Part shown: piece by piece, positions 1-34,642 of the stretch
Position numbering within the stretch: position 1 is the stretch's first letter
Layout: each line of letters starts with the position of its first letter
Source: Leucobacter sp. Ag1
GTDB taxonomy: Bacteria > Actinomycetota > Actinomycetes > Actinomycetales > Microbacteriaceae
DNA length: 34,642 bases
Assembly (NCBI RefSeq): GCF_000980875.1
Contig: NZ_LAYO01000075.1
Location: 1 to 34,642, forward strand
Direction of reading: 5' to 3'
Notes under the pieces: model-generated
What the model was told of the DNA's origin: nothing
The model's database searches: none
What the model saw: the letters and a program-made list of their open reading frames with translations, nothing else
Made by a program: the position numbers and the translations under genes

Positions 1-446
1 GCCGTCAGCACGCCCGCGCCGCCGTCCGTGGAGGCGCTCGAACCGATGCCGAGCACGAGGCGCGACACCCCGTGGTCGAGCGCCGCCGCGATCGCCGCGC
101 CGAACGCCTCGGTGCCGGCGTCGAGCGGCCGCCCGGTGCCCACGCGCTCGATCCCGCAGGTGGCGGCGAGTTCGACGACCGCGGTGCCGCGGGGCGCCTC
201 CGGTTCCGGCGGCAGCAGCAGCCAGAACGGATCGCCGGAACGCCCGGCGCCGAGCGGCATCCGGACCGCGTCCGGGCGGGCGGCGGCGAAGGCCGCCAGC
301 GTCCCTTCACCGCCGTCGGCCATGGGCCGCGCGATCGGTCGGTCGTCAGGTTCGATGCTCGTCCAGCCTTCGGCGAGGGCCGCGGCCGCGGCCGCCGCGG
401 AGATCGTGCCCTTCAGGCTGTCCGGTGCGATGACGACGCGCGTCAT
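1..446 (-). CDS. Glycerate kinase (glycerate 2-kinase family), 3' end outside the window
   Basis: This is the first 148 codons of a glycerate kinase, which phosphorylates D-glycerate with ATP and feeds glyoxylate- or tartronate-derived carbon into glycolysis. The start ATG at 446 gives the family N-terminus MTRVVIAPDSLKGTISA, followed by the hallmark PMADGGEGT near residues 50-58 and a later GSSASTDGGAG stretch just before the window edge. A GGGGAGG ribosome binding site lies 4 nt upstream of the ATG. It lies downstream of and in the same direction as the HxlR gene (72 nt gap, with a 7-bp GGATCCG inverted repeat at 460-482). The frame stays open to base 1, so the gene is cut only by the window. 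The family call is firm; the pathway is not shown by neighbours. Confidence 0.88.
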   Translation of the reverse strand, partial: MTRVVIAPDSLKGTISAAAAAAALAEGWTSIEPDDRPIARPMADGGEGTLAAFAAARPDAVRMPLGAGRSGDPFWLLLPPEPEAPRGTAVVELAATCGIERVGTGRPLDAGTEAFGAAIAAALDHGVSRLVLGIGSSASTDGGAGVLT

Positions 447-518
447 GCGGCCTCCCCTCGGATCCGATCCTCCTGCGGATCCCGTTCCACGGGTCACTGC
501 GAGTCCCACGGGTCGCCG

Positions 519-890
519 CTAGACCCGGCCCCGCAGGCCGCTCGACCCGCCCTCGGAGACGAACGCCGAGTCCGGGATCGTCAGCCCCCACTCGTGCATG
601 GCGTCGAGCACGGGGCGCAGGCGCTCCCCGCGCTCGGTGAGTTCGTAGACGACGCGCGGCGGGATCTCACCGTAGGCGGTGCGCGTCACGAGGCCCCGCG
701 CTTCGAACAGCCGCAGCCGGTTCGTCAGCGTGTGCGCGCTGATCCCGGGGAGCGCATTCTTGAGCTCTCCGAAGCGGTGCGGTCCGTGCAGGAGCTCCCG
801 CACGATCAGCGTCGCCCACGGCCCCTCGCAGAGCAGCATGAAGCGGGCGACCCCGCAGCTCGGCAGCTCCGATTCGTCTGCGATCTTCAT
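519..890 (-). CDS. HxlR-family winged-helix transcriptional regulator
   Basis: A 123-residue single-domain regulator, the usual length for HxlR proteins. Family features are visible in order: an N-terminal Cys at residue 12, the GPWATLIVRELLHGPHRFGEL block (second helix and start of the recognition region), LPGISAHTLTNRLR (recognition helix), then ARGLVTR and VVYELTERGERL forming the wing. HxlR proteins bind DNA as dimers and often respond to electrophiles or aldehydes through a conserved Cys; Cys12 is a candidate sensor, which is inference. It is transcribed divergently from an NmrA-like gene across 57 nt that contain three GTGCA half-sites, so it probably controls both itself and that gene. 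HxlR plus NAD(P)-binding oxidoreductase is a common pairing. Confidence 0.92.
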   Translation of the reverse strand: MKIADESELPSCGVARFMLLCEGPWATLIVRELLHGPHRFGELKNALPGISAHTLTNRLRLFEARGLVTRTAYGEIPPRVVYELTERGERLRPVLDAMHEWGLTIPDSAFVSEGGSSGLRGRV

Positions 891-900
891 CCGTTCCCCT

Positions 901-940
901 TTAGTGCACTTGACGTAACTGGTGCATCATATGCACTAAT
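901..940. promoter_or_regulatory. Divergent promoter with nested inverted repeats, likely HxlR operator
   Basis: The 57-nt gap between the two divergent starts contains TTAGTGCA (901-908) and its exact complement TGCACTAA (932-939). It also contains a second, tighter inverted repeat, GTGCAT (922-927), CAT, ATGCAC (931-936). A TTGACG -35-like box lies at 910-915 for the plus strand, but I find no convincing -10. The nested half-sites fit dimeric HxlR binding; the assignment to this regulator rests on position. Confidence 0.6.
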
Positions 941-947
941 AGGGGTC

Positions 948-1808
948 ATGGTCTACATCGTTCATGGCGCCACGGGCGCACAGGGCTCCCCCGTTCTTCA
1001 CGCACTCCGCACTGCCGGCGCGCAGACCGTCGCGGCGGTGCGCAATTCCGAGGCTGTGACTCCGGGAATCGCCGCGGTCTCGGTCGATCTCGGCGACGCT
1101 GCCGCGCTCACCGAGCTCTACCGCGACGTCGAGGGCGTGTTCGTGCACCTGCCGATGGGTGCGCCCGATCAGGTCGCCGCGCAGGCCGAGGCGGTCGGAA
1201 CCGCGATCGCGCAGGCGCAGCCGGCACGCGTCGTGATCTCGACGAGCGGGCAGATCGTCGACCAGCCCGGGTCACCGCTGCAGTCCCCCGAGGACAGCCC
1301 CATCCGCTCGCTCATCCGCTCGACCACCGACTCCGGAGTCTCCGTCGCGGTCGTCGCTCCTCGCCTCTACCTCGAGAATCTGCTGCTGCCGGTCGTGCTT
1401 GGGCACGCGCAGGAGACCGGCGCACTTCGTTACCCGCTGCCGGCTGAATTCCCGGTGTCGTGGAGCTCCCACCTGGATGTCGCCGATGCGGCCGTGCAGC
1501 TGCTCGCCGACACCTCCGTCACGGGAACCGTCGCGGTCGGCGCCCTGCCCGGCATCACCGGCCCCGGGCTCGCCGACGCGTTCGCCCAGCGCTTCGGAAG
1601 CGCGGTGCGCTACGAGGCGCTGACGCCCCAGCAGTTCGGCGAACTGATCACCCCGATGTTCGGGCCGGCAGCCGCGCCCGTCGTCGGCCTGTACGAGGCG
1701 CTCGGCACCCAGCCCGAGAACGTGATCGCCGAGGCGAACAGCGCACAGGAGCTCCTGGGGCTCCAGCCGCGCGCCGTCGACGACTGGCTGCGGGAGCTCG
1801 GCGTCTGA
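948..1808 (+). CDS. NmrA-like NAD(P)-binding oxidoreductase or sensor
   Basis: A 286-residue atypical short-chain-dehydrogenase-like protein. The Rossmann glycine motif GATGAQG is at residues 7-13, followed by the typical beta-alpha-beta pattern, a VFVHLPMGAPDQ stretch in place of the usual catalytic Tyr-x-x-x-Lys region, and VVISTSGQ near residue 98. NmrA-like proteins bind NAD(P) and act either as quinone or azo reductases or as redox sensors. Start chosen at 948 because the glycine motif follows directly and the divergent HxlR operator ends at 940; GGGG at 942-945 could serve as a very close ribosome binding site. It ends 4 nt from the convergent thiolase stop. Expression probably depends on HxlR. 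Confidence 0.88.
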   Translation: MVYIVHGATGAQGSPVLHALRTAGAQTVAAVRNSEAVTPGIAAVSVDLGDAAALTELYRDVEGVFVHLPMGAPDQVAAQAEAVGTAIAQAQPARVVISTSGQIVDQPGSPLQSPEDSPIRSLIRSTTDSGVSVAVVAPRLYLENLLLPVVLGHAQETGALRYPLPAEFPVSWSSHLDVADAAVQLLADTSVTGTVAVGALPGITGPGLADAFAQRFGSAVRYEALTPQQFGELITPMFGPAAAPVVGLYEALGTQPENVIAEANSAQELLGLQPRAVDDWLRELGV

Positions 1809-1812
1809 CGCG

Positions 1813-2988
1813 CTAGACCGCGCGCAGGATCACGGCGCTGCCCTGACCGCCGCCGCCGCAGATGCCGATCGCGCCGAGGGTGCCGGGACCGGCCTCGGCG
1901 AGCTGGCGGGCGAGGGTGCCGACGAGGCGGGCGCCCGATGCGCCGATGGGGTGGCCGAGCGCGATCGCGCCGCCGTGCGGGTTGACGACGTCGCCGCTGA
2001 TACCGAGCTCCTTCGTCGACTGCAGTCCGACCGAGGCGAAGGCCTCATTGATCTCGACGACCGCGAGGTCCTGCGCGGTCGCGCCACCGGCGACCTTCGC
2101 GAGCGCCGCGGTGATCGCGCGCGACGGCTGCGAGTGCAGCTGCGTGTCGGGGCCGGCCACGAGCGCGGTCGCCTCGACGCGCGCCAGCGGCGTGACGCCG
2201 AGCCGCTCGGCAGCGGCCTCGCTCACGAGCACGAGCGCCGCGGCGCCGTCGGTGATCGGCGACGCGTTGCCGGCGGTGATCCCGCCGTCCTTCGCGAACG
2301 AGGGACGCAGGCCGGCGAGCACCTCGACGGTGGTGTCGGCGCGGATCCCGTCGTCGGCCGAGACGACGGTGTCGCCGCGGCGCGAGGTCACGGTGAACGG
2401 CGCGATCTCGCCCGCGAAGTACTCGGCCGACGCCGCAGCGCGGCGGTGCGAGATCGCCGCGAAGGCGTCCTGCTCCGCGCGGCCGATGCCGAGCGGCACG
2501 TTGCCCTGCTCGGTGAGGGCACCCATCGCGACCTGATCGAACGCGTCCGACAGTCCGTCGTGCTCGGTCGTGTCGATGAGCTGCGCGGTGCCGTACTTGG
2601 TGCCCGCGCGCAGCGGGATGACGTGGGGCGCGAGCGACATCGACTCCTGGCCGACCGCGAGCACGACCTCGGCCTCGCCCGCGGCGATGAGGCGCGCCGC
2701 CTGCGACACGGCCTCGGCGCCCGAGAGGCAGACGGCGTTCAGCGTGATCGCGGGCGTCTCGAGCGGGATCCCCGCGCCGACCGCGGTCTGGCGGGCGGGG
2801 TTCTGCCCTGCCCCCGCCTGCAGCACCTGCCCGGCGACGACCGCGTCGACGTCCTCGGGGCGGATCCCGGCGCGCTCGAGCGCCGCGGTCGCGGCGTGCG
2901 CGCCGAGCACGGTCGCGGGCTGCGCGGCGAGCTGCCCGGTGAAGCGGGTGAACGGGGTGCGGGCGTACCCGGCGATGAGCGCGTTCAT
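1813..2988 (-). CDS. Acetyl-CoA C-acyltransferase (thiolase)
   Basis: A 391-residue thiolase with all catalytic residues. Nucleophile Cys87 lies in ITLNAVCLSGAEAV, His346 in GGAIALGHPIGASGAR, and the second Cys377 in GICGGGGQGSAVI; INEAFA lies just before the C-terminal half. The length is that of tetrameric biosynthetic or degradative thiolases such as acetyl-CoA acetyltransferase, which interconvert two acetyl-CoA and acetoacetyl-CoA; longer-chain substrates cannot be excluded. The start at 2988 is preceded by GGAGAC at 7 nt and gives the family N-terminus. The gene stands alone, diverging from the carboxypeptidase gene across 193 nt. Confidence 0.93.
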   Translation of the reverse strand: MNALIAGYARTPFTRFTGQLAAQPATVLGAHAATAALERAGIRPEDVDAVVAGQVLQAGAGQNPARQTAVGAGIPLETPAITLNAVCLSGAEAVSQAARLIAAGEAEVVLAVGQESMSLAPHVIPLRAGTKYGTAQLIDTTEHDGLSDAFDQVAMGALTEQGNVPLGIGRAEQDAFAAISHRRAAASAEYFAGEIAPFTVTSRRGDTVVSADDGIRADTTVEVLAGLRPSFAKDGGITAGNASPITDGAAALVLVSEAAAERLGVTPLARVEATALVAGPDTQLHSQPSRAITAALAKVAGGATAQDLAVVEINEAFASVGLQSTKELGISGDVVNPHGGAIALGHPIGASGARLVGTLARQLAEAGPGTLGAIGICGGGGQGSAVILRAV

Positions 2989-3168
2989 GCGTGTGTCTCC
3001 TCGAAGGTTCGAGTGCGGCGGTGCGAACGCTCCGCCGCCTGCACAGCATCCTGCCTCATCGGGCTGCGAGTCGCCCGGCCCACTCTGCACCGCCGAGCAT
3101 CGCCCCACCGTGCAGGTCCGCGCGGTGGGGTCCGGGCGCGGGAGACTGCGGCACCGGCGGGCCCGCAA

Positions 3169-3174
3169 TAGGCT
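3169..3174 (+). promoter_or_regulatory. -10 box of a probable leaderless transcript
   Basis: TAGGCT matches the actinobacterial TANNNT -10 pattern and is followed by only 7 nt before the carboxypeptidase ATG at 3182. That places the transcription start at or next to the start codon, and no ribosome binding site is visible. I see no clear -35. Confidence 0.5.
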
Positions 3175-3181
3175 GGATCGC

Positions 3182-4489
3182 ATGCCAGACGCGCCCTCCG
3201 ACCCCGACGCGCCGCGCGCCGAGCGCGCTCCGGAACACGCTCCGCGGCGCGGACGTCGGCGCGGGCTGAAGATCGGCCTCGGCGTCACGCTCGCGGCCGT
3301 GCTCGCCGGCGGATACGTCGCCGCGTGCGCGCTCGCGCCCCTCCCCGACCTGGAGCCGCGGCTCACGGTCGACGCCGAGCAGACCTTCCGCCCGGATCCC
3401 GAGATCAGCGCGCAGCGCACGGTGAACCAGCAGTCGAAGCCGACCGCACTCGGCTGGGTGGGCGATTCCGGCGCCTGGACCAACGATTTCGACACTCCGC
3501 GGCAGATCGCGAGCATCACGAAGCTCGTCACGGTGCTCGTCTGCCTCGATGCGAAACCGGTGGAGGCCGGCTCGGACGGGCCGAGCTATGCCCTCACCGA
3601 GCGCGACGCCGAGATCCGCCGCACGGTGCTCGAATCCGACGGCGTCGTCGCGGACGTCCCCGTGGGGCGCAAGCTCACCACGCGGCAGTTCATCGAACTC
3701 GCGCTGCTCCCCTCGGCCAACAACTACGCGATCGGCTATGCAGAACGGGTGTTCGGATCGAACGCCGGGTTCCAGAAGGCCGCGAGCGAGTGGGCCGCGA
3801 AGCACGAGCTGAAGACCCTCCGGATCTCGGAACCGAGCGGTCTCTCGGAGAAGAACGTCGCGAGCGCGGTCGACCTCGTCGAGGTCGGTCGCCTCGCGCT
3901 CGCCGATCCGCTCGTCGCCGAGGTCGTGGCCGAGCCCTGGGCCGATATCCCCGGCATCGGGCCGATCATGAACTCCAACCCGCTGATCGGCGATGCGAAC
4001 GTGGTCGGGCTCAAGACGGGAACCCTCAGCAGCGTCGGTTACAACCTGCTCGCCGCACGCAAGGATCGCGTGGGCGATCGGGACGTCGTCTCCATCGCGG
4101 TGGTGCTCGGCCGCCCCGACCGCTCGGCTCGGACGCGGGACGCGCGCGCGGTGCTGCGCGACGCCCCGAAGGCGATCGACGAGGTCGCGCTGGTCGAAGC
4201 CGATGCGAAGGTCGGCACCGTGCGGACGTGGCAGGGGAAGACGGTCGAGCTGCGCACGACGCGGGCCGCCTCAGCGGTCCTCCTGCCCGACGAGACCGCA
4301 TCGCGGCACGTACGTCTCGGTGCGCTCGGCGCCGGCGAGGCCGGACGCGCGGCCGGCGTGATCCGCACGGAGGCCCCGGGTGGCAAGTCGATGGTTCCGG
4401 TGGTCACCGCTCGGGCGATCGAGCGCCCCGATCTGTGGTGGCGCGTGACCCACCCGGCGACGGCGTTCGAGGGGTACTTCGGGGGCTGA
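3182..4489 (+). CDS. D-alanyl-D-alanine carboxypeptidase (serine-type penicillin-binding protein)
   Basis: A 435-residue membrane-anchored peptidase that trims the terminal D-Ala from peptidoglycan stem peptides outside the cell. The acidic and arginine-rich cytoplasmic start (residues 1-30) is followed by one hydrophobic segment, about residues 31-52. All three penicillin-binding motifs are present: SITK (S111 to K114, nucleophile and base), SAN (178-180) and KTG (278-280). The rest, after about residue 310, is a less conserved C-terminal domain that ends in a Trp/Phe-rich tail. The start is chosen because it places the positively charged anchor correctly and follows a -10 box by 7 nt. It is convergent with the M20 hydrolase gene, 30 nt away. 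Confidence 0.9.
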   Translation: MPDAPSDPDAPRAERAPEHAPRRGRRRGLKIGLGVTLAAVLAGGYVAACALAPLPDLEPRLTVDAEQTFRPDPEISAQRTVNQQSKPTALGWVGDSGAWTNDFDTPRQIASITKLVTVLVCLDAKPVEAGSDGPSYALTERDAEIRRTVLESDGVVADVPVGRKLTTRQFIELALLPSANNYAIGYAERVFGSNAGFQKAASEWAAKHELKTLRISEPSGLSEKNVASAVDLVEVGRLALADPLVAEVVAEPWADIPGIGPIMNSNPLIGDANVVGLKTGTLSSVGYNLLAARKDRVGDRDVVSIAVVLGRPDRSARTRDARAVLRDAPKAIDEVALVEADAKVGTVRTWQGKTVELRTTRAASAVLLPDETASRHVRLGALGAGEAGRAAGVIRTEAPGGKSMVPVVTARAIERPDLWWRVTHPATAFEGYFGG

Positions 4490-4519
4490 TCCGCGCGTAC
4501 GTCCGGGACCGACCCGCCG

Positions 4520-5797
4520 CTAGTTCTCCGAAGCGAGCGCGCCCCCGGCGAGGCGGCGCACGACGCCGGTCAGGTGGTTCACCCCGGCGACGAGGTCCGC
4601 ATCCTTCGTGAACTCGGCGAGATTGTGCGAGACGCCGTCGACGCTCGGCACGAACAGCATCACCGTCGGCACCGAATCCTTCATGTTCGTCGAGTCGTGC
4701 CCGGCGACCGTCATCACCCGGTCGTGGGTGAGCCCCAGTTCCTCGGCGACTTCGCGAGCCAGCTCCACCCCGGCTTCGGGGTACGGATTCTGATCCCAGC
4801 TGTGCTCGGCCGTGATCTCGATCCCGACCCGGTCATCGCGCTGCACCCGCTCCACCGTACGCATGAGCGACATGCGCGCGGCGCGGATCACCTCGGCGCT
4901 GGGCGAGCGCAGGTCGAGCAGCAGTTCGACCTCGCTCGCGACGACCACCGGCGAGTTCGGGTACACGTTCATCTCGCCGCACGCCGTATGCAGCGCCCCG
5001 GGCTCGAACTCGTCGACGAGCTCGCGCGCGGCGACCACGAGTCGGGCGGCGCCGAGCAGCGCGTCCCGACGGTCGGCCATCAGCGTCGAACCGCTGTGCG
5101 CCTGCTCCCCCGTCACCAGGAACTCGAACTTGTGCGCGGCCCAGGTCGCGTTCACGAGGCCGATCGTGACCCCGTCCTCCTCCATGCTGCGGCCCTGCTG
5201 CACGTGGATCTCGGCGTACGAGGCGACATCGAGCCCGGTGAGGTCGCCCCGCTCACCGATCACGTCGAGCGCGTCGGCCACCGAGACGCCGTGCGGATCC
5301 GTCGTCGCGAGCGCGGTCTCGAGCGGCAGCTTGCCGGTGAACACCGAGCTGCCCATCATCGAGGGCTTGAAACGCGAGCCTTCTTCGTTGAACCAGTTGA
5401 CCACCGCGAGGTTGAACCGCGGAGTCTCCCCCGAGGCGCGCAACTCGTCGGCGACGCGGAAGCACGCGTGCGCCGAGGCCATCACCCCGTAGGCGCCGTC
5501 GAATCGGCCCGCAGTCGGCTGCGAATCCATGTGGGAGCCGGTGAGCACGTACGGCGCGCCCGGGACGAGCTCGAGCAGGCCGAACTGGTTGCCGATCGAG
5601 TCGCGGCGCACGGTGAATCCGCGCGATTCGAGCAGCTCGGCGAACCAGGCCCGCTGCTCGCCGTCCGCGCCGCTCGCGGCCTGGCGGTCCACGCCGCCGG
5701 TACCCGGCACGGCACCGAAGCGCGAGTGCACGACCCAGTCGGCGAGGAAGCCGGCGTCGAGTTCATGGCTCAGGGGGTTCGTCCGCTGCGTCATCAT
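4520..5797 (-). CDS. M20-family N-carbamoyl-L-amino acid hydrolase or allantoate amidohydrolase-like enzyme
   Basis: A 425-residue di-metal amidohydrolase of the hydantoinase/carbamoylase branch of M20. It hydrolyses an N-carbamoyl or ureido group, releasing ammonia, CO2 and an amine or amino acid. Metal and catalytic motifs seen: GSHMDSQPTAGRFDGAYG (His89, Asp91, Asp100), WFNEEGSRF with Glu138/Glu139, the HVQQGRSMEE block, and the C-terminal GHDSTNM and GVSHNLAEFT segments. It is the last gene of the minus-strand operon; its ATG overlaps the upstream stop as ATGA (5797-5794), with AGGA 6 nt upstream, so translation is coupled. The sequence alone does not decide between carbamoyl-amino acid and allantoate. 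Confidence 0.85.
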   Translation of the reverse strand: MMTQRTNPLSHELDAGFLADWVVHSRFGAVPGTGGVDRQAASGADGEQRAWFAELLESRGFTVRRDSIGNQFGLLELVPGAPYVLTGSHMDSQPTAGRFDGAYGVMASAHACFRVADELRASGETPRFNLAVVNWFNEEGSRFKPSMMGSSVFTGKLPLETALATTDPHGVSVADALDVIGERGDLTGLDVASYAEIHVQQGRSMEEDGVTIGLVNATWAAHKFEFLVTGEQAHSGSTLMADRRDALLGAARLVVAARELVDEFEPGALHTACGEMNVYPNSPVVVASEVELLLDLRSPSAEVIRAARMSLMRTVERVQRDDRVGIEITAEHSWDQNPYPEAGVELAREVAEELGLTHDRVMTVAGHDSTNMKDSVPTVMLFVPSVDGVSHNLAEFTKDADLVAGVNHLTGVVRRLAGGALASEN

Positions 5798-7458
5798 GCG
5801 TCCTTCCGAGTGGTGCGGGAATCGTAACTCAGTCGACCGCCGAGCACGGTCGCGACGATGTCGAGTCCGGCGATGTCGGACGTCGCGAGCGGCGACGCCG
5901 AGAACACCGTGAGGTCGGCGAGCTTGCCCCGCTCGAGAGTGCCGACGTCGGCGATCCGCCCGGTGGCGCGCGCCGCCCACTCCGTGTGGGTGCGCAGCGC
6001 TTCTTCGGGGGTGATCGCCTCGTCGGGCCCGAGCAGAGCGCCGCTGTCGGTGCGACGGTCGACGGCCGCCTGCATGCCCCGGCGCAGGTCGTTGTCGGCG
6101 ACGGGCAGGTCGGAGGATCCGGCGAGCACGATCCCGGCATCGATCACCGAGCGCCCGCGGTAGAGCCAGGGCTCGCGGTCCGGGCCGACGCGGTGGGCCA
6201 TCTGGTCGCCGATCGGACCGATGAATCCGGCCTGCGGCGTGACCGCGACGGCGAGGCGCCCGGCGCGCTCGACCTGGTCGGGCCGGGCGATGCCGAAGTG
6301 CTCGATGCGGCAGGGCACGCCGAGACGGCCGTAGCGCTCCTGCGCCTCTTCGATGAGGTCGAGAGCGAGGTCGATCGCGGCGTCGCCGATGGCGTGCAGC
6401 GCGAGCGGCCAGCCCGCCCGATAGGCCCCGAGCGCCCGCTCGCGGTAGACCGCAGGCTCGTCGAGCAGGTAGCCGGTGTTGTGATCGTGGCCGCAGTAGT
6501 CCTCCGTGACCGCGGCCGTCGCACCGAGCAGCGATCCGTCGAGGAACACCTTCACATGGCCGAAGCGCACGGCGTCGTCGCCGAAGCCGAAGCGGATCCC
6601 GAGGTCGAGGCCCGCACCGGATCCCTCGCGCTGGAAGTCGGCGGCGTGCCCCGCGAGAGGCCGCAGCGCGTCGATCGCGGGCATGAGCTGCGCACGGGCG
6701 TGCAGAAGCCCGCGCTCGGCGGCCGCCTGGTAGGCGGCGACCTCGATCGGGCTGTGACCGATCCAGCCGCCGCCCACGCCGGCCTCCGAGAAGCTCGTAA
6801 TGCCCTGGGCGGCGTATCGTGACGTCGCGGCGTCGAGGGCCTCGACCAGGCGCTCGGTCGAGTACGGCAGCAGCAGTGCCTGCACGAGGCCCTGAGCGGC
6901 CTCCTCGACGAGCCCGGTCGGCTGCCCGTCGCCGTCGCGCACGACGACGCCGCCGACGGGGTTCTCGAACCCCGGTTCGAGGGCGCCCACCAGAAGAAGG
7001 GTCGCCGTGTTGGTGATGGAGGCGTGCCCGGAGGTGTGCCTCAGATAGAGCGGGCGTCCGCCGGTCAGCTCGTCGAGGCGCGCGATCTCGGGGAAGCGGT
7101 CGCCGTGGTGCGCCTGGTTGAAGCCGGTGCCGTGCACCCAGGCGTCCGCGTCACCGGCGGCGTCGAGGCGGGCGACCTCGTCGGCGATGAGCCCGTAGAG
7201 TTCGTCGAGTCCGCGCGCCCGGCTGAGGTCGACGGCGGCGAGCCCGAGCCCCCACCAGGCCGTATGGCAGTGCGCGTCGATGAGCCCGGGCGTGACGCAG
7301 GCGTCGCCGAAGTCGAGCTCGCGCTCGGCTTCGAGCCCGGCGATCTCCTCATCGAAGCCGACGATCCGCTCGCCGATCACGCCGACGGCGGTGGCGCGGG
7401 GCCGGACCGGGTCCAGGGTGATGATCTCGGTCGCGCGCAGGATCAGGTCGAGTCGCAT
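5794..7458 (-). CDS. YtcJ-type amidohydrolase (amidohydrolase 3 family)
   Basis: A 554-residue TIM-barrel metal hydrolase with flanking beta-sandwich parts at both ends. Metal-binding DAHCHT is at residues 61-66, followed by the family stretch HVKVFLDGSLLGATAA, then LHAIGDAAIDLALD, CRIEHFGI and AGSSDLPV with the late catalytic Asp. The family hydrolyses amide, formamide or ester bonds of small molecules; substrates of most members are unknown. It lies between the thiamine-diphosphate enzyme (52 nt upstream) and the M20 hydrolase (ATGA overlap), so the two hydrolases probably act one after the other. A second member of the same family occurs at 14224 and is clearly diverged, so this is not a recent duplication. 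Confidence 0.88.
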   Translation of the reverse strand: MRLDLILRATEIITLDPVRPRATAVGVIGERIVGFDEEIAGLEAERELDFGDACVTPGLIDAHCHTAWWGLGLAAVDLSRARGLDELYGLIADEVARLDAAGDADAWVHGTGFNQAHHGDRFPEIARLDELTGGRPLYLRHTSGHASITNTATLLLVGALEPGFENPVGGVVVRDGDGQPTGLVEEAAQGLVQALLLPYSTERLVEALDAATSRYAAQGITSFSEAGVGGGWIGHSPIEVAAYQAAAERGLLHARAQLMPAIDALRPLAGHAADFQREGSGAGLDLGIRFGFGDDAVRFGHVKVFLDGSLLGATAAVTEDYCGHDHNTGYLLDEPAVYRERALGAYRAGWPLALHAIGDAAIDLALDLIEEAQERYGRLGVPCRIEHFGIARPDQVERAGRLAVAVTPQAGFIGPIGDQMAHRVGPDREPWLYRGRSVIDAGIVLAGSSDLPVADNDLRRGMQAAVDRRTDSGALLGPDEAITPEEALRTHTEWAARATGRIADVGTLERGKLADLTVFSASPLATSDIAGLDIVATVLGGRLSYDSRTTRKDA

Positions 7459-7510
7459 GGCTGGGGTGTCTCCGGTTTCTTCAGCTCGGGCGGTGCGTTC
7501 GGGGGGGCGT

Positions 7511-9187
7511 TCAGGCCGCGATCTCGGCCGAGGCGGGCGGCATGACCCGCGAGTCGATGCGGATGTGGATCAGCGCCGGGCCGCCGGCGGCGAGCGCGCG
7601 GTCGAGGGCGGCGCCGAACTGCTCGGTGCGCTCGACGAGTTCGCCGTGCCCGCCGAACGAGCGCATCCATGCGGCGAAGTCGGGGTTCGCCATGCGGGTG
7701 TCCGAGGGGCGACCCGGGTAGTGGTGCTCCTGGTGCTGCACGATGGTGCCGTAGATGCCGTTGTCGACGACGATCACGAGCGGGGAGCCGCCGTGCGCGA
7801 TGGCGGTCGCGATCTCCTGCCCGTTCATGAGGAAGTCGCCGTCGCCGCAGACGGCGACGGCCCGGCGCTCGGGAAACGCGAGCGACGCCGCGACGGCCGC
7901 GGGCACGGCGAGCCCCATGGCGCCGTTGCGCGCACCGACGAGGCTCGCCGGGTCGAGGTGGCGCACGAACCGGTGCGCCCAGATCGTGGCGTTCCCGGCG
8001 CCGAAGGTGAGGATCGCGCGCCCGTCGAGCCGGGTATCGAGCTCGCCGAACGCGACGCCGAGATCGACCCCGGCGGCGACGGCCTCGGCGACTTCCCCGG
8101 GCTGCCCCGCGGCGACCGCTGCATCGGATCGGTGGGCGGCGAAGCGCTGCTGCGCCGCTGCACGGCCGCGCATCCACAGGTCGCCGCGGGGTCCACGGGC
8201 TGCGACCGGGTCGCTCGCGGCGAGCGCGACCGAGAACTCGGCCGGGGCGGCCAGGATCTGCCGGTCGATGCGCCCGGCGTGCTGCACCGCCTCGGGATCG
8301 AGCGAGACGAGCACGGTCTCGGCGTCGAAACCGAGGGCGTATCCGTCGCTCAGCACGTCGGAGCGCGCGCAGCCGACGAACACGAGCAGGTCGGCATCGG
8401 CGTAGCCCGCCGCGACCGCATCGGCGCGGCCGTATCCGAGCCATCCAGCCCAGGCGCCGCCCGTATTCGGCACCGCATCGTAGGCGCGCCAGTCGCAGAA
8501 CACGGGCACGCCCGCGGCCTCCGCCCAGCCGAGCAGAGCGCGCCCCTCCCCCGCGTGCCAGCCGTCGCCGCCGGCCACGATCGCGGGCCGCTCGGCGGTC
8601 GCGATCCGAGCGACGAGCTCGGCGAGCTCGGCCGGGGACGGTTCCGGCCGCGGAGCCGCGACCGGAGCGGCCGGGGCCGCATCGGTGCGGTGCACGAGCA
8701 CGTCCTCGGGCAGTCCCACCACTACGGGGCCGGGGCGCCCTGCAGCGGCGATCCGCATCGCCTCGGCGACGAGCTCGCCCGCGCGATCGGCGTCGTCGAT
8801 GGTCATGACCCGCTTCGCGGCCGACCCGAACCAGCCGCTCAGATCGAACTCCTGGAACGCCTCCCGCTCGCGGTCGGCGACGGGCACGAGGCCGACGAAC
8901 AGCACGAGCGGAGTCGCGTCCTGCCAGGCGGTGTGGATCGCGATCATCGCGTTCGCAGCGCCCGGGCCCCGGGTGACCATCGCGACGCCGGGGCGGCCGG
9001 TGAGCCGTCCCTCGGCGAGCGCCATGAACCCGGCGCCGCCCTCGTGCCGGCAGACCACCGTCTCGATCGACGAGTCGTGCAGGCCGTCGAGCACGTCGAG
9101 GTAGCTCTCGCCGGGCACGGCGTAGACGCGGGAGACCCCGTGGGCTTCGAGCGTCCGAACGATCAGGTGTCCTGCCGACTGCGTCAT
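7511..9187 (-). CDS. Thiamine-diphosphate-dependent enzyme (acetolactate synthase / benzoylformate decarboxylase-like)
   Basis: A 558-residue three-domain enzyme. The cofactor-activating Glu49 lies in VVCRHEGGAGFMA, the central domain carries LVFVGCARSD, and the thiamine-diphosphate motif starts with GDGDFLMNG at residues 448-456 and ends in VVDNGIYG. Members decarboxylate or carboligate 2-oxo acids. The presence of Glu49 argues against glyoxylate carboligase, which has Val there. There is no small regulatory subunit gene next to it, so it is unlikely to be the biosynthetic acetolactate synthase. Operon position, between transporter and amidohydrolase, suggests it processes a 2-oxo acid made from the imported compound. 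An AAGGA-type site precedes the ATG. Confidence 0.85.
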   Translation of the reverse strand: MTQSAGHLIVRTLEAHGVSRVYAVPGESYLDVLDGLHDSSIETVVCRHEGGAGFMALAEGRLTGRPGVAMVTRGPGAANAMIAIHTAWQDATPLVLFVGLVPVADREREAFQEFDLSGWFGSAAKRVMTIDDADRAGELVAEAMRIAAAGRPGPVVVGLPEDVLVHRTDAAPAAPVAAPRPEPSPAELAELVARIATAERPAIVAGGDGWHAGEGRALLGWAEAAGVPVFCDWRAYDAVPNTGGAWAGWLGYGRADAVAAGYADADLLVFVGCARSDVLSDGYALGFDAETVLVSLDPEAVQHAGRIDRQILAAPAEFSVALAASDPVAARGPRGDLWMRGRAAAQQRFAAHRSDAAVAAGQPGEVAEAVAAGVDLGVAFGELDTRLDGRAILTFGAGNATIWAHRFVRHLDPASLVGARNGAMGLAVPAAVAASLAFPERRAVAVCGDGDFLMNGQEIATAIAHGGSPLVIVVDNGIYGTIVQHQEHHYPGRPSDTRMANPDFAAWMRSFGGHGELVERTEQFGAALDRALAAGGPALIHIRIDSRVMPPASAEIAA

Positions 9188-9239
9188 GGTGGGGTCCTTC
9201 CGGGAGGGGCGTTCTGGTGGCTTGGCCGAGCGGTGCGGA

Positions 9240-10571
9240 TCAGTGCTTGAAGCCGGGAAGCTTCACGCTGAGCCGCGGCGCGATCGCTCCGGCCACCGCG
9301 GTGAACAGCGAGAGGAAGACGAGCATCGCGGCCGCCGGCCACCAGTGGTTCGCGGTCGCGGCGACGAAGCCGGTGGCGAGCAGGGGGATGAAGCCCGAGA
9401 GCATGCCGGCGACGTTCTGCGCCAGGCCGACGCCCGTGTAGCGGGTCTTCGCGGGGAACAGGCCGGTGAGCACGGTGCCCGACGCGGCGTACGGCAGCGA
9501 CAGGGTGCAGACGGCGAGCGTCATGGCGAGCACGACGAGTACCGGGTTGCCCGAGGCGAGCAGCAGGAACGCGGGGACCGACACGACGGCCGAGGCGATT
9601 CCGCCCCACAGGATCACCCGGCTCGCGCCGTACTTGGTGCCGAGGTGCCCGCCCCACAGCAGAGCGAGGATCTCGAACGCTGCTGCGACCATGCTGCCGA
9701 GCAGCATGAGCGACGAGTCGTAATGGAGCACGTTCACGCCGTACCAGACGCAGAAGGCGGTGACGAGGTAGAAGCCGCCGACGCCGAGCAGCGCCGCTGC
9801 CATGCCGACGATGATCTGCTTCCAGCTGTCGCGGAAGGTGGTGAGCACGGGGCTCTTCACGACCTCGCCCGATTCCTCGAGCTGGCGGAACACGGGCGAC
9901 TCCTCGAGCTTGCTGCGGATGTAGATGGCGATGAGCAGCAGCGGCAGCGCGACGAGGAACGGGATGCGCCAACCCCAGGCATCGAAGTTCTGCTGGGAGA
10001 ACGCGAGCGTCGCGATGAAGAAGCCGCCGGACGACAGGATCGTGCCGATGGGCGAGCCGATCTGCGGGATCGCGGCGTAGCGCGCCCGCAGGTGCAGCGG
10101 CGCGTTCTCGACCACGAGCGTCATCGCGCCCGACCATTCCCCGCCCACGAAGAGCCCCTGCAGCACGCGCAGCAGCACGAGCAGGATCGGCGCGGCGATG
10201 CCGATGGCGGCGTAGGTGGGCAGCAGGCCGATGAGGCCGGTCACGAGTCCGATGCCGACGATCGTGATCATGAGCACGACGCGGCGGCCGATGCGGTCGC
10301 CCATCCGGCCGAAGATCATGCCGCCGATGGGGCGGGCCGCGAGGCCGACGCCGAAGGTCGCGAACGACGCGAGGGCCGCGGCGGTCGCGTTCTCGCTCGT
10401 GAAGTACTGCACGTTGAACACGAGCGCCGCGGCGGCGCTGAACAGGAAGAAGTCGTACCACTCGAGCGCGGTGCCGATGAGCGCGCCGAGAGCGACCTTG
10501 TTGGCCTCCGCGATGGTCAGTTCCTGGGTGGCCTGGTATTCGATGGCCGAGGTCTTGGTGGTCTCGCTCAT
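9240..10571 (-). CDS. MFS transporter of the metabolite:H+ symporter (MHS) family
   Basis: A 443-residue inner-membrane transporter with about 12 hydrophobic segments. Family signatures: GTALEWYDFFLFS in the first membrane helix, the loop motif GRMGDRIGRRVVL between helices 2 and 3, and VLQGLFVGGEWSGA in helix 4; the large central cytoplasmic loop runs around residues 215-250. MHS proteins import organic acids, betaines and related small molecules with protons. The start at 10571 is chosen because GGAGAGAG lies 3 nt upstream and the protein then begins with a normal short cytoplasmic tail. It is the first gene of the four-gene minus-strand operon, 52 nt before the thiamine-diphosphate enzyme, and should be its uptake step. 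Confidence 0.9.
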   Translation of the reverse strand: MSETTKTSAIEYQATQELTIAEANKVALGALIGTALEWYDFFLFSAAAALVFNVQYFTSENATAAALASFATFGVGLAARPIGGMIFGRMGDRIGRRVVLMITIVGIGLVTGLIGLLPTYAAIGIAAPILLVLLRVLQGLFVGGEWSGAMTLVVENAPLHLRARYAAIPQIGSPIGTILSSGGFFIATLAFSQQNFDAWGWRIPFLVALPLLLIAIYIRSKLEESPVFRQLEESGEVVKSPVLTTFRDSWKQIIVGMAAALLGVGGFYLVTAFCVWYGVNVLHYDSSLMLLGSMVAAAFEILALLWGGHLGTKYGASRVILWGGIASAVVSVPAFLLLASGNPVLVVLAMTLAVCTLSLPYAASGTVLTGLFPAKTRYTGVGLAQNVAGMLSGFIPLLATGFVAATANHWWPAAAMLVFLSLFTAVAGAIAPRLSVKLPGFKH

Positions 10572-10717
10572 ATCTCTCTCCGTCGAGGGATCCGCGGGGC
10601 GGGATCCGGTGTGCAAGCGGGCCGGCTCGCGATCTGATCGCGGCGTCACCATCGAGCATGCCAGGGGATACGCCCAGCTTGAGCCACCTAATGCCGCCAT
10701 TTTTCCTCGCAAAACAG

Positions 10718-10741
10718 TGCGTATGCACATATTCTGGGGGC
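10718..10741 (+). promoter_or_regulatory. -10 box and short palindrome in front of the PucR-type regulator
   Basis: TATTCT (10730-10735) is a fair -10 box placed 6 nt before the ATG at 10742, again implying a leaderless or nearly leaderless transcript. Just upstream, GTGC-GTAT-GCAC (10717-10728, within 1 nt) forms a small inverted repeat that could be an operator. The 170-nt divergent gap must also hold the promoter of the minus-strand operon, for which I see no clear boxes. Confidence 0.4.
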
Positions 10742-11929
10742 ATGGCCGCTTCAGACCCGCACCGTCTCAGCGGTACCCCGATACCGGGCGACCGCGCGCG
10801 CTGGATCGAACTGCTCGACCGGCTCGACGTCGACGCCCTGACCGACACCTTCCTCTCCCTCGTCGGCACGGTGCCCGGCTACGACCCGCCGCCCATCCCC
10901 GTCTCCGAGATGCGCCGCACCGGTCGGCTCTCGTTCATCGCCCTGGTCGAGGGCCTGCGCTCTGGCGGCTTCACCGATCCCATCCCCGTCTCGAGCGACG
11001 TCGGGGTCTCGCGCGCCCGGGCCGGGGTCCCCCTCACCGCGCTCATGACCGCGATCCGCGGCGACTTCACCGTCCTCTGGGAGGCGCTCACCAGAGTCGC
11101 CGACGCCGACGACGCCGAACTGATCGTCCGCCACACCGGGATCGTGCTCCGCACCGTCGACGAGTACGCGGGCCAGACCCAGCGCGCCTACCTGGCAGAG
11201 CAGCAGCGCATGCGCGAGGAGGCGGCCTCCGTGCGCCAAGGGCTGATCGCCGCGCTGTTCCAGGAACCGCAGCCGACCGGCGAGCGCCTCCGCGCCATCG
11301 CGCACGAGCTCGACCTCCCCGTGGAGGCCCCGCTCGTCGCGGTGGCCGCGGTCGGCGACGACATCCCGGCGCTGCGGGTGCTGGTCTCAGAGGTCGAGCG
11401 CGCGGGCGGCACGGTACGCACGCACCACCTGGGCGACACTCTCGTGGCGTTCTCCCGCCCGCAGGAGCTGCCCGGGTCCCGCGTCGAGGCGCTGGTCGCG
11501 CAGCTCGTCCGCCTGCGCGTCGGCATCGTCGAGGCCACGGCCGGGCTCGCGGAGCTGCGGCAGAGCGCTCGCACCGCGCAGGAACTCGCTCGGCTCTTCC
11601 GTCCGGACGAGCAGGGAGCGATGACCTGGTCGCGCGGCTGGGCCCGGCTCGCCGCCGGGCGGCTGCTCGACTCCGGCTCGCCGATCATGTCCGATGTGCA
11701 CGCCGCGCTCGCGAGCTGCGGGAGCGCCGAACGCGCACGACTCGAGGAGGCGGTGCGCAGCTTCCTGCGCAGCGGCAGCGTCGGGGCATCGGCGGAGGAG
11801 CTGTTCTGCCACCGCAACACCCTCGCGAACCGGCTCCGCCGATTCACGGAGCTCACGGGGGTCGACCCGCAGGTGCCCGAGCAGGCCGCGCGCCTCGTGA
11901 TCGGATGGGCGCAGGCCCCGGCCGGCTAG
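10742..11929 (+). CDS. PucR/CdaR-family transcriptional regulator
   Basis: A 395-residue regulator. The C-terminal PucR helix-turn-helix is clear: VRSFLRSGSVGASAEELFCH then RNTLANRLRRFTELTGVD, residues about 338-375, with the typical ARLVIGW end. The N-terminal 180 residues look like the RsbT co-antagonist-like or GGDEF-like sensory region found in actinobacterial members. PucR/CdaR proteins usually activate genes for breakdown of purines, sugars acids or amides in response to the substrate. It diverges from the transporter-led catabolic operon and is its likely activator. Its TAG stop shares the palindromic CTAG (11926-11929) with the stop of the convergent peptidase gene. Start chosen at the ATG behind the -10 box rather than an upstream ATG. 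Confidence 0.87.
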   Translation: MAASDPHRLSGTPIPGDRARWIELLDRLDVDALTDTFLSLVGTVPGYDPPPIPVSEMRRTGRLSFIALVEGLRSGGFTDPIPVSSDVGVSRARAGVPLTALMTAIRGDFTVLWEALTRVADADDAELIVRHTGIVLRTVDEYAGQTQRAYLAEQQRMREEAASVRQGLIAALFQEPQPTGERLRAIAHELDLPVEAPLVAVAAVGDDIPALRVLVSEVERAGGTVRTHHLGDTLVAFSRPQELPGSRVEALVAQLVRLRVGIVEATAGLAELRQSARTAQELARLFRPDEQGAMTWSRGWARLAAGRLLDSGSPIMSDVHAALASCGSAERARLEEAVRSFLRSGSVGASAEELFCHRNTLANRLRRFTELTGVDPQVPEQAARLVIGWAQAPAG

Positions 11930-13278
11930 CCCGCGGCCGGCCGCGCCCCGACCCGCTCCGCGACGACCCGGCGCAGCGCGCCGAGCGCGAGCCCGATCGA
12001 TTCGACGTCGATGCGCTCGTCGTGCCCGTGCACGCCGTCGCGGTAGCGCTCGTAGCTCCACTCGGGGCCGAGCAGCCCGAAGCCGTACGACGGGATCCCG
12101 AGCTCGCGGAAGTGCCGCGCATCCGATCCGCCGGCGGCCGCGATCGGCACGACGGGAGCGCCCGAGACCTCGCGGATCGCCCGTTCGAGCGCGCGGTACA
12201 GCGGCTCCTCGGTCGAGGATCCGGTCGCCGCCCAGCCGCGCAGCGGCGAGATCTCGACCCGGTCGGCGAGGTCGCCGAGCATGGTGCGCAGCAGTTCGTC
12301 GACGTCGGCGTCGCTCGTGCCGGGCAGGGTGCGGATGTCGAGGTCGATGGTGCCGACGGCCGGGATCACGTTGTGGGCGTCGCCCGCGCGCAGCACGGTC
12401 GGAGAGATCGTGACGCGCGAGACGGCGTGCGCGTACCCGGCGATGCGCCCGAGCTCGGGCAGCGCGGCGTCGAGGCGCACGGGGTCGAGCAGCCGCTCGG
12501 CGAGATCCGGATCCGCGACGCGGGCGCCGACGAAGGCCGACCAGAGCGGCCCGAGCTGGATCGCGGGCGCGACCTCCCGCAGGCGGTGCAGCACCTCGCC
12601 GATCCCGTACGCCGCGCTCGTCGCGCCGTAGGGGATCGAGGCGTGGCCGGGCACACCGCTCAGGGTGAGCCGACGGCTGGCGGAACCCTTTTCAGCGACG
12701 CCGACGGCGACGTGCGCGCCCATGCGCTGTCCGCCGGATTCCGAGAGCAGCTCGGTGACGCGCACCGCGGACGCGTGCTCGCGCAGCAGCCACTTCACGC
12801 CGTACTCGCCGCCGGCCTCCTCGTCGGCGACGGCCAGCAGCACCAGGTCGCCGCGGGGACGCTCGGGAGCGAGCGCCACCTCGCGCAGGATCACGGCGAA
12901 GGACGCCGTGAGGTAGAGCATGTCGACGGCGCCGCGGCCCCAGATCTCACCGTCGACGAGTTCGCCGCCGAAGGGATCTCGCTGCCAGCCGTCCGGGTCC
13001 GCGGGGACCACGTCGAGGTGGCCGAGCAGGCCGAGCGCGGGGGCGTCGGGGTCGGTACCGCGCACGCGCGCGATGAGCGAGGCGCGGCCGGGGGCGGACT
13101 CGAACACCTGGAGGTCGAGCGCTCCGGCGCGCACGGCGTCGTCGAGGTAGCGCTGGAGCACGCGGACGCTGCGGATCTCCTGCCCGGAGTCGGCGGCGCC
13201 GGTGTTGACGCACGCCTCGCGGATCATGGACCGGAGCAGCGCGACCGCGTCTTCGAGGCTGTTCTCCGACCGGTCCAT
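11926..13278 (-). CDS. M20-family metallopeptidase (ArgE/DapE/carboxypeptidase-like)
   Basis: A 450-residue co-catalytic zinc hydrolase. Motifs in order: GLLGHLDVVPADPDGW with His87 and Asp89, IWGRGAVDM with Asp119 bridging, VADEEAGG with Glu153 as base and Glu154 as ligand, PGHASIPYG in the dimerisation lid, and a C-terminal GHDERID supplying the last His. It removes an N-acyl group or cleaves a dipeptide; specificity cannot be read from sequence. AAGGAG precedes the ATG at a good distance. It follows the TetR gene by 66 nt in the same direction, so both may share a transcript, and faces the amidohydrolase plus ABC importer operon, suggesting it acts on what that importer brings in. Confidence 0.87.
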   Translation of the reverse strand: MDRSENSLEDAVALLRSMIREACVNTGAADSGQEIRSVRVLQRYLDDAVRAGALDLQVFESAPGRASLIARVRGTDPDAPALGLLGHLDVVPADPDGWQRDPFGGELVDGEIWGRGAVDMLYLTASFAVILREVALAPERPRGDLVLLAVADEEAGGEYGVKWLLREHASAVRVTELLSESGGQRMGAHVAVGVAEKGSASRRLTLSGVPGHASIPYGATSAAYGIGEVLHRLREVAPAIQLGPLWSAFVGARVADPDLAERLLDPVRLDAALPELGRIAGYAHAVSRVTISPTVLRAGDAHNVIPAVGTIDLDIRTLPGTSDADVDELLRTMLGDLADRVEISPLRGWAATGSSTEEPLYRALERAIREVSGAPVVPIAAAGGSDARHFRELGIPSYGFGLLGPEWSYERYRDGVHGHDERIDVESIGLALGALRRVVAERVGARPAAG

Positions 13279-13344
13279 GCGCGCTCCTTCACCGTGCTCG
13301 CGGCCGGATCCCGGTCGCCGCACCAGCCTATCGCCGCGCCGGGC

Positions 13345-14052
13345 TCAGCGATCGGCCTCCGCGTGCTCGATCCCCTGGCGCTCCACGGAGTCGAGCAGGG
13401 CGGCGATGCCGGCGCGGTAGACGTCCATGCCGCTCAGCGCGAAGAGCGCGTCGCGGTTGGCGTCGAGGAGCGGGTAGTCGGGCAGGTGCGCGGAGCCGAA
13501 GGAGGTGATCCAGGGCTCGGATCCGGCCTCCTCTTCACCGCCGCGCATGACCTCGTGCGCCATGGCTGCGCTGAACGAGAGAGCGAAACCCGAGACCGCG
13601 GCGTAGGCGCGCACGAGCGCGCCGCCTTCGAGGCCGGCCTCGTGGAGGACTTCGAGCAGGAACTCGACGGCGGCCGCGTCGCCGGGGCCCGCGGGGTCGA
13701 TGACGGCGCCTTCGGCGCCGAGCGCGGGGTAGGTGAGGTAGAGCTCGGCGGTGGCGAGCAGGTGCGCCTCGAGGCGCGCGCGCCACCCGCCGGGGACCGC
13801 CTGCCCGGCCTCGACGGAGAGTCGGTTGAGTCGGTCGAGGGCGGCTTGGGTCATGGCCTCGCGGTTGCGGAAGTGCCGGTACATGGCGGTGGCGTCGACG
13901 CCGAGCTCCTCGCCGATGCGCTTGAAGGTGAGCCGCTCGTGCGGTTCGCGGCGCGCGAGTTCGAGCAGCGCGTCGACGATGCGCTCGGGGTCCAGGCGCA
14001 CGCGCCGCGATCCCGAACCGCGGGCGCCTGCTTCGCCGGCTTCGCTCGCCAT
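13345..14052 (-). CDS. TetR/AcrR-family transcriptional regulator
   Basis: A 235-residue regulator with the TetR N-terminal DNA-binding domain: IVDALLELARREPHERLTFK, then the helix-turn-helix RIGEELGVDATAMYRHFRNREAM at about residues 45-67. The rest is the helical ligand-binding and dimer domain with no recognisable specificity. The start at 14052 follows AGAGGG and leaves the usual short basic arm; a longer frame starting further upstream would cover the operator region and is less likely. It diverges from the amidohydrolase and ABC importer operon over 171 nt that hold a perfect 17-bp palindrome, so autoregulation and repression of the importer operon are expected. Confidence 0.9.
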   Translation of the reverse strand: MASEAGEAGARGSGSRRVRLDPERIVDALLELARREPHERLTFKRIGEELGVDATAMYRHFRNREAMTQAALDRLNRLSVEAGQAVPGGWRARLEAHLLATAELYLTYPALGAEGAVIDPAGPGDAAAVEFLLEVLHEAGLEGGALVRAYAAVSGFALSFSAAMAHEVMRGGEEEAGSEPWITSFGSAHLPDYPLLDANRDALFALSGMDVYRAGIAALLDSVERQGIEHAEADR

Positions 14053-14146
14053 CTGATCCCTCTCGTTCGCGGGGCGCACGTCGTCTTCGCGCGTCGCTCC
14101 CGGGTATCGATTCAATCACGACAGCGTCACACGCCGTCAATTCCGA

Positions 14147-14163
14147 TGTCAATGACATTGACA
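14147..14163. promoter_or_regulatory. Perfect palindrome, probable TetR operator
   Basis: TGTCAATGACATTGACA is an 8+8 perfect inverted repeat around a central A. It overlaps the -35 box of the plus-strand promoter and presents a second TTGACA on the minus strand, so a bound dimer would block both divergent promoters. Assignment to the adjacent TetR protein is from position and shape. Confidence 0.72.
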
Positions 14164-14187
14164 CGACCGGTGACACCTGCGTATGGT
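14158..14187 (+). promoter_or_regulatory. Sigma70-type promoter of the amidohydrolase / ABC importer operon
   Basis: TTGACA (14158-14163), an 18-nt spacer and TATGGT (14182-14187) form the best consensus promoter in the window. The expected start near 14195 leaves about a 30-nt leader with CGGAGG before the ATG at 14224. Confidence 0.7.
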
Positions 14188-14223
14188 GCTGCTGAATCGA
14201 CGACGATCAGCCCGGAGGACGCC

Positions 14224-15942
14224 ATGCCCGAAACCGCAGCCAGCACCGACCAGCCGCAGAACGGACCGGGCTCCCCGCACGCCGAACTCGTGCTCGAGAA
14301 CGGCTGGGTCTACACCGGCACCGATGCCGCGCCGCAGCGCGGCGGCATCGCGATCGCGGGCGGCCGGATCCTCGCGACCGACCCCGATGAGGTCGCCCGA
14401 CTCGCCCCGCACGCCGACGAGCGCATCGACCTGGACGGCCGCCTCATCGTCCCCGGCTTCCAGGACGCCCACGTGCATCCCGTCAGCGCCGGCGTCGAAC
14501 TGCTCAGCTGCGACCTCAGCGGCTGCGACACGGCCGAGCAGACCGTCGAGACGATCCGCGCCTACGCCGAGGCCCACCCCGAGCTCGAGTGGATCCTCGG
14601 CGCCGGCTGGTCGATGGACATGTTCCCCGGCGGCACCCCCACCCGCGAGCTGCTCGACTCCGCGGTGCCCGACCGGCCCGCGCTGCTCGAGAACCGCGAT
14701 CACCACGGCGCCTGGGTCAACTCCCGCGCGTTCGAGCTCGCCGGTGTCGACGCAGCGACCGAGGACCCCGCCGACGGCCGCCTCGAGCGCCGCCCGGACG
14801 GCACCCCCGCCGGCACCGTCCACGAGGGCGCGATGAACCTCTTCGATCACGTGCGCCCTCGGCCGACCGAGGACGCCGCCTACGCTGGCCTGCTCGCCGC
14901 CCAGGACCACCTGCTCGCGAACGGCATCACCGCTTGGCAGGACGCCGCGGTCGGAGTCTTCATGGGCAGCCTCGACACCCTGCCGATCTATCGCCGTGCG
15001 GTTCGCGAGGGCACCCTGGTGGTGCGCGTCCGCGGCGCGCAGTGGTGGGACCGCGCGAACGGCGAGGGCCAGCTCGCCGACGTGCTCGCGCGACGCGACG
15101 AGGTCGCGGCGGAGGCGGATCCCGACCGCTTCTCGATCGCGAGCGTCAAGGTCATGGTCGACGGCGTCGCCGAGAACCACACCGCCGCGATGCACGACGC
15201 GTACAAGGACCCGCACGGCCACGCCACGAGCAACCGCGGCATCTCGTTCTTCGACCCGGCCGAGATGGCCGGGTTCGTCACCGAGCTCGACGCGAACGGC
15301 GTGCAGGTCCACTTCCACGCGCTCGGCGACCGCGCCGTGACCGACGCGCTGGACGCGCTCGAGGCGGCCCGCGCGGCGAACGGCGAGACCGACAACCGCC
15401 ACCACCTCGCGCACCTGCAGCTCGTGCGGCAGGCCGACCTGCCCCGCTTCGCCGAGCTCGGCGCGACCGCCAACCTGCAGGCGCTCTGGGCCTGCCATGA
15501 GGATCAGCTCGACGAGCTCACCCTGCCGTTCCTGCGCGACGACGCGGAGCGCGACCACTACCCCTTCGGCGAGCTGGCCGCTGCCGGCGCGCAGCTCGCC
15601 GCCGGCAGCGACTGGTCGGTGTCGACGCCCGACCCGATCGCGGCGATCCACATCGCGGTGAACCGACGTTCTCCCGGGGCCGAGCTGCCGCAGCTCGGCC
15701 CCGACTCGCAGAAGCTCACCCTGAAGCAGGCCCTCGACGCCTACACGCAGGGCACGGCGCGGGTGAACCACCTCGACCACGCGACCGGAACGCTCGAGCC
15801 CGGCAAGTACGCCGACTTCGCGATCCTCGACCGCAACCTGTTCGAGCTGCCCGAGGCCGAGCTGCACGCGGCGCGGATCGACGAGACCTGGATCGACGGC
15901 ACGCGCCGCTTCCGCCGCGCAGCGGACGGGGCGGTCGCGTGA
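14224..15942 (+). CDS. YtcJ-type amidohydrolase (amidohydrolase 3 family)
   Basis: A 572-residue metal-dependent hydrolase, second of this family here. DAHVHP (residues 81-86) is the first metal site; then SVKVMVDGVAENHTAAM, HFHALGDRAVTDALD, HHLAHLQLV and AGSDWSVSTPDP supply the remaining family blocks. CGGAGGACGCC precedes the ATG. Its TGA overlaps the GTG of the solute-binding lipoprotein (GTGA, 15939-15942), so hydrolase and importer are translationally coupled and the importer probably supplies its substrate or a precursor. There is no signal peptide, so it acts in the cytoplasm. The substrate is unknown; amide, formamide or peptide-like molecules are plausible from the family and the oligopeptide-type transporter. 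Confidence 0.9.
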   Translation: MPETAASTDQPQNGPGSPHAELVLENGWVYTGTDAAPQRGGIAIAGGRILATDPDEVARLAPHADERIDLDGRLIVPGFQDAHVHPVSAGVELLSCDLSGCDTAEQTVETIRAYAEAHPELEWILGAGWSMDMFPGGTPTRELLDSAVPDRPALLENRDHHGAWVNSRAFELAGVDAATEDPADGRLERRPDGTPAGTVHEGAMNLFDHVRPRPTEDAAYAGLLAAQDHLLANGITAWQDAAVGVFMGSLDTLPIYRRAVREGTLVVRVRGAQWWDRANGEGQLADVLARRDEVAAEADPDRFSIASVKVMVDGVAENHTAAMHDAYKDPHGHATSNRGISFFDPAEMAGFVTELDANGVQVHFHALGDRAVTDALDALEAARAANGETDNRHHLAHLQLVRQADLPRFAELGATANLQALWACHEDQLDELTLPFLRDDAERDHYPFGELAAAGAQLAAGSDWSVSTPDPIAAIHIAVNRRSPGAELPQLGPDSQKLTLKQALDAYTQGTARVNHLDHATGTLEPGKYADFAILDRNLFELPEAELHAARIDETWIDGTRRFRRAADGAVA

Positions 15943-17573
15943 GGCGGCGGCTGAGCCGCGCGATCGCCGGGGCCGGCGTCGCGGCGGTCGCGCTCGCCGC
16001 GCTCACGGGATGCGGGCAGAGCGCGGTCGGCGGTCAGGCCGGCAGCTACGAACTCACCGCGCACACTCCGGCACCGAAAGGCGACATCGACTCGGTCACG
16101 TGGGCGCTCGCGACCGAGCCGTTCTCGCTCGATCCGGCCTATGCCTTCGACTACTCAGACAACACGGTGCTCGCGAACATGTGCGAATCGCTGCTGCGCT
16201 GGAACTCCGACCTCTCCGTCTCGCCCGGGCTCGCGACGAAGGTCGACCACCCGGACCCGCAGACGTGGGTCTACACGATCCGGCAGGGCGTGAAGTTCCA
16301 CGACGGCAGCACCATGCAGCCGAGCGACGTCGTGTTCTCGCTCAAGCACCACCTCGACCCCGAGGTCGGATCCTTCTGGTTCGACACCTACAAGAACGTG
16401 GACTCGATCAGCCAGACGAGCACCGATCAGGTCACGGTGCACACGAAGATCCCCGATCCCTCGTTCAACAAGATGATGTCCGCCGCGCCCGGCGTGGTGT
16501 TCTCGGAGAAGGCCGCGAAGGCGGCCGGACGCGACTACGGCAACGCCTCCACGGGCGTCGACTGCACGGGCCCCTTCACGTTCAAGGAGTGGCGCTCGGG
16601 CGAATCCATCACGATGGAGCGCTTCGCCGACTACTGGGATCCGGAGTACCGGGCGAAGGCGAAGCAGTTCCAGTTCGTGATCCTCAACGATCCCAATGCG
16701 CGCGTGAACGCGCTGCGCACGGGTGAGATCGACGGCTCCTGGCAGGTGCCGACGAACGCCATCGACCTGATGCGGGCGAGCGACACCGGCAAGATGTACT
16801 TCGGCGTCAACACGACCGTGCAGAGCCTCATCGTCGGCGACATGCAGGGCCCGCTCGGCGACCTGCGGGTGCGCAAGGCGCTCGCGCTCGCGCTCGACCG
16901 GCAGGCGCTCATCAAGGCCGCGGTGCAGGGCTACGCCAAGCCCACCGACGCCCTGACCACGAAGTCGGTCTGGACCGACGCGAGCCCCGAGACGATCACG
17001 CAGGCGTTCGACGATCTGCCGAAGCTCCAGTACGACCTGGCCGAGGCGAAGCGCCTCGTCAAGGAAGCCGGCGCCGAGGGCAAGAAGATCACCTACGTGA
17101 CCGCTCCGATCGATTCCTCCTTCGACGTGATCTCGCAGGCCGTCGCCTCGGCGGGCAAGGAGATCGGCCTCGACATCCGCATCGAGACCCGCACCCCGAA
17201 CGCCTACACGCTGCTGTTCTCCGACCCGAACGCGATCAAGGGCGTCGACCTGTTCACCACCCAGTGGTACCTCTCGAGCACCGACCCGCTCGAGATGTAC
17301 GCGGTGCTCCGTACCGGCGAGTTCTCGAACTACGGGCACTGGTCGGATCCGGCCTTCGATGCGCTCACCAACCGGGCCCTCGTCACCGACGACGGCGGCG
17401 AGCGCGCGAAGATCTCGGCGCAGGTGCAGCGGCTCGCCTCCGAGCAGCTGCCGTGGATCCCGCTGTTCGAGATCCCCACGGGCCTGTGGCTCGGCAAGAA
17501 GGTCACGGGCGTCGATCCGTCGATCTCCTACATGTACGCGCCGTGGGCGGCGAAGATCGGAAAGGCGGACTGA
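15939..17573 (+). CDS. ABC transporter substrate-binding lipoprotein (oligopeptide/nickel family 5)
   Basis: A 544-residue extracytoplasmic binding protein. The GTG start gives an arginine-rich n-region, a hydrophobic stretch and the lipobox LTGC with Cys25 as the lipidation site. Family 5 features: ALATEPFSLDPAY at the start of the mature part, CESLLRWNSDLSVSPGLAT, GVKFHDGSTMQPSDVVFSLKH, and the late ALALALDRQALIKAAV block. Family members bind peptides, opines, glycosides or heme. GTGA overlap with the amidohydrolase gene upstream and TGATG overlap with the first permease downstream fix it in a five-gene operon. Confidence 0.93.
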   Translation: MRRRLSRAIAGAGVAAVALAALTGCGQSAVGGQAGSYELTAHTPAPKGDIDSVTWALATEPFSLDPAYAFDYSDNTVLANMCESLLRWNSDLSVSPGLATKVDHPDPQTWVYTIRQGVKFHDGSTMQPSDVVFSLKHHLDPEVGSFWFDTYKNVDSISQTSTDQVTVHTKIPDPSFNKMMSAAPGVVFSEKAAKAAGRDYGNASTGVDCTGPFTFKEWRSGESITMERFADYWDPEYRAKAKQFQFVILNDPNARVNALRTGEIDGSWQVPTNAIDLMRASDTGKMYFGVNTTVQSLIVGDMQGPLGDLRVRKALALALDRQALIKAAVQGYAKPTDALTTKSVWTDASPETITQAFDDLPKLQYDLAEAKRLVKEAGAEGKKITYVTAPIDSSFDVISQAVASAGKEIGLDIRIETRTPNAYTLLFSDPNAIKGVDLFTTQWYLSSTDPLEMYAVLRTGEFSNYGHWSDPAFDALTNRALVTDDGGERAKISAQVQRLASEQLPWIPLFEIPTGLWLGKKVTGVDPSISYMYAPWAAKIGKAD

Positions 17574-18616
17574 TGTCGCAATCGCAGACCTCCGAGACGG
17601 CGACCCGCGCCGTCCGGCTCCGTGAGACGTCGAGCGGGCAGCGCGGATCCGGCACCGCCGCCCGCACGGCGAAGTTCATCGCAGGCCGCGTCGTCGGCCT
17701 CGCGGCCACGCTCTTCGCCGCCTCGCTCGTCGTCTTCTTCTCCCGCTTCGTCGTACCGGGCGACCCCGCCCGCTTCCTGCTCCGCGGCCGCAGCCCGAGC
17801 AAGGAGGCCATCGCTGAGGTGACGAAGCAGTACGGCCTCGACAAGTCGCCCGTCGAGCAGTACCTGAACTGGATCGGCGGCGTGCTGCACGGCGACTTCG
17901 GCCGCTCCCTGCAGTACCGGGACGCCGTCTCGAACGTGCTGCTCGACCGCCTGCCGGTCACGCTGCAGCTCGTCGCGCTCGCGGCCGTGTTCATCACCGT
18001 GTTCGGTCTCGCGGCGGGCATCATCGCGAGCCTGCGCCGCGGCCGCTTCACCGATCGCGCGATCCTCATCTCGTCGACCGCGCTGGGAGCGATCCCGTCG
18101 TTCGTGATCGCGATCCTGCTGATCGCGCTGTTCGCGGTGCAGCTGGGCTGGTTCCCGTCGTTCGGCAGCGGGGATCCCGGCATCGACCGCTTCGGGCACC
18201 TCGTGCTCCCCGCGCTCGCGCTGGGTCTCGCGTTCGTCGCACTCATCGCCCGCGTCACCCGCTCCTCGATGAACGAGCAGTTCGTGCGCGAGCACGTCGA
18301 GGTGGCGACGAGCCGGGGCCTCACGAAGCCCTCGGTGGTGCTGCGTCACGTGCTGCGCAACGCGATCAGCCCGATCCTGCTGGTCAGTGGCGTGCTCGTC
18401 GCCGGCCTCCTCGTGTCGAGCTCGATCGTCGAGCAGACCTTCGGCCTCTCGGGCATCGGATCGCTGCTCGTGCAGTCGGTCGACCGCCTCGACTTCCCCG
18501 TCGTGCAGGCCATCGTCATGATCGTCGTCATCGCCTTCGTGACGGTGAACACGATCGTCGACCTCCTCCAGCCGCTGATCGATCCGCGCATCGCCGCGGG
18601 AACGGAGACCCGATGA
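17573..18616 (+). CDS. ABC transporter permease, DppB/OppB type
   Basis: A 347-residue membrane protein with a basic cytoplasmic N-terminus of about 35 residues and six hydrophobic segments. The periplasmic-side region VVPGDPARFLLRGRSP and QYGLDKSPVEQYLNW is typical of DppB-like subunits, and the EAA-like loop that contacts the ATPase is VEVATSRGLTKPSVVLRHVL near residues 241-260. The ATG overlaps the stop of the binding-protein gene as TGATG, and its own stop overlaps the next ATG as ATGA. It forms the pore with the next gene product. Confidence 0.93.
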   Translation: MSQSQTSETATRAVRLRETSSGQRGSGTAARTAKFIAGRVVGLAATLFAASLVVFFSRFVVPGDPARFLLRGRSPSKEAIAEVTKQYGLDKSPVEQYLNWIGGVLHGDFGRSLQYRDAVSNVLLDRLPVTLQLVALAAVFITVFGLAAGIIASLRRGRFTDRAILISSTALGAIPSFVIAILLIALFAVQLGWFPSFGSGDPGIDRFGHLVLPALALGLAFVALIARVTRSSMNEQFVREHVEVATSRGLTKPSVVLRHVLRNAISPILLVSGVLVAGLLVSSSIVEQTFGLSGIGSLLVQSVDRLDFPVVQAIVMIVVIAFVTVNTIVDLLQPLIDPRIAAGTETR

Positions 18617-19485
18617 GCACCGCACCTCTCACCGGAACGCGGGCGCTCACGGTGCCCGTCAAACTGAAGCGCCGCCGCCTGCTGACCCCGGTCGGCCAGG
18701 TCTCGCTCGGCTTCGTCGCGCTCGTGGTCGTCGCGGCCGCGCTCGCCCCGCTGATCGCGCCCTACGATCCCGACCACGTCGATCTGCAGAACGTGCTCGC
18801 CGGCCCGTCGGCGGCGCACTGGTTCGGCACCGACTCCCTCGGACGCGACCTGCTCACGCGCCTGCTGTTCGGCGCGCGCACCTCGCTGATCGGACCGCTC
18901 ATCGTGGTCGTCGGCTCGACCGTGCTCGGTCTCGTGCTCGGCCTCGTCGCCGCGTGGCGCGGCGGCTGGATCGACGCGGTGCTGTCGCGCGTGTTCGACT
19001 TCCTGTTCTCGTTCCCCGCGATGCTGCTCGCGATCCTCGCGGTCGCGCTGTTCGGCAAGGGCCTGTTCGCGCCGGTGCTCGCCATGACCATCGCCTACGT
19101 GCCCTACGTCGCCCGGCTCGCCCGCGGCCTCATCGTCGCCGAGCGCGCCCGCCCCTACGTGCAGGCGTACCGGGTGCTCGGGTTCCGCAGCAGCTGGATC
19201 GCGTTCACGCGCGTGCTGCCCAACGTGGTGCCGACCGTCGGCGCCCAGTCCACCCTCAACTTCGGCTACGTGCTCGCCGATCTCGCCGCGCTGTCGTTCA
19301 TCGGCCTCGGCGTGCAGGCGCCCACCGCCGACTGGGGCTCCATGATCAACGAGAGCCGCGGCGCGCTCATGAGCGGCGACCTGCTGCCCACGTTCGTCCC
19401 GGCGCTCGTGGTGGTGCTCGTGGTCGTCGCGATCAACGTGATCGGCGAAGAACTGTCCGACCGCATCGGAGGCAACTTCTCATGA
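18613..19485 (+). CDS. ABC transporter permease, DppC/OppC type
   Basis: A 290-residue permease with about six hydrophobic segments. DppC-type features: LIAPYDPDHVDLQNVLAGPS followed by HWFGTDSLGRDLLTRLLFG in the first extracytoplasmic region, and the EAA-like loop VQAYRVLGFRSSWIAFTRVL. It pairs with the preceding permease. ATGA overlaps at both ends show tight coupling. No unusual features. Confidence 0.93.
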   Translation: MSTAPLTGTRALTVPVKLKRRRLLTPVGQVSLGFVALVVVAAALAPLIAPYDPDHVDLQNVLAGPSAAHWFGTDSLGRDLLTRLLFGARTSLIGPLIVVVGSTVLGLVLGLVAAWRGGWIDAVLSRVFDFLFSFPAMLLAILAVALFGKGLFAPVLAMTIAYVPYVARLARGLIVAERARPYVQAYRVLGFRSSWIAFTRVLPNVVPTVGAQSTLNFGYVLADLAALSFIGLGVQAPTADWGSMINESRGALMSGDLLPTFVPALVVVLVVVAINVIGEELSDRIGGNFS

Positions 19486-21143
19486 CCGAACTGCTGCAGA
19501 TCGACGATCTGACCCTGCGCGTCCCCGGTCGCGGGCCGCTGCTGCACGGCGTCTCGCTCTCCGTCGGCGCCGGCGAGGCCGTCGCCCTCGTGGGCGAGTC
19601 CGGATCGGGCAAATCGCTCACCACCCGGGCCGCGCTCGGCCTGTTCCCCGAACGCGCGAGCCTCACCGGTTCGGTGCGGGTCGACGGCGTCGACACCGTC
19701 ACGGCCGATGCGGCGGCGCTCCGTCGGATCCGACGCGTCAAGGCGTCGATGATCTTCCAGGATCCCCGATCCGGCATCAACCCCGTGCGCACCGTCGGCG
19801 ACTTCCTCACCGAGACCCTCGTGCGCTGGCACGGCCTCTCGAAGGCCGACGCCGCCGCGCGAGCGGTCACCCAGCTGGAGCAGGTCGGGCTCCCTCGGGC
19901 GGCCGCGCTGCTCGACCAGTACCCGCACCAGCTCTCCGGCGGCATGCTGCAGCGCGTCATGATCGCCGCCGCGCTGCTCGACGAACCCGAGCTGCTGCTC
20001 TGCGACGAGCCCACCACGGCCCTCGACGTGACCACGCAGGCCGGCATCGTCGAACTGCTGCGCGAGCAGCAGCAGGCGCGCGGCATGGGCATGCTGTTCA
20101 TCACGCACGACCTCGGGCTCGCGGCCTCCCTCTGCGAGCGCGTCGTGGTGCTGCGCGGCGGGCTCGTGGTCGAGGAGGGATCGACCGCCGACGTGTTCCG
20201 GGAGCCGCGCGAGACCTACACGCGCGAACTGCTCGCGGCCACGCCCCGCATCGACCTCGACCGCTTCGGCGACGCGGTCGGCGCAGCGGGCGGGGCGGGA
20301 TCCTCGGCTTCCTCGGACGCCCCGGGCATCCCGGGTCCCGGCGGCCCCGTCCCCGAGATCGTCGCCGACGGCATCGTCAAGCGCTACCGGATCCCCGGCC
20401 GCGACGACGTCGTCGCTCTCGACGGCGTGAGCTTCTCGCTCGAGCGCGGCGGATCCCTCGGCATCGTCGGCGAGTCCGGTTCGGGCAAATCGACGCTGGC
20501 CCGGATCCTCGTCGGCCTCGAAGAAGCCACCGAGGGCGAGCTCACCATCGACGGCGTCGCCCGCCCGAAGCGGCCGCTCAACGCCGCCGAGCGCCGCCGC
20601 TTCGCCGCAACCACGCAGATGGTGTTCCAGGATCCCTACCTGTCGCTCGACCCCCGCATCGCGGTCGGCCGCGCCGTCTCCGATGTGATCCGCCTGCACC
20701 GCGGCCAGAACCGCGCCGACGCCGAACGCACGGCGACCGAACTGCTCGGCCGCGTCGGGATCCTCCCCGAGCACCTCGCCTCCCGCCCCAAGGGGCTCTC
20801 CGGCGGACAGCGGCAGCGCGTCGCGCTCGCGAAGGCGCTCGCAGCGGAGCCCTCGATGCTCGTGCTCGACGAGGCGACGAGCGCGCTCGACGTGTCGGTG
20901 CAGGCGCAGGTGCTGACCCTGGTCGAGGAGGTGCGCGACCAGTTCGGTCTCACGATCGTGTTCGTCTCGCACGACCTCGCGGTCGTGTCGCGCATCTGCG
21001 AGCACGCCCTCGTGATGCAGCGCGGCGTCGCCGTCGAGCAGGGCCGCACGGCCCGGATCCTCGGCGCCCCGCAGGATCCCTACACGGTGCAGCTGCTCGA
21101 ATCGCGGCCGCAGCCGCTCTGGGAGCGGGAGCGGGCGGCGTAG
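19482..21143 (+). CDS. Fused double ABC ATPase (DppD-DppF type)
   Basis: A 553-residue protein holding both nucleotide-binding domains of the importer in one chain. Domain 1 has Walker A GESGSGKS (38-45), signature LSGGMLQRV and Walker B LLLCDEPTTALD; domain 2 repeats GESGSGKS, then LSGGQRQRVALAKAL and MLVLDEATSALD. A Gly/Ser/Pro-rich linker around residues 266-290 separates them. Each half carries the oligopeptide-type C-terminal YTRELL / YTVQLL element. The fusion is common in Actinobacteria. It is the last gene of the operon and is followed by a strong hairpin at 21165-21213. Confidence 0.93.
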   Translation: MTELLQIDDLTLRVPGRGPLLHGVSLSVGAGEAVALVGESGSGKSLTTRAALGLFPERASLTGSVRVDGVDTVTADAAALRRIRRVKASMIFQDPRSGINPVRTVGDFLTETLVRWHGLSKADAAARAVTQLEQVGLPRAAALLDQYPHQLSGGMLQRVMIAAALLDEPELLLCDEPTTALDVTTQAGIVELLREQQQARGMGMLFITHDLGLAASLCERVVVLRGGLVVEEGSTADVFREPRETYTRELLAATPRIDLDRFGDAVGAAGGAGSSASSDAPGIPGPGGPVPEIVADGIVKRYRIPGRDDVVALDGVSFSLERGGSLGIVGESGSGKSTLARILVGLEEATEGELTIDGVARPKRPLNAAERRRFAATTQMVFQDPYLSLDPRIAVGRAVSDVIRLHRGQNRADAERTATELLGRVGILPEHLASRPKGLSGGQRQRVALAKALAAEPSMLVLDEATSALDVSVQAQVLTLVEEVRDQFGLTIVFVSHDLAVVSRICEHALVMQRGVAVEQGRTARILGAPQDPYTVQLLESRPQPLWERERAA

Positions 21144-21164
21144 GAGTCGCCGAGGGACGCGGTC

Positions 21165-21213
21165 CGAGGGGCGCGATCCGGACGTCGTGAGCGACGCCGG
21201 GTTGCGCCCCTCG
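21165..21213 (+). terminator. Large GC hairpin after the ABC importer operon
   Basis: CGAGGGGCGC (21165-21174) pairs perfectly with GCGCCCCTCG (21204-21213), and the interior folds further through CCGG and CGTCG-tgag-CGACG. It starts 21 nt after the stop codon. There is no T-run. Its right arm overlaps the -35 box of the next promoter. Confidence 0.55.
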
Positions 21214-21231
21214 TGCGCTCGGGGCTACTCT
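21202..21231 (+). promoter_or_regulatory. Promoter of the magnesium operon
   Basis: TTGCGC (21202-21207), an 18-nt spacer and TACTCT (21226-21231) place the start of transcription near 21238, exactly at the 5' edge of the M-box RNA. Confidence 0.55.
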
Positions 21232-21239
21232 GTCGGCGT

Positions 21240-21402
21240 AGCGCTTCGTTCGGCGAGGCTCCTGCGTGAACACAGTCCGCTCATCCCACGACGTCGAGAG
21301 ACGCCCAGGCTGAGGACAGGCCTTCCCGGCTTAAGGGTCGGCCCCAAGCGGATTCCGAACTCTTCGGATACGTCACGCAGTGCCAAAGCTCTGACGTGGG
21401 GG
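21240..21402 (+). promoter_or_regulatory. M-box (ykoK leader) magnesium riboswitch
   Basis: The conserved M-box core is readable in order: CTTCGTTCGGCGAGGCTCCT (21244-21263), CCGCTCATCCC, ACGTCGAGAGACGCC (21291-21305), ACAGGCC, CTTAAGGGTC, and near the 3' end CGTCACGCAGTGCCAAAGCT with CTGACGTG closing the outer helix. M-box RNAs bind several Mg2+ ions and shut off downstream Mg2+ transport genes when Mg2+ is plentiful. The location in front of an MgtA-type ATPase fits. Its exact 3' boundary is approximate. Confidence 0.9.
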
Positions 21403-21410
21403 TGTTTGCT

Positions 21411-21458
21411 CGGAACTATCGGTTCCGGCCCGCTCGATCTGTCGAGCGCTGCCGAACC
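21411..21458 (+). promoter_or_regulatory. Two mutually exclusive hairpins downstream of the M-box
   Basis: CGGAAC (21411-21416) can pair with GTTCCG (21422-21427). Alternatively GGTTCCGGC (21421-21429) can pair, with one bulged C, with GCCGAACC (21451-21458), enclosing CGCTCGA-TCTG-TCGAGCG (21431-21448). Both cannot form together. The second structure ends 1 nt before the ribosome binding site of the leader reading frame at 21472, so this is a plausible expression platform. Inferred from base complementarity only. Confidence 0.55.
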
Positions 21459-21471
21459 GAGGAGGTGACCC

Positions 21472-21558
21472 GTGAGCGACGGCCATAGTCGATCTGCCGA
21501 CCCGCACGGCGCCGCCCCCGAGCGCTTCCCCGGATCCCGCCCCGCCGCACAGGCCTAG
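21472..21558 (+). CDS. Candidate 28-residue leader peptide of the magnesium operon
   Basis: A GTG start preceded by GAGGAGGTGACC, one of the best anti-SD matches in the window, opens a 28-codon frame ending in TAG (21556-21558). The product has four prolines, several Arg, Ser and Ala, and no membrane segment. It lies between the M-box and mgtA, with 163 nt from its stop to the mgtA ATG. Short, proline-containing leader frames are known to sense translation or proline in Mg2+ transporter leaders of enteric bacteria; a similar role here is inference. The gap after it contains a strong hairpin, GGGCATGCCG-CGCTT-CGGCGTGCCC (21660-21684). It could also be a spurious frame, but the ribosome binding site argues against that. 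Confidence 0.5.
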   Translation: MSDGHSRSADPHGAAPERFPGSRPAAQA

Positions 21559-21721
21559 GCGCGGTTCCCCTCCGGCGCCGGAACTCCTCCCGAGTCCGGC
21601 CCCCGCCGTGCGGATCGAGCGAGACGACCTCGTTCCCCTCTCGTTCCGACGCTGCCCCCGGGCATGCCGCGCTTCGGCGTGCCCGCGATGAGCCGCGTCC
21701 GCGTGCAAAGGACCGCACATC

Positions 21722-24529
21722 ATGACCTTCCGCATCGATCCGACTCCCACGGATCAGACCCCCATCATCAGCCCCGGCCAGGAGGCCGGCACCACCCGCA
21801 CCGACGTGCGCCCCGCGGCCCCGGCCCGGCCCGGGAAGCCCCGCCGCACCGCGCGTCGCGGCCGCGCCGCCGACGCCCAGGTCGACACCCGCCTGCTCGC
21901 GCAGGCCATGACCGCGACGCCGAAGGCCGCGCTGCGGCTCGTCGACGCCGACCGCCACGGGCTCACGCCCGACGAGGTCGCCGAACGGCTCGACCGCTTC
22001 GGCCCGAACGAGGTGCGGCACTCGCGGCGCCTGCCGCCGATCCTGCAGTACCTCAAGACCCTCACCAACCCCTTCATCCTGATCCTCATCGGGCTCGCCT
22101 CGATCATGTTCGTCACGGACGTCGTGCTCGCCGACCCGACGGAGGGCCCCGACTTCACGGGCGTGGTGACGATCGGCATCATGGTGCTCGTCAGCTCGGG
22201 CCTGCGCTTCTGGCAGGAGTACCGCTCGGGCCGCTCCGCCGACAAGCTCGCCGCGCTCGTCAGCACCACGGCCGCCGTCACCCGGCTCGTGGGCGGTGTT
22301 CCCGTCACGGGCGAGCGCCCCATCGAGCAGATCGTGCCCGGCGACATCGTCGAGCTCGCGGCCGGCGACATGCTGCCCGCCGACGTGCGGCTGATCCGCA
22401 CGAAGGACCTGCAGGTGAACCAGGCGATGCTCACGGGCGAAGCGCTGCCCGTCGAGAAGCGCGCGGAGGCGGCTCCTGATCCGAGCGATCCCCTGCAGGC
22501 CGAGAACCTCGGCTTCATGGGCACCTCGGTCGTGTCGGGATCCGGCACCGCGCTCGTGCTGCAGACCGGCGACCGCACCGCGTTCGGCGGCCTCGCGGCC
22601 TCGATCCAGGGCGCGCGTCCGCAGACCGCCTTCGACCGCGGCATCTCGAAGGTCACCTGGACCCTGATCCGCTTCATGGCGGTCGTGGTGCCCGCCGTGT
22701 TCATCATCAACGGGCTCACGAAGGACTGGGGCAGCGCGTTCCTGTTCGCCGTCGTCACGGCGGTAGGTCTCACCCCCGAGATGCTGCCGCTGGTCGTCAC
22801 CGCCAACCTCGCGAAGGGCGCGCAGCTCATGGCGAAGCACCGCGTCATCGTGAAGCGGCTCCCCGCGATCCAGGATCTCGGCGCGATGGACGTACTCGCG
22901 ACCGACAAGACGGGCACGCTCACCGAGGATCGGATCGTGCTCGAGCGGCACCTCGACACCGCCGGGCGCTCGAGCGACCGCACGCTCGGCTGGGCGACGG
23001 TGAACGCGCACTTCCAGACGGGCCTGCGCAATCTGCTCGACGAGGCGATCCTGCGCGCCGCCGGCGACGACCTCGACCGCTCGGTCGGCCGGTTCCAGCT
23101 GATCGACGAGATGCCGTTCGACTTCGCCCGCCGACGCATGTCGGTGGTCGTGGCCGACCGGGACCTGCACACCGTGGTCACGAAGGGCGCGGTCGAGGAG
23201 ATCCTGCGGATCGCCGAGTGGGAGCTCGTGCAGGGCGAGCGGCGCCCGCTGAGCGATGAGCGGCGCGCCGAGATCGACGCGCTCGTCGCCGAGCAGAACG
23301 CGCTCGGCATGCGCGTGCTCGGCGTCGCGATCCGCGAGGTGCCCGTCACCGAGGCGCAGGGCGACATCTTCGAGTACGCCGTGACGGACGAGCGCGAGAT
23401 GACGCTCGTGGGGCTCCTCACGTTCCTCGATCCGCCGAAGAGCTCGGCGAAGCCCGCGCTGCGCAGCCTCGCCGCGCACGGCATCGACGTCAAGGTGATC
23501 ACGGGCGACAACCCGCTGGTCGCCGCGACCGTGTGCCGCGAGGTCGGCATCGACGCGACGCACGTCGTGCTCGGCGAGGAGACCGAGGACCTCACACTCG
23601 AGGAGCTCGGCGAGCTGGCCGAGCGCACCCACGTGTTCGCGAAGGCGAACCCGGCGCAGAAGGCGCGCATCATCGAGGCCATGCGCGAGCACGGCCACAC
23701 GGTCGGCTACCTGGGCGACGGCATCAACGACGCCCCGGCGCTGCGCACCGCCGACGTCGGCATCTCGGTCGACACCGCGGTGGACATCGCGAAGGAGTCG
23801 GCCGACATCATCCTGCTCGAGAAGGACCTCACGGTGCTCGAGGACGGGGTGATCGAGGGCCGCCGCACCTTCGTGAACACGATGAAGTACCTCAAGATGA
23901 CCGCGTCGTCGAACTTCGGCAACGTGTTCTCGGTGCTCGTCGCGAGCGCGATGCTGCCGTTCCTGCCAATGATCCCGATCGTCGCGCTGATCCAGAACCT
24001 CGCCTACGACCTGTCGATGCTCACGCTCGCGTGGGATCGCGTCGACCGCGAGCAGGTGCGCAAGCCCCGCGTGTGGGAGGCCGACAGCCTCGCGAAGTTC
24101 ATGATCCGCATCGGACCGCTGTCGTCGATCTTCGACCTCACGACCTACGCGCTCATGTGGTTCGTCTTCGCGGCGAACAGCCCCGCGCACGCCGCGCTGT
24201 TCCAGTCCGGCTGGTTCATCGAGTCGATCATCTCGCAGACCCTGATCGTGCACCTGCTGCGCACCCGGCGGCTGCCGTTCGCCGGGCTCTTCGGACGACG
24301 CACCGGCGGTGCTCCCGGCTCGCGCCCCGGCACCGCGCTGCTCATCGCGACGTTCGCCGTCTGCGTGTTCGGGCTCGTGCTGCCCTTCACCGGGTTCGGG
24401 GCGACGCTCGGGCTCGTGCCGCTGCCCTGGACCTACTTCCCCTGGCTCGTCGGCACCCTCGTCGCCTACTGCCTCGTGGTGGAGTTCGCGAAGCGCCGCT
24501 TCGTGCGCCGCTTCGGCGTCTGGATCTGA
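21722..24529 (+). CDS. mgtA: Magnesium-translocating P-type ATPase, MgtA type
   Basis: A 935-residue P3B-type ATPase of the inner membrane that imports Mg2+ with ATP. The actuator motif TGEALPVEKR starts at residue 238; the phosphorylated Asp395 is in VLATDKTGTLTEDR; hinge motif GDGINDAPALR is at 665-675. Membrane segments flank these as in the family: two pairs in the first 330 residues and about six after residue 715. The N-terminal 60 residues are basic and Pro/Ala-rich. AAAGGA lies 9 nt before the ATG. Control by the M-box upstream is expected. It is followed after 12 nt by the MgtC-like gene. Confidence 0.93.
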   Translation: MTFRIDPTPTDQTPIISPGQEAGTTRTDVRPAAPARPGKPRRTARRGRAADAQVDTRLLAQAMTATPKAALRLVDADRHGLTPDEVAERLDRFGPNEVRHSRRLPPILQYLKTLTNPFILILIGLASIMFVTDVVLADPTEGPDFTGVVTIGIMVLVSSGLRFWQEYRSGRSADKLAALVSTTAAVTRLVGGVPVTGERPIEQIVPGDIVELAAGDMLPADVRLIRTKDLQVNQAMLTGEALPVEKRAEAAPDPSDPLQAENLGFMGTSVVSGSGTALVLQTGDRTAFGGLAASIQGARPQTAFDRGISKVTWTLIRFMAVVVPAVFIINGLTKDWGSAFLFAVVTAVGLTPEMLPLVVTANLAKGAQLMAKHRVIVKRLPAIQDLGAMDVLATDKTGTLTEDRIVLERHLDTAGRSSDRTLGWATVNAHFQTGLRNLLDEAILRAAGDDLDRSVGRFQLIDEMPFDFARRRMSVVVADRDLHTVVTKGAVEEILRIAEWELVQGERRPLSDERRAEIDALVAEQNALGMRVLGVAIREVPVTEAQGDIFEYAVTDEREMTLVGLLTFLDPPKSSAKPALRSLAAHGIDVKVITGDNPLVAATVCREVGIDATHVVLGEETEDLTLEELGELAERTHVFAKANPAQKARIIEAMREHGHTVGYLGDGINDAPALRTADVGISVDTAVDIAKESADIILLEKDLTVLEDGVIEGRRTFVNTMKYLKMTASSNFGNVFSVLVASAMLPFLPMIPIVALIQNLAYDLSMLTLAWDRVDREQVRKPRVWEADSLAKFMIRIGPLSSIFDLTTYALMWFVFAANSPAHAALFQSGWFIESIISQTLIVHLLRTRRLPFAGLFGRRTGGAPGSRPGTALLIATFAVCVFGLVLPFTGFGATLGLVPLPWTYFPWLVGTLVAYCLVVEFAKRRFVRRFGVWI

Positions 24530-24541
24530 GCGGAGCCGCGC

Positions 24542-25249
24542 ATGGATCCCGTCGATCTCGCACTGCGGATCTCGGTGGGCCTCGGCCTCGGTGCGGCGAT
24601 CGGGCTGGAACGCCAGCTCCGATCCCGCACCGCGGGCGTGCGCACCAACGCGCTCGTCAGCCTCGGGGCCGCGCTCTTCGTGATCATGGGGGCGTTCAGC
24701 TTCGACGGGGCCGGGGCCGACCCCACGCGGGTGGCCGCCCAGATCGTCTCCGGCATCGGCTTCCTCGGTGCCGGCGTGATCATGAAGCAGGGTGCCTCCG
24801 TGTCGGGGCTGAACACCGCAGCCACGCTCTGGGCGTCGGCCGCGGTGGGCGCCCTCGCCGGCGGCGGGCTCCTGCTCGTCGCCGTCGGCGGCACCGCCGC
24901 GATCATGCTCTCGAACACGCTGCTGCGCCCGCTCGGCCGCCTGCTCGACCGCCGCGGCGAGCGCGCCCTCGAATCGGTCGCGACGGAGTACGTGTTCGTC
25001 GTGCGCTCGGTCGCCGCGGCCGAGGTGTCGGTGCGCTCCGCGGTGGTGCGGGCGCTGCAGCGGCCCGAGTTCACCGTGCACTCGCTCGAAGCCAGCGACC
25101 TGAGCGACGGGCAGGTGGAGCTCACCGCGCGCATGACCGCGCTGGAGCGCAACGACGGCTTCCTCGAGGAGGCCATCGCCGACGTCGTCCCGATCGCCGA
25201 GGTCACCTCGGTGCGGTGGCACGCGACCGAGCTGCGCGGGGAGGACTGA
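24542..25249 (+). CDS. MgtC/SapB-family membrane protein
   Basis: A 235-residue protein with the MgtC N-terminal membrane domain: GLGLGAAIGLERQLRSRTAGVRTNALVSLGAALF, then IVSGIGFLGAGVIMKQGASVSGLNTAATLWASAAVGALAGG shown here only in part by its key blocks, and a C-terminal soluble ACT-like domain of about 90 residues. MgtC proteins limit ATP synthase or otherwise help growth at low Mg2+. It begins 12 nt after the mgtA stop, so it shares the M-box-controlled transcript. CGGAG precedes the ATG. A perfect hairpin terminator follows. Confidence 0.9.
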   Translation: MDPVDLALRISVGLGLGAAIGLERQLRSRTAGVRTNALVSLGAALFVIMGAFSFDGAGADPTRVAAQIVSGIGFLGAGVIMKQGASVSGLNTAATLWASAAVGALAGGGLLLVAVGGTAAIMLSNTLLRPLGRLLDRRGERALESVATEYVFVVRSVAAAEVSVRSAVVRALQRPEFTVHSLEASDLSDGQVELTARMTALERNDGFLEEAIADVVPIAEVTSVRWHATELRGED

Positions 25250-25260
25250 TCCCGACCGTT

Positions 25261-25287
25261 CCGCGGCCCGCGAACTGCGGGCCGCGG
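25261..25287 (+). terminator. Perfect hairpin terminating the magnesium operon
   Basis: CCGCGGCCCGC (25261-25271), loop GAACT, GCGGGCCGCGG (25277-25287): an 11-bp perfect all-GC stem starting 11 nt after the MgtC stop, followed by only TT. Confidence 0.7.
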
Positions 25288-25337
25288 TTCAGGCTCCGCC
25301 GCTAGGCTCGGCAGCAGAACGAGCAGGGAGGCCCGCT

Positions 25338-25892
25338 ATGACCTGGGAAGTGGTACCGGAGAGCACGGGACCGCGCGCCGAGACGCGTCGATTCCCCTGG
25401 TGGATCCTGCTCGTCGTGGGCATCCTCGTGACCGCGGCCGGCGTCGGCCTGCTGTTCTGGCCGTTCATCGCGGCCAGCTGGTTCCTCGTGGTCGTGCTCG
25501 GCTCGGCGCTCATCGCGAACGGCCTCGCGATCCTCGTGCGGCGCCCTTCGGGCGGCGCCGTCGCGGCGGGGATCGTGCTCGTCGCGGGCGGCGTGCTCGC
25601 GATGGTCTTCTCCGACTTCACGGTGACGGCCCTCGTCACCTTCGTCGGCGTCTCGGTGCTGTTCGTCGGCGCGTTCTGGCTGATCCTCGCGATCCGGGCC
25701 GGCGGCCGCAGCGGGCTCGTGCTCATGCCGGCCATCCTCGCGATCCTCGCCGGAGTCGTCACGCTCGTCTGGCCCGATTTCGCACTGAAGTTCGTCGCCG
25801 TGATCGCCGGCATCTTCACCCTGTTCATCGGAATCTCGCTGATCCTCTCGGCGACCGCGCTGCGCAGGCTGCTCGCCACCGGCACCCGCTGA
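25338..25892 (+). CDS. DUF308 / HdeD-like membrane protein
   Basis: A 184-residue integral membrane protein with a short hydrophilic start and six hydrophobic helices arranged as three pairs. The recurring GxxxxxxGxxxLxWP pattern, as in VGILVTAAGVGLLFWPF and AILAILAGVVTLVWPDFA, is typical of HdeD/DUF308 proteins, which are linked to acid or general stress but whose molecular role is unclear. GGGAGG lies 6 nt before the ATG. A TAGGCT -10-like box occurs at 25303-25308 after the magnesium operon terminator, so it probably has its own promoter. Confidence 0.82.
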   Translation: MTWEVVPESTGPRAETRRFPWWILLVVGILVTAAGVGLLFWPFIAASWFLVVVLGSALIANGLAILVRRPSGGAVAAGIVLVAGGVLAMVFSDFTVTALVTFVGVSVLFVGAFWLILAIRAGGRSGLVLMPAILAILAGVVTLVWPDFALKFVAVIAGIFTLFIGISLILSATALRRLLATGTR

Positions 25893-25897
25893 CCGCT

Positions 25898-25933
25898 CCG
25901 ATCCACCTGATCGGCCCGATCCACCTGATCCGC
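25898..25933. repeat. Two tandem copies of an 18-nt unit
   Basis: CCGATCCACCTGATCGGC (25898-25915) is repeated immediately as CCGATCCACCTGATCCGC (25916-25933), differing at one base. The unit itself contains GATC-CACCT-GATC spacing. It fills the short gap between the DUF308 and peroxiredoxin genes. Confidence 0.8.
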
Positions 25934-25965
25934 CCGCTCCCCGCCCGCAGCGAAGGATGTCGACG

Positions 25966-26550
25966 ATGACCGACCCGCTCACCGATTTCACCGGCCTCCC
26001 CGAGGGGCTGCCCGTGCCCGAGGACGACGGCGCCGCGGCGCACCTCGTGGGCGCGGCCCTGCCGCCGCTCGCCCTCCACACGAGCTCGTGCGAGACGGTC
26101 GCGCTGCAGGATCTCGGCCCCGGCCGCACGGTGATCTACCTGTACCCGATGACCGGTCGCCCCGGCGTCGCGCTGCCCGACGGCTGGGACGAGATCCCCG
26201 GCGCGCGCGGCTGCTCGACCGAGGCGTGCGACTTCCGCGACCATCACGCCGAGCTCGTCGAGGCGGGCGCGGCTCGGGTGTTCGGGCTGTCGAGCCAGGA
26301 TCCCGGCTACCAGCGGGAGGCCGCCGAGCGGCTGCGCCTGCCGTTCCCCATGCTCTCCGATCCCGAGTTCGACCTCGGCGAGGCGCTCGATCTGCCGACG
26401 TTCGCAGCGCCGCCGCACCCGCGCCTCTACTCGCGGCTCACGCTCATCGTGCGCGATGGACGCATCGAGCACGTCTTCTATCCCGTGTTCCCGCCGAACG
26501 AGCACGCGCAGCAGGTGCTGGGCTGGCTGCGGGAGCACCCGCTGGCGTAG
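25966..26550 (+). CDS. Peroxiredoxin, PrxQ/BCP type (AhpC/TSA family)
   Basis: A 194-residue thioredoxin-fold peroxidase. GRTVIYLYPMTGRPG leads to ARGCSTEACDFRDHH, in which peroxidatic Cys83 and resolving Cys88 have the five-residue spacing of PrxQ/BCP enzymes; the usual TPGC is ARGC here. Later FGLSSQDPGYQREAAERL and FPMLSDPEFDLGEAL match the family. It reduces hydroperoxides in the cytoplasm using thioredoxin or similar donors. The ATG at 25966 is preferred over that at 25957 because GAAGGA (25952-25957) then sits 8 nt upstream. Its 3' end is convergent with the DUF1304 gene. Confidence 0.88.
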   Translation: MTDPLTDFTGLPEGLPVPEDDGAAAHLVGAALPPLALHTSSCETVALQDLGPGRTVIYLYPMTGRPGVALPDGWDEIPGARGCSTEACDFRDHHAELVEAGAARVFGLSSQDPGYQREAAERLRLPFPMLSDPEFDLGEALDLPTFAAPPHPRLYSRLTLIVRDGRIEHVFYPVFPPNEHAQQVLGWLREHPLA

Positions 26551-26594
26551 GTGCGGGGAGGCCGGGCGCATCGAGCGCATCGTGCGCAACCGGC

Positions 26595-26659
26595 GCATCG
26601 AGAGGACCGGATTCCACCTCCGGGGAGCCCCACCCGGTGGAATCGGGTCCTCTCGATGC
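26595..26659. repeat. Long near-perfect inverted repeat between convergent genes
   Basis: A 24-nt left arm (26595-26618, starting GCATCGAGAGGACC) and right arm (26636-26659, ending GGTCCTCTCGATGC) are complementary at 23 of 24 positions; the 17-nt loop contains GGGGAGCCCC. After a 2-nt bulge the pairing continues with CCGG/CCGG. It is flanked by repeated GCGCATCG units upstream and by GATCCC...GGGATC downstream. It lies between the convergent peroxiredoxin and DUF1304 stops and could be a bidirectional terminator or a dispersed extragenic palindrome. Confidence 0.85.
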
Positions 26660-26689
26660 CGGATCCCGGGGGTCCCGGGGGCCCTGGGA

Positions 26690-27079
26690 TCAGCCCGCGA
26701 GGAGCCCGATCGCGAGGACGACGACCGCGAGCAGCGGGATCGTGCCTTGCTTGATCGCGGCCGCGCGCTTCCCGGGCGACGACACGAACAGCACGAGCGC
26801 TGCGGCGAGCATCGATCCGACGCCAGCGAACACCAGCGCGTGGCCGACCGCGCCCACCGGGGCGACGAGCACGATGCCGATGGCCGTGACGACCGCGAGG
26901 AACAGGTTGTAGAAGCCCTGGTTGAAGGCGAGCTCCTTCGTCGCCTCGGCTTCCTCGGGCGTCGTGCCGAAGGTCTTCAGCGCTGCCGGCTTCGTCCAGA
27001 GCACCGATTCGAGCGCGAAGATGTAGACGTGCAGCAGCGCCGCGACGGCAGCGAGCACGAGTCCGACGATCACCAGCAT
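26690..27079 (-). CDS. DUF1304 family membrane protein
   Basis: A 129-residue protein with four hydrophobic segments, the normal size for DUF1304. The family hallmarks are HVYIFALESVLW near the N-terminus, the conserved LAFNQGFYNLFLA and the late QGTIPLLAVV. Function is unknown. A GGAGG ribosome binding site lies directly upstream of the ATG. It is 73 nt downstream of the alpha/beta hydrolase gene and may share its transcript. Confidence 0.88.
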   Translation of the reverse strand: MLVIVGLVLAAVAALLHVYIFALESVLWTKPAALKTFGTTPEEAEATKELAFNQGFYNLFLAVVTAIGIVLVAPVGAVGHALVFAGVGSMLAAALVLFVSSPGKRAAAIKQGTIPLLAVVVLAIGLLAG

Positions 27080-27152
27080 GAGGCCTCCTCGACGTCCGCA
27101 CCCGGGTCCGGGTCCGGTCCTGCAGCGAGACTACTCCCGCCGCGGCCGACGA

Positions 27153-27953
27153 TCAGTCGTCGAGGCCGCGCCGCAGGAACTCGATGCCGAGCTCGCGGAA
27201 CTGGCGCGCTCCGGGAGCGTTGAAGTGGTGGCGCTTGTCGATCTCGGCGAAGGTGCCGTTCGGCAGCCGCGCGGCGAGCTGCTTCGAGTCCTCGAAGATC
27301 GCGTCGAGGGTGCCCGTCGCGACGAGCACGGGCTGGATCGGGGCGTTGCCGAGGTCGAGCTCCTCCTCGCCGAAGCGCATGCCGCCGGCGAGGGCGATGA
27401 GCGCCGGGAGGCTGTTCTCGGGCACCCGCTCCGCGAGCCGCACGTAGTTCTGCGTCGCCTGGTCGGTGACCGGGGTGCCGAACGCGATGTAGGTGCGGGC
27501 CTGGTCGAGGTCCAGACGGCCGAGCGGGCGACCGTCGGGTATCCCGCCGAGCACGGCCCGTTCGATGCGATGCTCGAGGTCGGCGCAGACGTGCCACCCC
27601 ACCCGCGCGCCGAGCGAGTACCCGAGGTACAGCACCGGGTCGACCATGTAGGTGTCGAGCACCGTCTCGATGTCGCTGACGAGCAGCGGCATCGTGTAGT
27701 CGCGCGGATCGGTCGGCTTCTCGCTGCGGCCGTGCCCGCGCTGGTCGACGCCGAGCACCCGGAACCCGGCCTGCAGCAGGCTCCCCACCCAGCCGGTGTC
27801 GACCCACGTGTCCTTGCAGCTCGACGCGAAACCGTGCACCGCGATCACGGTCGGCGCCTCATCGTCGCCCCAGACATAGGTCGCGATGCGGTAGCCCTCC
27901 TGCGACATCACGTACAGGGGTTCGGGCACCTCAGGGAACTGCAGATTGGGCAT
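27153..27953 (-). CDS. Alpha/beta-fold hydrolase
   Basis: A 266-residue serine hydrolase. Oxyanion-hole HGFASS is near residues 40-45, DQRGHGRSEKP near 70-80 is typical of the fold, nucleophile Ser113 is in GYSLGARVG, the acid is probably Asp217 in GTLDAIF, and the base is His242 or His243 in KRHHF. Substrate is not predictable; epoxide hydrolase-like, esterase and lactonase members share these motifs. The ATG at 27953 lies only 4 nt after the stop of the NTF2-like gene, so the two are coupled; a longer start at 27989 would overlap that gene and is less likely. Confidence 0.87.
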   Translation of the reverse strand: MPNLQFPEVPEPLYVMSQEGYRIATYVWGDDEAPTVIAVHGFASSCKDTWVDTGWVGSLLQAGFRVLGVDQRGHGRSEKPTDPRDYTMPLLVSDIETVLDTYMVDPVLYLGYSLGARVGWHVCADLEHRIERAVLGGIPDGRPLGRLDLDQARTYIAFGTPVTDQATQNYVRLAERVPENSLPALIALAGGMRFGEEELDLGNAPIQPVLVATGTLDAIFEDSKQLAARLPNGTFAEIDKRHHFNAPGARQFRELGIEFLRRGLDD

Positions 27954-27957
27954 CCGT

Positions 27958-28434
27958 CTATTCTGCCGCGCCGAGCGGCTCGCGCACATCCTCGTGGATG
28001 TGCGCGATGGTGAGCGCGCCGTCCGCGCCGCGGGTGAGCACCGCCGTGTTGCGCGAGCGCTCGGGCGAGACCGGGCGACCGTCCGCGTCCTCCGCGTCGA
28101 CGCGCAGCCACCACGTCGCGACGATCGTGCCCCCGACCGGGCGGGCCTCGATCGACTCGACGACGAGCGCCGTCTCGGTGACCGGGTTCGCGGCCGGCGC
28201 AGCGGGAACGGCCGAATCGGCCGGCGCGTCCGAGCCGGATCCGCGTCGGGCGCGCAGCGCCTGCAGCTCGTCCATGCCGTGCACGAGCGCGTCCTCCGAC
28301 GAGTCGAACATGGTCAGCGCGGGCGACAGCAGCGCGTCGATCGCGGACGTGTCGCGGCGCAGATACCCCGCGTACATCGTCTCGACGAGCGCCAGCACTT
28401 CGGCGGCGGAATCGGTCAGGGGCTCCATCGGCAC
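27958..28434 (-). CDS. NTF2-like / SnoaL-like small protein
   Basis: A 158-residue protein with an NTF2-like pattern: an N-terminal helix VLALVETMYAGYLRRDTSAI, then LLSPALTMFDSSEDALVHGM, and C-terminal beta strands GGTIVATWWLRVDAEDADG and SRNTAVLTRGADGALTIAHIH. An Ala/Pro/Ser-rich insert sits around residues 62-85. Such domains serve as ketosteroid-isomerase-like enzymes or as binding domains; none can be assigned. GTG at 28434 is preferred over ATG at 28428 because GAGGA is 6 nt upstream of the GTG. It is first of a two- or three-gene minus-strand unit with the hydrolase. Confidence 0.75.
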   Translation of the reverse strand: MPMEPLTDSAAEVLALVETMYAGYLRRDTSAIDALLSPALTMFDSSEDALVHGMDELQALRARRGSGSDAPADSAVPAAPAANPVTETALVVESIEARPVGGTIVATWWLRVDAEDADGRPVSPERSRNTAVLTRGADGALTIAHIHEDVREPLGAAE

Positions 28435-28553
28435 TGCGGGTCCTCACGTCGGGTGTTCGGCCGCCGAGCAGCGCGCGGCCCCGATCCATCGTAGTGAGCG
28501 CCGGCCGAGCGACCGACGCGGGGCGGGGGTTCCGCTCTGCGACGCACCCTGTT

Positions 28554-28559
28554 AGAGTC
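28554..28559 (+). promoter_or_regulatory. -10 box for the ABC-F leader transcript
   Basis: TAGAGT fits TANNNT and sits 7 nt before a GTG start at 28567, implying transcription that begins at or next to the first codon of the six-codon leader frame. No good -35 is visible. Confidence 0.5.
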
Positions 28560-28566
28560 CCCGTCG

Positions 28567-28587
28567 TGGGCACTCTGATTCGCTAGA
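28567..28587 (+). CDS. Six-codon leader peptide MGTLIR upstream of the ABC-F gene
   Basis: GTG GGC ACT CTG ATT CGC TAG encodes the hexapeptide MGTLIR. It begins 7 nt after a -10 box and 159 nt before the ABC-F start, so it would be translated from a leaderless mRNA. Very short leader peptides upstream of resistance-type ABC-F genes control them by ribosome stalling on antibiotics and refolding of the leader. The arrangement here, with several hairpins down to the ABC-F ribosome binding site, fits that model. The regulatory role is inferred. Confidence 0.6.
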
Positions 28588-28725
28588 TCTGGACGCTGCG
28601 TCGAGCCCTGCTCCGCAGCGGGTCCTGAGCGCGCGCCGTTCCCCGGCGCCCGAGGTCCGGATCCGATCCCGCATCTGCGATGCGCTTCCCCGCGCGACCC
28701 GTCCGTCGCGCGCAGAGGAGTCCCC
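28588..28725 (+). promoter_or_regulatory. Hairpin-rich attenuator-like leader of the ABC-F gene
   Basis: Four perfect short stems follow one another: CGCTGCG/CGCAGCG (28595-28601, 28615-28621), GCGCCG/CGGCGC (28633-28638, 28644-28649), CGCATC/GATGCG (28670-28675, 28679-28684) and CGCGCGAC/GTCGCGCG (28691-28698, 28705-28712). The last one ends 1 nt before the ribosome binding site AGAGGAG (28714-28720). GC-repeat arms could pair in alternative ways, for instance GCGCGCG around 28629-28635 with the last stem. Confidence 0.55.
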
Positions 28726-30495
28726 ATGTTCCCGTCCCCCGTTCATTCCCCGTCCCCGGCCCGATCCACCAGCCCCGCTGGCCGCACCGACCCCGCCGGC
28801 GCACGCGCCGCGCGCAGCCACCGGGTCTGCGAGCTCCGATCCGCGACGGTCCGCTTCGCGGATCGGGTCGTGCTCGACCGGGTCGATCTCGTCGTCGGCC
28901 CGACCGCCAGGATCGCCCTGGTCGGCGACAACGGCGCCGGCAAGTCCACCCTGCTCGGGCTGCTCTCGGGCGCTGTCCTCCCGGTCGCCGGCGAGGCCCG
29001 AGTCGTCCTCCCCGGTGGCGTCGCGCACGCCGCGCAGGATCCCCGCTTCCCCGCCGGGTCCACGGTCGCGCAGGCGATCGATCTGCTGCTCGCCGACCTG
29101 CGGGCGGTCGAGGCCGAGATCCAGCACGTGTCGGATCGCCTCGCGGCGGTCGGCCCGGACACGCAGTCTGCGCTGCTCGACCGGCTCGGCGAACTGATCG
29201 ATCGCTTCGAGGCCCGTGATGGCCACGACGTCGATCTGCGGGTCGACGCCGGGCTCCAGCAGCTCGGCCTCGGGCGGCTCGACCGCAGCAGGCCGGTCGC
29301 GTCGCTCTCGGGCGGCGAACGCGCGCGCCTCGCCCTCGCGGCGGCGCTCGCCTCGCGGGCCGAGCTGCTGCTGCTCGACGAGCCCACGAACGACCTCGAC
29401 GACCAGGCGCTCGCCTGGCTCGAAGGCCGGCTCGCCGCGCACCGCGGTGCGATGGTGGTCGCGACCCACGACCGAACGTTCCTGGATCGCTTCGCCGAGG
29501 ACATCATCCAGGTCCGCAGCGGTGGCCTGAGCCGCTCCGGCAACGGCTACGCCGGGTACCTCGCAGCGCGCGCCACCGAGCGTCGCCGCCAGGCCGAGCG
29601 GCACGAGGAGTGGCGATCGGAGCTCGCCCGCAGCGAGGCGCTCGTCGCCGCGAACGCCTCACGCCTCGCGGCGATCCCGCGCAAGCTCGAGCTCGACGGG
29701 TTCGGCCACGGCGCCTTCCGGGCGCGGAGCCGCGACCACGGCGCCATGGGTCGGATCCGCATGGCCAAGGAGCGCGTCGCCCGACTGCGCGCCGAACCCG
29801 TCGCGCCGCCGCCCGAGCCGCTGCGCTTCGATCCAGGCTTCGCGCGGACCGCGGAGGAGCGCGCAGAGGATCCGACGAGCGACCCCCGTCTCGGCGCGGA
29901 GGAGCTGCTGACGCTGGGCGGGATCCGGCGCACGACCGGTGCCGCCCTGCGGGTGGACGACTGGGCGATCCGCAGGGGCGACCGCTGGCTCGTGACCGGC
30001 CCGAACGGCGCCGGGAAGACGACGCTGCTGCGCGTGCTCGCCGGGGATCTCGCACCGGATGCGGGCACGCTCGCGCGCGCCGAGGGGCTCCGCGTCGCAT
30101 GGCTCCGGCAGGACGTCGCCCCGGCTCCGTCGCAGTCGGTCGTCGAATGCTTCGCCCGGGCGGTCGGGCTGCACCGGGAGGATGCCGCCGCGCGGCTCGG
30201 CGCGTTCGGGCTGCTGTCCGAGGCGGAATTCGACCGCGCGGTGCGCGAGCTCTCGGTGGGGCAGCGCCGCCGCCTCGACCTCGCGATCACGCTGGCGACC
30301 CCGAGCGAGCTGATCCTGCTCGACGAGCCGACGAACCACCTCGCCCCCGAACTCGTCGAGCAGCTCGAGGACGCGCTCGACGCCTACCCGGGCGCGGTCG
30401 TGACCGTCACCCACGACCGCCGGTGGATCGAGCGCGCGGGCGGATCCTCGCGGGTGCGAGTGTCGAGCGGTGACGCGACCGCGCTCGACGCGTAG
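28726..30495 (+). CDS. ABC-F family ATPase, ribosome-protection (antibiotic resistance) type
   Basis: A 589-residue soluble protein with two complete ABC domains and no membrane segments. Domain 1: Walker A GDNGAGKS (67-74), signature LSGGERARLALA, Walker B LLLLDEPTNDLDD. Domain 2: Walker A GPNGAGKT (425-432), signature LSVGQRRRLDLA, Walker B LILLDEPTNHLAPE. Both catalytic Glu are present. The inter-domain linker (about 290-365) is charged and helical, with RSRDHGAMGRIRMAKERV, as in proteins that enter the ribosomal E site and dislodge macrolides, lincosamides or similar drugs. The first 35 residues are Ser/Pro-rich and not part of the domain. The leader with a hexapeptide frame supports drug-induced expression. 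Which drug is not known. Confidence 0.88.
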   Translation: MFPSPVHSPSPARSTSPAGRTDPAGARAARSHRVCELRSATVRFADRVVLDRVDLVVGPTARIALVGDNGAGKSTLLGLLSGAVLPVAGEARVVLPGGVAHAAQDPRFPAGSTVAQAIDLLLADLRAVEAEIQHVSDRLAAVGPDTQSALLDRLGELIDRFEARDGHDVDLRVDAGLQQLGLGRLDRSRPVASLSGGERARLALAAALASRAELLLLDEPTNDLDDQALAWLEGRLAAHRGAMVVATHDRTFLDRFAEDIIQVRSGGLSRSGNGYAGYLAARATERRRQAERHEEWRSELARSEALVAANASRLAAIPRKLELDGFGHGAFRARSRDHGAMGRIRMAKERVARLRAEPVAPPPEPLRFDPGFARTAEERAEDPTSDPRLGAEELLTLGGIRRTTGAALRVDDWAIRRGDRWLVTGPNGAGKTTLLRVLAGDLAPDAGTLARAEGLRVAWLRQDVAPAPSQSVVECFARAVGLHREDAAARLGAFGLLSEAEFDRAVRELSVGQRRRLDLAITLATPSELILLDEPTNHLAPELVEQLEDALDAYPGAVVTVTHDRRWIERAGGSSRVRVSSGDATALDA

Positions 30496-30504
30496 CGGAA
30501 ACGC

Positions 30505-30542
30505 GGAGGGCCCGGATCCGCGTGTGCGGATCCGGGCCCTCC
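30505..30542. terminator. Perfect 17-bp bidirectional terminator hairpin
   Basis: GGAGGGCCCGGATCCGC (30505-30521), loop GTGT, GCGGATCCGGGCCCTCC (30526-30542). It starts 9 nt after the ABC-F stop. The stop-bearing minus-strand remnant at 30583 suggests that it once also ended a convergent gene. No T-run. Confidence 0.75.
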
Positions 30543-30582
30543 CTGCGCTTCGGTGAGCGCGAAGCGCCTCAGCGGGTCGGGA

Positions 30583-30603
30583 TCAGAAGTCCCAGTTCTC
30601 GTC
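30583..30603 (-). pseudogene. 3'-terminal remnant of a lost minus-strand gene (ends DENWDF-stop)
   Basis: Read on the minus strand, the last codons before TGA (30585-30583) give DENWDF. The frame stays open upstream to about 30,815 (an ATG at 30720 would give 45 residues), but beyond the last few codons nothing looks like a conserved protein and composition shifts. It lies 40 nt from a terminator suited to convergent genes. Possible sources are the binding-protein gene whose 5' part is cut at about 34,530 on the same strand, or a ribonucleotide reductase small subunit, whose C-terminus often ends in a similar acidic-WDF peptide. Both are guesses. Confidence 0.3.
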
Positions 30604-30773
30604 GGGAAGCACAAGATCTTGCCGTTTCTGCGTCTCCGCAGGCCGTTCATGCCACCTGCGTGCCACTCGCACCGAACCGACTGTTGCACTCGTCGAAGCG
30701 AGGCGTGACACAGCGGACATTGTACTCGTCAAAGGCCCCTCTGCACGAGAAACAGTGAAGCAGTTAGCGGCGA

Positions 30774-31256
30774 GTGTTTGAACTTGAAGCGTTGGATGGA
30801 AAGGACGCGAAGACGGTCAAACACGATGGCTCCACTCAGCGCCTTGCCCGGGCCGCATCTGGTGTCAGGAACGGAAAGATCCAGCGATCCAGCGATTCAG
30901 GGCCTGTCGACACACGGGGACAGATTTGTACATCGATCACGCGGCGGAAGATTACGGACACGGACCGAGCCGAAGCCATTCGGTTATTTCACGCCGGGAC
31001 GTATGTCAAGGACATCGCTAGCAGCCTGCGGGTCACGAAAGCGTCGGTCCGGAAGATCCTGTATGAGGCAGGCGTCGCGGCTCCGCCTCGGAGGATGACG
31101 GAAGCGGAAATCAAAGATGCTGCACGTCGTTACGAGAATGGTGAGTCTCTCGTTCATCTCGGAGAGCGTTTCGGGTGTAGCCCGGGAACAGTGCGGTCCA
31201 AGATTGTGCGCGCTGGAGTGGAGATGCGTCCATCGTCCGTACCGCGGTCGCTTTGA
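30774..31256 (+). CDS. Double helix-turn-helix protein resembling the tail of a recombinase
   Basis: A 160-codon frame with two similar helix-turn-helix units. The first (residues about 61-100) contains AEAIRLFHAGTYVKDIASSL then RVTKASVRKILYEAGV; the second (about 109-148) contains AARRYENGESLVHLGERFGC then SPGTVRSKIVRAGVEMRP. This tandem is typical of the C-terminal DNA-binding part of actinobacterial serine recombinases and of stand-alone HTH proteins. The first 55 residues look non-conserved, no ribosome binding site is seen before the GTG, and no catalytic domain is present upstream, so it may be a decayed recombinase tail or a small regulator whose true start is later. Codon use is more AT-rich than in genes before 30,500. 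Confidence 0.55.
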   Translation: MFELEALDGKDAKTVKHDGSTQRLARAASGVRNGKIQRSSDSGPVDTRGQICTSITRRKITDTDRAEAIRLFHAGTYVKDIASSLRVTKASVRKILYEAGVAAPPRRMTEAEIKDAARRYENGESLVHLGERFGCSPGTVRSKIVRAGVEMRPSSVPRSL

Positions 31257-31308
31257 TATTCATAGTCAGCAACTGCGACCCTCGCGGGTCATGTCGGGCG
31301 GTGGAGGC

Positions 31309-33822
31309 TTACGCCACCAGACCGTTCGCCCAGTGGGCACGGTGCGACTTCGCGATCGCACGGAGGTTCCCACGCATGACCTTGAGTTCTGTTGTGGAAG
31401 GAACATCGTCGTCATGATTGCCAGGGTTCAACACGGTTGAAAACGTGTTCCACTTTCCCTTCTCATCGTTGCTCAGCGCGAAGCCGCGAACAAGCGGCAC
31501 GAGTTGCCCGAGGACGCTTGCTTCCGTCTCGACGTCCGCTACAGAACAGGGTGTGCCTGATTCGGTGCGTGCGGTGGCGATAATCTGCTTCGCAAGCCGT
31601 TCCGCGGCAGAACGGTAGCTGCCACACGCTGCTCTTCTGCCCCGAGCGGTCGGAGCGTTGAGATTGTCTTCCGCGTCGAGCATGAGCTGGCTGAACACGT
31701 CCGAAGTCTGTGTGGGCACGGTGCCTGCTTTAGGGCTTGCAAGGTTGAGCTCATAGGACATAAGTCCACGATGGTCGTGGTAACTCTTGCTCCAGTTCGC
31801 GAGCTTCCCGTCGTAAGTCGTGAGTATGACTTGGACTCCGGCGTCAAGGAGCTTCGTGAGGGTGTTCTGGACGAATGTGAGTCGGTGATCGGGGTCGCTG
31901 CCTGGGATGGGATCGTCGAGGACGATAATGGGTGAGCCCAATAGCTCGGCTCGTGCCAGGAAGATTGAAAGTCCCAGTGCGTTCAGTTGGGAATCGCTGT
32001 ACACCCCGAGCGCGTCTCGTTCGACTGGGGTTGTGCCTGCTTCGGTGTGCAGGGCGGCGATGAGGTTGACGAAACGGTTGCCACTGGCTTTGGATTTCAC
32101 TCCATGGAAGTCGACGAGTTCTTCTGGCCGGATCGTCAGCCACCAGGCCTTGATGGTCTCGCTCATCTCGGTGAAGCGAGCGTCCAGTAACGCTACAGAA
32201 GCTTTCTGCAGTTCTTTCTCTGCCGATCTCACCCGTGTTAGTGCTCTATCTCGTTGCGCCGCGCGGGTGAGGTCCTCACCCAGCCCGGTGACCGCGTCGA
32301 AGAGCCGCAGTAGTTGGCGCTGGTCGGTGATCTCTGCTCGTTGCGTGATCACGGGAGCGACCGCTTGCTCGAGAGCACTGATTGTGACGGCGTACGCCTG
32401 ATGCTTCTGTCGGAGCGAGTGGAGCTTGCTGTCGAGGTCAGCGAAGTCAGGAGCTACTTTTGGTAGCGGTTGCCGTCGCTGGACGGCAGATCTGAGCGCA
32501 ATCAGCGCTTCGCTGGCAGCCTGTGTATCTGGCGTGAGTGAGCGTATGTCAGCTGCAATGCTTCTGGCGCTCGCGTAGCTGTCACGAACAAGATCCGCGT
32601 CGAGTCCCCACGAGTCAAGTTTGGTTGCTAGAGGCGAGATCTCAGACTCGGGTGCGTCCGCAGCTTGCGGTACCCCGGTCGTGATGTAGCGGGTGACAAC
32701 CGTAAGAGCATCCTGGGCACGGTCGATGGCGGCGAGCGTCTCGGCTGCGATCTGATCGAGATTCTTGGCGCTAGCCAGTTCTGCTCGCAACACTTCGATG
32801 CGGGCGGGCGTTAGAGCTTCTGGGGTGGCGCACACAGGACAGTCCACTGGCGCGGTGACGGCGGCGAACTCATCGACCTGGAGCACAGCTGCCAGGATGG
32901 GCTGGAGCCGCGCGACCTCCACGTCGACTGCCGAGAGGACCTCGGCGTACTGTCGTGTATCGGGTGCGACAAGGTCGAGGGTCGATATCGGCTGCGCGCG
33001 CAACCCAGCGATAGGAAAAACGGCTTCGCTCTTCGCGCTCACCCGCGATTCAAGGGCTACCTTGGCGTCAGCGAGTGACGCGTACGAATCGCCGGTGACG
33101 ATCTCGGCTGCATCTCGCAAAGCATCGCTGATGATGGCGTCGAGATCGCTGGGTGATTCCGCTGTCCGTGCGATAGAGCTGAGCCGATTCTGAAGGTCGA
33201 CAAGTTCTTCGGGAAGGGTTGCGATCTGTTGGAGCCAGTGTCCGTCCGGTTCTTGCTCCAAGCGTTTCCGGCCCTCGGCGACTCGCTCTCTGAGAAGGTC
33301 GAGATCGCTGAGCGAGAGAAGAGACTTGAAGTAGGCGACTCTTTGCTTCGGTTCGGTGGAAAGGGCGTGGCGAAGTATGTGTTGCAGGAGGACCGGCGCG
33401 CTCACGGGTGGGTCCGCCAGCGAGAGCCCGATGCTGGACAGGTCCTCCGCTTCGTCGCCATCGATCAGAACTGTGCTGTCGCACTCTGCGCCGCGGCCAA
33501 AATCGCCGGTGAGGTTTCTGCGTGCAGTGTGAAGGGAGCCATCTGCGACCCTGACGACGGCCTCAACGTAGACCTGCTCACCTCCGGTGAGGTGAGCGTT
33601 GCGGAGGCTGTCGTTGTACTCTGCTTTGGCGCCGCCGAGGAGGTCTCTGCGGCTGCTGCGGCCGGATATCAGGAACTCGATCGCTTCCGCGAGGCTGGTC
33701 TTGCCCTGGCTGTTCGCGCCGTGGACGACAGTTACGGGCGCATCGAGTTCGAAGCGCGCGATGTCTGTGCCGAATGCTCGAAATCCTCGCACTTCCAGCG
33801 ATACGATCCTGGCCTGCGTCAT
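31309..33822 (-). CDS. Rad50/SMC-like AAA ATPase with zinc hook, candidate defence protein
   Basis: An 837-residue protein. N-terminal RecF/Rad50-like head: VSLEVRGFRAFG, Walker A GANSQGKT (35-42), then SRRDLLGGAKAEYNDSLRNA. A coiled-coil-rich middle carries the zinc-hook-like CPVC at residues 328-331. The C-terminal head half has the degenerate signature YSDSQLNALGLSIFLARA (from 608) and Walker B PIIVLDDP with Asp636/Asp637. About 140 further residues follow, helical, with RRAACGSYRSAAERLAKQII and LNPGNHDDD (798-806), a shape reminiscent of appended HEPN-like domains, though I cannot confirm it. Similar ATPases occur in defence islands. Its ATG overlaps the stop of the small upstream gene (ATGA), so the two are made together. 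Codon use is lower-GC than the flanking genome. Confidence 0.83.
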   Translation of the reverse strand: MTQARIVSLEVRGFRAFGTDIARFELDAPVTVVHGANSQGKTSLAEAIEFLISGRSSRRDLLGGAKAEYNDSLRNAHLTGGEQVYVEAVVRVADGSLHTARRNLTGDFGRGAECDSTVLIDGDEAEDLSSIGLSLADPPVSAPVLLQHILRHALSTEPKQRVAYFKSLLSLSDLDLLRERVAEGRKRLEQEPDGHWLQQIATLPEELVDLQNRLSSIARTAESPSDLDAIISDALRDAAEIVTGDSYASLADAKVALESRVSAKSEAVFPIAGLRAQPISTLDLVAPDTRQYAEVLSAVDVEVARLQPILAAVLQVDEFAAVTAPVDCPVCATPEALTPARIEVLRAELASAKNLDQIAAETLAAIDRAQDALTVVTRYITTGVPQAADAPESEISPLATKLDSWGLDADLVRDSYASARSIAADIRSLTPDTQAASEALIALRSAVQRRQPLPKVAPDFADLDSKLHSLRQKHQAYAVTISALEQAVAPVITQRAEITDQRQLLRLFDAVTGLGEDLTRAAQRDRALTRVRSAEKELQKASVALLDARFTEMSETIKAWWLTIRPEELVDFHGVKSKASGNRFVNLIAALHTEAGTTPVERDALGVYSDSQLNALGLSIFLARAELLGSPIIVLDDPIPGSDPDHRLTFVQNTLTKLLDAGVQVILTTYDGKLANWSKSYHDHRGLMSYELNLASPKAGTVPTQTSDVFSQLMLDAEDNLNAPTARGRRAACGSYRSAAERLAKQIIATARTESGTPCSVADVETEASVLGQLVPLVRGFALSNDEKGKWNTFSTVLNPGNHDDDVPSTTELKVMRGNLRAIAKSHRAHWANGLVA

Positions 33823-33986
33823 GACGTGCGCCAGGTTTCGATGAGCATGCTGATGGCCGTATCGAGCTCGTCGACCGATGATGCTGCGCTGGCTGCCGCA
33901 ACGATGGCACGAGCATCGTGTTTTGGCTCGGTAACGCCTTGGAGCATCTCAGCCAGAGGCTCAGCGTTGGGCAACAGGTCGGACAT
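33819..33986 (-). CDS. 55-residue partner protein of the SMC-like ATPase
   Basis: A small acidic, helical protein of unknown family starting MSDLLPNAEPLAEMLQG and ending in AISMLIETWRTS; no membrane segment or Cys/His cluster is seen. The start at 33986 is chosen because TAGAAT (33999-33994) ends 7 nt before that ATG, the leaderless spacing seen elsewhere here; an upstream ATG at 34031 lies in front of the -10 box. Its stop overlaps the ATPase ATG by 4 nt, so the pair forms a two-gene operon with fixed stoichiometry. I do not recognise it; a regulator, chaperone or antitoxin-like partner are all open. Confidence 0.65.
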   Translation of the reverse strand: MSDLLPNAEPLAEMLQGVTEPKHDARAIVAAASAASSVDELDTAISMLIETWRTS

Positions 33987-33993
33987 GCTGCCG

Positions 33994-33999
33994 ATTCTA
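33994..33999 (-). promoter_or_regulatory. -10 box of the ATPase operon
   Basis: TAGAAT on the minus strand, one mismatch from TATAAT, ends 7 nt before the ATG at 33986. No convincing -35 is found at 16-18 nt. Confidence 0.5.
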
Positions 34000-34058
34000 C
34001 TGTTCTGTCGGCCTGTAACCATGGGGCTCAAGTCCCTGCATCACACCACGGATGGGAA

Positions 34059-34075
34059 GTATCCTGGATGGATAC
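34059..34075. promoter_or_regulatory. Inverted repeat in the divergent island promoter region
   Basis: GTATCC (34059-34064), TGGAT, GGATAC (34070-34075): a 6-bp perfect inverted repeat lying 17 nt before the DUF3223 ATG and 73 nt from the small-gene start. It could be an operator for the island's HTH protein. A GAGGAGG ribosome binding site follows at 34078-34084. Confidence 0.45.
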
Positions 34076-34091
34076 GTGAGGAGGCCGAGAC

Positions 34092-34610
34092 ATGGGTGTC
34101 GCGAAGCCAGTTATTTTGCCCAGCATGACGTTCCCGACCCGCAAAGCGGCCAAGGATTGGGTTCGGGACGAGATCAAGGATCACTACGACCTCGAAGAGG
34201 TCATCACTGATCCTCTTCATGTTGCGGTGCTCCACGATCTTCTGGACCGTGACGATGATGCGGCCGAAAAAATCGGGGCCGGCATCAAAGAGTTCTTCAT
34301 TAGGCGCACGGCGTTAGGTGGAGGCCATATCCAGTATGTGCGTCGCGACGCACGCGGGATCTGGATCCGCCGTATCGATGGCTCGGAGGATGACTGGAGT
34401 TACACCAGTGCGATCAACCAAGAAGGACTCCAATCGGATGTCAAAGATGCATTACGCGCTGTGATCAACGAAGACCGTCTCTCTTTCAGAGAGCAGGCTT
34501 TCGCCCACGGCCCAGTCCAATGCGCCCGCACCTCCTCGCTGATCTTCCACTCCTTCGCGAGAAGGGGGACGACCTTGCCCGACTGGTCGACGCGCACGAG
34601 GCCCTCGTAG
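34092..34610 (+). CDS. DUF3223 (DCL-homology) protein with a probably chimeric C-terminus
   Basis: The first ~135 residues are a DUF3223/DCL-homology domain: FPTRKAAKDWVRDEIKDHY, ITDPLHVAVLHDLLDRD, EKIGAGIKEFFIRR, then IWIRRIDGSEDDWSYTSAI, where DWSY matches the family's D-F-S-Y block. This domain is named after the plastid DCL protein and occurs in bacteria with unknown, probably nucleic-acid-linked, function. GAGGAGG precedes the ATG. After about residue 145 the frame runs antisense through a truncated binding-protein gene (junction near 34,530), so the last ~25 residues are unlikely to be native. It diverges from the ATPase operon and is codon-wise part of the same island. Confidence 0.65.
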   Translation: MGVAKPVILPSMTFPTRKAAKDWVRDEIKDHYDLEEVITDPLHVAVLHDLLDRDDDAAEKIGAGIKEFFIRRTALGGGHIQYVRRDARGIWIRRIDGSEDDWSYTSAINQEGLQSDVKDALRAVINEDRLSFREQAFAHGPVQCARTSSLIFHSFARRGTTLPDWSTRTRPS

Positions 34611-34642
34611 ACGTTGGTCATGAGCGCCTGCGGGATCGTGGA
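34530..34642 (-). pseudogene. Truncated oligopeptide-type ABC substrate-binding protein gene
   Basis: Entering from the right edge, the minus strand reads STIPQALMTNVYEGLVRVDQ then SGKVVPLLAKEWKISE, which is the N-terminal lobe of a family 5 solute-binding protein (compare the intact one at 15939). After KISE the expected continuation of the type DGLTYTFxLR is missing and the frame runs into island DNA, reaching a stop at 34400. The gene is therefore broken after roughly its first hundred codons; its 5' end lies outside the window. Confidence 0.7.

Follow-up and report, generated by a model that had tools for sequence, protein, structure and literature searches.

The window, i.e. the whole stretch of 34,642 nucleotides from Leucobacter sp. 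Ag1 (NZ_LAYO01000075.1), carries near its end a gene for a large Rad50-like ATPase and, directly upstream, a minute gene. The following features were delimited in this segment.

30797..34236, no strand: exchanged segment, defined by identity to loci L002 and L003
30774..31256, plus strand: ORF with two helix-turn-helix stretches of resolvase type (HTH_7/HTH_23), convergent with the ATPase gene
31309..33822, minus strand: ATPase ORF of 837 codons, Rad50/LmuB-like, with a zinc hook and a C-terminal HEPN-like domain
33819..33986, minus strand: small partner ORF, 55 aa from its ATG (MSDLLPN...W52), upstream of the ATPase
34092..34532, plus strand: divergent DUF3223 gene without its 3' end, whose ORF reads on to 34610 through other sequence

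GC content was 0.587-0.616 in 1-kb windows from 31 to 34 kb as against 0.665-0.759 before 30 kb, and third-position GC was 0.68 in the ATPase gene as against 0.91-0.97 in eight plausible listed genes between 21.7 and 30.5 kb. Positions 30797-34236 matched a record titled Corynebacterium (L002) as one block of 91.7% identity and a record titled Brevibacterium (L003, a MAG) in two pieces of 91.7% and 88.3%. These identities indicate a recent exchange and the segment, found as a single copy in its own genome, is therefore regarded as recently exchanged, horizontally moving DNA. The sequence-only reading had proposed an acquired segment, and both the shift in composition and the identity to L002 bear it out.

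The helix-turn-helix ORF was kept beside the ATPase gene in L002 and L003. It is probably a recombinase remnant and a passenger, and may be a mark of how the segment moved. The DUF3223 gene matched the PADLOC model HamC2 (E 5e-41), but only its first 48 codons had a counterpart in L002 and L003. It was rejected as a component of the system, this piece being present in only those two among the 12 other loci searched, and is probably a passenger as well. As to the end of the window, its terminal 110 nt (34533-34642) recur at 99% identity inside a longer, peptide-binding-protein-like gene on a different contig of the assembly (G000:C26:40136-40245). This end is either chimeric or the junction of a rearrangement.

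The ATPase and its family matches

Residue numbers refer to the ATPase of the window (P0001), in which the following motifs were located.

33697..33720, minus strand: Walker A motif GANSQGKT, residues 35-42
32830..32841, minus strand: zinc-hook motif CPVC, residues 328-331, both cysteines (C328, C331) being present in all 38 aligned members
31981..32001, minus strand: degenerate variant of the ABC signature motif, YSDSQLN, residues 608-614
31909..31929, minus strand: Walker B motif IIVLDDP, residues 632-638, IIVLDD ending at 636-637

All of them had been read from the letters beforehand, as had LNPGNHDDD (residues 798-806), the length of 837 aa, the 55-residue gene and an ATGA overlap between both genes, and each was recovered at the same place. 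A catalytic glutamate is usual in the Walker B motif of ABC ATPases, and P0001 has an aspartate there. The site of the ABC switch histidine is residue 670 (31813-31815). This histidine was replaced by Phe or Tyr in 112 of the 116 readable actinobacterial homologues and the other branch kept it without exception (112 readable members), a pattern hinting at impaired ATP hydrolysis in the actinobacterial branch.

A fold search with the full-length ATPase gave a strong Rad50 match, and PDB sequence searches returned Rad50/SMC/RecF proteins, retron PtuA and coiled-coil chains. The Rad50/SMC-like nature attributed earlier to the protein was thus upheld by fold and profile matches alike. Both branches of the family are joined by a full-length match between P0001 and the ATPase of L010 (residues 5-828, E 1e-28). 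No relative of P0001 was found in the phage and viral DNA collections searched. Additionally, two viral contigs (L034 and L035) encode a distant relative limited to the first ~52 residues (around Walker A) of P0127, a proteobacterial ATPase.

LmuB was the best PADLOC match for all seven ATPases scanned, with E-values for model PDLC03859 from 1e-19 (P0001) up to 7.5e-34 (P0237) and a coverage that ended before the tail. This match raises the question of a Lamassu variant whose LmuA was lost or fused, and in which an LmuB-like ATPase, with the effector moved to its C-terminus, would be accompanied by a miniature LmuC. According to the excerpted text of a review (PMC10586767), Lamassu consists of LmuA, LmuC and LmuB, usually with LmuC as a small 'middle component' beside the ATPase; its effector domains vary, and LmuB, of ~650 aa, is often hooked and generally bears a hydrolysis-impairing Walker B change. 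The small gene just upstream recalls LmuC by analogy, and the aspartate in the place of glutamate (also seen in an RloC control) as well as the missing switch histidine would fit. Against this, LmuA was matched neither by P0002-P0004 nor by the ten neighbour ORFs scanned at L012, L013, L015 and L020, only 0.66 kb of contig being left on the upstream side of the small gene in the window. The partner, of only 55 residues, matched no LmuC model of PADLOC, and LmuB as best match may partly reflect the content of that library. A Lamassu variant is accordingly unlikely, although it is the likeliest of the rivals.

A second rival is a divergent RloC, i.e. a stand-alone, DNA-break-responsive tRNase whose small gene would be a minor accessory or a translational leader. 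In both, a Rad50-like ATPase with a zinc hook precedes a C-terminal RNase triad, the RloC control L023 has the same DDP in Walker B as P0001, and one source names the distant member P0247 'wobble nucleotide-excising tRNase'. Pfam AAA_13 (PF13166) was examined in P0001 and eight other family ATPases. Its cut-off of 36 bits was passed by P0129 (42.2) and P0248 (40.7), but P0001 reached 10 bits (E 0.33), the best stretch in P0129 ended at residue 673, before the tail, and the match lay below the cut-off in P0143, P0172, P0237, P0247 and P0101 and was unlisted for P0009. None of the three actinobacterial ATPases scanned exceeded the cut-off. The spacing of the triad and the conservation of the small gene, given below, make a divergent RloC improbable.

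The C-terminal tail

As a fold search at full length had no power to test the tail, this part was modelled separately. The following features were assigned to it.

31312..31707, minus strand: HEPN-fold domain, residues 706-837 (predicted structure)
31612..31614, minus strand: R737, putative RNase triad (alignment)
31600..31602, minus strand: E741, putative RNase triad (alignment), forming with K745 an Ex3[KR] motif
31414..31416, minus strand: H803, putative RNase triad (alignment), in LNPGNH

From the HEPN-type ranking of the tail model in the fold search, a HEPN fold is predicted. The viral fold library yielded nothing below E 0.5, no listed Pfam, NCBIfam or PADLOC match covered the tail and PDB sequence searches gave no match to it; a search of PDB sequences at E 0.01 with one actinobacterial RloC gave none either.

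Among 37 aligned members with a tail, P0239 with its altered tail being left out, the only fully invariant tail residues were R729, R737, E741, L774 and H803. The arginine and the glutamate of the putative triad were present in 38 of 38 aligned members and the histidine in 37 of 37, with one gap. The triad motif was recovered in 116 of the 120 listed actinobacterial homologues (three were truncated before the tail and one had a G before the His) and in 112 of the 120 listed homologues of the other branch, the remaining eight having truncated or altered ends. The invariance of R, E and H in an otherwise variable tail, together with the HEPN-type ranking, speaks against a DNA-repair ATPase whose helical tail would be structural and not a nuclease. 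The strong Rad50 fold match would suit such a protein, but its rare and patchy occurrence (5/394 genomes of the class) is unlike that of a core repair gene, and this reading is very improbable.

The residues R737-x3-E741...H803 repeat the Arg-x3-Glu...His triad of RloC (R692, E696, H737) and PrrC (R320, E324, H356), and alanine at any of the three positions abolishes RloC activity (PMC2610378, as excerpted). The conserved arginine sits in the second helix of the tail, in the R-x3-E order of RloC and PrrC, whose RNase domains are HEPN domains, and Ex3[KR] is described as an element of such domains (PMC3710099, in part). By contrast, the spacing from Glu to His was 56-62 residues across the 37 members that could be aligned, with 61 for P0001, and is 36-52 in RloC (PMC2610378, in part). 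Alignment of the family tail with six RloC tails by hhalign was weak (0.9%), involving the His loop and the following helix only, and nothing significant (0.07%) was obtained with two tails of the other branch. The HEPN motif Rx4-6H was absent from P0001, which has no Arg 4-6 residues before the invariant His, and membership in HEPN would therefore rest on predicted fold and residues and not on this canonical motif.

The tail is thus predicted to be a HEPN-type RNase and the effector of the system. In the sequence-only reading, either the C-terminal domain was the effector or the small protein was a new kind of partner, and the first option looks right. Its statement that no recognised partner type such as a nuclease was present does not hold, a nuclease-like domain apparently being fused to the ATPase itself.

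The small upstream gene, its distribution and its neighbours

The small ORF and the ATPase gene overlap by 4 nt (ATGA, 33819-33822), and an in-frame TTG upstream of the ATG would yield a product of 70 aa. Upstream of the ATG, a TAGAAT hexamer ends at a distance of 6 nt, and no Shine-Dalgarno sequence was seen. The leaderless start suggested earlier is plausible on these grounds, but a promoter scan found no site.

Two of six RloC controls (six of 11 AAA_13 matches, kept by a Walker-A filter) were likewise preceded by an ORF of 45 aa or more whose end lay close to the ATPase start, and the mere presence of an ORF was therefore discarded in favour of sequence conservation. By that measure the small gene was conserved directly before the ATPase gene in every one of the ten actinobacterial loci with an ATPase 5' end (the window, L002, L003, L012, L013, L014, L015, L020, L022 and L052), which correspond to about eight independent loci since the first three are near-copies. 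L052 was the only held-out locus, being absent from the partner alignment and not duplicating any locus used there, and L051, the same DNA as L003, was left uncounted. ATPase homologues mostly devoid of the small gene, which would have spoken against a pair, were thus not what was observed. The core pattern of the partner was MSxL[L/I]PN...L...L...A...W. The six RloC controls, which come from related genomes, had no sequence of the L[L/I]PN type over the 300 nt preceding the gene or its first 150 nt.

Profile searching with the partner retrieved 43 homologues, of which those named were hypothetical or uncharacterised, one also being called DUF2281. A Pfam scan to E 10 of the latter (P0260, so labelled in UniRef) and nine other partners gave no DUF2281 match and a single SelB-wing match at 0.13. 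Against Pfam, NCBIfam and PADLOC (the last up to E 1), the partner matched nothing save PADLOC DpdD at E 0.01. No profile of these three collections named the pair or the small protein, and the earlier proposal of a candidate undescribed system was not refuted on this point either.

Of the class, 394 genomes were searched with the partner profile and five matched, the same five that harbour the ATPase. As their partner loci are in the profile and match by construction, the informative part of this result is the 0/389 among the other genomes. Divergence of partner and ATPase was correlated over seven loci (r = 0.90; 4 of 5000 permutations as high), and r was 0.69 (46 of 5000) when L002 was omitted. 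Two proteobacterial plasmid relatives have a gene of 65-66 codons overlapping the ATPase start by 29 nt, whose product, at 10-12% identity, bears no recognisable kinship to the actinobacterial partner. The layout is thus common to actinobacterial and proteobacterial plasmid loci, which does not imply a common descent of the partners.

The ATPase family is rare and patchy. In overlapping genome draws it was found in 5/394 genomes of the class, 4/398 of the family and 4/283 of the order of the window, and in 2/401 genomes of another family, one of these being a C-terminal piece. Relatives were carried by plasmids of Bradyrhizobium and Nitrosospira. Thirteen hand-chosen neighbour ORFs were profile-scanned in all. 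Type IIG-like and GmrSD restriction genes flank L020, an integrase and an MmeI-type enzyme flank L015, and L009 adjoins an annotated AbiE pair. No annotated defence gene adjoins L010, and the one neighbour ORF scanned at each of L012 and L013 had no match. A possible enrichment in defence islands is indicated by these neighbourhoods. Some copies are broken: the ATPase of L009 is annotated as two CDSs, and in one genome (L021 4630-7839 and L022 8281-8820) the gene lies in separated pieces near two copies of a transposase-like ORF, presumably of ISL3 type.

The antitoxin of a type II pair is a small protein that neutralises the toxin by binding. A further possible explanation is that the two genes form such a pair, maintaining the mobile segment instead of acting in phage defence. 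The usual order in HEPN-MNT and type II pairs is a small regulator gene first and the toxin second (PMC3710099, as excerpted); here too the small gene comes first, adjoining or overlapping the effector gene. Plasmid-borne relatives, patchy spread and broken ATPase copies (L009, L021) are compatible with addiction. On the other hand, a Rad50-like sensor with a hook would presumably be superfluous for simple addiction, and restriction genes adjoin at two loci. A toxin-antitoxin pair is consequently rather unlikely.

Proposed mechanism and comparison with known systems

Taken together, the two genes probably form a horizontally moving abortive-defence module in which an LmuB-like sensor ATPase is fused to an RloC-like HEPN RNase and accompanied by a minute upstream regulator. 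The pair, its architecture, the predicted HEPN fold, the invariant triad, the co-occurrence and the horizontal transfer were computed; RNase activity, a tRNA target and a DNA trigger we infer, and a defence role is suggested by some neighbours and by family resemblance.

In such a module, the ATPase would dimerise through its CPxC zinc hook and carry the effector at its own C-terminus. At rest, the RNase would be held off by the ATPase heads, by the small protein made first from the same coupled mRNA, or by both. Binding of the heads to DNA ends or unusual DNA structures of phage or plasmid invasion would be the trigger; a change of the heads and/or loss of the small partner might then free or dimerise the HEPN domains, which would cut RNA, most likely tRNA anticodon loops, so that translation and infection stop. 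RloC itself cleaves within the anticodon loop, removing the wobble nucleotide. The least certain part of this explanation is the sign of the partner's effect, silencing or activating: silencing is the leading candidate with slightly less than even confidence, a middle component as in Lamassu, required for sensing or assembly, is possible to a lesser degree, and any other role is doubtful.

How Rad50-like immune ATPases silence a lethal effector is an open question, and the control of LmuA by LmuB and LmuC is called unclear in a 2023 review (PMC10586767, in part). The pair, in which the sensor itself bears the predicted effector and the partner has 55 residues, comes close to the smallest imaginable form of such a circuit, and two genes would suffice to test the question. 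It also illustrates that family scans can miss an effector, the HEPN-like tail and the partner being uncovered by Pfam, NCBIfam and PADLOC. A literature search of open-licence papers found no description of the ATPase/small-gene pair, and the excerpted text of PMC13092281 contains none of the terms 'Rad50', 'SMC' and 'RloC'. The earlier proposal of an undescribed system may hold for the pair but not for the principle, since the nearest architecture is that of RloC, which the proposal itself listed.

HEPN-MNT and other HEPN toxin-antitoxin pairs resemble the present one by a HEPN-fold effector and by the regulator gene coming first. They differ in that the HEPN domain is here fused to a Rad50-like ATPase, and in that the partner, without any Pfam match, is far too small for a nucleotidyltransferase. 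Lamassu (ABC-3C), thought to act by abortive infection (PMC10586767, in part), shares an LmuB-like zinc-hook ATPase, a small gene beside it and possibly poor ATP hydrolysis. However, the predicted effector of the pair is fused to the ATPase C-terminus, and the pair was not assigned to Lamassu because no separate LmuA was found.

RloC and PrrC share with the family an ABC ATPase bearing a C-terminal HEPN RNase domain, predicted in the family, and RloC also shares the Rad50-like ATPase with a CxxC zinc hook. In the excerpted text of PMC3874168, the Rad50-like part of RloC couples the sensing of DNA breaks to the RNase, RloC being internally switched with no external silencing partner, whereas PrrC is silenced by its linked restriction enzyme. 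Unlike both, the family has a conserved partner gene immediately upstream and has lost the switch histidine in most of its actinobacterial branch. It was not assigned to RloC in view of the triad spacing and of the AAA_13 score of P0001; the additional gene also argues against a system of one gene. The pair would work like both RloC and Lamassu. Tentatively, it may even stand for a distinct two-component class of SMC-type immunity bridging them, with the HEPN RNase fused to the sensor, the middle component reduced to a regulator of 55 residues that control would require, and the hydrolysis switch lost in Actinobacteria, leading to a one-shot, partner-dependent activation. In evolutionary terms, the pair is a possible link from RloC-like to Lamassu-like systems.
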